From the NCBI GenBank assembly GCA_947305005.1, contig CAMZCM010000003.1, positions 1 through 64,000 on the forward strand: a stretch of DNA of 64,000 nt, written 5' to 3'. Shown piece after piece: positions 1-64,000 of the stretch. The translations under genes were made by a program, and so were the position numbers. Source of the stretch: an uncultured Prevotellaceae bacterium (GTDB lineage Bacteria > Bacteroidota > Bacteroidia > Bacteroidales > Bacteroidaceae). Each line of letters begins with the position of its first letter. The stretch's first letter is position 1. Under the pieces are notes generated by a model that did no database searches, was not told the origin of the DNA, and saw only the letters and a program-made list of their open reading frames with translations.

Positions 1-658
1 TCAATGTTAGTGCCTCCTCGAAAAAATGAGCCCAGGCGTGCTCCATCAGAAACAGCGCATTAAAATCAGCACTGGGGTATTCTTGGCAACCTTCCAACAG
101 CTCCCGAAGCTTTCTCTCTAACCGCTTCATGGCTTTGTTACCCCTGACTGGTGTACAGAACTGGTGATTTTCCACATACAAGTCCTTCCAATGGAAAGAA
201 CTGTTCTTATAGAAATCTCTGTTCACTTCCACCCCACGGGACTCCACCACTCTGTTGCCTGCTTCATAATCCGAAAGCAAACAGTCAAAATCGCAGGAAT
301 ATCTTGTATCGGGCGCATAATACAAAGCCCCAATGCTATTTCCTTTTAATTCAACAACATCGATTCCGGCATCTTTCCAAACCCCACAAAGTTCATCCAC
401 CAATTTCCGTTGCAACGAATACATTTGTTTCTGTTGGAGAGAAACACCAATCCATTGCAGCAGTAGTTCCTGAGGTGGTCTCTGCCCTTGCGGCAATATC
501 TCCAAGCCCTCGCTTGCCACAGCTTCCACTCCTTGAAGCGATGCCATATCAAAGATCTCTTCCCACTCTTTTGCGGTAGGAACCTTTTCAAGTGTTACGG
601 GTATGCCATAAAGCCCAGCCCGCAGTAACGAGAACAAGACTTTTACCTTTTCTGTCAT
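1..658 (-). CDS. Nucleotidyltransferase family protein (NTP_transf_5-like), 3' end outside window
   Basis: Own translation from ATG at 656-658 (overlaps the upstream stop as ATGA) stays open to base 1: MTEKVKVLFSLLRAGLYG...GIDVVELKGNSIGALYYAPDTRYSCDFDCLL. The ORF track omits this frame because it runs off the edge. Confidence 0.6.
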   Translation of the reverse strand, partial: MTEKVKVLFSLLRAGLYGIPVTLEKVPTAKEWEEIFDMASLQGVEAVASEGLEILPQGQRPPQELLLQWIGVSLQQKQMYSLQRKLVDELCGVWKDAGIDVVELKGNSIGALYYAPDTRYSCDFDCLLSDYEAGNRVVESRGVEVNRDFYKNSSFHWKDLYVENHQFCTPVRGNKAMKRLERKLRELLEGCQEYPSADFNALFLMEHAWAHFFEEALTL

Positions 659-1842
659 ACTTTCACTCCGCTCTTCGCTTTTCTGAACTCAGGATCCATC
701 TGTTTCTTGAAATTACCCCAAGTACCCCAGAAAAAGGCACTAAAATCACCTTTCAACCAATCCTGATAATAAGTATCTTTTCCGAAGAAACGAAACCATG
801 ATGGTTTAGCCTTGAACCTATCGGGGGATTTTAGGAACCAAAGCACATCGAAGCCAAGATGTCTTAACCGTTTACCTGGCTTATATTCATAATATCTCAA
901 AGGCTGCCCCAAAGTTACATCTGCAATCATGGTTGCATAATCCATACCTGATTTGAAAGCAGAACGCACACATGCCGGAATTCGTGGATTGATTTCCATT
1001 ATCAGTAATTCATGCGTATCCGGATTCTCGATCAAATCAAAGTCTGCAAATCCTACCCAACCGATAGTCTTCAACACCTCACCACAGGTTTTCGCTATTG
1101 TAGGATTATCAATTGTCACATTACAACAACTACTTCCACCATTCACGGGATAATACCTCTGTTTCCATATAACAGAATTAAACGCAGGGTATCCATCTTT
1201 GTCGGTCATAATCTGCACCTTCACCTGTCTGCCACCAGCCTTGATAAACTGTTGAAGATGACAATCACCAAATTGCTCATGAATAGCAGGACAGACAGAT
1301 TTCAACTCCTCATAGCTGTGTACCAGCGTCATCCCTCTACCTCCACTGGTAAGGTTGGGCTTCAAGAGTCCAGGATAAGGGAAAGAAGCAAAAGTTTCTG
1401 CATCATCTACCGAAACCACGCTCAAATCAATTGTCAGAGGATGCGGGAATCCATGTTCCTTACATACCTTCATCAACTCATTTTTATCGTATCCCTTCTT
1501 AAACACCTCTTTACTTGGCATCAATACGCCCGTCAATGGTAAGAGCTCTTCCTTATGGAAACTCATAAATTCCGCTGCCGTGTCAGAGGTTGGAATCAGC
1601 ACATCATAGTGATGATTCTTCAAGAAGGCAATCATCTTCTCGGCATACCCTTCATGATGACTATCAAAGCCTAAGAATCGCTCGTCTGCATGGCGAGTAT
1701 GATAGCCATATTCGTTTTTATTGTCGCAAGCTACTGCAACGTCATAACCGCTCTTTTTCAAACATTCGGCTATAGCCATGGCATGAGCGGCACCGCCATC
1801 CAATATTAAGACTTTTTTCTTCACTGTTCTATCATCACGCAT
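655..1842 (-). CDS. ATP-grasp domain protein (carbamoyl-phosphate-synthase L-chain-like)
   Basis: 395 aa; N-terminal VLILDGGAAHAMAIAECLKKSGYDV, ATP-grasp core GLLKPNLTSGGRGMTLV and EINPRI. Confidence 0.75.
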   Translation of the reverse strand: MRDDRTVKKKVLILDGGAAHAMAIAECLKKSGYDVAVACDNKNEYGYHTRHADERFLGFDSHHEGYAEKMIAFLKNHHYDVLIPTSDTAAEFMSFHKEELLPLTGVLMPSKEVFKKGYDKNELMKVCKEHGFPHPLTIDLSVVSVDDAETFASFPYPGLLKPNLTSGGRGMTLVHSYEELKSVCPAIHEQFGDCHLQQFIKAGGRQVKVQIMTDKDGYPAFNSVIWKQRYYPVNGGSSCCNVTIDNPTIAKTCGEVLKTIGWVGFADFDLIENPDTHELLIMEINPRIPACVRSAFKSGMDYATMIADVTLGQPLRYYEYKPGKRLRHLGFDVLWFLKSPDRFKAKPSWFRFFGKDTYYQDWLKGDFSAFFWGTWGNFKKQMDPEFRKAKSGVKV

Positions 1843-2849
1843 TCCCCGTGGTCCTTCAGACCCATGGTGGTAAAAACGACTCTATCACATGCATCTGTGC
1901 CCAACGGGAAGCGCATTACACCGTATTGCAGTATCAACGGCCAGATATCTTTCTTTAGTTTCCAATGGTCTATGATTTCACCATTCTTGAATTCTTTCAG
2001 TCTTGCATAGCGGTCTTTTTCATTCTCGCCACCTTCAACACCAGTAGAGAAGAAAGCTCTACCATCCTTGTAAGAAGCACATCCATGACAAGGTCCTTCA
2101 AAGTCCGCCAGTATCTCTAACTTTTGCGTCTTTCTATCCATTCTTACAAAATGAACGGTATCAGGACAACTACCAGCATCTGTACCCCATAGTAAAGCAT
2201 CCTTGGTGAAGCACACGCCAATGGCTCGCCAGTCCTGACTGTATTGACCTATCAGCTTCCAAGTATCGCCATTGTCTGAGCTCTTATATAGGCGGTTCTC
2301 ACTTCCATTTTCACCGTAGTCACCTGTTCCCAGCCAGAGGCATTGCTCATAGCTATCCCACTTCACGAAATGCAAGTGGCGAACCTCCCCAGCAGCCCAT
2401 GTATTGACTACTTGGAATGATATACCGTTATCCGTAGAACGGTATAAACGTATCTCATGGTCTCTGTTTGGATTCAGCAGATACTCTGCAAAGAAAACCG
2501 TTCCATCAGGAGTCACACATACTCCTTGATGACCAGGTTTGTTGCCTTGATAGCCAGTGAAGGTGTTTACCACATTGCCATCAGGAGAAACAATATATGC
2601 AATCCGCTTTGCGGTCACCAAAATGTTCCCATTTGCTAGAGGTAACAAGTGATGTAATCCAACCCGCAACAACTGGCGCGAAAGTCTGAAAGAACCTATC
2701 AACCGGTCTTTCAAACCGCCAACAGTGTACTTAAGAGTTATCCTCTTACCACTATAATCTATCGCATAGAAGGTCATGCCCTTCGCCACCCAAATCTTAT
2801 CAGGTGCTTGATACAAAGCACGACCGTTTATCAGTTTCCTTAATTTCAT
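1821..2849 (-). CDS. BNR/Asp-box repeat (sialidase-like beta-propeller) protein
   Basis: Asp-box-like motifs YRSTDNGISFQVV and YKSSDNGDTWKLI. Confidence 0.55.
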   Translation of the reverse strand: MKLRKLINGRALYQAPDKIWVAKGMTFYAIDYSGKRITLKYTVGGLKDRLIGSFRLSRQLLRVGLHHLLPLANGNILVTAKRIAYIVSPDGNVVNTFTGYQGNKPGHQGVCVTPDGTVFFAEYLLNPNRDHEIRLYRSTDNGISFQVVNTWAAGEVRHLHFVKWDSYEQCLWLGTGDYGENGSENRLYKSSDNGDTWKLIGQYSQDWRAIGVCFTKDALLWGTDAGSCPDTVHFVRMDRKTQKLEILADFEGPCHGCASYKDGRAFFSTGVEGGENEKDRYARLKEFKNGEIIDHWKLKKDIWPLILQYGVMRFPLGTDACDRVVFTTMGLKDHGECVMIEQ

Positions 2850-4066
2850 TCGCTGACCAATTTTTGTAATTCTGTTTCAAGCCCATCCATATAATGCTCC
2901 AACGTGAAATGCTTCTTGAAGTAGTATCTGGCATTCTTTCCACACACATCATACTCCTTGGGATGCTTAATATAAAACTCCATCAATTTTGCCAATCCCT
3001 CATAATCACCAGCATTGACGCAACTGCCACATTGTGCTTCTTCAATCACTTGATGAGCAGCCCCATTAATTGCTCCCATAATAGGTTTCCCCGTGGTCAT
3101 ATAAGTTTGGAGTTTACCCGGCATGGTATCACCCACGGCATTGTTCCCTCTTAGGGTTATCAACAACACATCAGCCTTTCTATAGAAAGAAGGCATATCA
3201 GCACGTTTCTGATTACCGTGAAAAACAAAGTTATCTGTAAGTCCTTTTTCCCGCACCAAATCCTCCAGTTCTTTACGTTTTGAGCCATCCCCCACCATAT
3301 CTACAACGTAATCATTCCGCTTACCCAGGACAGCAGCCGCACGGACAATTACATCAAGAGTCTGCCCTGCACCAAAGTTCCCGGCATACATAAAATGTAT
3401 TTCCCTGTCATTCTCTGTCTTAGTCAGATCTTGGGAAAGCATACTCCCGTCAGCATGTTGAGGAAGATAACCAAATGTACAATAGGGAATCGCATGCTTT
3501 CTTGATAAATAAGAAATAAATGGCTTCGAGGTGACGAGAATCCTGTCGCAAGCCCTGTATAACTTACCTGAAAGATGTGTAATGTATCGATACAGTAATC
3601 CTTTCTTGAACTTCACATGAGCGAGAGCAGATTCTGGCCAAATATCCAAGCAATATAACAGCAACGGTTTCCCGGTCCTTTTCTTATATCGGATAGCTGG
3701 TAGAGCCATTGTGATGGGTGAAAGCTGATAACAGAACACTATGTCATATTCATCCGACAACGAATCCACCACCTTGTTTGCATTCCTGTAGAACGAAATA
3801 TAGTTACGAATAAGCGACAAAGGATTATGACCGCGAGGTACGTTCTGGCAGTGTATCACCTCCACTCCTGTTTCCTGTCGGTATTCCTCTTCCTTCTTCC
3901 TTCTGACAGCTTCCTTATCGAACCCCTCGAAGATTTCCCCTTTGGGGTAATTGGGCAAGCCGCAAACAACAGTCACTTCATGGCCACGCCGTACCAATTC
4001 CGGAGCAATCTCATTGATCTGAAATTGCTCGGGGTAATAGTATTGTGAAATGATGAGTATTTTCAC
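2846..4066 (-). CDS. Glycosyltransferase family 4 (WbuB-like)
   Basis: MKILIISQYYYPEQFQINEIAPELVRRGHEVTVVCGLPNYPKG N-terminus typical of WbuB-type GT4. Confidence 0.8.
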   Translation of the reverse strand: MKILIISQYYYPEQFQINEIAPELVRRGHEVTVVCGLPNYPKGEIFEGFDKEAVRRKKEEEYRQETGVEVIHCQNVPRGHNPLSLIRNYISFYRNANKVVDSLSDEYDIVFCYQLSPITMALPAIRYKKRTGKPLLLYCLDIWPESALAHVKFKKGLLYRYITHLSGKLYRACDRILVTSKPFISYLSRKHAIPYCTFGYLPQHADGSMLSQDLTKTENDREIHFMYAGNFGAGQTLDVIVRAAAVLGKRNDYVVDMVGDGSKRKELEDLVREKGLTDNFVFHGNQKRADMPSFYRKADVLLITLRGNNAVGDTMPGKLQTYMTTGKPIMGAINGAAHQVIEEAQCGSCVNAGDYEGLAKLMEFYIKHPKEYDVCGKNARYYFKKHFTLEHYMDGLETELQKLVSE

Positions 4067-4067
4067 T

Positions 4068-5114
4068 TTAGTAACCTATAATAATACGTAGTCCTTTTTT
4101 ATTGAGCCAAGGCAACCTGTCAACTAACCAACAAACCGCCAAGGGGAACAGCAGCCCCCCTATGAACATACCTGCCACCACAACCGAATAATGCATCTGC
4201 AGAACGTTCACCAAGACCACTTTTGCGATATAGTGGCCAAACCAAGAAAGGAGATAGATGGTGTAAGTCTTGTTGGAGAACTTCATCATCCACTCTTCTA
4301 ACCGAGGCAGATGCTGTATGATAAGGTCGCATAAGCTCAAAGAAAATAGTATTCCGATAATTGCTCTAATAACATTCACGTACAAACCATGTAACGGAAG
4401 GAATATACATCCTATTGTAAGAGCAAGGTAAATTATACATTTCTGCCCCCCCCAGTTTGTGGCAGAATAAACTACCTTTAGCTTTTCTTCATTGCGCTGG
4501 AGCAATATACCCAATATGAAAAAAGGGACATAATATATTACTGCTGACAGGTTGAACACACGAGTAGCAGGCATGAAATAAGATACAACCCATATACTCA
4601 ACGCTAACAGGCACAACTTAACCTTATCCGCAGATAATAGTCGAATGCATATCAGACCTAACACCAATAAGAATATCATGTAGAGCGTGAACACATACCA
4701 GAGATGTCCAATGGTACTATAATCCGCACTCGGAATGATAAACATCTTGAAGAAATTCCCTACCGAAAACACCCTGTCCGCATGCGAGAGACCCGCAAAG
4801 GCGTACTTGATGGCGAAGATGACTGAACCTAACACCACGTATGGCACTATCAATCTCAGAGTTTTCTTCCAAATGAACTTGCCCGTACAGGCTTTCTTCA
4901 TTACAGGGTTTGTCAGAGAGAACAGGAAACCCGAGATCAAGAAAAACAGTGGCATGTGGAAAGAGTATATCCACGAATGCAGATACGACAGTTTCTGTTG
5001 GATTATAGGTTCCTCAAATCCGCTGTGGCCTAATACTACCAAGAGTATGCCCCAGACGGAAAGAAGTGCCATTACATGGTTAGACTTTGCCATGTTTGAA
5101 TCAATTCTTTCCAA
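4068..5114 (-). CDS. Acyltransferase family 3 (OafA/YrhL type) membrane protein
   Basis: Multi-TM; GILLVVLGHSGFEEP and FHMPLFFLISGFLFS motifs; contains an in-frame G8 tract. Confidence 0.8.
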   Translation of the reverse strand: MERIDSNMAKSNHVMALLSVWGILLVVLGHSGFEEPIIQQKLSYLHSWIYSFHMPLFFLISGFLFSLTNPVMKKACTGKFIWKKTLRLIVPYVVLGSVIFAIKYAFAGLSHADRVFSVGNFFKMFIIPSADYSTIGHLWYVFTLYMIFLLVLGLICIRLLSADKVKLCLLALSIWVVSYFMPATRVFNLSAVIYYVPFFILGILLQRNEEKLKVVYSATNWGGQKCIIYLALTIGCIFLPLHGLYVNVIRAIIGILFSLSLCDLIIQHLPRLEEWMMKFSNKTYTIYLLSWFGHYIAKVVLVNVLQMHYSVVVAGMFIGGLLFPLAVCWLVDRLPWLNKKGLRIIIGY

Positions 5115-6166
5115 ACAGCCTCCATGCTGTATCTTTCTTGTACACGGGTTTGGATTCGAGATCTCATAGACTCTTTCTCTTCTGGTGAATCTAACAAGCC
5201 CTTAATAGCATTTTTTAAGCCATGAACATCTTGAGGTTTGATGATGATACCATATTGCTTTCCATCCTCTTCTTCCAGAATTTGGGGAATTGCACCCACA
5301 TCTGTCGCCACAATGGCGCACCCTGCAGCCATTCCCTCCAAGATAACATTTGGGAAACCTTCCGTATAAGATGGTAATACCATAATATCGGAAGCCATCA
5401 TTTCTTTGACCACTTGCTCATAAGGGAGTTCGCCAATCAATTCAAGCCATGTGGCAGAATGAGAATATTCATTTATTTCAGCACGCATCTCATCAGTAAC
5501 GTGACCAACCATCTTTAAGTGAATGCCGGGAATGTCAGAACAGGCATCTATCAGCTCGAATACCCCCTTCGTTTTCACCACGTGACCACAATACAAGATA
5601 TATCCCGGAATGCGCTCTACATGGTTCTGCCCTACAATTGTCTGTACTTGTGGGGAAACCGGATTTGGCATACACTTTACATTCGTATAGCCTAAGTCTT
5701 TAAGGACATCTAACGATTTCTTGTCAAGAACTATTGCACAATCCACCAATTTCAAAACCTTGGTAATTAACTTCCATTCCCAGTTCTTGCTCTGGGCCAA
5801 ATCGGGAATTCTACCGAATCTGAAATGAATTACTGTCTTAACTCCTTTCCTCTTTGCAGCTTTTATCAAATAGATATCTTTCAGCAAACTCCACGATGCA
5901 CTTGATGTCAGATGCATCACATCATGCTTATCACTATGGAGTTTCTGCTTGAAATCTTTGATAATCTTGGAATAATCTTTTACTGCTTCTTTGAGGCGAT
6001 AAAGCTTTGGTGAATTAATGTTTATGAACGAAGACCGTCCCATGGGAACAAGCGTCAGCGTACAGTCATTCTTACCAACCGCTTCATAATACTTCATGAT
6101 ATGTCCAGCCCACCTGGAAATACCTCCAGGGACACCGCCATACGATGTAACGAGAAGTACCTTCAT
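5072..6166 (-). CDS. Glycosyltransferase family 4
   Basis: VPGGISRWAGH N-terminus; PSYTEGFPNVILEGMAAGCAIVATDVGAIPQIL. Confidence 0.85.
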   Translation of the reverse strand: MKVLLVTSYGGVPGGISRWAGHIMKYYEAVGKNDCTLTLVPMGRSSFININSPKLYRLKEAVKDYSKIIKDFKQKLHSDKHDVMHLTSSASWSLLKDIYLIKAAKRKGVKTVIHFRFGRIPDLAQSKNWEWKLITKVLKLVDCAIVLDKKSLDVLKDLGYTNVKCMPNPVSPQVQTIVGQNHVERIPGYILYCGHVVKTKGVFELIDACSDIPGIHLKMVGHVTDEMRAEINEYSHSATWLELIGELPYEQVVKEMMASDIMVLPSYTEGFPNVILEGMAAGCAIVATDVGAIPQILEEEDGKQYGIIIKPQDVHGLKNAIKGLLDSPEEKESMRSRIQTRVQERYSMEAVWKELIQTWQSLTM

Positions 6167-6175
6167 GCCAACTCT

Positions 6176-6418
6176 TTAACTCAATTTTTCCTCAAGAACA
6201 GCTATAATATCCCCCACTCTTTTCAGTTTGTTCAATTCCTTCAAACGGAATTTTACGCCAAATGCCTCTTCTACTTTCGCAATCATCATCATATGCGTAA
6301 GAGAATCCCAATTCTCGACATCATTAGCAGTCATATCCTCTTGGAGTACCAATGCACTGTCATTAAAAACTTCACGGAATATTTCCGTTAACTTGCTCTC
6401 AATAAGATTTCTTTCCAT
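6176..6418 (-). CDS. Acyl/peptidyl carrier protein
   Basis: 80 aa with phosphopantetheine site context VENWDSLTHMMMI. Confidence 0.85.
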   Translation of the reverse strand: MERNLIESKLTEIFREVFNDSALVLQEDMTANDVENWDSLTHMMMIAKVEEAFGVKFRLKELNKLKRVGDIIAVLEEKLS

Positions 6419-6429
6419 GTTTGTAAATA

Positions 6430-7101
6430 TTAAAGTGATTTTTCTAATAAAAATTCTTTGTTATGAGGATAGTATTTCAACACCTCTGGGTCTTTTGCCT
6501 CAAGCCTTTGGACCACTCTGAAGCCGCTCTTTTCATATGCTTTAATTGCCGGTGTGTTGATATCATACACCAATACTTGCATCTTACTTACATTGCATCC
6601 CGATTCTTTTGCTCTTTTCTCATGTAGTTTTATCAACTTACCTATTAAACCGTATCCTCTGTGTTCAGGCAACGTATAGCCATATTCCAGCTGGTATGCA
6701 CCAGGCTCTCGTGATACTTGCAAATCAGAAACAAGATGGGATTTCTCTTGAGCTTTCTTAACATGCTCTAAAGGAATAACATAGCCAATAAGATTTGATT
6801 TAAGCAAACTGGAAGGCATATCATCTTCGTTTACACCTTCTATCCACCCTCCAAAGGTGGCAACAGGATTACCCTTGCATTCCGCGATTATGAAACTGCT
6901 TATGGAAAAATCACAACCATCTATCTCTTCTTCTAACATTTGAACTATATAAGAACGTAACTCTTCTACAGACAGTTCAAATAAATTAGCCATTCCAACT
7001 TTATCAGAAGTGGCTATCTTCTTTGACTCAATAATGGCTGTGGCAAGAAACTCCACATCATCTATCGTAGCATTTCGAAAGATATACTCTGAGTTTTCCA
7101 T
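6430..7101 (-). CDS. GNAT-family N-acetyltransferase
   Basis: EYGYTLPEHRGYGLIGKLIKLHEKRAKE and NTPAIKAYEKSGFRVVQ. Confidence 0.8.
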   Translation of the reverse strand: MENSEYIFRNATIDDVEFLATAIIESKKIATSDKVGMANLFELSVEELRSYIVQMLEEEIDGCDFSISSFIIAECKGNPVATFGGWIEGVNEDDMPSSLLKSNLIGYVIPLEHVKKAQEKSHLVSDLQVSREPGAYQLEYGYTLPEHRGYGLIGKLIKLHEKRAKESGCNVSKMQVLVYDINTPAIKAYEKSGFRVVQRLEAKDPEVLKYYPHNKEFLLEKSL

Positions 7102-8600
7102 TAGTGTATCATCTCTTTTAGTTTCACTTTGTCTGTCTTATCGTTTGAATTTAGAGGGAAAACTGGAACGAAGAACAAACGAGTTGGAATCATATAAGAA
7201 GGCATCTTAGTCCTCATATATGCGAGCAATTCTTCCGCATTAAACTCGTTTGATTCTATAAACATTGCAATCTCTGTAAGTGCTGACTCATTGTCAAATG
7301 CAATACATACTGCGTTCTTTTTCAGATATTCCCTAGCGTGATATTCAATCTCTCCCAACTCTACACGAAAGCCCTGGATTTTAGCTTGGTGATCCAAACG
7401 GCCGGAATACATGATATCACCATCTTCGTCCTTATAACAAAGGTCACCAGTATGATAAAACCGCACCTGTTCTCCATTGACCTCTTTGAAAAAGAAAGAA
7501 GATTTATTCTTTTCTGGATTCTTCCAGTAGCCACATGTAACCTGGTCTCCGGCTACACATAACTCACCTTTTTCTCCATTTGGGACTTCTTTTCCTTCTT
7601 CATCCAATATCAAACCTATTACATTAGCCATTGGTTTCCCAATGGAAATAATGCCGTTTAAACTTTTATTACTCCCGCCACGTGTGAGCTTATAATAAGT
7701 ACAATAAATGGTTGCTTCTGTTGGACCATAGAAGTCGTATATTTCTGTATTAGTTGCACAATTGTACCAATCCTCCATCAAGTTCAGCGGGCAAGCTTCT
7801 GCAGTAAGGATACAAGCCTTTAAACTGGTTGCATCCAACTCCGAGAAATATGGCTGCAAGTATCTTAACATAGACGGAGCCATTGCACCAAATGTTATTT
7901 GATGATCTTCTATCAAGCCGCTTGCATATACATATTTTACTTGCCCGTGTGGAATAGTATAAACACAGGCTCCTCTGGTTAATGCAACAAGATAACTCTG
8001 CACTGATACGTCAAAGCTCAGGTCAAATGCTTGCAAGCATCTGTCTTCTTCGTTGATAGCAATACCTGTCTGCCAGAATGAATCCATAAAGGCTGCCACG
8101 TTTTTGCGCATTAATTGAACGCCTTTTGGCTTTCCTGTACTGCCAGAAGTAAAAAGAATATAAGCTAATTCCTCCTCTTCTATGTCACCCCTAGCTATCA
8201 AAGGAACACCCACGACATCCAATGTACTAGTCATAACTACTGGCACTTTTTCATATCGTGTCTCCTTAGATGAATCAAGTATTAAATCCAATTCGACTTG
8301 ATCACATATATCAAGACACCTATCCAATGGCCAGTTCGGATGAAGTGGAACATAACACTTTCCTTGTAACCAAAGTGCGAATATCGAAGCGTAGGTCTCA
8401 ATGTCATCATTGATGACAAGACCCACTTTCTGGTTATGATACTCAATATGGGCAATTGCATCTAAAATACCAGAGATCTTTTCTCCGAAGGTATTATAAG
8501 AATACATTTGCTCGTCTATGCAAAACGCATTTCTCTCACCGTATCTCTCTATTGAGGAGAGTATAGGTGTTAGTACATCATTATAAAAATTATACTTCAT
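7101..8600 (-). CDS. AMP-binding adenylation enzyme (amino-acid/D-alanine-ligase-like A-domain)
   Basis: YILFTSGSTGKPKGV, YDFYGPTEATIYCTYY, YHTGDLCYKDEDGDIMYSGRLDHQAKIQGFRVELGEIE. Confidence 0.9.
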   Translation of the reverse strand: MKYNFYNDVLTPILSSIERYGERNAFCIDEQMYSYNTFGEKISGILDAIAHIEYHNQKVGLVINDDIETYASIFALWLQGKCYVPLHPNWPLDRCLDICDQVELDLILDSSKETRYEKVPVVMTSTLDVVGVPLIARGDIEEEELAYILFTSGSTGKPKGVQLMRKNVAAFMDSFWQTGIAINEEDRCLQAFDLSFDVSVQSYLVALTRGACVYTIPHGQVKYVYASGLIEDHQITFGAMAPSMLRYLQPYFSELDATSLKACILTAEACPLNLMEDWYNCATNTEIYDFYGPTEATIYCTYYKLTRGGSNKSLNGIISIGKPMANVIGLILDEEGKEVPNGEKGELCVAGDQVTCGYWKNPEKNKSSFFFKEVNGEQVRFYHTGDLCYKDEDGDIMYSGRLDHQAKIQGFRVELGEIEYHAREYLKKNAVCIAFDNESALTEIAMFIESNEFNAEELLAYMRTKMPSYMIPTRLFFVPVFPLNSNDKTDKVKLKEMIH

Positions 8601-9007
8601 TTTGTGCTAACCAATTCTATTAATCCCACATCCACATGATAAAGATAACATATCTGATGACCGTCCATAGCTACTGATTCTACTGGCATAAACAACGGCT
8701 TGAAGCCTTCATCAAACAAATCCTCAACGGCCTGTTCTATGTCATCCACATCATAGCAGATATGATATGTTGTGTTGCCAATCTTCTGAAGGAAGTTATC
8801 TACTGGCGAAGATTCGCCCTCTTTCAAAGGTGAGACCAGCTCTATTGTCGGGAAACCTTTTTTATATAGGAAGGCTATCCTCGTACGTTGGATTTCTTCG
8901 TCATAAATCTTCGACAAAGTCCAGCCGGCATTCACATATAGCTGTGCCGTCTTGTTAATATCACGGACTGCATAGCCAATATGGTTTACTGATTTCAAAT
9001 GATGCAT
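8597..9007 (-). CDS. VOC family (glyoxalase / methylmalonyl-CoA epimerase-like) protein
   Basis: MHHLKSVNHIGYAVRDINKTAQLYVNAGW; YHICYDVDDIEQAVEDL; LIELVS. Confidence 0.75.
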   Translation of the reverse strand: MHHLKSVNHIGYAVRDINKTAQLYVNAGWTLSKIYDEEIQRTRIAFLYKKGFPTIELVSPLKEGESSPVDNFLQKIGNTTYHICYDVDDIEQAVEDLFDEGFKPLFMPVESVAMDGHQICYLYHVDVGLIELVSTK

Positions 9008-9011
9008 GAGC

Positions 9012-9722
9012 CTATACGCTTAAAAATGATTGTATTTCCTTAATACGGGAAACAAAATACTTGTTAAAATTACTCTCAATCAATTCTTCAGGAAGTCGTT
9101 CTGCTTCCGGATACAATTCTTCTTCATGTTCCACGATGATGCCTGGGGTAAATTTAAAGCCTATCACCTTCGCAGGGTTACCGGTAACGATGGCATACGG
9201 TGGAATATTAGACCTGATTACCGAACCGGCACCAACGATACTTCCTCTTCCTACCGTCACGCCATGCAGTACGGTAACGTTGGCGCCTATCCAAACATCT
9301 TCTTCAATCACGATGTCCTTGTCCATCTCGTGGTCAACATCAATTTCGGCCTTCATTTCATTGGTAATGTCTTTGAGAAAGACACCAGGAATGGACAAAT
9401 GCCCGCCAGTAATGGCTGTAAAGCCAAATGCAATGCCAGACTTCTTTTTGATAATGACTCGTGCCTTGGTATTCATGATGCGGGCACCCTCATCAATGAA
9501 CACATCCTCACCGACAAAAAGGTTCTTTTTATTCCAGATGGTCATTTTGCCCCTCAAATATGCAGTTGGGGCGAGTGAGCCATATCTGAAACTCACCAGA
9601 TGGTTTTTACTTCGGACACAGAAGTGCTTTATACTTCTCAGGATAGCTATTAATCTCATCTTCTTATGCTTGGGGTAATTGAATAAACTTGCCAAAAGAT
9701 TCGTCGTAGGACTCTGGAACAA
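9012..9722 (-). CDS. Hexapeptide-repeat (LbH) acyltransferase
   Basis: DVWIGANVTVLHGVTVGRGSIVGAGSVIRSNIPPYAIVTGNPAKVI. Confidence 0.9.
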   Translation of the reverse strand: MFQSPTTNLLASLFNYPKHKKMRLIAILRSIKHFCVRSKNHLVSFRYGSLAPTAYLRGKMTIWNKKNLFVGEDVFIDEGARIMNTKARVIIKKKSGIAFGFTAITGGHLSIPGVFLKDITNEMKAEIDVDHEMDKDIVIEEDVWIGANVTVLHGVTVGRGSIVGAGSVIRSNIPPYAIVTGNPAKVIGFKFTPGIIVEHEEELYPEAERLPEELIESNFNKYFVSRIKEIQSFLSV

Positions 9723-10542
9723 AAGGCATCAGTCCTCCAAAATGGAAGATTGTGTACTCGCCTACATATATTTTCCCATCAATATTGTAAAGGTCTATTC
9801 TGATTTGAGGGAATCCTGCGCCCAACTTTTCTGCCATTGCAATCATCTCTTCAATATTATTGGGAATATCCGGCAGTTGAGGAGCATGAGGGTGGCCTTG
9901 AACCACAGGGATGGTCTTTAAATTTCTATCAAAGAAATCGAACATTACATTACCTGTAGAGCGGCCGGTTGCAATAAAGAAGAACTCGCATCTTCCATTA
10001 AAACAGAAGAATTTATAATCTCGTAGTTCTCCATAACGGTTATCCACCATAAATTTCTCCGCTATAATCTTCCTTGGGACATCTTTGTATGGATACTCCC
10101 TAGAAGCCCAATAATAGTTGCGTTTCAAACATTTGGTAAGCTTCTTTCTTGCCGATTCTTTATCAAATGTACTCTTATCCTTACATACTATAACACCTTG
10201 CGAATCGTGGTTTGTTTTCAGGACAAACTGCTGGGGTAGTTTATCAAAATCAATTTCAGCAAAATTATCCCATACGCCCAAAAGAGGAATCAGATGGTCC
10301 TGATTGCCAAGAAGTTTTTCAGTATAGAACCTTGACCTGTATTTATCCACCAATTCTGTGTAGATGGCTCTTTTATCATGAAGTTTGAGCCATTGCAACT
10401 TCTCACTATAAGTAGTGGGATTATCCAAATTGATTCTCTTGCCAAACACCAAATAATAAAACCATTTGATATACCTTTCGTCTGACACTAACGGGGATAT
10501 CAAGGATAAGGCTTTCGCCTTGTAAGTCAATAAACTTCTCAT
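9664..10542 (-). CDS. TupA-like ATP-grasp protein (polysaccharide-associated)
   Basis: NPTTYSEKLQWLKLHDKRAIYTELVDKYRSR and LPQQFVLKTNHDSQGVIVCKDKS, typical TupA-like ATP-grasp sequence. Confidence 0.8.
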   Translation of the reverse strand: MRSLLTYKAKALSLISPLVSDERYIKWFYYLVFGKRINLDNPTTYSEKLQWLKLHDKRAIYTELVDKYRSRFYTEKLLGNQDHLIPLLGVWDNFAEIDFDKLPQQFVLKTNHDSQGVIVCKDKSTFDKESARKKLTKCLKRNYYWASREYPYKDVPRKIIAEKFMVDNRYGELRDYKFFCFNGRCEFFFIATGRSTGNVMFDFFDRNLKTIPVVQGHPHAPQLPDIPNNIEEMIAMAEKLGAGFPQIRIDLYNIDGKIYVGEYTIFHFGGLMPFVPESYDESFGKFIQLPQA

Positions 10543-10557
10543 CTTTTCAAAATTATA

Positions 10558-11673
10558 CTATAAAATTATTGTTTCCCAATTATTTGTTATTACTTCATCC
10601 GAGAATAGCCTATCTGCCTTTTCTTTTGATGCAACTCCCATACTTAAGAGTTGCTCCACAGTACATCCGGCCAAATCAACAATAGCCTCTTTGATGCTGG
10701 TGGAATCATGACTGTCGCATAGGAAACCATTTCTTTCATCAATAAGAACATTATGATCAGAAACGCGGGACATGATGACTGGTTTACCCAATTTCATCGC
10801 TTCGCATATTGCATTGGGCAGACCTTCTCTATGGCTGAGTAGCATTACAGCATCAGCCTGGTTCATCTTTTCATGAATATCTTCAACAGGTTCATGCAGT
10901 CTGAACACGTCACAATATCCTTTATCGGAAATGGCATTGGCTGTTTGCTGAAACACGGGTCCCACGTTTGCACCATACCAGTCAATCACGACACTCTTTC
11001 GCTCTATCTCGCTCATCAAGTCTAATGAAGCCAAAAGTCCTTGCGGGTTTTTCAGTTCTTGAAAGGATGCAGCAACTACGATGTGCAATTTACCATCTCT
11101 TTTCGGGACATACTTTGTATGAACATCTCCTATCTGAGTATTGTTGTATATAACATGAAACTTCTCCCTGTGCGAAGGGTAGAATCCGCACCATGTCTCC
11201 ATTGCCAGATGTGAATTGCTAACTATCGCATCAGAATATCTCAACATCCATACATAAAAAAGTTCTTTTGATGAGACAGGTGCTGCCGTGGGACAGAATC
11301 TCAGACCAGTTATTACCTTCCAATTGTGTCCACCTATAGCTGACATATCGTTCAGGAAATTCTCTGCTGGCAGAAATGAGATTACGGCATCAAATCCTCC
11401 GCTCCTTATATATCTCCTTACCTTCCACATCCTTTTTAGTGGATTATTGAAGGAGTATTCCCATTTTACGGGGATATTATCTTCTTGTAACAAATGTCCA
11501 TAAAAGTCACCTTCCCCATAACAATAGAAAGACACATTATGTCCTCGTCTTTTTAGAAGCCTGGCGACAGTAACGATCTGCCGTTCTGCACCACCGGAGA
11601 GTAGATTCGCTGCAAGAAACAAGATTTTTTTTCCCATAAAAATTCCACACAAATATGAATTGGTATTGTCCAA
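10558..11673 (-). CDS. Glycosyltransferase family 4
   Basis: LFLAANLLSGGAERQIVTVARLLKRRGH; LSHREGLPNAICEAMKLGKPVIMS. Confidence 0.85.
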   Translation of the reverse strand: MDNTNSYLCGIFMGKKILFLAANLLSGGAERQIVTVARLLKRRGHNVSFYCYGEGDFYGHLLQEDNIPVKWEYSFNNPLKRMWKVRRYIRSGGFDAVISFLPAENFLNDMSAIGGHNWKVITGLRFCPTAAPVSSKELFYVWMLRYSDAIVSNSHLAMETWCGFYPSHREKFHVIYNNTQIGDVHTKYVPKRDGKLHIVVAASFQELKNPQGLLASLDLMSEIERKSVVIDWYGANVGPVFQQTANAISDKGYCDVFRLHEPVEDIHEKMNQADAVMLLSHREGLPNAICEAMKLGKPVIMSRVSDHNVLIDERNGFLCDSHDSTSIKEAIVDLAGCTVEQLLSMGVASKEKADRLFSDEVITNNWETIIL

Positions 11674-11693
11674 CTATAGTTTTGCTATACAAA

Positions 11694-12590
11694 TCAGCAG
11701 CTATTCCGTTTTTCGTAAATCAGTGATACTATAATGCCTGGAACTTTCAATAAATGTAAAAGCCAATCTCTTATTATTGCCCATTGGTATAATGGATATT
11801 CTCCCCTCTTACGCAATAAGGCCGCATAAGTTTGACAGCGAACTCCTTTTTGAATTTTCTCCACTATGCCTATACCCAACTCCTTACTGTGTTCAAAACA
11901 ATACTTCTCATTGAACAGTCTATTGATAAGTTCCTGTTTCTGTAAACGCTTGTTATGATGAGTATTGGTAAAACTATCATTCTGCTCAAGATGATACATA
12001 TATAAGGCATCATCAATACGGTAGTGACAATATCCTGCATTAGTTAAGCGTCTCCATGCTATACCTTCAACAACAAACTTAACTCCTTCAGGCTCTGGCC
12101 ACAACGTTTCTCTCATCAAATCACCTCTGAGCATCCCTTCTGTTATATTTGTTTTATGCCCTGTGTGATCCATACAATATGCAATTACATCCATATAATG
12201 AGACCGCTCGTTGTGTGGAATAGAATCCCAAGCCTTTAGCCAAGTCTCAACAGATGTCTTGATATATTCATCATCACTATCTAAGAAAAGTATATAATCA
12301 CCTCTTGAGATTCTTATTGCCGCATTACGGGCGGTATGAACACCACCATTGGGCTTCTTAATATATGCCATGGGGAAATCGACCTTCTCCATGAATTCTT
12401 GAACAATATCATCCAATGGTTCCTCAGACCCATCATTGACAATGATATACTCAATATCATGGCAGGTTTGATTAGCAACAGAATTCATAGCCCTAGGTAA
12501 CACATCCCTCCGGTTATATACCGGAGTAAGGATTGTTACACGTGGTTTGTCATTATCTAGCCAATGCTTATTATATAATGTTTCCATCAA
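11694..12590 (-). CDS. Glycosyltransferase family 2
   Basis: VTILTPVYNRRDVLPRAMNSVANQT; YILFLDSDDEY. Confidence 0.9.
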   Translation of the reverse strand: MMETLYNKHWLDNDKPRVTILTPVYNRRDVLPRAMNSVANQTCHDIEYIIVNDGSEEPLDDIVQEFMEKVDFPMAYIKKPNGGVHTARNAAIRISRGDYILFLDSDDEYIKTSVETWLKAWDSIPHNERSHYMDVIAYCMDHTGHKTNITEGMLRGDLMRETLWPEPEGVKFVVEGIAWRRLTNAGYCHYRIDDALYMYHLEQNDSFTNTHHNKRLQKQELINRLFNEKYCFEHSKELGIGIVEKIQKGVRCQTYAALLRKRGEYPLYQWAIIRDWLLHLLKVPGIIVSLIYEKRNSC

Positions 12591-13774
12591 TTATTATTCG
12601 TAATGTCTTGAAGCTGTTTAAACATAACTGCGCCATAATTCCCATAATGAAATGCGGTTTGGCATAGTTTTCTGGCATTTTCTCCAATTCTCTGTGCCTG
12701 CTTTTTATCTGAAAAAGCCTCTACGATGGCGTTACTTAATTCATTTACATCATTTGGCTCAACAATGTAAGCAGTTTCTCTATCTTTTATCCAATTTACC
12801 ACTTCTCCAAAATTTGTCGTAATTAAAGGTGTTCCAGAGGCAAGGTACTCCCCAATTTTAGTTGAGAACCCATAATAGTTTTGTTGAGAGGGCGGACGAT
12901 TACTAATAACTAGAGATGCTTTGCTAAGATATTGCCTCACTTGCGCACGATTAAGATACCCTACAAATTCCACGCAATTTTCAATCTTATATTTAGTTAG
13001 AATACGTTTTACCTCACCCGGATTTGAGGATTCCTTTATCTGACCGGAAACTACATATTTAATATTTTCTGGTAGTTTTTCTTTTGCCTTACCAAAAGCT
13101 TCTAACATTCCAAGGAAACCATCTTTTTGCTGAGATAATGTTCCTGCATGAAATACATAGGGATATTCGGATTCTGATGATTTATCAGGGATATTGTATT
13201 GTGGAAAATCAACAAGAATGGGGATTTTAATTACAACTCCTTCGGGGCGACAGTGCTTCTTTGCAAGATTGAAAAGATTATCGGATATTGCCAAGACTCC
13301 GTCATATTTCGGGAAAATATGGCTTAATGCCATTCTTCTTTGCTTGTTCTTTATATTTGTCTCAACACCGGTACCAAAAGGTAGTTCGCACAATTCACTT
13401 ATGTAATATGCTTTGAGCCTATGAACCCAGTTAACGACGAGTGATGCAAATAAATTGCTTTCATGGTAATAACCATATACAAAGTCGCCGGGGGATAGTT
13501 CCTTCTTTAAACGTCGAAAGAGTATTATCCTTGCCCAAAGAGACGATAATCTCCGAAGGTAAGAACTGGATGCTTTTGTCTCATTCAAATAATAGTAATT
13601 CACACCGTTTACCTCTCCCTTTCTAATAGACGGCTTTTGGGCCACGCAACTACTGAATATCAACACATGGCAATCAACCCCCACAGATTGATAAGCTTTG
13701 GCGAGGCATATAATTCGGTTGGTTGCTGCCATCCCGTTAGGAAACGGCTCTCTTGTAACAAATATGACTTTCAT
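12587..13774 (-). CDS. Glycosyltransferase family 4
   Basis: YPYVFHAGTLSQQKDGFLGMLEAF...GEYLASGTPLITTNFGEV. Confidence 0.8.
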   Translation of the reverse strand: MKVIFVTREPFPNGMAATNRIICLAKAYQSVGVDCHVLIFSSCVAQKPSIRKGEVNGVNYYYLNETKASSSYLRRLSSLWARIILFRRLKKELSPGDFVYGYYHESNLFASLVVNWVHRLKAYYISELCELPFGTGVETNIKNKQRRMALSHIFPKYDGVLAISDNLFNLAKKHCRPEGVVIKIPILVDFPQYNIPDKSSESEYPYVFHAGTLSQQKDGFLGMLEAFGKAKEKLPENIKYVVSGQIKESSNPGEVKRILTKYKIENCVEFVGYLNRAQVRQYLSKASLVISNRPPSQQNYYGFSTKIGEYLASGTPLITTNFGEVVNWIKDRETAYIVEPNDVNELSNAIVEAFSDKKQAQRIGENARKLCQTAFHYGNYGAVMFKQLQDITNNN

Positions 13775-13782
13775 CCTATTGA

Positions 13783-15015
13783 TTAAAATCTATGTTCTGA
13801 CAATAAGAAAAGCTCACGACTCCTAGTATAGCCATCTATTAAACAACGCTGCAATTTTTCATCTGATGGTGCAAACAATTCTTTGGCTCGCTTATATGCT
13901 TTCTCAACCATATCCTCACAGAGTTGCTCATCCGTCAATAGTTTTTCTATCGACAAAACCAATTGTTGGATATTCCCACACTCGTTCATAATGATATACT
14001 CATTCCCATCTTCGTTAATAATAGGAATACTCCCCACATTATTGGTTATAACAGGCAATTTCAAGAACATACTCTCCATAACCGTACCTGGTATAACGTC
14101 GTTATGAGTCGGTAATATGGAGATACGCGCCTCAGATGCCAACTTAAAAACATCTTCTCTTGTCCTCTGGAATCCTGCCCATGTGATATTATTCTCTAAT
14201 CCGTGTTCTCTTGCATATTCTTTGAAACCATCCAAATTACCGCCACCTATAACGAGAAGACTCGTCTTTGGATATTTGTTTTTGAACAACGCTAACGCAT
14301 CCATCAAATCAACAATACCTTTGTCTTTACATACACGAGCGAAAAACACCAAGTCGTATTTCTTTTCGGGCCTTGGCTCTATTAGAGGGATCTCATACGA
14401 ACCGTATGTATGATAGAACAATTCTATATTTGGGTTAATGTTCTGTATATCCTTGGCCTGTATTGAAGTTTCATAGAATGACACTTTTGATTGCTCAATA
14501 ATGCTCCTTTCTATTTTTATTCGTTTAGGAGAAAACTTATTATTAGGGTTCAATTTCTCCTTATAAATGAAGCCTTGGACAGAAAGAATGAATGGATATT
14601 TATCTTTTAAGTCAAAGAACGAAGCAGAATAATATGGATTCTCCACCCCATACAGGTGAATTACATCAGGTTTTATCTGATTGACAAATTTGCACACCTT
14701 CTTTCGCGCTCTTTTGAAATTGGTGAAGAGATCCAATGAAAAATGTTTATTATATAATAAACGTGGACGGTTAAATATATAAGGATTATAGAAATAATAA
14801 TGAATTCCCCTAAGTTCTATTTGTTTATCGGATGGAATGTTTGGCCAAGGAGCAATAACATGCACATCCAAACTCTCACATCCCTCAACTGTCCTGATAG
14901 CCATTGGAATCCAAGGAGCCATCTCGGACACTACTTTATTGGGATTTACCAAGGTGTTAATCTCTTCATTTGTGAAATGGCAAATCCAAACCACTTTCAT
15001 TTTGCTTTTAATCAT
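13783..15015 (-). CDS. Glycosyltransferase family 4
   Basis: KKYDLVFFARVCKDKGIVDLMDALALFKNKYP...PTHNDVIPGTVMESMFLKLPVITNNVGSIP. Confidence 0.85.
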   Translation of the reverse strand: MIKSKMKVVWICHFTNEEINTLVNPNKVVSEMAPWIPMAIRTVEGCESLDVHVIAPWPNIPSDKQIELRGIHYYFYNPYIFNRPRLLYNKHFSLDLFTNFKRARKKVCKFVNQIKPDVIHLYGVENPYYSASFFDLKDKYPFILSVQGFIYKEKLNPNNKFSPKRIKIERSIIEQSKVSFYETSIQAKDIQNINPNIELFYHTYGSYEIPLIEPRPEKKYDLVFFARVCKDKGIVDLMDALALFKNKYPKTSLLVIGGGNLDGFKEYAREHGLENNITWAGFQRTREDVFKLASEARISILPTHNDVIPGTVMESMFLKLPVITNNVGSIPIINEDGNEYIIMNECGNIQQLVLSIEKLLTDEQLCEDMVEKAYKRAKELFAPSDEKLQRCLIDGYTRSRELFLLSEHRF

Positions 15016-15018
15016 AGT

Positions 15019-16152
15019 CTATTTCCAAGGTACTGAAAAAATGGTTTGGTAAGTCCTAAAATACTCGCCCATTCTAGAATCGAAGAAAGAATAGAATTCT
15101 TTCATTGCAAACAGCACAAAAATCAAAAGTAATATACTTGCCATACCACTATATTGCTTGTCCTTAAGCATCCTTGAAATAGCCATAGGACAAACTGCAA
15201 GATTAAAAATATAAAAATACATTGCGAATCTATTGGCCATAGGTATCACGGATGCGAATGGAAGTACAAATAACGAAAGAAGAGCCAACATGGTAATAAC
15301 TTTCAGATATACATTATCATCCTTCCTTAAATAATAAAAGCCCATCAGAGGAAACACATAATCTTTGACATACAATGATATCATACCAAGTATATTAGAA
15401 TTTGAGCTCTTAATATTTCCACTTCCAACATACAAAGCATATTCTTCTAATGCATCCCCTGCAAATAAAGCGTTCAGATTGCTACTGAGAATTCTCGGAA
15501 AAACAATGTTGGCGACAATCAATCCGACTAAAACTACAGCCATATTTCTCAGACTTACTTGTCTGACTCTAATATATGAAACAAAATAAACAGGGAATAA
15601 TATCAAGGCACTTCTGTGAATGAAAGACGCAGCAAGAATTAACACAAAATAGGGTATTGGTTTCTTATTGGCAATAAACTGAGAAGCAATGACAAAAATG
15701 CATACTGCCGTCCATTGCCTATATGTTGAACAGCTACCAGTGAAAAAGTATCGCGAACAGAAGAAATAGATAAAGACAGAAAACCACCACCATTGAGGAG
15801 ACACATGCTTTTTCACTAATAAATAGATGACTGCATTGTGAAATATAGCCATTATTATTATTAAACCAAAATATCCTATTGACCGACATAGCACGTTGAT
15901 ATAAGTCCATCCGAATTCTCCTTTATTAGTTACACTTTCAATATAATTAAAGTCAAATAATGAACCTCCATAGCTATTTATTATTTCATATGACTCCAGA
16001 TAAGGTAAATAATCTGGCCCATAATCATAGCGAATTGCAGCAAAGGAAGTGATTATGAGAAAGGATAATAAAAGATATCTCTCCGACCGCTTGTCCTGTG
16101 CTTGGTATGCAAAAAAAACTGCAAGAAAACCGACAAAAAAAGGAATAAGCAT
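15019..16152 (-). CDS. EpsG-family membrane protein (putative polysaccharide polymerase)
   Basis: Multi-TM; AIRYDYGPDYLPYLESYE and FGWTYINVLCRSIGYFGLIIIMAIFH resemble EpsG/Wzy-type polymerases. Confidence 0.75.
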   Translation of the reverse strand: MLIPFFVGFLAVFFAYQAQDKRSERYLLLSFLIITSFAAIRYDYGPDYLPYLESYEIINSYGGSLFDFNYIESVTNKGEFGWTYINVLCRSIGYFGLIIIMAIFHNAVIYLLVKKHVSPQWWWFSVFIYFFCSRYFFTGSCSTYRQWTAVCIFVIASQFIANKKPIPYFVLILAASFIHRSALILFPVYFVSYIRVRQVSLRNMAVVLVGLIVANIVFPRILSSNLNALFAGDALEEYALYVGSGNIKSSNSNILGMISLYVKDYVFPLMGFYYLRKDDNVYLKVITMLALLSLFVLPFASVIPMANRFAMYFYIFNLAVCPMAISRMLKDKQYSGMASILLLIFVLFAMKEFYSFFDSRMGEYFRTYQTIFSVPWK

Positions 16153-16155
16153 ATC

Positions 16156-17223
16156 TTACAACACGTTAATCATTTTCAGATACTCTGGCCATTCACCCAT
16201 ATCTTTCCAAGAGTGCTCACTCACAGGAAAGCAACCTACACGGCCACCACGTGCCTGCACCTTTTCCATCAGATGGGTTATGTGAAAAAATACACCTTTT
16301 GGTATATCATCTATCAAATCAGGGTTCAGGATATAAACACCCGTGTTCACCTGATAGGTCTGTTCAGGCTTTTCTTTTAAAGCTGTCATTAAGCCATCCT
16401 CGCCTGTTTCAATCACGCCGTAAGGTATTTTGAAACTCTTCACCATGGTTACAATGGTCATATCATTATGATTGTTTACATGATAATCCCATACATCGCG
16501 ATAATCTTGTTCGTTGATACTATCGCAGTTCGAGACGAAGAAAGGAGTAGTAATCTTTCCTTTTAACAACGAAACACTACCAATAGTTCCAAGGGGTTTA
16601 TCCTCCATGAAGAACTCAATGTCGTACTTGTGGTCTAGCTGGCGGAGATAGTATTTCATCATGTCTGCCTTATAATTGACAGACATATAGAATTTGTGGC
16701 AGCCAATCCCTTCGAACTGATCCATGATGACTTCAAGGATAGTTTTATCGCCTACTGGCACTAAAGGTTTGGGAATCACATTTGTGATGGGCTTCAGGCG
16801 AGTCCCTTTACCACCCGCCATAATTATTACTGGAAGGTCAATTTTCTCACGTATATCCACTACAGTTTGAACAAAAGACTCCTCCCATAAGGCTACATCA
16901 ATAAGATTCCCTGTACTATCCAATATTGGCATATACGGAGAACGCTCTTGGAGCATCAAGTGCTTTATCTCCTCTTCTGTTTGGGTATCGTGTGCATACA
17001 CCTTGTTTCTGTCTATAATACCAGTGATGGGATCTTGTAAACTGACTCCGTTAATGATTGCCCTCTGGATATCTCCAATTGTGATAATACTAATAAAAAA
17101 ATCACTCTCAAAGACAAAAAGCATCTTCGTGTGCTTCTCATCCATCAATCTGAGCACATCCATCAATGAAACAGATGTGCCGACTATTATATGTCCGATT
17201 TTATTTTTTACAACTTCTCTCAT
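16156..17223 (-). CDS. CBS-domain/nucleotidyltransferase fusion (PtmE-like sugar nucleotidyltransferase)
   Basis: N-terminal CBS-pair-like region; VIIMAGGKGTRLKPITNVIPKPLVPVGDKTILEVIMD. Confidence 0.8.
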   Translation of the reverse strand: MREVVKNKIGHIIVGTSVSLMDVLRLMDEKHTKMLFVFESDFFISIITIGDIQRAIINGVSLQDPITGIIDRNKVYAHDTQTEEEIKHLMLQERSPYMPILDSTGNLIDVALWEESFVQTVVDIREKIDLPVIIMAGGKGTRLKPITNVIPKPLVPVGDKTILEVIMDQFEGIGCHKFYMSVNYKADMMKYYLRQLDHKYDIEFFMEDKPLGTIGSVSLLKGKITTPFFVSNCDSINEQDYRDVWDYHVNNHNDMTIVTMVKSFKIPYGVIETGEDGLMTALKEKPEQTYQVNTGVYILNPDLIDDIPKGVFFHITHLMEKVQARGGRVGCFPVSEHSWKDMGEWPEYLKMINVL

Positions 17224-17233
17224 AATTAAGCGG

Positions 17234-18394
17234 TTATATATGCTGATACCAATTATAATTTACAATTGGCGCATTACTACATGGTCCTATTTTCACTTTG
17301 TTTTTCCTATTTCCATTCAACAGACGAGTAGATAATTGCATCAAGTTCGCGGATGCCATTTTTGCATTCCATTGTTGTACGATTGTATTGTAAGCAGATT
17401 TTGAAATGGAAATCCGTTTATTTGGTTTCAACAGAAGCATCTTGGTTTTTTCATAGAAATCATCAAATTGTGCATCCTTATAAACCTGACCATTACCACC
17501 TTGTATTAAATATGGGGCTGCCCCCACTTTATTATTAACAACAACAGCACATGCGCTATTCATTGCCTCATTAATAACAGCACCCCAACCTTCGTTCCTG
17601 TCCGATGTATTAATAAACACTTCTGACTTTTCCATATACTCACGAACCTTTTCCGGATGCATCGCTCCTAATATACTTACTTCTTTCTCAAGTGAGTTCT
17701 TTGTCACATACTCCTTTACCATATCAGACAGTGGTCCTATTCCAATAATGTTTAAATGGAAGTCTATGCCTTCCTCTTTCAGCCTCTGCGCAAGCCAAAC
17801 GGCATACTCTGGATGTTTCCAATCAATATGGCGTCCTACCCATAGGATTGAATGTGCCTCTTTCTTACGAAGCAGTTCATCTAATGATTCGTATCTAACC
17901 GTTGGAGGAAAGTACCCCCATTTATATGCCTTCTTGAAAAAGCACCCTGTAGATAAGAAATCACGATAAGTATATGCACTTGCACATAAAAGATAATAGT
18001 TCTTCTTAAACCAGAAACTTATGGCGTTTGAGATGGCAATTTTTAAGAACTGAGATAAAGGAATAGTTTTTTTGAATAGACGTTCCGTATATTTAAAAGT
18101 CACTTTACCTGCCTTAATTCTACGTTTTACTAAGATCTCTGGTGAAGCGCCTATTATGACCACATCAGCTTCAAATGCAAGGTTTTCACAATCTTTAATT
18201 TGAGACGGGTCTGTCAAATCATATTCTTTGACATATTCAGGCCTGTCATTGGGGTTATACCCCAACGCGATTCTTTCCTGTTCCATTTTTTTTGTAGCCA
18301 CAAAAATATAAGAGCCAGAAGTCGCCTTATACATCTCATCAGAAAACTCCTTCTGATGATGATCAAAGAAATTTGACAAAAATACAACTCGCAT
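17234..18394 (-). CDS. Glycosyltransferase family 4
   Basis: ILWVGRHIDWKHPEYAVWLAQRLKEEG; FINTSDRNEGWGAVINEAMNSACAVVVN. Confidence 0.8.
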   Translation of the reverse strand: MRVVFLSNFFDHHQKEFSDEMYKATSGSYIFVATKKMEQERIALGYNPNDRPEYVKEYDLTDPSQIKDCENLAFEADVVIIGASPEILVKRRIKAGKVTFKYTERLFKKTIPLSQFLKIAISNAISFWFKKNYYLLCASAYTYRDFLSTGCFFKKAYKWGYFPPTVRYESLDELLRKKEAHSILWVGRHIDWKHPEYAVWLAQRLKEEGIDFHLNIIGIGPLSDMVKEYVTKNSLEKEVSILGAMHPEKVREYMEKSEVFINTSDRNEGWGAVINEAMNSACAVVVNNKVGAAPYLIQGGNGQVYKDAQFDDFYEKTKMLLLKPNKRISISKSAYNTIVQQWNAKMASANLMQLSTRLLNGNRKNKVKIGPCSNAPIVNYNWYQHI

Positions 18395-18435
18395 CTGGAA
18401 TGAGTATTATTAGAGAATTATCAACTCTCTTACTA

Positions 18436-19638
18436 TTAGGCCAGTAGCCTTACACTACTTGGAATATTCACTACTCTATCTGCAAAGAAGATGGTATTCT
18501 CCAAACCATCATTCTCGCAGTTCTCGAACATGGGCAGGCGATTCATCAACTCCCAGATGGGACGGGTCATCACACCATTATCATTGGTTTCCTGTAAGAA
18601 CTCCAACTGCTTATCATGGTCGGGCAGAATCACCACATTCAGCCAATAGTTTGAGAAGCTATTCTCTGGCTCTGTAAAGAACTCTATGCCTTCTACATTC
18701 TTGAAGTACTCTGCATAAGCTGCAGCAGTTGCTCGCTTATCAGCAACGTATGCATCAAGGTTTTCCAACTGAGCACATCCAAGAGCAGCATTGATGTTTG
18801 GCATACGATAGTTGTAACCAATATGGTCGTGACGGAACTCCCAGCGATGAGGAATTTTTGCCTGAGTAGTGATATGCTTGGCGTAAGCGCCCATCTCCTC
18901 GTCATTGAAGAGCATCATGCCGCCACCACCAGTCGTGATGGTCTTATTGCCATTAAAGCTGATAGCACCTACCTTACCAAATGTACCTGTGTGCTGGCCT
19001 TTGTACTTTGAGCCGATACTCTCTGCGGCATCCTCTACCATCTCAATATGCCACTCTTTGCAGAGTGCTGCAATCTCCTCGATGCGAACAGGATGACCAA
19101 AGGTGTGCATAGGCACACAAGCTTTGATTCTACGGCCTGTGTTCTTGTTGTAGCAAGCATACTCATCCTCTTGGAAAGCAAAATCATGGCTCTTTTCCAA
19201 TTCGTTGATGCGGGTATTCTTTCGAACCTCAGCATTCTTCTGGAGCCATTCCTTCATAGCATCAGGTGACAAGCCCATTGTACTCTTATCCACATCAATG
19301 AAAACAGGATGCGCACCAATATAACTCAATGCATTACAAGTGGCAATGAAAGTAAGTGCCTGAGTAAGCACTTCGTCATCACGTTTCACGCCCACAAGCA
19401 TCAAGCTCATGTGAAGGGCATTAGTACCACTAACACATACCACAGCACGCTTTGCGCCAGTATAGGCAGCCATATCCTTCTCAAAGCGATCAACGAACTT
19501 ACCTACAGAACTAACGAATGTAGTGTCAATACACTCGTTGAGGTATTTCTTCTCGTTGCCAATAAACTTGGGTACAGCCAACGGTACATTTTGTGAACCG
19601 TAAAGATCTTTTATAAAATCAATTGTCTTTTCGTACAT
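18436..19638 (-). CDS. DegT/DnrJ/EryC1 aminotransferase, LegC-like
   Basis: NVPLAVPKFIGNEKKYLNECIDTTFVSSVGKFVDRFE; GAISFNGNKTITTGGGGMM (PLP lysine context). Confidence 0.8.
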   Translation of the reverse strand: MYEKTIDFIKDLYGSQNVPLAVPKFIGNEKKYLNECIDTTFVSSVGKFVDRFEKDMAAYTGAKRAVVCVSGTNALHMSLMLVGVKRDDEVLTQALTFIATCNALSYIGAHPVFIDVDKSTMGLSPDAMKEWLQKNAEVRKNTRINELEKSHDFAFQEDEYACYNKNTGRRIKACVPMHTFGHPVRIEEIAALCKEWHIEMVEDAAESIGSKYKGQHTGTFGKVGAISFNGNKTITTGGGGMMLFNDEEMGAYAKHITTQAKIPHRWEFRHDHIGYNYRMPNINAALGCAQLENLDAYVADKRATAAAYAEYFKNVEGIEFFTEPENSFSNYWLNVVILPDHDKQLEFLQETNDNGVMTRPIWELMNRLPMFENCENDGLENTIFFADRVVNIPSSVRLLA

Positions 19639-19660
19639 AACTATATTTGCTCAACTATTA

Positions 19661-20704
19661 CTAATTATCTAGGCAATGATCAATAAAACTCATTGATCTG
19701 TCACGTAAAATGTTTATCTTATTTTGTATTTCACTAAAACCCTGATCTGACAAAGTCAGACTATCATTGCAATCTGCGCCCAACTGCCTTAAAAGCGATT
19801 GTGTACGCCCATTCCCACCCATGTTATTCTCAAAAACCTTAAATGGTCGATGATAGATTAATGAAAAAACACACCCATGAAAAGAGTCCGTTAATACACA
19901 ATTCGCATACTTTATGTATGATAGCCAGTCTTCTATCGACACCTGCTCTACATCATCACGAAGATTAATAATCACAACCTTCATCTGAACCTGTATATAG
20001 GGGAAGATTAACTTATTCATTTCATTCTTGTCGCCCAACCAATAAACAAAAACATAGGGATCGTCTATCAAACGATTTGAACAGACAGTATCATAGTCCT
20101 CTGCGCTCAACAAAAGCGTAGGATCCAGAACTTGGCATACCTCAATATTAAGGTTGGCCCTACAGAGTCCAACTGCATCTTCTTCCCTAACGGAAACAGC
20201 TCGAAAGTCTTTCAAAAGATTCTTTATTCGCTCTGTTTGTTCATCAGTATATTGCCATTCAGACAAGCCAAAAGATGCTGCATAAGCAATCTTTTTTATA
20301 CCGTTGGGAACAAAATCCAAGAAATAATTGTATCCATAGCTCAAAGCAAAATCCGCTCTCCATACTTGATCACTCCCCACAATTACCACATTCATTCCAT
20401 ATTTACGGCATACCTTTTTCATCGCACGTTGAGAGCAAATTGTATCTGTTCGTTTCAGATATTTCTCTGCAAAAGGTCGCATCCTGACTGTTCTATCTAT
20501 AGTTTCTGGATGGTAGTATCGGGGAATATGCAAAGCGCTCAATACATTCAAAATCCATCTTTTTAGAAAAAAGGGCTTATCAATTGTACGGGAAAAAACA
20601 ATAGGGTTATATCCCTTTTTAATAAGGAAAATGGATAAAGCATAGCATTGCAAAATCCCACCATAATTTCTATGCTGTGGATGAGTCAAAATACCGACTG
20701 TCAT
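19661..20704 (-). CDS. Polysaccharide pyruvyl transferase family protein
   Basis: MTVGILTHPQHRNYGGILQCYALSIFL; VIVGSDQVWR; VLTDSFHGCVFSLIYHRPF. Confidence 0.85.
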   Translation of the reverse strand: MTVGILTHPQHRNYGGILQCYALSIFLIKKGYNPIVFSRTIDKPFFLKRWILNVLSALHIPRYYHPETIDRTVRMRPFAEKYLKRTDTICSQRAMKKVCRKYGMNVVIVGSDQVWRADFALSYGYNYFLDFVPNGIKKIAYAASFGLSEWQYTDEQTERIKNLLKDFRAVSVREEDAVGLCRANLNIEVCQVLDPTLLLSAEDYDTVCSNRLIDDPYVFVYWLGDKNEMNKLIFPYIQVQMKVVIINLRDDVEQVSIEDWLSYIKYANCVLTDSFHGCVFSLIYHRPFKVFENNMGGNGRTQSLLRQLGADCNDSLTLSDQGFSEIQNKINILRDRSMSFIDHCLDN

Positions 20705-20726
20705 TCTTGTCGAGGTTTATTTTTTC

Positions 20727-21689
20727 TTAATGATAATTCTTGTTGATTTTATATTTTGTCCATTTAAAAAGCAATACTGGACTATTGAATATAAATCTTA
20801 TTAGCGCATTGAGAAAAGGCGAACAGCTATAATGAAGGACAACCTTTGCAACATCCAAAGCTTCCTTGTCACGTTTTAGGATATAGGGCATTTTAGCATA
20901 TAGAATTTTTTCGGCCCTATTGTTCATTATTTTTATTGAGGCAGACTCACCAGAAACTTTTGCAAACTCATACTCGGCTTTCAAGAAAGTCGAAGATGAG
21001 ACTCGGCGTGAAATCCCCCCCTCGTTTTTTCGATATACAGACAAACATTCAGACAACCCATAAACCTTTCCTAAACATGTAGCAGCAATGAAAAGACAAA
21101 CTCCGAAGCTCTTAATTTTAATTAAATCCTTATATATTGGTGAATCATATATTTCTTTTCTAAACAAAACAGATGCATAAGGCAATTGCCATTTTTCAAA
21201 AATAAGCTTAGTGTCAAAATCTCCTGACGAAAAATTACTCATGATAAAATCGGGCTGTTTATGATTATCAAAACGTACAATAGCATTATGAAAATGCATC
21301 ATATAATCTGGATGAGAATCAAGGAAATCCACCTGCCGTTGTAACTTGTAATCATCAATCCAATAATCATCACCTTCGCATATTGCAATGTATTGAGCAC
21401 GATCTTGCCATGGTTTAATATACTTAATTTTCTCAGGGTTTCTATACATATTCACAGGAAGATAAATACCTTTAATAATATCAGGATATTCCTTCTCATA
21501 TCTTTTGATGATTTCCGTTGTCCCATCCGTAGAACAATCATCAACAACAAGTGCACAAAAAGGGAAATTGGTTTTTTGACGAACAAACCCCTTTAACGCA
21601 TCTTCTATATACTTTTCTTGATTATATGTCAAGCATTTTACAAGAACCTTATAATCCCGATTAGGAATCGGAAAAAAATCACTATTCAT
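20727..21689 (-). CDS. Glycosyltransferase family 2
   Basis: VLVKCLTYNQEKYIEDALKGFVRQKTNFPF; YIAICEGDDYWIDDYKLQRQVDFLDSHPDY. Confidence 0.9.
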   Translation of the reverse strand: MNSDFFPIPNRDYKVLVKCLTYNQEKYIEDALKGFVRQKTNFPFCALVVDDCSTDGTTEIIKRYEKEYPDIIKGIYLPVNMYRNPEKIKYIKPWQDRAQYIAICEGDDYWIDDYKLQRQVDFLDSHPDYMMHFHNAIVRFDNHKQPDFIMSNFSSGDFDTKLIFEKWQLPYASVLFRKEIYDSPIYKDLIKIKSFGVCLFIAATCLGKVYGLSECLSVYRKNEGGISRRVSSSTFLKAEYEFAKVSGESASIKIMNNRAEKILYAKMPYILKRDKEALDVAKVVLHYSCSPFLNALIRFIFNSPVLLFKWTKYKINKNYH

Positions 21690-23125
21690 TATTTCCTATT
21701 TAATAAAAACAATACTTCTTCTATTTCCTGGAACTTAAACAAATAGGCTCCACCGATATATATAATTGCTCCGACTGCTGTGCCTACTACTATTTGAAGG
21801 AACAAGCTCGGAATCAAATAAGATATACCCAGAACAGACACAAACATCATCAATCCTAAACAAATGATTGGCAAGAGGTCTTTCATTTGTTCTTTGAATC
21901 CAAAACCATAGAATTTCCCAGTGTACCACGTATTTATATATACACTAACGATAGAAGAGACTATACCAGCTGCACAAAAAACAACTAATCCAAATGGTAA
22001 TGAACAGCATAAAACTAGCAGTCCCCATCCTTTTTTTATAAATTCAAGTTTAAGAAACAAATCCGTTCGCCCACATACTGTCAAAATATTTAAGTTAAGC
22101 GCATGTACAGGATACCACATCATTGAAAAACAGATGAGTTGTAGCAAAATTACGCAATCTATCCACTTTTCAGTAATCATAGTAATTATTAAAGGTCTTG
22201 CAAGGGCAGACATAAGCATCATAATCGGAAAAACGACAAATGCCGATACTTTTATCATTGTCCGATAATGAATAATAAGTCTCTCTGTATCATTTTGGAG
22301 TTTGCTAAGTACAGGAAAGGATACTTCTCTAACCACGCTATGAATCTGTTGAGAAGGCATGGCTGCATATTGTCTTGCTCGATTATATACACCAAGGTCA
22401 GCAGTGCTAAAAAATTTCCCTACAATTATCGGAGTAATATTACGATAGATTGTATCCAACAACGCAGAGGCCATCATTTTATTTCCGAAACCCCATAAAT
22501 ATGAAAATGATTCTTTCGCCCATCCGGTTTTAGGGAGCCATCTAACGATGCTCATCGTAATAACCAATCCAACAACTGTTGCAAACAATCCAGAAAGGAC
22601 TAAAGCCCATACGCCATAGCCATAATAAGCTAATGATATACCGACAACCCCTGATAGAATTTTTACAACGACAGAGATTTTGGCAGGCGTTTTAAAATCC
22701 AATTTTCTTTTTAATAGAACGTTTTGCGGCGTTCCGATTGGTGTAATCAGAAAAGTAAGTGCTGTCACACGCATCAATGGTCTTAAGACTGGTGTGTTAT
22801 AGAAATCGGCTATCCATGGTGAGGCAAAGAACAATATAACATAACACAATGTCCCTACGCCCAAGCTATACAAGAACGTCGTAGATAAGTCCTCTTCTTT
22901 CAATTCAGGTTTTCTCACCAAGGCATCTGAAAAACCCGCACTTGTAAAAACAGCGGCAATAGCGATGAAAACGGAGGGAAGTGCTGTTATTCCATAATCA
23001 GAAGGAGACAACAATCGAGCCAAAATGATACCTATGACGAATTGAACGCCATAATTGGAAAACTGCTCTGCAAACTTCCAATATAGTCCTCGTTTTGTTT
23101 TCTGTTTTAAAGAGTTTTCTGCCAT
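21689..23125 (-). CDS. Lipopolysaccharide/O-unit flippase (Wzx/MOP superfamily)
   Basis: Multi-TM; LKQKTKRGLYWKFAEQFSNYGVQFVIGIILARLLSPSDYGITALPSVFIAIAAVF. Confidence 0.9.
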   Translation of the reverse strand: MAENSLKQKTKRGLYWKFAEQFSNYGVQFVIGIILARLLSPSDYGITALPSVFIAIAAVFTSAGFSDALVRKPELKEEDLSTTFLYSLGVGTLCYVILFFASPWIADFYNTPVLRPLMRVTALTFLITPIGTPQNVLLKRKLDFKTPAKISVVVKILSGVVGISLAYYGYGVWALVLSGLFATVVGLVITMSIVRWLPKTGWAKESFSYLWGFGNKMMASALLDTIYRNITPIIVGKFFSTADLGVYNRARQYAAMPSQQIHSVVREVSFPVLSKLQNDTERLIIHYRTMIKVSAFVVFPIMMLMSALARPLIITMITEKWIDCVILLQLICFSMMWYPVHALNLNILTVCGRTDLFLKLEFIKKGWGLLVLCCSLPFGLVVFCAAGIVSSIVSVYINTWYTGKFYGFGFKEQMKDLLPIICLGLMMFVSVLGISYLIPSLFLQIVVGTAVGAIIYIGGAYLFKFQEIEEVLFLLNRK

Positions 23126-23138
23126 TTATGATAGTTGA

Positions 23139-24323
23139 TTAAAGTTCAGAAATAAAATTAAGCAGTAATCCTTGACAAAATAAATTCGTATTCGTCATTT
23201 TCACGCCCTCATGAGGCCTGCTTATAGATGGTGATCCATAACGAATAATCCCCCCCTCGTCAATATAGGGAATCAATATATTTGCTAATTGATCTTTTGA
23301 TAAATGAATGTATCCATTTGAATACAAATAATACAAAATTGGTATTGTAGCTGATATGTCTGGCAAGCCTATCTCTCCTAAATACTGAGGATATAAATAT
23401 GTATCCATTTTAACCAATGTAGAATCTAATAGTTCTATCCTTTCATTAATGATAGTATCTACCGATTCCAGTTTCTGAACGCCAAGAAGGTACCAAGAAG
23501 TACCTCTTCCCCAGTTAACATGTCCCTTTTTTATATGGCTTTTCGTGTCATACGTCTGGCAGGGTATTCCCGTAACAGGATCTGTTCCCCACTTTACATA
23601 ATCTTCAACCATTCGTAATGCCATCGATTTGACATTTGAATTTTTGAAAACATCGGAATAATAAAACAGGAAAGGTGGTACAAGCCCAATTGCATCTACA
23701 TCCTGGTCTATCTTTCCAACGGTATAAATTATCATACCATCTGCCCTGTCAAGCGAATCAAAATGAGCAATAAACTTGTCGGCCACTGACTTATAACCTT
23801 GTTGATGAGTCCACAAATACAAATCTATGGCTACATTTCCGTATGATGCCTGATCAACTCGCGAAATAGAGAAATCTTTTAACCAATACTTATCGTATTT
23901 TTCCTTAATGAGAGACATCATTGCCTTATCATTTCGTTTTTCAGCGTATAAAAAGGCATAATGAAGTAGATATCCGTATTCACCATATCCCATTATATTA
24001 TTACTACCAAATAATCTTTTAGATAAATATTGGAAAAACGAATCAGCACCTGCCATGGGTTTACTACCCCAGGATTCTGATTCTATTAGATTAAATGTAG
24101 CATTTCGTATTTCATTTTCGAATTCAGCCCCATCTTTAACATTTAGACATTTATATGTATGACGATAATAATACCTTGCTAAAGGAGGGATTGATCTATC
24201 AATGATTATAATCAATATAACAATGACAATAATTCTTAATATAACAATATTCCACTTTAATTTCATCTCGGAAGTGACTATTATTGAAGAATGATGATCT
24301 AACAAAAATTTATTATAGCGCAA
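23139..24323 (-). CDS. Membrane-anchored GH88/GH105-like (alpha/alpha)6 hydrolase
   Basis: N-terminal TM segment; IGLVPPFLFYYSDVF and GHVNWGRGTSWYLLGVQKL resemble unsaturated-glycuronyl hydrolase motifs. Confidence 0.5.
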   Translation of the reverse strand: MRYNKFLLDHHSSIIVTSEMKLKWNIVILRIIVIVILIIIIDRSIPPLARYYYRHTYKCLNVKDGAEFENEIRNATFNLIESESWGSKPMAGADSFFQYLSKRLFGSNNIMGYGEYGYLLHYAFLYAEKRNDKAMMSLIKEKYDKYWLKDFSISRVDQASYGNVAIDLYLWTHQQGYKSVADKFIAHFDSLDRADGMIIYTVGKIDQDVDAIGLVPPFLFYYSDVFKNSNVKSMALRMVEDYVKWGTDPVTGIPCQTYDTKSHIKKGHVNWGRGTSWYLLGVQKLESVDTIINERIELLDSTLVKMDTYLYPQYLGEIGLPDISATIPILYYLYSNGYIHLSKDQLANILIPYIDEGGIIRYGSPSISRPHEGVKMTNTNLFCQGLLLNFISEL

Positions 24324-24399
24324 CGTCTGTATTATTCCATACGACGTCTTTTACTGTTTTTTTCTTTTAAACTTTGTTCTATCAAAGTTTAACAACAAT

Positions 24400-25272
24400 T
24401 TATAATTCAACGCATGCTCTTCTAGGTTCAAAGCAGCAGCATGGTCTTAATGCCACAATTCTTACACCACTGGCTCGCTGCGGGCCAATCTTTGCGAAAG
24501 TAGCTAATACGCTATGTTTGCCGCCAAGTCCAAGAGGTCCAACATTTGCATCATTCACCTTTATAGTAATATGTTTCTCAAAATCGCTCTGTACACCAAA
24601 ATTGCCTTTAGCCATCGCCTCCATCATCAGGCTGGTGGCCTCAAACTGGCTGCGACCAATACCAATAGCCAACGTACAAGGTGAGCAGCCTAACTGACTG
24701 ACAGCTGGCTTTGCACGGTTCACAATCTCCTCAATCACCACATCAACGCTATGCTTATGGAATACACGTTGGGTGATACCACGTATAGCAGGGCCACCAC
24801 CAAGCATCAGCACAGTGAGTCGAATTACATCTTCTTCAACTGGTTTAATCAAAATAGGTGAAGCATCCAATGCGCCACTATCTTCGTTCAGTCCACCACT
24901 TTGGTCAATACGGGCATAGTCATCACCTTTAATGGCCATAGGTCGACCAGGCAATTGCCTTAATCCTTGACGCACGCCTTCCTTTATCTCTTCCAATAGT
25001 TCACCTGTCACTGATTGGTGTTTCCCCACTTCCAAGAACAAGTGGGGAATGCCAGTGTCATCACACAGTGGGCTACGATTCTTCTCAGCCACAAGTGCAT
25101 TATCCAGCACCTGCTTCATCACCCAGCAAGAACTCTCAATCTTCTCGTCAGCAATGGCCTTACGATAAGCCTCTTTCTGGTCTTCACGGAATGTCGAACC
25201 AGCTCGTACAAGGCAATCAGCTACTTTTTCAATAATATTACTCATATATACTCTCTCCTTTCGCAGCGGCAA
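24400..25272 (-). CDS. Fumarate hydratase/tartrate dehydratase alpha subunit (class I, TtdA-like)
   Basis: RSPLCDDTGIPHLFLEVG; GGGPAIRGITQRVFHKHS; QLGCSPCTLAIGIGRSQFEATSLMMEAMAKG. Likely start is ATG at 25243-25245 (MSNIIEKV). Confidence 0.9.
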   Translation of the reverse strand: MPLRKERVYMSNIIEKVADCLVRAGSTFREDQKEAYRKAIADEKIESSCWVMKQVLDNALVAEKNRSPLCDDTGIPHLFLEVGKHQSVTGELLEEIKEGVRQGLRQLPGRPMAIKGDDYARIDQSGGLNEDSGALDASPILIKPVEEDVIRLTVLMLGGGPAIRGITQRVFHKHSVDVVIEEIVNRAKPAVSQLGCSPCTLAIGIGRSQFEATSLMMEAMAKGNFGVQSDFEKHITIKVNDANVGPLGLGGKHSVLATFAKIGPQRASGVRIVALRPCCCFEPRRACVEL

Positions 25273-25783
25273 TGATAGCCTGATAGTTCTTAACTTTAAT
25301 TCTGTACAAAGCCTCCATGCCTAACTCCGGCCATGCTACACATTCCCGTTCCAAGGTCTGGCTTTCAAGAAGTGCAGTAACTGGTGGAATGATAGCGAAC
25401 ACAGCATTATTCCCTGCAAGCATCTTAACCGTCTCAGGTTTGATGGCACCCTTGCCCAGATGCATCTTAATAGCGCCTTTTGAAGAAAGCACCTCAAAAC
25501 TACCTTCAATCTCCAATTTATTACTTGACGTTGGCCCAACTCCAGCAGGACTAACTGCAGTATGAAATATTACACCACCTTGCAAATCAATACCACGCTG
25601 CGTCCATGTTCCTGCCTCCAATTCCTTACATATTCGTGGCAACACCGCATCACGACCACAATAAATATCTCCTGTAATTGAAACCACATTACCCACTTTT
25701 AGTTGGCTAATAACTTCCTCACTAAAGGGTGTCGTCAATTCTATTATCTTATTCATTTTATAAAGATGTCTACAAGTCAACAA
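25238..25783 (-). CDS. Fumarate hydratase/tartrate dehydratase beta subunit (class I, TtdB-like)
   Basis: LKVGNVVSITGDIYCGRDAVLPRI; HTAVSPAGVGPTSSNKLE; HLGKGAIKPETVKML. Its 3' end overlaps the start of the alpha subunit. Confidence 0.9.
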   Translation of the reverse strand: MLTCRHLYKMNKIIELTTPFSEEVISQLKVGNVVSITGDIYCGRDAVLPRICKELEAGTWTQRGIDLQGGVIFHTAVSPAGVGPTSSNKLEIEGSFEVLSSKGAIKMHLGKGAIKPETVKMLAGNNAVFAIIPPVTALLESQTLERECVAWPELGMEALYRIKVKNYQAIIAAAKGESIYE

Positions 25784-25815
25784 GACTACAAGACTACAAG
25801 CCTGCTAACCAATAG

Positions 25816-27120
25816 CTAATGGCCAACAGCCAACAGTTTCAAGACCTTGTTCAAATCAAAATTCTCTTTCTTCATCGCACTATTCACCTCATCGCACTCA
25901 GCAAATGATAATCCAGCATACATCGCAAGACCTCGAAATTTGCCTTCCAGTTCTTCTTGCGTCAATGGATTCTCAGGTTCTCCTTTGGGATAAAGGCAAG
26001 GTGCTTCATATTCTTCACCGTTCTTCAAATAGATTATAACCCTTGCACCTCTTACAGCTGGTGAGTGAGCTGTAAGGTTCTCGTCCTCAATAACACAAAC
26101 CTTACGAGTCAGGATCTTTATCCAGTAATCATTCAGATTATCCTCATTATAATCTGTAAATCCACAACTTCCTTTTACAATAGCCAATGCAACAGAATAT
26201 GGAGTGCTGAGTTTTGCAGAACTGACACCTTTTATCTCTGTGTGGTCATGACTGCCTACTGCCAATTTGTAGGTATGAACCTCGATCTTTTTTATCTGTT
26301 CAGGTTTCAGATTAAGATCATTCCTCATATCAAGCGTAGCATCAATGGCCGGATGGCAATGACGACAGGCAGCATGAACTTTCAGGTAGATGCCCTCTAT
26401 GCAATAACCATCTTCACTGAAATCAGTCAGGTACTCAGGCTTAGGAGTATCTGTTAATGCTGCCAAGAAGCCTCGTTTTCCACCAAGTATATCATCAGGA
26501 CCAGGCAAAACAAGTTTTCCTATCTGTGCTGCCAACACTCCATCATATGCAGCTCTTGCGGTATTATAAGGTTTCAACTCTGATGCTTGCTCCTGTATCT
26601 CCAAAACACCAGCAGCACTGCTAACAGCACAGGCAAGTGTAGATTTCAATTGTTCTTCATTATAATTGCAGGCTAAAGCAATACCCATTGCAGAACCTAT
26701 CGTTCCACATGTTCCTGAAACATGATATCCCCGAACTTTATGTCCTGGCTGAATGGCACGTGCACAACGAACGGCCACCTCATAACCCATCACGATACCA
26801 CGTAGCACATCATCCGCTTTCAGATTCTCTTTCTCCGCTACATCAAGTACAGCAGAAACAATTGATGCACCGAGGTGAATCATGCCATGGCGATGTCCAT
26901 CATCTAATTCAAGCACATGGGCTGCAAACCCATTTAAAAAAGCCTCACTTGGCGTATTGGCAACCAGTTCTGGATGCGTTCCTTTTAGGTATTCTCTACC
27001 ACCAATCAACACTCCAAGATAATCCAGTAACACCTTACGAGCTTTTTCGTTTGTCTCGTTAGGTATAACTTGTGACTTTATAATGAGTCCAGTTATGAAT
27101 GCTTCTGAAATATTTCCCAT
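25816..27120 (-). CDS. MmgE/PrpD family protein (2-methylcitrate dehydratase / cis-aconitate decarboxylase superfamily)
   Basis: FAAHVLELDDGHRHGMIHLGASIVSAVLDVAE; GYHVSGTCGTIGSAMGIALA. Confidence 0.9.
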   Translation of the reverse strand: MGNISEAFITGLIIKSQVIPNETNEKARKVLLDYLGVLIGGREYLKGTHPELVANTPSEAFLNGFAAHVLELDDGHRHGMIHLGASIVSAVLDVAEKENLKADDVLRGIVMGYEVAVRCARAIQPGHKVRGYHVSGTCGTIGSAMGIALACNYNEEQLKSTLACAVSSAAGVLEIQEQASELKPYNTARAAYDGVLAAQIGKLVLPGPDDILGGKRGFLAALTDTPKPEYLTDFSEDGYCIEGIYLKVHAACRHCHPAIDATLDMRNDLNLKPEQIKKIEVHTYKLAVGSHDHTEIKGVSSAKLSTPYSVALAIVKGSCGFTDYNEDNLNDYWIKILTRKVCVIEDENLTAHSPAVRGARVIIYLKNGEEYEAPCLYPKGEPENPLTQEELEGKFRGLAMYAGLSFAECDEVNSAMKKENFDLNKVLKLLAVGH

Positions 27121-28092
27121 TTAAACAATTCTTTTCGATTCAATCTCTTCCAATCTTCCTTCTTCAAAAGCGACTATATTCTCTACCGCTCCCTTCATCA
27201 TTGAATGAAAAGCCTCGTATGATAGCCCACCAATATGAGGTGTCAGTATCACATTATCCATCTTTGCTAACTTATAACCTTCTTTTATAGGTTCCTCATA
27301 ATGAGTATCCAGTGCAGCCGATGACAAATGACCATTTTTCAAAGCTTCATAAAAATCATTAGGGTTGATGAGTTTGCCACGAGCAGTGTTTACTACAATA
27401 GCACCTTGTTTCAGCATAGCTAATGTACGATTATTCAGTATCTCTATGTTCTCGAGTGTCAAGGGGCAATGAAAACTCAGGATGTCTGCATCGGGTAACA
27501 AGGCTTCAAGTCTATCATAATACCTTAATCCAAGACGTTGTTCTGTCTCTTCATTTTGGCGTACAACATCTGTATAGATTACCTTAGCACCAAATGGTTG
27601 CAACATTCCGGCCACCAAACGACCAATATTACCCATACCAACCAATGCCACTGTCTTACCTTTCAACTCACGGGTTGTTGCTCCAACCTGCTGTTTTTTC
27701 CAAACGCCTTCATGGGTTTGCTTATTAATTTGCGGTAAACGTTTCAGACAAGCAAGAATCAACGTTAGTGTATGTTCTGCCACACTCTGTGCATTTACAC
27801 CTGCATTCACATATACTGGTATACCATGTTTCTTTATGGATTCTACATCCAGCATCTCCGTTCCAACGCCAGTACGCTGGATCATCTTCAAATTCTTTGT
27901 GGCAGAAAGCACGCCTTCATCGATTGATAAGCGTCCGCTTACCAACAGATAGTCAGCATCGACGGCTTGGCGAATCAAGCAATCATAGCTTAATTCGTCA
28001 AGAGTCTCTACTGTAAGATCTGCTGGTACAACACTCTTCAGTATTTCCCAAGGAATACCTGTATATCTTGCTGTATGTAATATTTTTGGCAT
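27121..28092 (-). CDS. D-isomer-specific 2-hydroxyacid dehydrogenase
   Basis: GKTVALVGMGNIGRLVAGMLQPFGAKVI; NTARGKLINPNDFYEALKNGHLSSAALDTHYEEP; LTPHIGG. Confidence 0.9.
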   Translation of the reverse strand: MPKILHTARYTGIPWEILKSVVPADLTVETLDELSYDCLIRQAVDADYLLVSGRLSIDEGVLSATKNLKMIQRTGVGTEMLDVESIKKHGIPVYVNAGVNAQSVAEHTLTLILACLKRLPQINKQTHEGVWKKQQVGATTRELKGKTVALVGMGNIGRLVAGMLQPFGAKVIYTDVVRQNEETEQRLGLRYYDRLEALLPDADILSFHCPLTLENIEILNNRTLAMLKQGAIVVNTARGKLINPNDFYEALKNGHLSSAALDTHYEEPIKEGYKLAKMDNVILTPHIGGLSYEAFHSMMKGAVENIVAFEEGRLEEIESKRIV

Positions 28093-28108
28093 AATTATAT
28101 CTTAATAG

Positions 28109-28171
28109 TCAACAAGTCAACGTGTCCACAAGTTTAAAAGTTTGTAATCTACGTCTCTCGTTGACTTGTTG
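28109..28171. repeat. 13-bp perfect inverted repeat in intergenic spacer
   Basis: CAACAAGTCAACG (28109-28121) and CGTTGACTTGTTG (28159-28171). Confidence 0.8.
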
Positions 28172-28192
28172 GCTTCCTGTCTTGTAGACTTA

Positions 28193-29326
28193 TTAAACTC
28201 CAAACAACTTTATATACTCTTTTTCGTTTTCAATGACTCCGTATGCCTCGGCTCGCATAAGCACCTTCGTTGCCCAATTGGTATGAGGCTTTATCTCATT
28301 CATTCCTTTACTGCCCTTAATAACGCCACCTGAAGTGTGAAGGATTTGGTAGGCATCATTATATTCATCCTTGGTCACCGTCAGCATACCATTGATGTAG
28401 TTCAAGTGAGTAGGATGAATACAGGTCTTACCCATAAATCCATTTGCCTGATCAAGAATCAACTCACGCATCAAACCGTCAACAGCATCATTCACTACAG
28501 GGGTACGTTTCAACAAAGTATCCTGTATATCTATCTTAGGCAAGTCTTCAAACTTCATTCGTTTATTTACACGGAAGTATTCCCATACCGGACCACTTAC
28601 AGTATAATCATTGTTACGGGTGAAGACATTCAGAATATCCATCAGACAGTTGGCAACTGTCATGATATCATAGATGGTTGAATTAATGCCACGGCGCACA
28701 CCAAAGCAACTGGAGAAGTCTGTACCTCCCACACGGATATTCAAAATAAGATTCTTATGGCAATCACAGATATTCTTGATAGCCATCAGTTCCAGCAAGC
28801 GAGTCTCTTTATAAGCTACACGCGCATCCTCAATGATAGGCATTCCATAAATAACTTCACCGAACTTATTGTTCAGTTCCACAAGGTGGTTCATATAAGC
28901 ACCACCATTCACGCCATTGAACTTGGGGAAGTTGAAACCCGTGATATAGCGGATATTCTCTTTTTTCAGCATAGCGCTGAAATGCATAAATTGCTCCGGG
29001 CTGCGAACTCGGAAGAACAAAAGAGGAATATCCTCATATTTCAGTTTGCCGCTATCTTCTGCTTCTTTGAGCGTTTCCAACACGTGGATACTATTCAGTT
29101 CGGCAGCAGGAACATCCTCCTCCGGACATGCATCCTCAAAGCACATTACCATTGAGGTGAGACCTGGATATTTCTTGTCAATAACAGCCTGAGCGAAATC
29201 CTTCGTTCCAGGCATATACATAGTCGCTCCAAGACAATACTGAAGCAAACTACGGTCTGTGTACTTGTTAAAGTCAACGGGTGCTTTAACGAAATTATAG
29301 TTTGGATTATATTGATGATGCCTCAT
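28193..29326 (-). CDS. HpcH/HpaI aldolase / CitE-like C-C bond lyase
   Basis: LGATMYMPGTKDFAQAVIDKKYPGLTSMVMCFEDACPEEDV; YGMPIIEDARVAYKE; LNIRVGGTDFSSCFGVRRG; GFMGKTCIHPTHLNYINGML. Confidence 0.8.
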   Translation of the reverse strand: MRHHQYNPNYNFVKAPVDFNKYTDRSLLQYCLGATMYMPGTKDFAQAVIDKKYPGLTSMVMCFEDACPEEDVPAAELNSIHVLETLKEAEDSGKLKYEDIPLLFFRVRSPEQFMHFSAMLKKENIRYITGFNFPKFNGVNGGAYMNHLVELNNKFGEVIYGMPIIEDARVAYKETRLLELMAIKNICDCHKNLILNIRVGGTDFSSCFGVRRGINSTIYDIMTVANCLMDILNVFTRNNDYTVSGPVWEYFRVNKRMKFEDLPKIDIQDTLLKRTPVVNDAVDGLMRELILDQANGFMGKTCIHPTHLNYINGMLTVTKDEYNDAYQILHTSGGVIKGSKGMNEIKPHTNWATKVLMRAEAYGVIENEKEYIKLFGV

Positions 29327-30561
29327 TGTTTTATATAAAGATCCTTACGAAGGATTTGATTTCCCTTCTCGTCGTATGCATTAATGCTCTCAAAAATAAA
29401 CTTCACTTTTTCTAATATCTCTTGACGGGAATCGCCCGAAACCAATATGGCTGCAATTCTACCACCACTGGCTCTGTCTGCAGTGATTGTTCCACCTTTT
29501 GTTCTATGATAGTGAATACTGTCTATATATCCTTTCTCAATCAACTGATCCACGCCATCAAGATGGTCAAAAACAGAAGGGATGCCATATGCCAAATTTA
29601 CAGAAAAAAACCGTTTACTACGCGAATACTTCACTACTACTGGTTTCTGTAGATATGAGTCTATAGTAGCACTGATAATATCAAACCCTGTATTGTTCTT
29701 GATATTCTCATAACTGATACCACCTCCAACACGGGGAGCAAACTCAATAACACTCACTGCGTCACCATCACAAATGAATTGAACGTGGAGCGGTGTGTTG
29801 TCTAAGCCAAAAACATGAGCTATTTTTGTGGTATAAGTCTCAATCTTTTGTAGAGCACCTGCAGTTATATTTGGAGGTGTGATAGTAGCATAGCACTTTA
29901 AAACCTGATTCTCGCCCTCAATCACCGAAAGTCTCTCAGAAATCATTAGGATATTTGATTGATGCTCCTTGGCAAAAGCATATACACTCACCTCTACTCC
30001 TGAAAAGAATTCCTCTACAACAGTGCGCCCTGTACGGCTCACCTTTTTTGCCTCTGCAAGAAACAGTACCAAATCTTCTTTATTGTTGGCTTTCTTCACA
30101 CCAGATGCAGCGCAACTGTCTGCCGGCTTTACCATTACAGGAAAACGTAAAGTGTTCTCACCTAACTCTTCACCATTGTTTAGGAAAACGTACTTGGTAG
30201 TAGGAATTTCGTTCTCCCACATCATACGCTTCATAAAGCCCTTATTGGTAATGTCAGAGGCTAACTGATAAGAGTAAGGATGAGGTAACCCAAGTTGTTC
30301 TGCCACATAACAAGCTGTAATGTTAGCCTGATCAACACAAGCACTGATTACCAACTTGGCATCATACTGCTTTGCAATATTCAAAACAGCATCATTATCC
30401 AATGTGCTTACCTGCTCATGGACATCTGCATGTTTCTTGGCTGGAGGGTTGGGCAAATAGTCAGCCAAAACCACCTTATAGCCTCTTTCTTTAAGCTGAC
30501 GTATAAGTTCAATGTGCGGTGCCGTTCCTCCTAATACAATTGCAATAGGTTTCTCCATCAT
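29323..30561 (-). CDS. ATP-grasp ligase
   Basis: RFPVMVKPADSCAASGVKKANNKEDLVLFLAEAKKVSRTGRTVVEEFFSGVEVSVYAF; VIEFAPRVGGG. Confidence 0.85.
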   Translation of the reverse strand: MMEKPIAIVLGGTAPHIELIRQLKERGYKVVLADYLPNPPAKKHADVHEQVSTLDNDAVLNIAKQYDAKLVISACVDQANITACYVAEQLGLPHPYSYQLASDITNKGFMKRMMWENEIPTTKYVFLNNGEELGENTLRFPVMVKPADSCAASGVKKANNKEDLVLFLAEAKKVSRTGRTVVEEFFSGVEVSVYAFAKEHQSNILMISERLSVIEGENQVLKCYATITPPNITAGALQKIETYTTKIAHVFGLDNTPLHVQFICDGDAVSVIEFAPRVGGGISYENIKNNTGFDIISATIDSYLQKPVVVKYSRSKRFFSVNLAYGIPSVFDHLDGVDQLIEKGYIDSIHYHRTKGGTITADRASGGRIAAILVSGDSRQEILEKVKFIFESINAYDEKGNQILRKDLYIKQ

Positions 30562-31454
30562 TTTGGTGACACTATGGCTTCAGGATAATATTCGTCAATC
30601 ACTCTCTTCACCAGCAACACCTGCTTAGCACGCTGTCTTGCCTCTTTCTCTGTGGTATCATAGCTATGGTTTGCTGCTACACTTCCACCTGTCTTGAGAT
30701 ATACAGGTGCTGCCACACGGATAAAGTCAGGCACTTCATAATGGCGAATAAAGCCGCCCGAAGACTTTGGATTCTCGGTGTGAAGGTCAATAGGCACATC
30801 AATGGCGGCACGTATTCCAGCCAGCATCTGAACCTGAATATCACGAACAGGATTAATGCTGTCAGCACCTAACGACTCCAACACATGGGCAGAACAAGGA
30901 TTGCCGTGACCACTGTGAGCACTCACCTTAAAGTGGCAGTCAGCAGGGATGACTCCTTTTTTGCGTGCCTCGTTCAAAGCCCAAAGCAGGCCCTCATCAT
31001 AGACCATAAATCCACGTACCCCGAGTCTTACACCGCGTTTAATCTCTTCAATACCGCGGGCAATCTGCTCTTCGCCGCGAAGACGGTAGCCCATACGCTG
31101 ACCTTCCTCAGTCTTTACAGAAGCAGATGTATCAGTTGTTGCTCTTGGGCCGCAGGCCAGAATCAGCTGCACATCCCATTTCTTAGCGTATTCCACCATC
31201 TGACGGATTTCATCATCAGTCAGGAACATGATACCCTTGGTCTGGGTTACGCGGTGAATCTTCACTCCAAATTCATCCAATGCCTCTAACAAGGCTTTCA
31301 TAGGGCCTGGTCCTTGGATTCCAGGCACCTCAAAGCGGTACTGACCGCCATCAAGGAAACGTTTTTCTGATGTGGGCAAGTCATAGAGGTCACCACCCGG
31401 CATACCGATACTTTCTAGAAACTCACGGGTTTCTTTCATTGTGTAGAACTTCAT
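30558..31454 (-). CDS. Peptidase U32-like TIM-barrel protein
   Basis: LGVRGFMVYDEGLLWALNEARKKG; IDLHTENPKSSGGFIRHYEVPDFIRVAAPVYLKTGG. Called by general resemblance. Confidence 0.5.
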   Translation of the reverse strand: MKFYTMKETREFLESIGMPGGDLYDLPTSEKRFLDGGQYRFEVPGIQGPGPMKALLEALDEFGVKIHRVTQTKGIMFLTDDEIRQMVEYAKKWDVQLILACGPRATTDTSASVKTEEGQRMGYRLRGEEQIARGIEEIKRGVRLGVRGFMVYDEGLLWALNEARKKGVIPADCHFKVSAHSGHGNPCSAHVLESLGADSINPVRDIQVQMLAGIRAAIDVPIDLHTENPKSSGGFIRHYEVPDFIRVAAPVYLKTGGSVAANHSYDTTEKEARQRAKQVLLVKRVIDEYYPEAIVSPK

Positions 31455-31460
31455 ATCTAA

Positions 31461-32633
31461 CTATTTTTGACTTTCATTATAGATTTTGTATAACTCAGAG
31501 CAATCAATATTACTATATCCTTTACTCATAAAATAACTTCTACTATCTTCTGCCATGAGAAGAGGCTCGCACATAACTTGACCAACATTTAATGCTGGCT
31601 TTGAATTTATTTCACATAATACAAAGCCTTTTTCTGTTATAATAACATCAAATCCCAAATGACTTAAGCTTCCATAATGCTTACAAACCTTATAAAGAGT
31701 ATCCTTAACATAATTCCAATTAGGTAGTACAACTCCTTCCCATACAACATGTGTGTCTGGGTGCTCTTTACATCCACTCTGATTATTATTACTGAACTCA
31801 ACTTGACGCAACCCTATAGAATTAAATCTACCAGTTTGAAAATCAAATCCTACACCTATTCCACCAGATGAAAGATTACTAGTACCTCCTGATACAGAAG
31901 TGCCAAAACGAGCAAAAGAAACCACACATTTCCATTGAGATTCTGTATATTTATCTTCATGAGGCAATTTAATCATAATAATTCTCAATGTACATTCTGA
32001 TTTGGGCCAGATTTGTTTTAATTCAGAGTGCTGGTATGCATACTCCGTCACTATATTATTACCAAGATTCTGGATTCTATCTTGAAACTCTTGAATACTT
32101 ATTTCCTCCTTATTGTTGATACGTATATTTTCTAAATCCCATTCAACTTTCATTACTCCCTCACCACCAGACTTACTCGAATTAGGCTTGATAATCAAAA
32201 CCTTTTTTTCTTTAAGTAGGTTCAATATAAAGTTCTCATCCTTTTTTATCGAAACAGGTACATCTTGTAAGTATGTGTATTCTCCATTATTCTCGATATA
32301 AAGATAGTACTCAGGCATTATTTCTGCAAAATCTCGCCCCAATGTATATTTCAAGGAAAGTTTATCATTAATCCAAATAGCGAAGTGATTATTATATGGA
32401 TGCATCATAAAATCCGCATAATCAGGCAAATAATACTTATAATTAGAATCATTCAATCCATATAGGTCTACCCTACTTGGGAAAAAGCCTCTTGACATTG
32501 CCCATTTTTTTTCAACTTCACTGCATATATAGGCTTCTTCTTCAATTTTAAATTTCTTAATGAATAGTTTCGCAATTTTATTTTGCATTCCATGCTGAAC
32601 AAGGAGTTCATACATTTTATCATAGTTAACCAT
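31461..32633 (-). CDS. ATP-grasp-fold protein (sugar-transfer-associated-like)
   Basis: KVLIIKPNSSKSGGEGVMKVEWD, IVTEYAYQHSELKQIWPKSECTLRIIMIKLP, LSHLGFDVIITEKGFVLCEINSKPALNVGQV. Confidence 0.65.
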   Translation of the reverse strand: MVNYDKMYELLVQHGMQNKIAKLFIKKFKIEEEAYICSEVEKKWAMSRGFFPSRVDLYGLNDSNYKYYLPDYADFMMHPYNNHFAIWINDKLSLKYTLGRDFAEIMPEYYLYIENNGEYTYLQDVPVSIKKDENFILNLLKEKKVLIIKPNSSKSGGEGVMKVEWDLENIRINNKEEISIQEFQDRIQNLGNNIVTEYAYQHSELKQIWPKSECTLRIIMIKLPHEDKYTESQWKCVVSFARFGTSVSGGTSNLSSGGIGVGFDFQTGRFNSIGLRQVEFSNNNQSGCKEHPDTHVVWEGVVLPNWNYVKDTLYKVCKHYGSLSHLGFDVIITEKGFVLCEINSKPALNVGQVMCEPLLMAEDSRSYFMSKGYSNIDCSELYKIYNESQK

Positions 32634-32644
32634 GCTCTTCCTTT

Positions 32645-33757
32645 CTATTTAGTCACTACTTCATTGATTATTCTCTCCATATCGGCTTCACTAAGTTCAT
32701 GGTGCATTGGCAAACAAATCACTTCATTTGCCATCTTAGTTGCTACAGGTAAATTTCTTGGTGAAGCACTGGATAGGCCTCTATATGTACTGAACGTGCT
32801 AATGAGCGGGTAGAAATAACGGCGTCCAAGCACATTATCTTCTTTCATCTTAAAATAGAGCTCATCACGGGTCATACCATATTCTGCTGCATTGATAAAG
32901 ATTGGGAAATAGCTGTAGTTATGGCGAACACCTGGCATATCTTCGAAGAAGCGAATACCCGATACATCTTTAAGTGCCTCACGATACTTCTGTGCTACTT
33001 TCTGGCGATTGGCGATGGCCTGATCTACCTGCTTCAAGTTCAGCCATCCGTATGCACAGCGAACCTCATCAACTTTGCTATTGATACCTGGGGCTACGAC
33101 CTCTGTCTCTCCAGCAAAACCGAAGTTCTTCAGGTAGTCTATGCGTTGCTTGGTTTTCTCATCATGACAAACCAATGCCCCACCCTCTAAGGTGTTGTAA
33201 ACCTTGGTGGCGTGGAAACTCAATGTTGACATATCGCCAGCTTTCAGTACGCTCTCGCCATCTACCTCTACACCAAAGGCATGGGCCGCATCATAGATAA
33301 CCTTTAGGCCATATTTATCTGCTATTTCCTGGATGCGCTTCATCTTAACAGGCTTACCATAGCAATGTACAGGCATGATGGCTGTGGTCTTAGGTGTGAT
33401 GGCGGCCTCTATCTTATCGGGGTCTATACCGCATGTTTCCTCCTCAATATCGACAAATACTGGCTTGCAGCCATTCCACCAGATACTATGCGTAGTAGCC
33501 ACAAAGCTATATGGTGTAGTAATTACCTCTCCGGTAATGCGCAATGCCTGCAAAGCTGTAAGCAACGGCAACGTGCCATTTGTAAACAGGCTGATATATG
33601 GAACTTTCAAATACTCACAAAGGGCCTTCTCCAATTGCCTATGGAATTGACCATTATTGGTAATCCACTTACTTGCCCAGATTTCCTTTAACAGCTCATT
33701 AAACTCGTCGAGATTGGGCAGCAACGGCGAGGTGACTGTTATTTGCTTATTAACCAT
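32645..33757 (-). CDS. DegT/DnrJ/EryC1/StrS aminotransferase (VioA/FdtB-like sugar aminotransferase)
   Basis: ITVTSPLLPNLDEFNELLKEIWASKWITNNGQFHRQLE; VIYDAAHAFGV; LSFHATKVYNTLEGGALV. Confidence 0.8.
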   Translation of the reverse strand: MVNKQITVTSPLLPNLDEFNELLKEIWASKWITNNGQFHRQLEKALCEYLKVPYISLFTNGTLPLLTALQALRITGEVITTPYSFVATTHSIWWNGCKPVFVDIEEETCGIDPDKIEAAITPKTTAIMPVHCYGKPVKMKRIQEIADKYGLKVIYDAAHAFGVEVDGESVLKAGDMSTLSFHATKVYNTLEGGALVCHDEKTKQRIDYLKNFGFAGETEVVAPGINSKVDEVRCAYGWLNLKQVDQAIANRQKVAQKYREALKDVSGIRFFEDMPGVRHNYSYFPIFINAAEYGMTRDELYFKMKEDNVLGRRYFYPLISTFSTYRGLSSASPRNLPVATKMANEVICLPMHHELSEADMERIINEVVTK

Positions 33758-33761
33758 AAGG

Positions 33762-34913
33762 TCACTGTTTTTTTCTTATTAATTTATTAATCCAACTATC
33801 AGCCTTTTCAGCCATTTTTCTATCAAACCAACTAAGGAAGTATTTTTCAATTGAGGCAATGCGAAGCTGATCTATCAGATTACATATAACAAAAATCAAT
33901 GCAACGATGCCAATACAATATAAAACCAATTCTCCAAAAGGCAACGAATAATGTCCAACTGCATCAACCGTATCTTTCCATAACCACGTCCTCATGGCAG
34001 AAGAATTGGCATGTATCAGCAATACGCCAAAAGTACCTGCACCAAAAGCATTAATGATTTGGCTGTATTTTATATTCATATTTTTGAACCATAGGAAAGA
34101 ACAAACTGCTACTGCTACAGCAAAGAGTTTATTGCAATCAGACACAAAATGATAACGGAATCTGAATATGCTCAGCAATACCAATAACACACTTAACAAA
34201 GTCATATATCCCCATAGTTTCTTTCTATCAAATATAGGATTAGGATACATACGGATATAAGAAGCGATAAAATAGATAATACCAAACCATACGACGTAAT
34301 TGAAAGTAACATTAAATGATGGTATACTACCAAGTATTGTATACAACGTTAACATCAATATCAACAACAATTCATGCTGTCGCTTATTCATATTATGTAC
34401 CAAAATATTCAAGAAAGGAATAGTCAGCCAAAAAACAACAAAGCAACCTATAAAATTTTCACGTAAACCCCATACTGGCATAATAATTCTAACAAGGCGT
34501 TCGGCAGAAAATGTTTCATAACCTGCTATTAGTAAAATTGGATAGAGAAGTAATCTATATAGATAAATCTGCCCCATCAACTTTATAAATTTCCTTAGGG
34601 TAATTTTGCTAGTACACATAAAGTACCCTGTTATCATCAGAAAACAATTGATGCCTGTTTTACCCCATGCACCAAAAAATAAAAGAAATATACTATTTAA
34701 TGTTGTTGGATTTGTCCATAATGGACTATCGACTGCCCATAATCCGCTATTGACAACATAATGATGCGCAACAATCATTATCATACAGATAATACGATAC
34801 AACTCAAGATTGCTAGTTCGGGGTTGCTTGACAGCAACAGACGCCCCTTGGCGCTTAGCCAATAAGGGAGAGGTTTTATTTTCAAATAACTGGAATTTTT
34901 GTTCTTTCATCAT
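33762..34913 (-). CDS. Acyltransferase family 3 membrane protein
   Basis: Multi-[45 protein letters not shown]. Confidence 0.8.
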
Positions 34914-35875
34914 TTATTTAATGCCTTATCACGGAAAAAGTTTGAATTAGTCTCTTCTTTCATCTCATCAATAACCTTCAGAAGGTACTGACCATACTGG
35001 TTTTTAAGCATAGGCTTTGCAATCTCACGCATACGTTCCTCAGAAATCCAACCGTTGCGATAAGCAATGCCCTCCAAACAAGCGACCTTCAGTCCCTGGC
35101 GTTTCTCTATCACTTCAACAAAGGTTGATGCCTCTGCTAATGAATCATGGGTTCCGGTATCCAACCAAGCGAAGCCACGACCAAAAACCTGCACCTTCAG
35201 TTCTCCATCGTTCAAGAACTCTTGGTTGACAGTAGTAATTTCCAACTCTCCACGAGCAGATGGCTTAATATGCTTGACTACATCTACAACTTTGTTTGGG
35301 TAGAAATAGAGACCCACCACCGCATAATTGCTCTTCGGATTTGCAGGTTTTTCTTCAATGCTTAAGCAATTACCCTTTCGGTCAAATTCTGCAACTCCGT
35401 AACGTTCGGGATCACTGACCCAATAGCCAAATACAGTAGCCTTTGGCGTGGTTCCTGAGCATGTCGAAGAATCTGCTTCCATTACAGCTTTACGTAACAA
35501 GCCTGTGAAACCACTTCCATAGAAGATATTATCACCCAACACAAGGCATGCACTATCATTACCAATGAACTTTTCTCCGATAATGAATGCCTGAGCCAAA
35601 CCATCAGGAGAAGGCTGCTCAGCATACTCAAAATGAACACCATAGTCAGAGCCATCTCCAAGCAGACGCTTGAAGCCAGGGAGGTCGTATGGTGTACTGA
35701 TAATAAGTATATCTCTGATGCCTGCAAGCATCAGCGCACTGATAGGATAATAAACCATTGGTTTATCATAAATAGGAAGCAACTGTTTGCTAACCCCTTT
35801 AGTTATGGGGTATAGGCGAGTTCCTGAACCGCCTGCTAAAACAATACCTTTCATGTTCAATCTTTGTTTTAACAT
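34910..35875 (-). CDS. rmlA: Glucose-1-phosphate thymidylyltransferase
   Basis: [46 protein letters not shown]. The likely true start is the Met at about 35854; upstream codons derive from the intergenic repeat. Confidence 0.95.
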
Positions 35876-36006
35876 GCACTATCGTCTGCACTCGGCATAG
35901 TTAAAATAGACTTTGCTCTGCACTCGTTTGCGCGATAGTTCATATTATTATTTGTTCTGGCAGGCAGTATCGAACTGCAAACTTTCGTTTCACCTGTGCT
36001 GCCAGA
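35871..36006. repeat. Intergenic repeat element with inverted and direct repeats between rmlA and the 6-dehydrogenase
   Basis: ACTATCG (35878-35884)/CGATAGT (35933-35939) inverted; TCTGCACTCG direct at 35885 and 35917; hairpin CTGGCAG (35957-35963)/CTGCCAG (35999-36005). Confidence 0.7.
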
Positions 36007-36015
36007 AATCCATAT

Positions 36016-37284
36016 TTATAGTCTGCCGTCCACTATGCTGCGGTCAAGGGTACACTTCACATCGAAAATGACATGCTTGTCTTTGAGAAGGCCTTCTACA
36101 TTGAGAGCGTCAAACTTCTTGTGTGCCACGGCAGCAATGGCTGCATCAAACTTCTGTGCAGGTAGTTCATTCACTACCTTGATACCATATTCATGTTCCA
36201 CAATAGCTGGATTTGCCCAAGGATCAAACACGGTAATATTGAGGTTGTACTCCTTCAATGCCTTATAGATGTCAATGACTTTCGTATTACGCACATCGGG
36301 GCAATTTTCCTTAAAGGTAAAACCAAGTATGATGATATTGGAATTCAATACCTGAATGCCCTTCTTCAGCATCAGCTTGATAGTCTCAGTTGCTACATAC
36401 TCACCCATACCGTCGTTCATACGACGACCAGCAAGGATAATTTCAGGATTGTAACCATGACGCTGAGCGCACTGAGCGAGATAATAAGGGTCTACACCAA
36501 TGCAGTGACCACCAACAAGTCCTGGACGGAAAGGAAGGAAATTCCACTTCGTACCAGCAGCCTCCAACACATCGAGGGTGTCAATACCCATCTTATTGAA
36601 GATCTTAGATAGCTCGTTCACAAATGCGATGTTAATATCACGCTGGCTGTTCTCAATCACCTTAGCGGCTTCTGCTACTTTGATAGTAGGTGCAAGGTGG
36701 GTACCAGCAGTAATCACACTGGAGTAAACCTCGTTGATGTACTTACCAATCTCAGGAGTTGAACCAGAAGTTACTTTCTTAATGTGCTCTACAGTGTGCT
36801 GCTTGTCCCCCGGGTTGATACGCTCAGGAGAGTAACCACCGTAGAAATCAACATTCATCTTCAGACCAGAAACCTTCTCCACGACTGGGATACACTCATC
36901 CTCTGTTACGCCAGGATAAACGGTAGATTCATAAACTACCACATCACCCTTGCTGATAACCTTACCAACAGTGGTAGATGCGCCTACCAGAGGAGTAAGG
37001 TCTGGATTGTTGTCATCATCAACAGGCGTAGGTACAGCCACGACGTAGAAGTTACAATCCTTAATCTTCTCAATGTCGCTTGTACATATGAAACCGTGGT
37101 TGTTAATAGCATCCTGCAGGATGTCATCTGCAACCTCTAAAGTTGCATCATGTCCAGCCATCAGCGCATCGCAACGCTTCTGGTTCATGTCAAATCCCAC
37201 TGTGGGGTATTTTGTTGAAAACAAACGGGCAAGAGGAAGACCTACATAGCCCAAACCAATAACACAAATTTTAGTCTCTTTCAT
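36016..37284 (-). CDS. UDP-N-acetyl-hexosamine 6-dehydrogenase (WbpO/TviB-like)
   Basis: KICVIGLGYVGLPLARLFSTKYPTVGFD; GGYSPERINPGDKQHTVEHIKKVTSG; RPGLVGGHCIGVDPYYL. Confidence 0.9.
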   Translation of the reverse strand: MKETKICVIGLGYVGLPLARLFSTKYPTVGFDMNQKRCDALMAGHDATLEVADDILQDAINNHGFICTSDIEKIKDCNFYVVAVPTPVDDDNNPDLTPLVGASTTVGKVISKGDVVVYESTVYPGVTEDECIPVVEKVSGLKMNVDFYGGYSPERINPGDKQHTVEHIKKVTSGSTPEIGKYINEVYSSVITAGTHLAPTIKVAEAAKVIENSQRDINIAFVNELSKIFNKMGIDTLDVLEAAGTKWNFLPFRPGLVGGHCIGVDPYYLAQCAQRHGYNPEIILAGRRMNDGMGEYVATETIKLMLKKGIQVLNSNIIILGFTFKENCPDVRNTKVIDIYKALKEYNLNITVFDPWANPAIVEHEYGIKVVNELPAQKFDAAIAAVAHKKFDALNVEGLLKDKHVIFDVKCTLDRSIVDGRL

Positions 37285-37328
37285 ATTGTTATAAAAATAA
37301 ATATTTATGTTTCGAAAAAATATAAATA

Positions 37329-38249
37329 CTACAACTCAGGTTGAAGTTTGATAATATCTCGCAGCATTAATGAAGTATACTGGCGAGCTCCTTCATCATT
37401 TAAATGCGTTGGATCTTGGAAATAATCCCTATTATTAGATATCTCTTTTGCATTGCAATAATATAAAAACGGTACTTTGTATTGTTCACATAAGTTCATT
37501 ATCGAAGAGTAATATGACGGGATAGAACTTCCTTTGTATTTGGGTGAAACGCAACAAAAAACCGCGATTCCCTTCTGTTTCGCCAACATAATGAATTGCT
37601 CAAAATAATGCATTTTGATACTATCAATATGCTTTTCAGTGCCAATGTCAGATTTTTCAATCTTGGGTTCCCAATTCATTGTGTTGTATAGTGGCATATA
37701 TCCTTTGGGATAAGTCGTAATCGGGTGAAAATAATTACCTAAGACTCTCAAGCAAGTAGTATTAAAGCGATACAGGTTTGAACACATCATCAATCTCGTC
37801 TTTGGCTCAATTGACCAAAACAATGAATCTATACCGGTTTCGTGATAGTATGGCTTTAAATAATTTAAATACTTAACATTATCATCTTCATAAATATCAT
37901 AATCTGAGATATCATATATTATAACTTTCGGCTCGTAACGAGATGTTATCATTCTTAGGAAACCATAACTCAAGATTATTCCATTACCATCCTCACCTGT
38001 GTTATAACATGAAAGGCCTAACGAATCTTCAATTATTTCTGGGACATAATGGTGTTTCGCTCTTGATGACCCAAATATCAGGACATCTTCGTTGGATTGT
38101 TTGCATACATAATAGCGACTCCTGATTCCTCCACCTTTGGAGTGGTCATTAAGATACTGACAAACGATACCCCACGTAATATCAATCGCAATAATGGCCA
38201 AGAAGAATAATAGCAAATTCCTAATGAATATCTTCATATCATGCCCCAT
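37329..38249 (-). CDS. SGNH-like exported protein, probable partner of the adjacent MBOAT
   Basis: N-terminal TM; LIFGSSRAKHHYVPEIIEDSLGLSCYNTGEDGNG (Ser block) and DPTHLNDEGARQYTSLM (Asp-His block). Confidence 0.6.
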   Translation of the reverse strand: MGHDMKIFIRNLLLFFLAIIAIDITWGIVCQYLNDHSKGGGIRSRYYVCKQSNEDVLIFGSSRAKHHYVPEIIEDSLGLSCYNTGEDGNGIILSYGFLRMITSRYEPKVIIYDISDYDIYEDDNVKYLNYLKPYYHETGIDSLFWSIEPKTRLMMCSNLYRFNTTCLRVLGNYFHPITTYPKGYMPLYNTMNWEPKIEKSDIGTEKHIDSIKMHYFEQFIMLAKQKGIAVFCCVSPKYKGSSIPSYYSSIMNLCEQYKVPFLYYCNAKEISNNRDYFQDPTHLNDEGARQYTSLMLRDIIKLQPEL

Positions 38250-39681
38250 TTAAAAACTAACATATATAAACTGACCACTATCCAAGACTCCTAATGTCAA
38301 TACCATACTAAACAATAAAACATAAATACACCATCGAGTAACTTTGTTACTCAAGAATCTGAGCCTGGCACTGAGATATTCGTCTTTTATATCTTTGAAT
38401 AATAGCATCAGAAGTCCTGTAACTATGATAATAAGTTTATCAAATTCTAAAGCGGCCAATCCTGCGGTTCCTTCTGAAGAAAACATCTGTCCTATAAGAC
38501 CAATGGACTCACTAATGTTTGGCATTCTAAAAAACACCCAAGCAACGTTAACAAGCAAGAACGTAATACCTATCCTTATGACTTTAACTGTCCAGTTATG
38601 CCCTTCATACTTTTGCCATCCCAATGCCTTTTCAACAATCTGGAATACGCCATGCATACAACCCCAAACAATAAACGTCCAGTTGGCACCGTGCCAGATG
38701 CCGCTCACAAGGAAGGTGATAAATATGTTCCAATAGGTTCTGGCCTTACTGCAACGGCTACCGCCAAGAGGTATATAGACCTGCTGTGTGAGCCATCGTG
38801 TCAAAGATATATGCCATCTACGCCAAAAGTCCGTGATACTGACTGCAAGGTATGGCCTGCGGAAGTTATTTATCAAGTTAAAGCCCAATGTAGCTGCAAT
38901 GCCTATTGCCATAAGCGAGTAGCCAGCAAAGTCACAGTAAATCTGCAAAGTGTAGAAAATGCTAGCCACAAAACAGGTTAAGCCATTGTAATGAATATAG
39001 TTGGCATATACGGTATCCACGAACAGCCCCAAACGGTCTGCTATGACCAGTTTGATAAACATACCCCAAAGGAGCCATTTCAAGCCCTGCCTGGCCTGAT
39101 CGTAATCAAATTTGTGTGGGTTCTTAATCTGAGGTAGCAATTCATCTGCCTTGCTAATAGGACCGGACATCACCTGTGGGAAAAATGACACAAATAAGAG
39201 GTAATCCAACAGATTCTTCTCAGCCTTTACCCGTCCATGATACACATCTAGCATATAACCTACGGCCTGAAATGTGAAGAATGAGATTCCAACTGGTATA
39301 GCCCAATTCAAACCAGGTAAAGCAAACTGCAATCCTACAGAAGCAAGACCATCACTAATGCAGTCATTAAGGAAGTTGTAATACTTGAAAACCAGCAATG
39401 GCAGTAACCCAAGCAGTGCAAAAAGCCAAACTAAATGCTTCCTTTTAGAACCTTGAACCTTGGAACCTACATCCTTTTCCAAAATTTGCCCCCCCCCAGT
39501 ACGTCACTAACGTGACTCCTAAAAGCACCAAGGCATAGCTCGGTTTCCAATTCATATAAAGCAAGTAGCTCACTACAAGAAGCAATGCCTTGCGCCATGT
39601 ATTCCACTTGACCGGAATTAGCCAATAGAACACAAAAATAAGCGGAAATATGAGCCAGAAATTAAAGGAGGTAAAGGACAT
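38250..39681 (-). pseudogene. MBOAT-family O-acyltransferase split by a frameshift at a G9 homopolymer (possible phase-variable OFF state)
   Basis: ORF 39445-39681 (WLIFPLIFVFYWLIPVKWNTWRKALLLVVSYLLYMNWKP...TYWGG) and ORF 38250-39482 (KHLVWLFALLGLLPLLVFKYYNFL...WHGANWTFIVWG) meet at 39489-39497. Eight Gs instead of nine would join them. Confidence 0.85.
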
Positions 39682-39689
39682 GATTACAA

Positions 39690-40664
39690 TTAGAGATTAG
39701 CTTTATACCATTCGATTGCCTCGTTAAGTCCCCGAGCAAAATCATATTGCGGGTCGTAGCCTAACAGACGTTTAGCCTTGCTGATGTCTGCATTCGAGTG
39801 CTTGATGTCACCCTTACGGTCAGGACCATAGATTGGTTCAATGTCCTTTCCCAATGCTTTTACAAGGGTCTTATAGATATCATTCAGATATTCACGACCA
39901 CCGTAAGCTACATTGAAAGCTTCGCCACTTGCCTCATCTGGGGCAAGACATGCCTTTAAGTTAGCTTCGATGACATTCTCAATATAGGTAAAGTCACGAC
40001 TCTGCTGACCGTCACCGTTGATAGTGGGGCGCTCATCATTCAGAAGCTGTTTGATGAACTTTGGTAATACAGCTGCATAAGCACCATTGGGATCTTGGCG
40101 ACGACCGAAGACGTTGAAATAGCGCAGGCCAATGGTCTTTAAGCCATAATGTTTGGTGTACTGCTTTGCCCATTCTTCGTCGCAACGCTTGGTAAGTGCG
40201 TAAGGGCTCAGAAGATTTCCTTCTATACCTTCCTGCTTGGGCAGGTGAGCTTCATCACCATAAACGCTACTTGAAGAAGCATAGACGAAAGTCTTCACCC
40301 CGTTTTGACGTGCAGCCTCCATCATGTTCAGTGTTCCCTGAATATTGTTAGCACAATAGAACAAAGGCATTTCAATGCTACGGGGGACACTTCCCCATGC
40401 AGCCTCATTCAGAACATAGTCAACATCCTTACAGGCGGCCATACAAGTATATAAATCCTTGATATCACCTTTCAGGAAGGTATAATTAGGATTATCCTTG
40501 AATAAATCCACATTGGCCTGTTTTCCTGTACTCAGGTCATCCAAGCAACGCACACGATAGCCCATCTTCAAGATGGCCTCACAAAGATTGGAGCCAATGA
40601 AACCTGCTCCACCGGTAACAAGGAACAAACTGTCCTTCGGAAATTGTAATTCTGTGTATAACAT
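39690..40664 (-). CDS. NAD-dependent epimerase, UDP-GlcNAc 4-epimerase (WbpP/TviC-like)
   Basis: FLVTGGAGFIGSNLCEAILKMGYRVRCLDDLSTGK; EAAWGSVPRSIEMP; SSSVYGDEAHLPKQE; SPYALTKRCDEEWAKQY. Confidence 0.9.
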   Translation of the reverse strand: MLYTELQFPKDSLFLVTGGAGFIGSNLCEAILKMGYRVRCLDDLSTGKQANVDLFKDNPNYTFLKGDIKDLYTCMAACKDVDYVLNEAAWGSVPRSIEMPLFYCANNIQGTLNMMEAARQNGVKTFVYASSSSVYGDEAHLPKQEGIEGNLLSPYALTKRCDEEWAKQYTKHYGLKTIGLRYFNVFGRRQDPNGAYAAVLPKFIKQLLNDERPTINGDGQQSRDFTYIENVIEANLKACLAPDEASGEAFNVAYGGREYLNDIYKTLVKALGKDIEPIYGPDRKGDIKHSNADISKAKRLLGYDPQYDFARGLNEAIEWYKANL

Positions 40665-40690
40665 AATATATGCTTTATGTCTAAACTGTT

Positions 40691-40942
40691 TTATTTTAAT
40701 ATTTCTTTTGCCCTATCCAATGCTTTGCGTAACGCATCTTCACATTCTGGGCGAAACCAAACCTTGGTTTTCATCTTCTCCATCCAATCTGCATCCTTGA
40801 AATGTATTGAAAGGATTGCATAAGGATAAAGGCAATTTACTACGTCACCACCCGTTGACACCGCCCAGTTTCCATAAACAGAATCTATATCAGCTTGAAT
40901 GTTGAAGTAGTGGAACTGTTCTAATACTTTCTTCGTTTCCAT
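40691..40942 (-). CDS. Hypothetical protein
   Basis: 83-aa ORF co-directional with neighbours; no recognised motif. Confidence 0.5.
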   Translation of the reverse strand: METKKVLEQFHYFNIQADIDSVYGNWAVSTGGDVVNCLYPYAILSIHFKDADWMEKMKTKVWFRPECEDALRKALDRAKEILK

Positions 40943-41012
40943 GTTATATTTACTTTTGCTGCCAACCAGGCTGGCGGTACGGCCATGTTGAGGACTATAA
41001 AAATGTCTGATG

Positions 41013-41738
41013 TCACTTCTTCTTTATCTTCTTTGTTATAAAAATCAAGAAAAGGATATTCACACTTATATATATGAGATTATTGACACGAGGACGCCCC
41101 GCTATATCTGGGATATAAGAAAGAATCCATTGTATGAAGAATATTAATCCTATTAGAAACGGCAACACTACGCACATTCCTAAAAGTGCTCTTTTCTTAT
41201 TTTTATGATGTATAAATGGCGACAATAATATGTATAATATACATATTAACACCATTAGTATCAAATCAAAACTAGAACATAGTGTATGCCAAAAAGGACT
41301 ACGTTCTGCAACGGGGAAGACTATAGACAAGGCATCATGAGATTCTTCCGTCTTTGCTATTTCTGTCTTTTTTATATCCTTCTTATTATTAGCAATTTCT
41401 TCCACCAACTTCTGTTCTCTTGCCTCTGATGTTGTCGAAAATGTATTCTGAAATATATCTGACACTGCATTGAATACTGTCCAACGGTTTAGCGCATTAA
41501 CCATCATCCTATCTAGTTCCTGAGAAACAACTCTATCCTTGGCATATTTGAATCTGGCATCCTCTAAACTAGTTATATAATCCAATTTGTAAGACTGAAC
41601 GAAATAGTAAGAGAAACCACAATAATTATCTACAAGCAGAAAAAACAAAAATACCAATATAGAGATCGTCATCTTTTTGGGCATAGACACGGCCTTGCTC
41701 TCAAAGAATTCAAGAATCTTTTTGATTAATTCACCCAT
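41013..41738 (-). CDS. Hypothetical multi-TM membrane protein
   Basis: 241 aa with several hydrophobic segments (ISILVFLFFLLVDN; LILMVLICILYILLSPFI; LGMCVVLPFLIGLIFFIQWIL). Confidence 0.6.
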   Translation of the reverse strand: MGELIKKILEFFESKAVSMPKKMTISILVFLFFLLVDNYCGFSYYFVQSYKLDYITSLEDARFKYAKDRVVSQELDRMMVNALNRWTVFNAVSDIFQNTFSTTSEAREQKLVEEIANNKKDIKKTEIAKTEESHDALSIVFPVAERSPFWHTLCSSFDLILMVLICILYILLSPFIHHKNKKRALLGMCVVLPFLIGLIFFIQWILSYIPDIAGRPRVNNLIYISVNILFLIFITKKIKKK

Positions 41739-41855
41739 AAAAGTAAAAAATCAGCGATAGTATGAAAATGGGACAGTTACTGAAATGACCCCCAAAGTTT
41801 GGACGATTAAACAATAGAAGCTGTAAGCATATTCAGCAAAAACACCAGGTTGGAA

Positions 41856-43085
41856 TTACATTTTTTGGTCGAGGTTTCGACCTTTCTCTTCATGCTCGAA
41901 GTTCGGGATGAACTCCTTGATAGCCTCAACCACCTGTGCCTTGGTGAAGTCCTCCTTCTGGAAGATGCCTTCCAACTTCTCGAAGAACCCGTTCACCTCA
42001 GCCATTTCATGGCGAGTGGTCTGGCAGACCACACCCAGGGCAGCGAAGCGCTGCATGTCGATTTTCTCTCCAGGAACGAAAAACTCTTCAAAAGACTTCT
42101 CCCCCGTCGTATCGCTTGTGAAATACCTTACTGGATATTTCACGGTTTCAGGTTTCAGAGTTTCAAGTTTCAGGTTGGAGGCCTTAACCTTAGCCTCATC
42201 ATCGCTAGAGCACGGATCTTTCTCCAGTCCATTGGCCGTCACGAACTTGTCGCAGATCGAAGAGAACGTCAGCATCTGGTCTTCGCCCAACTTCGGGAAG
42301 AACACTTCGCCCCCATTGCCCAGAATACAAGCCAGCATACATATCTGACCGCTCTCCTCGGGCGAAACAAAGTAACGCTTCACATCGCTTGGTGCAGCCA
42401 GCGGCTGCTTCTTCTGCAAGCGATGAATCCATCCGTCAGGCAGCGAACCGTTGCTGAAGGCCACGTTCGCAAAGCGAGCAGTTGTCACCTTAAAGTACTT
42501 GTTGTAAGCCATCACCAAGTCCTCCATGATGCGCTTGGATGCTCCCATAATATTCACAGGATTTGCAGCCTTATCCGTACTTACGCAGAAGAAATGCTTG
42601 GGAGGATAGACTGTCAGCAAGTCCATCAACCTCTTGGCCTTGATGTCGTTATTCTCGATCAGTGCCTGCACACTATACCTATCCTTCTCCGAGCGCACAT
42701 GCTTATGAGCAGAGAAATTTGCCACAATATCAAATCCCTCTTCCTCGCGGAAGATGCGCTCAAAGATAGGATCTGCAAAGTTCAACGTGTAGCAACGGAA
42801 CTCATCCGGAACGAACAAGCCCTGAGTAGAGCGCACATCACGCACCAGTTCTGCCAGTCCGTTCTCGTTGAGGTCAACGACCACTACGCTTTGGGGTTTG
42901 AACCGCAAGATGGCCTTGATGAAGCTGGAGCCAATGGAACCTGCCCCACCAATCACGCATACCTTCTTACCCTTGATTTCCTTGGAAAGCGTCTCTTTGT
43001 TCGCCTGGATGTCCGGCTCAAACATACTGACAGGGCGGAAAGTTACACTGTCAGCAATAAATTTATCTAAATTAAACATACTCAA
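41856..43085 (-). CDS. Polysaccharide biosynthesis protein, CapD-like UDP-GlcNAc 4,6-dehydratase
   Basis: KKVCVIGGAGSIGSSFIKAILRFKPQSVVVVDLNENGLAELVRDVRS; FSAHKHVRSEKD; VSTDKAANPVNIMGASKRIMEDL. Confidence 0.9.
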   Translation of the reverse strand: MSMFNLDKFIADSVTFRPVSMFEPDIQANKETLSKEIKGKKVCVIGGAGSIGSSFIKAILRFKPQSVVVVDLNENGLAELVRDVRSTQGLFVPDEFRCYTLNFADPIFERIFREEEGFDIVANFSAHKHVRSEKDRYSVQALIENNDIKAKRLMDLLTVYPPKHFFCVSTDKAANPVNIMGASKRIMEDLVMAYNKYFKVTTARFANVAFSNGSLPDGWIHRLQKKQPLAAPSDVKRYFVSPEESGQICMLACILGNGGEVFFPKLGEDQMLTFSSICDKFVTANGLEKDPCSSDDEAKVKASNLKLETLKPETVKYPVRYFTSDTTGEKSFEEFFVPGEKIDMQRFAALGVVCQTTRHEMAEVNGFFEKLEGIFQKEDFTKAQVVEAIKEFIPNFEHEEKGRNLDQKM

Positions 43086-43088
43086 TCT

Positions 43089-43352
43089 TTACAAATTGGT
43101 AAATATAAACTGCATCAATCGTAAGTCTGCATATGCTATCTCATAAACAGATGATGCATCGGCATCAGTAGGATTTTGGTTATGAATACCCTCAATGATT
43201 GGAAATGCAATTTTTTCCAATTGGTTAAAGGTAGAGTTAACTTCCTGCCTCAAATTTAGATCCGCTTTGTTTGCCAAATAACGTTTGACTGCAAATTCAA
43301 AGGCTCCTGAGGCCTTAGCATACTCTATCAACTCATTGTCAAATTTTCCCAT
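43089..43352 (-). CDS. Hypothetical protein
   Basis: 87-aa co-directional ORF; no recognised motif. Confidence 0.5.
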   Translation of the reverse strand: MGKFDNELIEYAKASGAFEFAVKRYLANKADLNLRQEVNSTFNQLEKIAFPIIEGIHNQNPTDADASSVYEIAYADLRLMQFIFTNL

Positions 43353-43367
43353 AATTACTTATCTATG

Positions 43368-43865
43368 TTAATGATTCTGCTCTTCTTCAATTCTCGGATC
43401 AACTTCTTCGACTAAAATTGTTCCCTTTTTTAGTTTTATCTTTAGCCCTTTGTCGTTCGTATTATGCTCAGGACATAAGGGCGTAATATACGTTACTCCA
43501 TCTAACAGGACATGGCTGCCGTGAGAACGATAATCGTCAAGCGACTCATCAAGCTCTTTTCCTTCCACACGACAGTTTATCTGGTGTTGTTTTAGTATGT
43601 CTCTGCATATTGCTACTGATTTTTCATTCTCATCATTCCATATAGCCTGCCCACATTCAGCACAATAAATACCTCCCGTCTCATGAGTAAATGCAATCCA
43701 GTACTTCGTCCAAGAATTACTAAAATTTCCGTTAGGATGGTGGTTTGATGTTCCTTCCATATTAACCACGTCAGTGTCCTTATCCAACACAAGGATCTTC
43801 GGCTCTCTATGTTCCTTCAGGAATTCCTCCCTTGCTGCTATAAGCTTTATTGACATCATATTCAA
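43368..43865 (-). CDS. Hypothetical protein with zinc-ribbon/HNH-like Cys-His pattern
   Basis: YCAECGQAIW ... LCPEHN cysteine/histidine pairs in a 165-aa ORF. Confidence 0.5.
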   Translation of the reverse strand: MNMMSIKLIAAREEFLKEHREPKILVLDKDTDVVNMEGTSNHHPNGNFSNSWTKYWIAFTHETGGIYCAECGQAIWNDENEKSVAICRDILKQHQINCRVEGKELDESLDDYRSHGSHVLLDGVTYITPLCPEHNTNDKGLKIKLKKGTILVEEVDPRIEEEQNH

Positions 43866-43952
43866 GATAATTTGAAAAGTAATGCTATTCCTATATTACC
43901 CTAAAGGGCAGATGTGCCAAGTTCTATCGTTTATCCTCCGATTATGCTCAGA

Positions 43953-44333
43953 TTATACTCTGATATATGAAGGATAGCCATATTCCTGATAGCATTCGCT
44001 CTGCAGAATTTCCTTATGCCCTTCTTCAAGAAGTTTTCTCGATTCCTCGTCAATATCGTATTTCATGATGTCCTCATATATCCATTGCAAGGAATACTCA
44101 GGACTATACATATCATCGAAATAACAGAAGTGCTCATCATCCACAAAGTGATTTACCATGGACTGCAACAGTTGGAGATACAGCATAACGGCTTGCTTAT
44201 ACATGCCTACCGCCAGAATCTCCTTTATCTGCATCCTCGCAACATCATTGATCTCGTCAGCAATCTTGTTGCAATCCTCATCAATGTTCCGAGGATTAAA
44301 TATCGCTTCGTATTGTGGATTAAGTTGGATCAT
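43953..44333 (-). CDS. Hypothetical protein downstream of dtcC-like gene
   Basis: 126-aa co-directional ORF, 8 nt after the nucleosidase gene; no recognised motif. Confidence 0.55.
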   Translation of the reverse strand: MIQLNPQYEAIFNPRNIDEDCNKIADEINDVARMQIKEILAVGMYKQAVMLYLQLLQSMVNHFVDDEHFCYFDDMYSPEYSLQWIYEDIMKYDIDEESRKLLEEGHKEILQSECYQEYGYPSYIRV

Positions 44334-44341
44334 TGTATTCT

Positions 44342-45586
44342 CTAATCAAATTTCAAGTAAGACTTGATAATATGTTTCAAGACCGCAGCAGACGTGTATG
44401 CAGCATACTCTTGATACTTGTCACATTTCTCTTTTGTTCCAAAATCTGAAACAGATTTCAGTGATGCTGTATATATTGGGCGCGGCTTAAAACCTTTTGC
44501 AGAGGCATAGAATAACCCATAAGACTCCATTTCTATTCCCAACAAATTACGATCATGAGCCTTTAGGTCATCAACAACCTTCTTACAGGCAATGACTGCT
44601 GGAACTGAGGCCATGGGACCTTTGTGTATTTGCAACTTAGTATTTGGCTTTCCTGCATCTGAAGGGAATGCCTCACTAATTTCATACAACAGTTGCTTTT
44701 CGTCCATTAACTTGGTAATAATGTTCTCAAAACCAGCATCGAGAACTTCATGACGGTAGTCTGGCATAAAAAGGTGATTTTCCTCATCCTTTTCCTTTAT
44801 TTTTCCATTAGCAGCATTCCATACCTCTGTAGCAACAAGCACATCTCCATATCCAACACCATCTTCTTTAACCGCAGCAGCAATTCCCGTCATAAAGAGA
44901 TACCGAGGATGGAAATTGGCAATAACTTTTGTAGTAAGCATGGCAGCGGCTGTTGATGCCATTAGTTGTTGATAGCAGGTTACCACCCGGATTGATTCTC
45001 CAGAATTGACTTTTATCTCCGTAGTATAGTAGGTGGTGGTGTCATCACCTTCCAACTCAATAGCATCCCAGTTATCGCTAAGGATCCTTTTTAACTGTTC
45101 GTTTTCAGGTTTCTTTAACGCAGTAATAATAGCAACATCAAAGTCATATGGATTCTTTAGTGGTCTCATGCGACTTAACAGTTTTAGATATTCAATTTTT
45201 CCACGAACCTGTGCCTTCCAAGTTTCGCTATTGTCCTCATATTTAATAAGGCCCTCACCTAAATATTCCTTGAATTTCGCATCATCATCTTCTACGTCGG
45301 AATACTGTGTAATTCCGAATATAGACAGCGGTTTGTTTATTCTTCTATTCTTAGATAAGCGTTTCAAAAGATTATACGCATTTTCTGGAGAAGCATCGTC
45401 ACCAAACTCCTCCGGTATGTATAAATCAAGCAGAACCATTTCATATTGGTCAGCGATCATTGAAGCCTCTGCCTCTCTGGTTCCTGATACGACCTTAACT
45501 TCACACCCGCAAGCTCTTACGTGCTCTTTCAACGAATGTGCCTTTTTGTCCGTATCCTCAATTATCAGTACTTTTAGCATTTTCAA
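44342..45586 (-). CDS. dtcC: Response-regulator receiver fused to PNP-family nucleosidase (Detocs DtcC-like effector)
   Basis: Receiver: LKVLIIEDTDKK, MVLLDLYIP, FGITQYSD. PNP/MTAN-like: DFDVAIITALKKPENEQLKRIL, YLFMTGIAAAVKEDGVGYGDVLVATEVWN, LLGIEMESYGLFYA, SLKSVSDFGTKEK. Confidence 0.8.
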   Translation of the reverse strand: MKMLKVLIIEDTDKKAHSLKEHVRACGCEVKVVSGTREAEASMIADQYEMVLLDLYIPEEFGDDASPENAYNLLKRLSKNRRINKPLSIFGITQYSDVEDDDAKFKEYLGEGLIKYEDNSETWKAQVRGKIEYLKLLSRMRPLKNPYDFDVAIITALKKPENEQLKRILSDNWDAIELEGDDTTTYYTTEIKVNSGESIRVVTCYQQLMASTAAAMLTTKVIANFHPRYLFMTGIAAAVKEDGVGYGDVLVATEVWNAANGKIKEKDEENHLFMPDYRHEVLDAGFENIITKLMDEKQLLYEISEAFPSDAGKPNTKLQIHKGPMASVPAVIACKKVVDDLKAHDRNLLGIEMESYGLFYASAKGFKPRPIYTASLKSVSDFGTKEKCDKYQEYAAYTSAAVLKHIIKSYLKFD

Positions 45587-46004
45587 TTACTTCTGACAAC
45601 TTTGTTTTCCAAACATTACTATTGGACTGGTAAAAAATGTAGCCCTTATATATATTGGAGAACATATTCTTGAGTTCTATATCCATAGTTTCAATTGTTA
45701 CATCCTGTATTTTATCATATTGGGTAATGACATAACAGGGAGTTACAATTTTTTTGCTCTTCATCCGCCGCATAATTCTTCGTCCTCCATCTTCAAACAT
45801 CTGCTCTCCATCCTCGCCCTCACTTTTTTCGAAGATTGGAAGTGTCATATCAAGCAATATCAAATCATAGGCATTACCTAACACCTCTGTTACGCCTTCA
45901 GAATATGAACGTGCTAATTTCACATCAACACCTACAGTCGTTGATAAATAATAGATAATGTCATCAGACTTGTACTTCTGATCTTCAACAAGCAAAATCC
46001 TCAT
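45558..46004 (-). CDS. dtcB: Stand-alone response-regulator receiver domain (Detocs DtcB-like)
   Basis: MRILLVEDQKYK, YDLILLDMTLP, CYVITQYDKIQD; no output domain. Confidence 0.8.
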   Translation of the reverse strand: MRILLVEDQKYKSDDIIYYLSTTVGVDVKLARSYSEGVTEVLGNAYDLILLDMTLPIFEKSEGEDGEQMFEDGGRRIMRRMKSKKIVTPCYVITQYDKIQDVTIETMDIELKNMFSNIYKGYIFYQSNSNVWKTKLSEVIENAKSTDN

Positions 46005-46009
46005 AAGGT

Positions 46010-49000
46010 TTATACTATTAATGGTTGTTTGTTTATACGAATAGAAACTACAAAACGATGGTTTTCAAGCTTAACATCAAACTCATTATCAGGATTTCCG
46101 AAAGAGTTTTTTGTAATAATCATCATTCTAACAATACCCGTTTTCCTGTCTGAATGGGAAACACCTTGCTCTAAATGCTTTGAGGCATTGGCCTTCCTCT
46201 CTTCAATAACTTCTAAGATTTTTGCCTCGTCTTCCCTGTCTACCAGATTGGAAAAAATGATATGTAGATAGGTGTTATCTTCTAATATATCCATTCTTGC
46301 ATCCAAACTTTTTTGGTTATGTTTACGCTCCAAAGCATAGTTGCAAGCATTATTAAACATATCAGAAAACATATCATACAATGCTATGAAATGAGACCTA
46401 TGATAGAAAATAGTATCAGCTTTGATGCTTTCATTCACATGAAGTTGTCTCTGATGAACACTATTGACGTAATTTAGACTAGTAACATATGCATCCTTAA
46501 TCTGAAAATCAAAGTCGGCAGTATTCTTTAGTTGGAACCAATCCTTTACAATATCAACATCTCTGTTAAACATTGTTTTGCAGTCAACTATGACGTTGTG
46601 GAACTCAGAATTATAGTGTTCTGAAAACAAGCCACAAACATCTTGGTCGAGTTGGTCGAGCGCATGCGTGCATTTATCAGAGAATTCATCAAGTCGTCGT
46701 TTAGCTTCCATGAGACAAATAGAAGTATGCTTCCATAGTTTGTCGAATATCAATGAAATCATCTCAGAAAAGCTAGTCTTAGCAGGTAATTCTGAGTAGG
46801 CCTCCAATATAACATCATTGATTATATCTTCATTGAAATTAAAGACTCCATGCTGTTTCTCAGCTTTCTGTTCCGTCTGAATCTGAATAAACTCATCCTT
46901 AACAGAAAGAATATTCTTGTCTATGACCCTTGTAAACGTATCAATGAATGACTTAATTTTATTACGTCCACTATAATTGAGATCAAATTTCACTTCTGAC
47001 CAATAGTGATCAGGTGAATATGATTCAGCAGTATCCTTGCGCGTTACTAAATCATATGCCTCAAAACTATGACGAAGTTGATTCATCAACGTGCCATGAC
47101 GGATACGTGTGCTTAAGAAAAATTCCAAGCCGAACTTTGGATCGTACAAGAACTTGTCACGAACAGCATAAAAAATACGGAAGAACAAAGTCCTACGCAT
47201 TTTTTCAACATCTGCCGAAGTAATAAAGTATTTTGATTCGTCATCGGCATCATCCGAAACAAACTCATGAGAATCATCACACAACGCATCAACATTCAAG
47301 AAGAGATCATAATAGGTATGAACATCTTCTAGCTCCTTTTTTCGTATGGCATTGACATCTGCATAAATTTTGCTCTCATCCACTTTTCTAGTAAGAGCTT
47401 TTATCTGTTGTTGCTGAATAATTTCTGATATCTCCCGAGAAATACGCTTGCTTTGATTTACCTCTAATAGTTTTTTGCATATTTTCAAGCGCTCTTCATA
47501 AACCAACTGAGAAGACTTTAAAACATCAACATGTTGCCACAGAACTTGAAGGTCGCAGACGTCAGACAAGAAATAAAGCATCTTTTTATTGTTCTTATCT
47601 ATATTCAACTCAGAGGCTTTTTTGACACCCATATTTTCCAAGAAAGTCAGATAAGCATCAAACCGTTCATAGTCGGGCATATCTGTCATCGTCCTGAAAA
47701 TAGACATATCCAATGGATATTGCTCCATCAAGTCGAAACTGTCTGATATTGTATCTTCTATTTCTGGTCTGCGTCTTACATCAATCGCTCTATCACTGAT
47801 TGTTTTATCCACATAGAAGGTTAATGCCTTATCATATTGTTTACTGGTAAGCAAAGTATTATAAATATATGAAGCTATACCATTCTGTAAATATGCTGGC
47901 AGCTGTTTTTGTTCAAGCACAAGAAGCAGTTTGTCCACTGATATATTATGATTTTCAAATGTCTGAAGTGGACACATCTCAGGAGTATATAGGCTCTCTA
48001 TCAAGTGATGGAACTTTTCGTCAGTTAACTTGCAATAATTCTTCCATTGTGAAATATAATCTTCTTTAGTATTTCCAATGTATTTTGAGGAATCATAAAA
48101 CGACATCGTAGGAGAATATCGCCAGCAATTGTCATGTAACTGATCTAGAAACACATTCTGATAATTCTGTGCAAAGAAATATAGTGTCCTAAGTTCCAAA
48201 ATGAAATTCAACGAATAACTAACTCCAAGTACAGCATTTGTACCGCCCATTTTTTCTTTATTATAACAGAGCATGGCAATCATACTTAGCAGAATCTGGC
48301 CTGCTAACGTCTTGTTATCCAATCCATAATCGACATCGTCTGCGGACTGAGAATAAGATACCGACTTTGCTAAGAGAATACTGGTATTGACATCTCTAGG
48401 GTGACTCTGGATGTATTTGAATCCTTTTTTCCAAAGATTAGCAAAATCGCCTGAATAATAATACTGCTGTAATTCAATATTTTCATCATCCAATGTAGAA
48501 GATGCGCATGGAAAATATTCCAAAGCACACCACCTCTGCAACATGTTGTCAGTAATCAGTTGGTTAATCTCAATTATATAGCTCTTGAATCTTTCACTTG
48601 AGATTGTTTCTTTAGATAAGTGGCGCAAACTCACCAACATACACTCATACATGTCGATAATAGATGAGTTCATGGAAAGTGATAACCAATTTTCGGTTTC
48701 CAATTCATCAAAAGGGCAACAATATGACTTGTAAAACTGCTGTAAATTCTTACTCTTGATACCTGTTTCTATAACACTTCGAACATTCTTCTCACTGCGG
48801 CTATTGTCATCAGGATTGAAATTTAATGTATTGTGAGTATGCCTTAAAATGAAGCGCAATTTGTTTGATATTTGTTTTGTGTCTAGCTTTTCAAAATAAT
48901 TTGAATATGCATCATCGTCATTCTTTAATTTCAAAATTGCCAATTTCATTCGTTCAGCCCACAAAGAGCGACTCATCTTGTCGATATTACCAATAAGTTC

Positions 49001-49354
49001 TTCTGCATTTTTATATTCTCCGCGCAGTAAGCTATCGTAAGTTTGGTTCCTGAAATCAACGTATTTTTGAATAAACGTAGCGTGATATCTGAAAAGATAG
49101 AGGAGAATCCCGTAGATATCAACTGCATCTTTTTCTACATTGTAGCCACTTCCGAAAACACTCTCCAAATTATTTCGTTTCAGGTAAGACAAAGACAACA
49201 ACCCCCTAAAGGTAGGCGAAACCACCTGCCTTATACGCTCCAACTCTTCTGGAGTCTTATTAAGAATCAAAAGAGCGATAACCTTATAATTATCGTACCT
49301 TGAACTTCGAATTTTTGCTTCTAATTCTAATACCTCCTGGGGTTTGTTACTCAT
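46010..49354 (-). CDS. dtcA: Large sensor protein with helical-repeat body and divergent HATPase-like C-terminus (Detocs DtcA-like sensor kinase)
   Basis: 1114 aa; C-terminal N-box-like FSDMFNNACNYALERKHN and a later TGIVRMMIITKNSF segment; directly upstream of two receiver genes. Kinase call rests on weak motifs plus gene context. Confidence 0.65.
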   Translation of the reverse strand: MSNKPQEVLELEAKIRSSRYDNYKVIALLILNKTPEELERIRQVVSPTFRGLLSLSYLKRNNLESVFGSGYNVEKDAVDIYGILLYLFRYHATFIQKYVDFRNQTYDSLLRGEYKNAEELIGNIDKMSRSLWAERMKLAILKLKNDDDAYSNYFEKLDTKQISNKLRFILRHTHNTLNFNPDDNSRSEKNVRSVIETGIKSKNLQQFYKSYCCPFDELETENWLSLSMNSSIIDMYECMLVSLRHLSKETISSERFKSYIIEINQLITDNMLQRWCALEYFPCASSTLDDENIELQQYYYSGDFANLWKKGFKYIQSHPRDVNTSILLAKSVSYSQSADDVDYGLDNKTLAGQILLSMIAMLCYNKEKMGGTNAVLGVSYSLNFILELRTLYFFAQNYQNVFLDQLHDNCWRYSPTMSFYDSSKYIGNTKEDYISQWKNYCKLTDEKFHHLIESLYTPEMCPLQTFENHNISVDKLLLVLEQKQLPAYLQNGIASYIYNTLLTSKQYDKALTFYVDKTISDRAIDVRRRPEIEDTISDSFDLMEQYPLDMSIFRTMTDMPDYERFDAYLTFLENMGVKKASELNIDKNNKKMLYFLSDVCDLQVLWQHVDVLKSSQLVYEERLKICKKLLEVNQSKRISREISEIIQQQQIKALTRKVDESKIYADVNAIRKKELEDVHTYYDLFLNVDALCDDSHEFVSDDADDESKYFITSADVEKMRRTLFFRIFYAVRDKFLYDPKFGLEFFLSTRIRHGTLMNQLRHSFEAYDLVTRKDTAESYSPDHYWSEVKFDLNYSGRNKIKSFIDTFTRVIDKNILSVKDEFIQIQTEQKAEKQHGVFNFNEDIINDVILEAYSELPAKTSFSEMISLIFDKLWKHTSICLMEAKRRLDEFSDKCTHALDQLDQDVCGLFSEHYNSEFHNVIVDCKTMFNRDVDIVKDWFQLKNTADFDFQIKDAYVTSLNYVNSVHQRQLHVNESIKADTIFYHRSHFIALYDMFSDMFNNACNYALERKHNQKSLDARMDILEDNTYLHIIFSNLVDREDEAKILEVIEERKANASKHLEQGVSHSDRKTGIVRMMIITKNSFGNPDNEFDVKLENHRFVVSIRINKQPLIV

Positions 49355-49966
49355 GCGTGATAAAAAAATGAAATTCTATAAATGCTTTATTAAGAACTCT
49401 AAAAATGACTTTGGGATATCTGACAGTTCAAAGTTCACATCCAACTGTGTCACCTTACGGATTGCAGTCACCCTTTTATCCTCAACTGATACGTTTTCGG
49501 TCTTCTTTGTACGAGTGATATTCTGCTTCATGATGAATTGAACTAAGAAATAAGAGCTAAGAAGTAAGAGATATTTAAACCTCTATTTCCTTGCATTTTT
49601 CAAAATTTCTTTGTAAATTTGCCGTGACTAAGTGAGTCGCGCTGTCCTGACGAACGAAAATATTTTGACATCTTGCATAACGTCTCTAAAGACCTGATTT
49701 CCATATATTTCCCTACAGATTTCAGTTGTTTGGGATATGTTTGGGGAAAATCGATTTTCGAAATCGCCTTTCAACTGATATTCAGAGAGTTAAGCCCTGC
49801 GAGTAGTACTGATGATGAACCTATTAACCTACTAACCTATCTCCGTAAGATGGAAGAAGGGCCAGGGACTATCCAGGATGTGATGAGGGTAATGATGTTA
49901 TCGTTCAAACACATTCTGGATAGTCAGAGGCAAAAGTCAATAACAGGAGATGAATCCTAAGATCGA

Positions 49967-50860
49967 TTAGAAGTCGAGGGTGGATTCGGGGAGCCAATCG
50001 GTATTGAATGAGATGGCAGTAATGGCATCGCCAGAATACATCTTACCTGTGAGCCTGGTGATGCGGTTACGCTTGAACTGCACATCTTTGACCATTTTGC
50101 TGAATAGCACCTGGTTATTGGCATCCAACGTCTCGATGGTGACATCCATCGTCTCCTCATCGGTGGCGAGGAAGAAGTTAACGGTCATATTGGTGGTCTC
50201 TCCTACCCCTTTCGTCGTTTGGGTATTGACACTAAAACCTGTATCTGTTGTCGCAAGACCTGTCATCGGGTTGAAACTCATACCACCCTTTGAGAACGTG
50301 AAGCGGATGGTGCTCAGGTTCGCCGGGCGTCCATCGGTCGAGAGGACGATGAGGCGAGAGACGATACGGCTAAGGGTGGCGCTGAGATCCAAAGGAGTGG
50401 AGTCTTCCACCGTAACACTTTGTGTATAGACAAAGGTCTCACGCGAACGACCTTCCTCGAAGACAGCTTCAGTCAGGCTGTTGAGGAGCACCGGGCTGTC
50501 ACTGCCGTAGCCCATTACCACCATGGTATAAGTGCCATAAGGGAGTGAGAGGCTAAACTCACCAAAGGTGGTATAGGTTGTATTGTTAGAGCGGCTCTGT
50601 GTAACGCTGTATCGCGGCGTTCCATCTGTCTCGTAGAATGCCAGTGTGATACTTTTCACGCCTGTGTAATCAGCAGCTGCTGTGGCAGCTCTTGTTACGG
50701 CAAAATCCTCCTGGCTGATGGAGAAGTCGTTGACATGCACAGAGACTTGCGCTGTTTTTTCACTTACGGCAACATCGTTACCTGTTTCTAACTCTTGACC
50801 GCAGCTTGCGGTGAGCAGCACAAGGGCTGCCATGAGAAGGTGATTTTTCATTTTAATCAC
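49967..50860 (-). CDS. FimB/Mfa2-type fimbrillin-like lipoprotein
   Basis: Lipobox LLTASCGQ; LSLPYGTYTMVVMGYG; LDLSATLSRIVSRLIV. Confidence 0.6.
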   Translation of the reverse strand: MIKMKNHLLMAALVLLTASCGQELETGNDVAVSEKTAQVSVHVNDFSISQEDFAVTRAATAAADYTGVKSITLAFYETDGTPRYSVTQSRSNNTTYTTFGEFSLSLPYGTYTMVVMGYGSDSPVLLNSLTEAVFEEGRSRETFVYTQSVTVEDSTPLDLSATLSRIVSRLIVLSTDGRPANLSTIRFTFSKGGMSFNPMTGLATTDTGFSVNTQTTKGVGETTNMTVNFFLATDEETMDVTIETLDANNQVLFSKMVKDVQFKRNRITRLTGKMYSGDAITAISFNTDWLPESTLDF

Positions 50861-50950
50861 TGATTTAAAAAATAATTAATTAATAATAAATAAAATAGGG
50901 TTAAGAGTCGCCACATACGGCAACATTCAGAACCATAAGGGAGTTTGTGT

Positions 50951-51865
50951 TTAGAATGTGTAATAATAGGTATCGTCCCAGGTGGTGTCAATCAAAATAG
51001 TGCTTGTGATTGAGTGGGTAGTGGTATTTGTGCCTGAGAACAAGGGACCGGAGACACATGATATGCAGTTTTGTTTCATCGCAACATCGAATTCTTTTTC
51101 GAGAAGGACTGTGTTATCTGTACTGTATGCGGTAACCACCAGATGAATGGTACCTTCCGCGTCGTGCAGGAAGGTATAGAGGTCGAATTGCTTCAGGCCT
51201 TGAGACACATCAAAGGAAACGGTCTGGATGCTGTTGACACTGCCAAAACCCGTCTTGGCATTGAATGCGCCAGAGCCCCCTTTGTATTGGAACTGTAGGC
51301 GTGTGACATTCTCCGGGTAATCGTCTGTCACGATGAAACGACAGAGAGAAACGATGCGCCGCAGGGATAGTGAGAGTGTCCGAGGTTGGTCTGTGACGGT
51401 TACTGTCTGATAAGCCAGAAACGTGTCTGAGAACCCTTGTGCGTTGGTCCACTTGACCTTGGTAAGATCCGTCATCGTGGGGTTCCCTTTGCTGCTATGC
51501 GCCACCGCCACTAGTTGATAGTCACCGACCGGCAGTTGGAAATAAGCGGTTCCGTATTCAGCATCACCCGACACCTGATTGACTTGCTTAATACGCGTGC
51601 CGCCCATGTCATAGACAGCATAGTTGAGACGTGTGCTTGCCTCGGAAGGTGCAGCGCGATTGGCTGCGACAAATGGGATCTGCTCTAACTGGAAGATACT
51701 GACAATCAGGTTCGCATTCGCATGATTGGAAGTAGCTTTTTCCTGCGTTGCCTCTTCTTCCACCATGGGCGCCTCACAAGAGAGGCAGAACAGCGAAATG
51801 AAGAGGAGAAGCCATGTGTTTGTCCAGTTGTTGATGTGTTGATCTCTGATTGTGGAAGGATTCAT
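50951..51865 (-). CDS. FimB/Mfa2-type fimbrillin-like lipoprotein (paralogue of preceding gene)
   Basis: Lipobox LFCLSCEA; FQLPVGDYQLVAVAHSSKG; LSLSLRRIVSLCRFIV. Confidence 0.6.
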   Translation of the reverse strand: MNPSTIRDQHINNWTNTWLLLFISLFCLSCEAPMVEEEATQEKATSNHANANLIVSIFQLEQIPFVAANRAAPSEASTRLNYAVYDMGGTRIKQVNQVSGDAEYGTAYFQLPVGDYQLVAVAHSSKGNPTMTDLTKVKWTNAQGFSDTFLAYQTVTVTDQPRTLSLSLRRIVSLCRFIVTDDYPENVTRLQFQYKGGSGAFNAKTGFGSVNSIQTVSFDVSQGLKQFDLYTFLHDAEGTIHLVVTAYSTDNTVLLEKEFDVAMKQNCISCVSGPLFSGTNTTTHSITSTILIDTTWDDTYYYTF

Positions 51866-51888
51866 TGTATTGTGTGTGTTCTTTCATA

Positions 51889-53232
51889 CTAATCTCTCTT
51901 AAAAATATCCCGTGTATAAACCTTATCAGAAACATCATCCAGTACCGGATCATATCGGTTGGCGATGATGGCGTGTGAGAGTGCTTTGAATTTTCCCAGG
52001 TCATTCACCACCAAACTACCGAAGAAGGTGGTGCCATCTTCGAGGGTCGGCTCATAAATAATGACCTTAGCGCCCTTGGCTTTCACACGTTTCATCACGC
52101 CTTGGATGGAGGACTGACGGAAGTTATCGCTATTGGACTTCATGGTCAAACGATAAACACCAATGACGCACTCCTTCTCGGCAGAGGCATCGAAGTCACC
52201 ACGGTTGTAGTAGTCGTAATAGCCAGCCTTCTTGAGCACCTGATCCGCGATGAAGTCCTTGCGGGTGCGGTTGCTCTCGACAATAGCGGACATCATGTTC
52301 TGCGGCACCTGAGCGTAATTGGCCAGCAACTGCTTGGTATCCTTAGGCAGACAATAGCCACCGTAACCAAAGCTGGGGTTGTTATAATGTGTACCAATGC
52401 GAGGGTCCAAGCAAACGCCTTGGATGATGGCCTGGGTATCGAGACCCTTCATCTCAGCATAGGTATCGAGTTCATTAAAGTATGACACACGGAGTGCCAA
52501 GTATGTGTTAGCGAAGAGCTTGACAGCCTCTGCCTCTGTACTGCCCATGAAGAGCACGGGGATACCCTTATCAAATTCACCATTCACAATTGACAATGAA
52601 CAATGATGATCATCCTTGGAGTGGGCTATAGCACCTTCAACGAGAAGAGAGGCGAAGGTGTGTGCGGCCTCTTCGAGTGCGGGCTCATCATAGCCCACGA
52701 TGATACGAGAGGGGTAAAGATTATCATAAAGAGCCTTGGATTCGCGAAGGAATTCGGGGGCGAAGATAATCTTAGGGGTGACCACCTTGAACGAGCCATC
52801 TGCCTGACGCTCACGATAGCTGTACTTCTCACGTACGCTGGCTGTATAGCCCACGGGGATGGTACTCTTAATCACCATCACCGCATTGGGATTCACGCTC
52901 AATACGAGGTCAATGACATCCTCGATGTGGTGTGTGTCGAAGAAGTTCTTGACAGGGTCATAGTTAGTGGGCGCAGCGATAACTACGAAATCGGCATCCT
53001 TATAGGCTGCTTTACCATCCAACGTAGCCGTCAGTTGCAGCGGTTTCTCTTTCAGATAGTTCTCGATGTATTCGTCCTGAATAGGGGAAATCTTGTTGTT
53101 GATCTTTTCCACCTTCTCAGGAATCACATCCACCGCCGTCACCTGATGGTGCTGGGCTAAGAGCGTTGCTATGCTCAAACCTACGTAGCCAGTGCCGGCT
53201 ACTGCAATTCGGATATTTTGATAATCATTCAT
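51889..53232 (-). CDS. ugd: UDP-glucose 6-dehydrogenase
   Basis: [81 protein letters not shown]. Confidence 0.95.
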
Positions 53233-53270
53233 AGTTCAAATGATTATTGAATTCGTTAAACGTTGAAAAA

Positions 53271-54359
53271 TCAGATCTTACGAATCAGGGAGACGAAACG
53301 AAGGAGATGGGGGTTGGAAAAGTTTTCTTGTCTCGCCAGTTCCTTGGCCTCTTTACGGTACTCACTGTCCTTCGTGCTCACGAAGAGGGCACCATACAGA
53401 AGCGTCAAAGTTTCATCATCGACAGGTGCGGCAGCGTCTTGCTGGATACTCTTGATATGTCTTTTCACGATGGCATTGTATTGTGTCTTCCCTTCACGGT
53501 CATAGCGGAGGGCGGCACAGAGAAGCATCAGGGCATCATACTGAGTGCGCCATTTCTCGTTCGCTATCTGCATGTGACGATAGAGATAGAGCAAGTTCAG
53601 TTTGCGCATATCCTCCTGACGAGCCTCCTCGTCACCATGATAGCCATTCACTTTATGTTCAAGGACCGTGAAGAGCGTTTCCTGCACATGACTGATAAAG
53701 TCTCTGCTTATCAAAAACGTATCGTCTGAGGCGAGCTTGATATCCTCAAGAGTCTTGTCATACAGATGGATATCCTGGGTGTGGGCGAAGAGTTCTACGG
53801 AAAGTGTCAGGCGAACTCCCTTGGAAGTGTGGTTCACAGCAAAGACCTCTGCTTTCAGGTCTTTGAAAGCCCCACTGCGGATGATCACCTCCATGCCCTT
53901 GGTCAGTTCCGGAACATGGTTGTGAATGCCAAAACGCTCGCGGCGATCCAGACAGATATTGATGAAACGCTGCATCATCGAATCAGAAATCACCGCACTG
54001 CGTCCATCTTGTTCCCGATAGCGGAACAGTCGCATGCGTCCTTGATTCCATGGTTCCTGTAAGAGATCCTGAAGCTGTTTTTCCGATGTCCGAAGAAACA
54101 CATAGCGCCGCAATGCACGACGTATCTCATTGTTCTCCTGAGAGCCTGTGCCCTCGGTCATCCGTTCCAACACAAGATATGGAATGAAATAATTCACAGG
54201 GTCCTCATTTCTGCGGACACGCTCTGCATTGACATCAATCAGTCGCGACTCTATTCTCTGAGGTTCGAGATGTGTCATCACAAACCATTGACACAAATCC
54301 TCGAGCGCCGCCCCTTTTTGTTTAGCTATTTCCATATCTTTCCCTTGCCTACAACTCAA
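53271..54359 (-). CDS. UpxY/NusG-like transcription antiterminator with C-terminal extension
   Basis: NGN-like WFVMTHLEPQR...FIPYLVLERM...RYVFLRTSEKQL and KOW-like LTKGMEVIIRSGAFKDLKAEVFAVNHTSKGVRLTLSVELF. Start may be the Met at about 54335. Confidence 0.7.
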   Translation of the reverse strand: MSCRQGKDMEIAKQKGAALEDLCQWFVMTHLEPQRIESRLIDVNAERVRRNEDPVNYFIPYLVLERMTEGTGSQENNEIRRALRRYVFLRTSEKQLQDLLQEPWNQGRMRLFRYREQDGRSAVISDSMMQRFINICLDRRERFGIHNHVPELTKGMEVIIRSGAFKDLKAEVFAVNHTSKGVRLTLSVELFAHTQDIHLYDKTLEDIKLASDDTFLISRDFISHVQETLFTVLEHKVNGYHGDEEARQEDMRKLNLLYLYRHMQIANEKWRTQYDALMLLCAALRYDREGKTQYNAIVKRHIKSIQQDAAAPVDDETLTLLYGALFVSTKDSEYRKEAKELARQENFSNPHLLRFVSLIRKI

Positions 54360-54490
54360 TATTCAAGTCAGGCAAAACGTTGTTATTCAAATGGTTGAGG
54401 CGTATCAACAAGAAATCTTGCTTTCGAAACCTGAAGGAGTTGAGTACCCTTCTTTCCGACCGATAGCCGTACCTGTCTATATTCGCAGTG

Positions 54491-54498
54491 CAAAGATA
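54491..54498 (-). promoter_or_regulatory. Putative Bacteroidetes -7 element (TATCTTTG) for the polysaccharide operon
   Basis: Minus-strand TATCTTTG matches TAnnTTTG, about 130-160 nt upstream of the UpxY-like start codon; the -33 element is not a clean TTG. Confidence 0.45.
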
Positions 54499-54572
54499 CG
54501 ACAATAAAAGAATGTTAACAGCGCAACTGTTGTTAAAGAATCTTAAGACAGCTGTTTTCGTCCATTTAGAAC

Positions 54573-54610
54573 AAAAAAAGTCCCCGATGCCCAAACGGCA
54601 TCAGGGGACT
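54573..54610 (-). terminator. Rho-independent terminator of xylBA
   Basis: Minus strand AGTCCCCTGATGCCGTTTGGGCATCGGGGACTTTTTTT: long stem plus T tract. Confidence 0.9.
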
Positions 54611-54636
54611 ACATTTTATCCTCAATCAGAGGTGAA

Positions 54637-55944
54637 TCAATACATGTTCACGATTGCTTCGTAAAGCTCCTGCTTGCCGGAAGTCTGCTTGGGTTCACCC
54701 ACCTTCTTACCGTAAGCGTAAGCCTCTTCGAGGGTCATCTTGCCTTCTTCGAACTTCTTGCCTTCGCCGGCATCGAAGCTGGAGTAACGTTCCTTGACCA
54801 TTGCGCAGATGGGAGAGTTCTCAATGATGTCAGCTGCGCTGAGGAGAGCGTGAGCCATAGCATCCATAGCAGCGATGTGAGCGATGAAGATATCCTCGGG
54901 GTCGGTGCTGTTGCGGCGTGTCTTGGCATCGAAGTTGGTACCACCATCCTTGAAGCCACCACCACGGATGATCTGCATCATAGCCTGTGTCAGCTCATAG
55001 TGGTCGATGGGGAACTGGTCGGTATCCCAACCGTTCTGGTAGTCACCGCGGTTAGCGTCGATACTACCGAGCATACCAGCGTCAACAGCGCAAGCGAGCT
55101 CGTGCTCGAAGGTGTGACCTGCGAGGGTAGCATGGTTCACCTCAATGTTCACCTTGAAGTCCTTATCGAGGTTGTGAGCCTTCAAGAAACCGATAACAGT
55201 TTCTGTATCTACGTCATACTGGTGCTTGCTGGGCTCCATGGGCTTAGGCTCGATGAGGAAAGTACCCTTGAATCCCTTAGCGCGAGCGTAGTCACGAGCC
55301 ATCGTCAGCATGGTAGCCATGTGCTCCTTTTCGCGCTTCATGTCGGTGTTCAGCAGGCTCATGTAACCTTCGCGACCGCCCCAGAAGACGTAGTTAGTAC
55401 CACCCAGCTCGATGGTAGCATCGATGGCATTCTTGATTTGCACGATAGCACGAGCTACTACGTCGAAGTCAGGATTGGTGCTGGCACCATTCATATAACG
55501 TTTGTTACCGAAGACATTAGCGGTACCCCAGAGCAGCTTGATGCCAGTCTCAGCCTGCTTCTGTTTCAGGTAAGCAACGACTTCCTTCAGGTTCTTCTCA
55601 TACTCCTCAACGGTAGCAGCCTCAGCAACGAGGTCCACATCGTGGAAGCAATAGTAGTCAATACCTAATTTCTGCATAATCTCAAAGCCAGCGTCAGCCT
55701 TGTCCTTTGCAGCCTGAACGGGATCAGCAGCTGTGTTCCAAGGGAAGGACTTAGTGCCACCACCGAACTGGTCAGCGCCCTCAGCACAGAGGGTATGCCA
55801 CCAAGCCATAGCGAATTTGAACCAATCGCTCATCTTTTTGCCCATGACAACGCGGTCACGGTCATAGTAGCGATAAGCTAAAGGATTTTTGCTCTCCACG
55901 CCTTCGAACTTGATGGCGGGAATCTCAGGAAAGTACTGTTTCAT
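54637..55944 (-). CDS. xylA: Xylose isomerase
   Basis: [79 protein letters not shown]. Confidence 0.98.
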
Positions 55945-56096
55945 TGTTTGTTTATTGAGTTAAAGGGTTTAAATGATGTTTGATGGATGAGGGTCCATAA
56001 GAGCCGCCGTAAAACGGCGACCTACATGAAAAGGGCTGATGGATGAGGGTTGAGGGCCAAGAGCCGAGAACCGAGGGTCAAGAGCCGAGGCCGGGG

Positions 56097-57614
56097 TCAA
56101 GGATTCAGATGGGAGAGCCAGCGCTCATAAGCTTCGCGATAAGCGGGCTGGTCCTTAGCCACCGGCTCAATGACCTGCAGTTTCTTAAGGGATGCGAAGG
56201 CTTCGCGATGATCAGCATAGATGCCTGCCCCCATGCCTGCACCACGAGCTGCGCCCACACTGCCATCCGTGTCACATAACTCGATGGTTGCTCCCGTTAC
56301 ACCCGCAAGGGTATCACGGAAGATAGGACTCAGGAACATATTGGCCTTACCGGCACGGATTGTCTTTAGTTCCATACCCATCTGCTTCATCACCTCCATG
56401 CCATAGGCGAAGGAGAAGACAATACCTTCCTGCGCTGCGCGTAGGAGGTGTGCCTGTGTGTGGGTATTAAAGTTAATGCCATGGATGCTCGCCCCCACTT
56501 CCTTGTCACAGAGCACACGCTCTGCTCCATTGCCAAAGGGCAAGATGGAAAGACCGGCGGCACCGATAGGAGCCTGAGCAGCCAAATCATTCATCTCAGC
56601 ATAGCCAATACCCGTAGGAGCCACATTGCGGCGAGCCCAAGAGTTCAGGATACCCGTGCCGTTGATGCAAAGAAGAACGCCTAGGCGAGGATCCTTTGTA
56701 GTATGGTTGACATGAGCAAAGGTATTCACACGACTCTGGGGGTCGTAGCCCACACGTCCGAGAACGCCATAGACCACACCGGAAGTACCAGCAGTAGTAG
56801 CAGCCTCGCCCGGCTCAAAGACACCCAAGGAGAGTGCATTATTGGGCTGGTCACCGGCACGATAGGTAATCGGAGTGCCAGCCTTCAGACCCAATTCCGC
56901 AGCAGCCTCAGCTGTCAGTTGTCCCTGCACGCCAAAGGTGGGAACAATATCCGCCAGCATAGAAGCGGGAATGCCATAATAATCCAGCAAGAACTGCGCC
57001 GGTTTGTTTTCAGCAAAGTCCCACATCATACCTTCTGAGAGACCACTCACCGTGGTGGCAGCGGTTCCTGAGAGGCGCAACGCCAGGTAGTCACCCGGGA
57101 GCATCACCTTGTCAATCTTTGCAAAGAGTTCCAGCTCATTCTCCCGCACCCACGCCAGTTTAGAGGCTGTGAAGTTACCCGGAGAGTTGAGCAGATGGCT
57201 CAAGCACTTCTCAGAACCCAGGTCAGCAAAAGCACGTTGGCCATAGGGAACGGCGCGCGAGTCACACCAGATGATAGCCTCACGCAGTGGCTTACCATTC
57301 TTATCTACACACACGAGCCCGTGCATCTGATAACTGATACCGACGGCCTTGATGTCCTCACCACGAGCGCCAGACTCCTGCATTACCTTGGCTAAAGCCA
57401 ACTTGGCATAGCCCCACCATGAATCGGGGTCCTGTTCAGCCCAACCTTGGCGAGCTGCATGGATGGGCGCCTCACTATCCGGAGCAAAAGCTGAAGCAGC
57501 ACAAGCACCACTTTCTACATCTACGAGCGAAGCCTTTACGCTGGATGAACCTACGTCAAATCCCAAAAGATATTGATGATTCATATCACATCGTTTGTTA
57601 GTTTGTTTTTTCAA
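56097..57614 (-). CDS. xylB: Xylulokinase (FGGY family)
   Basis: YLLGFDVGSSSVKASLVD; GWAEQDPDSWWGYAKLAL; YRAGDQPNNALSLGVFEPGEAATTAGTSGVV. Confidence 0.95.
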   Translation of the reverse strand: MKKQTNKRCDMNHQYLLGFDVGSSSVKASLVDVESGACAASAFAPDSEAPIHAARQGWAEQDPDSWWGYAKLALAKVMQESGARGEDIKAVGISYQMHGLVCVDKNGKPLREAIIWCDSRAVPYGQRAFADLGSEKCLSHLLNSPGNFTASKLAWVRENELELFAKIDKVMLPGDYLALRLSGTAATTVSGLSEGMMWDFAENKPAQFLLDYYGIPASMLADIVPTFGVQGQLTAEAAAELGLKAGTPITYRAGDQPNNALSLGVFEPGEAATTAGTSGVVYGVLGRVGYDPQSRVNTFAHVNHTTKDPRLGVLLCINGTGILNSWARRNVAPTGIGYAEMNDLAAQAPIGAAGLSILPFGNGAERVLCDKEVGASIHGINFNTHTQAHLLRAAQEGIVFSFAYGMEVMKQMGMELKTIRAGKANMFLSPIFRDTLAGVTGATIELCDTDGSVGAARGAGMGAGIYADHREAFASLKKLQVIEPVAKDQPAYREAYERWLSHLNP

Positions 57615-57631
57615 TATGCTGAAAAGCGGGG

Positions 57632-57639
57632 CAAATGTA
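57632..57639 (-). promoter_or_regulatory. Putative -7 element (TACATTTG) upstream of xylB
   Basis: Matches TAnnTTTG on the minus strand just upstream of xylB; no clear -33 TTG. Confidence 0.45.
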
Positions 57640-57761
57640 CTAACTTTTTCTGTTCTATCATCATCTTTTGCTTACTTTTTATCACTTCATCGCATGATTT
57701 TACAAAGGACGTTTTAAAATGTTAAATCGCAAGGCGCGCAAGCAAAAAGTAAGCGGAAAGT

Positions 57762-57792
57762 TTGTAGGAACGCAAAAATAATTCTACTTTTG
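57762..57792 (+). promoter_or_regulatory. Bacteroidetes-type promoter for tRNA-Asp
   Basis: TTG (57762-57764), 20-nt spacer, TACTTTTG (57785-57792), 17 nt before the tRNA. Confidence 0.7.
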
Positions 57793-57809
57793 CCGACGAT
57801 TTCAAGATT

Positions 57810-57884
57810 GGTGCGTTAGTTCAGTCTGGTTAGAATACATGCCTGTCACGCATGGGGTCACGGGTTCGAGCCCCGTACGCACCG
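57810..57884 (+). tRNA. tRNA-Asp (anticodon GTC)
   Basis: Cloverleaf readable: acceptor GGTGCGT/ACGCACC, anticodon loop CTGTCAC (GTC at 57845-57847), T-arm GGGTTCGAGCCCC. Confidence 0.95.
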
Positions 57885-58110
57885 CAAGAGCCTAGGGCTC
57901 TTTTTTGTTTATATAGGCTTTCACCCGTGACCCCATGGGTCAGAGTTCTTTCAACAAGTGAAAGCGACCGAAGGTCGAGCGCGAGCCCCGTACGCACCGC
58001 AAGAGCCTAGGGCTCTTTTTTGTTTATATAGGCTTTCACCCGTGACCCCATGGGTCAGAGTTCTTTCGACAAGCGAAAGCGACCAAAGGTCGAGCGCGAG
58101 CCCCGTACGC
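57868..58110 (+). repeat. 115-bp tandem repeat containing the tRNA-Asp 3' end and terminator (2 full copies plus 13 bp)
   Basis: GAGCCCCGTACGC at 57868, 57983 and 58098 (spacing exactly 115); copies nearly identical. Confidence 0.95.
57886..57906 (+). terminator. Rho-independent terminator after tRNA-Asp
   Basis: AAGAGCC TAG GGCTCTT followed by T tract; duplicated in the next 115-bp unit. Confidence 0.8.
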
Positions 58111-60183
58111 TCAATCATCTTCATCACCCAATTGGGCCATGAGGGAGAGCATTTGGTCACGAAGTTGAGCGGCAGTGATGAAGTCGAGGTCTTTGGCAGC
58201 TTTTTGCATCTGTCGGCGCAACAGATCAATGCGTTTACGTAGCTCATCGCGTGTCAGGTATTCCGCCTCCACCTCTGCCGCCATCGGCAACGAAGGTTCC
58301 GGCTCGATATATGCCCGTTTGTCACGTTCAGACATGTTCTCATGATTGGCAGCGATGAGGTCCGTCATGGTGCGATCCTTCATAATCTGTGTCGGCGTAA
58401 TCCCATGCTCCTCGTTGTAATGCAATTGTTTCTCCCGTCTGCGATTCGTTTCATCAATGGTCAGTTGCATGGACTCCGTGATTGTATCGCCATACATGAT
58501 GGCCTTGCCATGAATGTTACGGGCTGCACGGCCCACCGTCTGCGTCAAAGAACGATGGCTGCGCAGGAACCCCTCTTTATCCGCATCGAGGATGGCCACC
58601 AGCGAGACTTCTGGAAGATCCAAGCCCTCACGTAACAAGTTGACACCCACAAGCACATCAAACTTACCCGAGCGCAGGTCATCCATGATCTGCACCCGCT
58701 CCAAAGTATCCACATCACTATGGATGTAACGCGTCTGCACACCATGATTCACCAGGTATTCCGTCAGTTCCTCCGCCATACGCTTAGTGAGCGTCGTCAC
58801 CAGCACCCGTTCCTGCACCTCCACTCGCTGCTGAATCTCCTCCATGAGGTCATCCACCTGATTGGCTGTGGGGCGCACCTCGATGACTGGGTCCAACAAA
58901 CCGGTGGGTCGGATCACCTGCTCCACGATGATACCTTCACTCTGTGCCAGCTCATAATCCGCGGGGGTAGCGCTGACATAGATGACCTGATGCGTCAGGG
59001 CCTCAAACTCCTCGAATTTCAAAGGACGATTATCCATCGCTGCCGGTAAGCGGAAGCCATATTCAACGAGGTTCGTCTTGCGAGCCCGGTCACCGCCATA
59101 CATCGCTGATATCTGCGGCACGCTCACATGACTCTCATCGATAACCAACAGAAAATCCTCCGGGAAGAAATCCAAGAGGCAATAAGGGCGCGTACCTGCA
59201 GCACGTCCATCAAAATAGCGGCTATAATTCTCGATACCCGAGCAATGCCCCAACTCACGAATCATCTCCATATCATAGGTCACACGTTCGTAGAGTCGTT
59301 TGGCCTCCAACGGTTTACCTATCTCTTCGAAATACTTCACCCGGGCAGTGAGGTCATCCTCAATCTGATGAATGGCAATCTGTGTCTGTTCCTTCGTTGT
59401 CATGAACAGATTCGCCGGATAGATCATATAATCCTGAAACTCCCCGATACGAGCACCCGTCACTGTGTCCACCTCCTCAATGGCATCAATCTCATCATCC
59501 CAAAAGGTGACCCGTAGGAGGAAGTCAGAATAAGCCAAAAAGATATCCACGGTATCCCCTTTGACACGATACTCCCCTCGTCCGAGGCTGATATCATTGC
59601 GGGTATAGAGCGAATCGTTCAGGCGGCGCAGGAACACATTGCGATCCAGGATCTTACTGCGATGCAGTTCTATCACATTCTCATAGAAAGCTGCAGGATT
59701 ACCCATGCCATAGATACACGAGACAGAACTTACCACGATGACATCCTTTCGTCCTGACAACAACGCCGAAGTGGCTGCTAAACGCATCCTGTCGATCTCA
59801 TCGTTGATAGCCAAGTCCTTTTCGATGTAAGTATCGGTGGAAGGGATGTAAGCCTCAGGCTGGTAATAGTCATAATAACTGACATAATACTCCACCGCAT
59901 TCTGGGGAAAGAAAGCCTTCATCTCACCATACAGCTGAGCTGCTAATGTCTTGTTATGTGAGAGAATCAACGTAGGTTTTCCTACATTAGCAATCACATT
60001 GGCAACAGTAAATGTTTTTCCCGAACCTGTCACACCCAATAGCGTCTGTGCAGGCACCCCGCTAAGGATGCCTTGAGTGAGCTGATCAATCGCCTCTGGC
60101 TGATCGCCTGTCGGCTGATATTTGGAAGTGAGAATGAAGTCTGGCACGACAATAAAATACTTGGTTGGGGCACAAAGGTACAC
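58111..60183 (-). CDS. uvrB: Excinuclease ABC subunit B
   Basis: YQPTGDQPEAIDQLTQGI; LLGVTGSGKTFTVANVI; YYDYYQPEAYIPSTDTYIEKD; QTVGRAARN. Confidence 0.98.
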   Translation of the reverse strand: MYLCAPTKYFIVVPDFILTSKYQPTGDQPEAIDQLTQGILSGVPAQTLLGVTGSGKTFTVANVIANVGKPTLILSHNKTLAAQLYGEMKAFFPQNAVEYYVSYYDYYQPEAYIPSTDTYIEKDLAINDEIDRMRLAATSALLSGRKDVIVVSSVSCIYGMGNPAAFYENVIELHRSKILDRNVFLRRLNDSLYTRNDISLGRGEYRVKGDTVDIFLAYSDFLLRVTFWDDEIDAIEEVDTVTGARIGEFQDYMIYPANLFMTTKEQTQIAIHQIEDDLTARVKYFEEIGKPLEAKRLYERVTYDMEMIRELGHCSGIENYSRYFDGRAAGTRPYCLLDFFPEDFLLVIDESHVSVPQISAMYGGDRARKTNLVEYGFRLPAAMDNRPLKFEEFEALTHQVIYVSATPADYELAQSEGIIVEQVIRPTGLLDPVIEVRPTANQVDDLMEEIQQRVEVQERVLVTTLTKRMAEELTEYLVNHGVQTRYIHSDVDTLERVQIMDDLRSGKFDVLVGVNLLREGLDLPEVSLVAILDADKEGFLRSHRSLTQTVGRAARNIHGKAIMYGDTITESMQLTIDETNRRREKQLHYNEEHGITPTQIMKDRTMTDLIAANHENMSERDKRAYIEPEPSLPMAAEVEAEYLTRDELRKRIDLLRRQMQKAAKDLDFITAAQLRDQMLSLMAQLGDEDD

Positions 60184-60243
60184 AAATAGTCTGAATAAAA
60201 TGGCAATTGTGACACCTTTTTATATTAAAAAGTCTTTTCTCTT

Positions 60244-60274
60244 TTGGCTGAATCAACAGAAAGCCTTACCTTTG
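60244..60274 (+). promoter_or_regulatory. Bacteroidetes-type promoter for bamD
   Basis: TTG (60244-60246), 20-nt spacer, TACCTTTG (60267-60274), 20 nt before the ATG. Confidence 0.7.
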
Positions 60275-60294
60275 CAGCCGTTTAAGCATTTTCT

Positions 60295-61140
60295 ATGAAA
60301 AAATATAGTCTGCTTCTTATCTGCGTCCTCATCAGCTTCGTCAGTTGCGGTGAGTATAACGCTGTGATGAAACAGGGAGATCCCGAATATAAGTACGAGA
60401 CAGCCAAGGCCTGTTTCGCACGAGGGAAATACACGCAGGCAAGTGAGTTGCTGAACGGTGTAGTGCTGGCATATAAAGGAACCTCCTTCGGAGAGGAGAG
60501 CCTATACCTGATGGCGATGAGTCATTTCCTGCACAAAGATTACGACATCGCCGCCACCGCTTTCAAGAAATATTACCAGAGCTATCCCCGTGGTATCTAT
60601 GTAGAAGAAGCCCGTTATTACAGTGCCTTGTCGCTCTATAACGAGGTGCCCGATCCCCGTTTGGACCAGACCGCCACCAAACAAGCCATCACGGAGATGC
60701 AGACTTTTCTGGATTACTATCCCTACACCCGTCTGAAAGATCAGGCACAAGAGATGCTTCAACGTCTGCAGGACCATTTGGTGGAAAAAGAATACCGCTC
60801 CGCACAACTGTATTATGACTTAGGTACTTATATTGGCAACTCCACCAGCGGTGGTTCCAATTATGAAGCCTGCATCGTAACCTCTGAGAATGCGCTACGC
60901 GATTATCCCTATGCATTGCCGGAGCGTCGCGAACAGTTCCAGATGCTTATCCTACGTTCCCGTTATCACCTCGCCAAACAAAGCGTGGAGGAAAAACGAT
61001 TGGAACGTTTCCGTCAGACCATTGATGAATACTATGGCTTCGCTAATGACTTCCCCGAATCCAAATATCTGAAAGAAGCCCAAGGCTACTTCACGAAAAG
61101 CCAGAAAGCCCTGAAAGGACAACCGATGGAGGAGGATTAG
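60295..61140 (+). CDS. bamD: Outer membrane protein assembly factor BamD
   Basis: Lipoprotein signal VSCGEYNAVMKQGDPEYKYETAKACFARGKYTQASELL; TPR-like LYLMAMSHFLHKDYDIAATAFKKYYQSYP. Confidence 0.85.
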   Translation: MKKYSLLLICVLISFVSCGEYNAVMKQGDPEYKYETAKACFARGKYTQASELLNGVVLAYKGTSFGEESLYLMAMSHFLHKDYDIAATAFKKYYQSYPRGIYVEEARYYSALSLYNEVPDPRLDQTATKQAITEMQTFLDYYPYTRLKDQAQEMLQRLQDHLVEKEYRSAQLYYDLGTYIGNSTSGGSNYEACIVTSENALRDYPYALPERREQFQMLILRSRYHLAKQSVEEKRLERFRQTIDEYYGFANDFPESKYLKEAQGYFTKSQKALKGQPMEED

Positions 61141-61148
61141 GGTTGAGA

Positions 61149-61178
61149 GATTAAGGATTAAGGATTAAGGATTAAAGA
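61149..61178. repeat. Short tandem heptamer (ATTAAGG)n
   Basis: attaaggattaaggattaaggattaaag between bamD and rpoZ-like gene. Confidence 0.85.
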
Positions 61179-61187
61179 TTATTATAT

Positions 61188-61526
61188 ATGGATTACAAGA
61201 AAACAAATGCACCGATTAACACGGTGACCCAAAACATCCTCGACCTTTGCGAGGAAACAGGTAATATCTACGAAAGCGTAGCTATTATTGCCAAACGCGC
61301 TAACCAGATTAGCGTTGATTTAAAGAACGAGCTCTCCAAGAAGCTGCAGGAGTTTGCCTCCACCAGCGACAACTTGGATGAAGTCTTCGAGAACCGCGAG
61401 CAGATTGAGATCAGCCGCTATTACGAGAAGCTCCCGAAGCCCAGCCTCATCGCTACTCAGGAGTTCCGCGATGGTAAGATCTATTACCGCAATCCCTCCA
61501 AGGACACTGAGGAGAACGACCTATGA
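61188..61526 (+). CDS. rpoZ: DNA-directed RNA polymerase omega-like subunit
   Basis: NIYESVAIIAKRANQISVDLKNELSKKLQEF, typical of the Bacteroidetes omega-like family. Confidence 0.75.
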   Translation: MDYKKTNAPINTVTQNILDLCEETGNIYESVAIIAKRANQISVDLKNELSKKLQEFASTSDNLDEVFENREQIEISRYYEKLPKPSLIATQEFRDGKIYYRNPSKDTEENDL

Positions 61527-62041
61527 TCCAGCGAATCCAGACGGTTTATCTGGCGTTGGCCGCCATCCTCTGTATCGTGTGCCTATGCCTGCCCGTCGGG
61601 CAGTTCGTGAGAGCTTCCGGAGAAACTGTGGGAACTCTCTACAACTTATGGGTTTACATCCCTAGCCCATTGGAAGCAAGTGCCACGACAGACGGCAGTG
61701 AACTGGTATTGGCCCAAGAGGCAGCTGGAACACACTCCTTTGCGCCATGGGCTCTATTTGCCTTATTGGTGCTCGTTGCTGGCGCCCTGATCTTGGATAT
61801 CTTTTTGTATCGTCAGCGTCTGGTACAATCCCGCCTCGCATTGCTTTGCTTTATCTTGCTTTTTGGCTGGTATGGGATTCATGCCATTTTCGCGCTACTT
61901 CTCCCCGCCCGCTACGATGCTGTCTTTCAGCTCACGCCGTGGGCTGCGCTTCCGGCTATCGCAGCCATCTTATCTTATATGGCCTTCCGTGCTATCCTCA
62001 AAGATGAGATGCTGGTGCGGTCTTTGGACCGACTCCGTTAA
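61523..62041 (+). CDS. DUF4293-like membrane protein
   Basis: MIQRIQTVYLALAAILCIVCLCLPVG with four hydrophobic segments; located after rpoZ-like gene. Confidence 0.7.
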   Translation: MIQRIQTVYLALAAILCIVCLCLPVGQFVRASGETVGTLYNLWVYIPSPLEASATTDGSELVLAQEAAGTHSFAPWALFALLVLVAGALILDIFLYRQRLVQSRLALLCFILLFGWYGIHAIFALLLPARYDAVFQLTPWAALPAIAAILSYMAFRAILKDEMLVRSLDRLR

Positions 62042-62053
62042 TTATCAGTACTC

Positions 62054-63220
62054 ATGTCGTTATTCCCTCTGCACATGAAGCGTTTTTCTATCCTCCTTCT
62101 CAGCCTGCTTATCATTGGCACCAGTCTCTCAGCACAAGGTGTTCAGGACACCCGTCATGTGCGCATGGGTGTGGTGCTGCCCTTCAAGGAAAAGAACGCA
62201 CGAGGTGCCAAGATGGTAGAGTTCTATCGAGGTCTGCTCATGGCCGTTGACAGCATGAAGCATGAGGGTCTTTCCATCGATGTCCATGCCATGCATTCCG
62301 GGGCCTCTGCGGCTGACATGGATGCTCTGATTGTATCTCGTCAGATGAAAGACTGCGACATCATCTTCGGTCCGCTCGATGCCGCCCAGCTGACTGGTCT
62401 CGCAGACTATTGTGACCTGAACGATAAGATTCTGGTGGTACCGTTCTCCAGCTCTACGTTCCAGGCTACCGGTCATGAACGTTTCTTCACCATTACAGCT
62501 CCCCGTGAGAACATTCAACAGGAAGCTCTGTGGTATATCCAAGACCAATTTGCCAACTACAATGTCATCATCGTTGACTGTAACGAGAAGAATGAAGAAG
62601 GCAAAGCGTTTACGGATCAGCTGAAACAGACCATGAGTGAGCGAGGCTTACATATACGCCCCCTCAGCTTAGACAGCGATGATGATGCTTTCCTTCAAGC
62701 TTTTCTTCCGGAACGCAAGAACCTGATTGTACTGAACAGTACCAGTGTCAAAGCCCTGAACCAGCTCATTCCCAAGCTCAACGATTTCAGGCGTGAACAT
62801 CCAGATTACCATTTCTCGTTGTTCGGCTACCCCGCTTGGCAGACCTACACCTCGCAGCTGTTATCAGAGTTTTACGCTTTTGACACCTACATCTACACTA
62901 CCTTCTACCGGAATCCGTTGTCCGAGCGTTGCGAAGCCATTGACCGTCAGTTCCTGAACTGGTTCCACACCCCGATGGCTAACACCTTCCCACGTTATGC
63001 CCTCATGGGTTTTGATATCGGTTATTTCTTCCTTCGTGGGCTGTCCATCTACGGTAAAGAGCGCCTGCTCTACAACATTACCCAAGTGCCAGCACGTCCC
63101 TATCAACACCCTTTGCATTTTGAGCAGATGGGTGATGGCAACGGGTATCTCAACACCTTTGTGCAGTTGGTTCACTACACCCCTTATCAATCCATTGAAC
63201 TAATCACCCGTAACCACTGA
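62054..63220 (+). CDS. Exported periplasmic-binding-protein-like (PBP1 fold) protein
   Basis: Signal peptide; VRMGVVLPFKEKNARGAKMVEFYRGLLMAVDSMKHEGLSIDVHAMHSG. Confidence 0.6.
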   Translation: MSLFPLHMKRFSILLLSLLIIGTSLSAQGVQDTRHVRMGVVLPFKEKNARGAKMVEFYRGLLMAVDSMKHEGLSIDVHAMHSGASAADMDALIVSRQMKDCDIIFGPLDAAQLTGLADYCDLNDKILVVPFSSSTFQATGHERFFTITAPRENIQQEALWYIQDQFANYNVIIVDCNEKNEEGKAFTDQLKQTMSERGLHIRPLSLDSDDDAFLQAFLPERKNLIVLNSTSVKALNQLIPKLNDFRREHPDYHFSLFGYPAWQTYTSQLLSEFYAFDTYIYTTFYRNPLSERCEAIDRQFLNWFHTPMANTFPRYALMGFDIGYFFLRGLSIYGKERLLYNITQVPARPYQHPLHFEQMGDGNGYLNTFVQLVHYTPYQSIELITRNH

Positions 63221-63930
63221 TGAAGTCCGTCCGCATCCTTTCCCTGCTCCTGCTCCTCTTGCCCTTGGCAAGCGCTCATGCGCAGGTAGGCGAGTACAGG
63301 AACGACATCACCTTTGGTGTGACAGGCGGTTATGTCATGAACCGTGTCTCCTTCAACCCCACCGTTAAGAAGACTTGGAAAGAAGGCGAGAGTGTGGGCC
63401 TCACCTTTCGTTACACCTGCGAGAAATATTTCTCAGCCATTTGTGCCATTCAGGCGGAACTGAACTATGCCAATATGGGATGGAAGGAAGACATTGAGCC
63501 TGAATATAGCACCGACACCTACTATCGCGATATGCGCTATATCCAACTCCCTATCTTTGCCCGTCTCAGCTGGGGACGCGAGTACAATGGATTGCTCTTC
63601 GGTTTCATGATTGGTCCTCAGATCAGCTATTGTTTTGATGAGACAGAACACTACAGCGATCCATGGGAAGGACAGAAGCGTCCGAACAATGTCACAGCCC
63701 AGTATGGAAAAGCTGTTGAGAACCGTTTTGAATACGGCTTAGCTGGTGGCCTTTCCTTGGAGCTCAGCACCAAGCGAGCCGGTCGCTTTATTCTGGAAGG
63801 CAAGTATTATTATGGTTTGAGCGATATCTTCGGTAATTCCAAGCGCGATCCCTTTGGCCGTTCTGCCAACGGTGCCATCCTCATTTCGGCCGGTTATCTC
63901 TTTGATATCGTCCGTACCAAAGGATTATAA
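63220..63930 (+). CDS. PorT-family outer-membrane beta-barrel protein
   Basis: Signal peptide; FGVTGGYVMNRVSF; YIQLPIFARLSWG; FGFMIGPQISYCF. Confidence 0.7.
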   Translation: MKSVRILSLLLLLLPLASAHAQVGEYRNDITFGVTGGYVMNRVSFNPTVKKTWKEGESVGLTFRYTCEKYFSAICAIQAELNYANMGWKEDIEPEYSTDTYYRDMRYIQLPIFARLSWGREYNGLLFGFMIGPQISYCFDETEHYSDPWEGQKRPNNVTAQYGKAVENRFEYGLAGGLSLELSTKRAGRFILEGKYYYGLSDIFGNSKRDPFGRSANGAILISAGYLFDIVRTKGL

Positions 63931-63931
63931 T

Positions 63932-64000
63932 TTATTCCCCTTTTCCCTTGAGTACTTCCTGTAAGAACGGCGCCGTATAACCCTTCTTACATTTCGCCAC
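63932..64000 (-). CDS. uvrA: Excinuclease ABC subunit A, C-terminal end only
   Basis: Own minus-strand translation VAKCKKGYTAPFLQEVLKGKGE-stop resembles the UvrA C-terminus. Confidence 0.6.
   Translation of the reverse strand: MAKCKKGYTAPFLQEVLKGKGE

Follow-up and report, generated by a model that had tools for sequence, protein, structure and literature searches.

Does the run of nine Gs that breaks an O-acyltransferase gene of the MBOAT family in an uncultured Prevotellaceae bacterium represent a switch, a fresh loss of function or an error of assembly? The gene lies on the minus strand of the window (the whole stretch of 64,000 nucleotides that was analysed), and the Gs, read directly from the sequence at 39489-39497 in the minus-strand context GTG ACG TAC TGG GGG GGG GCA AAT TTT GGA, fall in codons 62-64 of approximately 475. 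The frame opened by the ATG at 39681 meets a TAA stop about 15 codons past the tract, ending in YWGGANFGKGCRFQGSRF, and encodes an N-terminal piece of 78 aa (39445-39681, minus strand). The C-terminal piece of 410 aa (38250-39482, minus strand) is free of other lesions; the two open reading frames overlap, are one base out of register and are joined across the tract. The preliminary description had located the split and the early stop exactly, and the register with eight Gs, which it claimed to continue through the rest of the enzyme, does so (YWGGQILEK...). Between the tract and the premature stop lies an imperfect tandem repeat of the 7-bp unit AAGGTTC (39448-39468, minus strand, 2.8 copies). 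A change in its copy number would also shift the frame, as seven is not a multiple of three; it was rejected as a second switch, having just 2.8 imperfect copies and one other one-mismatch match in the genome, and its position beside the G run is probably incidental.

The closest relative of the gene (G008:C45) is 75% identical and encodes one uninterrupted protein of 475 aa, the first ~65 residues of which align with the 78-aa piece. Since both halves are carried there as a single protein, the window contains one split gene, and two separate genes are excluded. The assembled allele, frameshifted at codons 62-64, does not specify the full-length membrane protein that is intact in G008. At the position of the tract the G008 gene reads TTTGGCGGACGC and has no G run; as this closest ortholog is without it, the tract is not a conserved switch. 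The N-terminal piece diverges from G008 with dN of 0.22 over 61 codons, and pN is 0.17-0.19 before and after the tract alike, against a near-saturated pS of ~0.8; unique departures at conserved columns number one in the window copy and one in G008. Low nonsynonymous divergence, 410 open codons and equal numbers of departures thus give no sign of decay. Unless the break is spurious, it is either recent or intermittent, which is how we take it because the rest of the gene is undamaged and as conserved as the ortholog.

The C-terminal piece matches the Pfam MBOAT family (PF03062) with an E-value of 7e-31 and 108 bits (curated cut-off 27), which agrees with the family first proposed for it, and matches solved DltB in a phmmer search (E 4e-27). 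The motif SGIWHGANW, of the WHG type with the conserved active-site His of the family, is present both in the window copy and in the G008 ortholog. The closest named relatives belong to Prevotellaceae, and the gene product probably decorates surface sugars. Directly downstream of its stop lies a gene for a protein of 306 aa with one N-terminal membrane-type helix (37329-38249, minus strand), and the same partner gene follows in G008. This partner has no Pfam or NCBIfam match, and a profile search from the sequence, taken by itself, gave nothing significant. In an alignment of 28 homologs from the equivalent position adjoining MBOAT genes, G60, S62 and H282 are invariant and D279 is near-invariant, and both the catalytic Ser block and the DxxH block of the SGNH/GDSL hydrolase superfamily are present. 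With an AlphaFold model of the partner (pLDDT 94), Foldseek returned probability 1.00 to TesA, GDSL esterases and PatB, a peptidoglycan O-acetyltransferase. The protein encoded at 37329-38249 is thus predicted to have the SGNH hydrolase fold, and the fold search bears out the SGNH-like label that it had been given from the sequence.

A detectable homolog of the partner adjoins the MBOAT gene in dozens of the loci compared, and this conserved MBOAT-SGNH cassette has the same layout as AlgI/AlgX and PatA/PatB. MBOAT systems of the AlgI/AlgX, PatA/PatB and DltB types use a separate SGNH protein (PMC9558356); the window pair shares this organization, the MBOAT matching DltB and the partner matching PatB by fold. 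The difference from DltB-type systems is that the window enzyme does not reach the DltB equivalog TIGR04091, staying far under its cut-off (166 vs 375 bits).

The genes around the cassette form a surface-polysaccharide locus, as had been supposed, with a flippase, glycosyltransferases, nucleotide-sugar enzymes and two acyltransferase-3 (AT3) genes. A UDP-sugar epimerase/dehydratase-type SDR gene (39690-40664, minus strand) stands immediately upstream of the MBOAT gene and is probably in the same operon; a gene of the UDP-glucose/GDP-mannose dehydrogenase family (36016-37284, minus strand) lies downstream of the pair. A Wzx-type flippase (Polysacc_synt_3; 21689-23125, minus strand) is a marker of polysaccharide biosynthesis loci. 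One AT3 gene of the cluster is intact (33762-34913, minus strand); the second (4068-5114, minus strand) contains an in-frame run of eight Gs at 4446-4453 (TGG GGG GGG CAG), which shares the W-G-G-Q codon context with the MBOAT tract. A locus of this content is a typical place for homopolymer switches. A scan for promoters and terminators gave results near chance level.

The frame break is best explained by slippage at the tract, reversible phase variation of the enzyme is plausible, and we give about an even chance to the full proposal, in which changes in G-run length by slippage turn the MBOAT, and thereby the acylation of an exported glycan, on and off. The run would have arisen from W-G-G codons (TGG GGG GGG) and would slip during replication, so that the population would be a mixture of cells in the off state, as assembled, and in the on state. 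In on cells the MBOAT would transfer acyl groups through the membrane, and the SGNH protein would receive them and attach them to the glycan being exported. The glycan of off cells would lack these groups, and such cells may also translate the adjoining SGNH gene less. If this is true, single-base slippage switches surface-glycan acylation in an abundant gut and rumen lineage in which most of the switches known are invertible promoters, and recognition by phages and the immune system would probably be affected; if the allele is merely a fresh frameshift, the event is an ordinary one.

The tract itself is unremarkable. Of 100 dinucleotide-shuffled versions of the window, 17 had at least one G9/C9 run, and the genome contains three runs of nine or more bases, compared with approximately 0.7-9 expected under simple Markov models. 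As in a contingency locus, a long coding repeat close to the 5' end (G9, codons 62-64) sets the frame; the repeat is neither commoner than chance nor conserved in orthologs. What does not look like chance is the coincidence of the sole lesion with the run: G9 is the longest G/C run in the window, and the break falls there and at no other homopolymer. The window's 42 intact genes (50.4 kb) contain 15 homopolymers, each 7-8 bases long, and none of them breaks a gene. These 15 runs also indicate that the assembly is not generally prone to homopolymer errors, and they argue against an erroneous consensus, in which the true tract would be in frame and its Gs were miscounted in a metagenome assembly. 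Such an error is favoured by the fragmented state of the assembly, probably a MAG, with 40 contigs and 85.6% completeness, and by the behaviour of its long runs. All three runs of exactly eight bases in the genome, including that of the second AT3 gene, are in frame, whereas two of the three longer ones, the MBOAT G9 and a G11 in a gene for a GH95-like glycosidase, are out of frame, as miscounted long runs would give; the third, the G10 of a LeuA-like gene, keeps the frame. This pattern fits real slippage and miscounting alike, and on balance we consider a consensus error unlikely. The G11 run (G000:C7:21657-21667; L119, 1451-3939) splits the GH95-like gene into frames of 241 and 623 aa, and the best-matching relatives of this gene in the genus are intact, many of them ~820-880 aa long. 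A glycosidase is not an obvious target of phase variation, and the presence of the genome's other long split tract in it counts against a switch in the MBOAT gene, as do the chance-like frequency of runs of at least nine bases and the finding that most examined runs in the genus are intergenic or harmless to genes. The genome also has intact mutS and mutL, so single-base slippage should be lower, which is a further point against phase variation.

The same observations (tract frequency equal to chance, mismatch repair present, an ortholog without the tract) speak for a recent loss of function, in which a single slip at an ordinary mutational hotspot produced an off allele that has risen in the lineage, leaving an incipient pseudogene. 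Loss could be tolerated, as a second MBOAT gene with a neighbouring SGNH gene is intact in the genome (G000:C5:134764-135963). Against it stand the 410 codons without another lesion, the intact partner and the lack of acceleration at conserved sites, which fit only a loss that happened very recently; we regard this alternative as possible and rather doubtful. Finally, some full-length enzyme could be made from the assembled allele by recoding, that is, by slippage of RNA polymerase or ribosomal frameshifting on G9. Long single-base runs are a classic substrate of transcriptional slippage, which is in favour of such recoding. A/T runs are mentioned in the context of transcriptional slippage in PMC3711429. 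Orthologs do not share the tract, however, and no strong stimulatory structure was found around it (fold z -1.5), so that recoding seems very improbable. Slippage of the G run as the cause of the break, proposed in the preliminary description, has gained circumstantial support from the undamaged downstream frame, from a second MBOAT gene broken at a run of nine and from the N-terminal position of all long G/C tracts in the MBOAT genes compared.

The latter two points come from a comparison of 161 distinct MBOAT homologs, of which three have G/C runs of at least eight bases: the window gene (G9), a gene in G068:C14 (C9) and one in G063 (G8, in frame). All three runs lie within the first 75 codons, which make up 15.5% of the gene length; the nominal chance of such N-terminal placement is ~0.004 for the three and 0.02 without the window gene, by a test devised after seeing the data. 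Only the two 9-mers break the frame N-terminally among the 161 homologs, and both affected genes stand upstream of an SGNH partner. The G068 gene (L025) is a non-orthologous MBOAT beside an SGNH gene, out of frame at C9 near its N-terminus. Its break and that in the window are independent events, as their positions (~codon 22 and ~codon 62, respectively) and bases differ. The G9, C9 and in-frame G8 tracts suggest, tentatively and with more doubt than confidence on our part, that MBOAT-SGNH cassettes of the genus have recurrently come under homopolymer control, which would make an independent slippage toggle of polysaccharide O-acylation in Bacteroidales. No alternative tract length was found: a search pattern with free tract length gave only the window's own allele in 399 genomes of the family (one per species) and IMG/VR, and the pattern was unmatched in a plasmid collection.

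Runs of at least nine G/C bases were considered as a genus-wide mark of switchable genes and rejected, most of ~100 tracts being intergenic, at contig ends or in frame. Candidates for further split genes were also discarded; at L178, for example, the tract sits upstream of the start of an Mfa2-like gene, and at L212 it sits where an AT3 gene meets a flippase gene. In several assemblies of the genus poly-G occurs within ~15 bases of contig ends (e.g., G002:C80, G026:C55, and G068:C12), as would result from assemblies breaking where tracts vary in length or from an artefact of two-colour sequencing. The LeuA-like gene mentioned above (G000:C22; L120, 1153-2949), a metabolic gene, contains in-frame inserts with the G10 run, which resemble dispersed repeats of the LPDREGQGG type.

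Bacteroidales are best known for switching by DNA inversion. The arrangement in the window resembles that of the contingency loci of Campylobacter, Helicobacter and Neisseria, where the reading frame depends on a G/C run within the 5' portion of a gene for surface modification; however, in those bacteria switching has been measured and runs are many, whereas the window offers one allele, a chance-like frequency of runs and the presence of mutS and mutL. O-acetyltransferases controlled by slippage are already known, and the window MBOAT is a candidate new case. The O-acetyltransferase of E. coli K1 is repeat-controlled and phase-variable, as cited in PMC3090145. The likeness lies in slippage that turns the O-acylation of a surface polysaccharide on and off, as proposed for the window, where an imperfect 7-bp repeat also stands beside the G run; the difference lies in the window's arrangement of MBOAT plus SGNH and in its repeat of just 2.8 imperfect copies. 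The PSI/9 acetyltransferase gene of Bacteroides fragilis is broken because a run of Cs is one base too long, for which slippage was proposed in 2010 (PMC3090145). There, too, an acyl/acetyltransferase gene of a Bacteroidales polysaccharide locus is frameshifted at a homopolymer, but the run has only 4 Cs and strains were compared (PMC3090145), whereas the window has a run of nine in one genome. The cps1 acyltransferase gene of Akkermansia, likewise in a capsule locus of a gut commensal, contains a long mononucleotide repeat for which slippage was suggested; this repeat is at the end of the gene and the demonstrated switch is an invertible element (PMC13343947), while the window run is near the 5' end. 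Literature searches that paired phase variation with MBOAT or Prevotella, made with limited coverage, turned up no description of the present case among the titles and abstracts listed.

Two other repeats were observed in the window. The 7-bp unit TTTCAGG occurs in 5.3 imperfect copies at 42138-42176, inside an open reading frame (41856-43085) of a presumed polysaccharide-biosynthesis gene. A 115-bp tandem repeat (57867-58110; 2.1 copies, 97% matches) adjoins the low-coordinate end of the open reading frame at 58111-60183, which is its 3' end on the minus strand.
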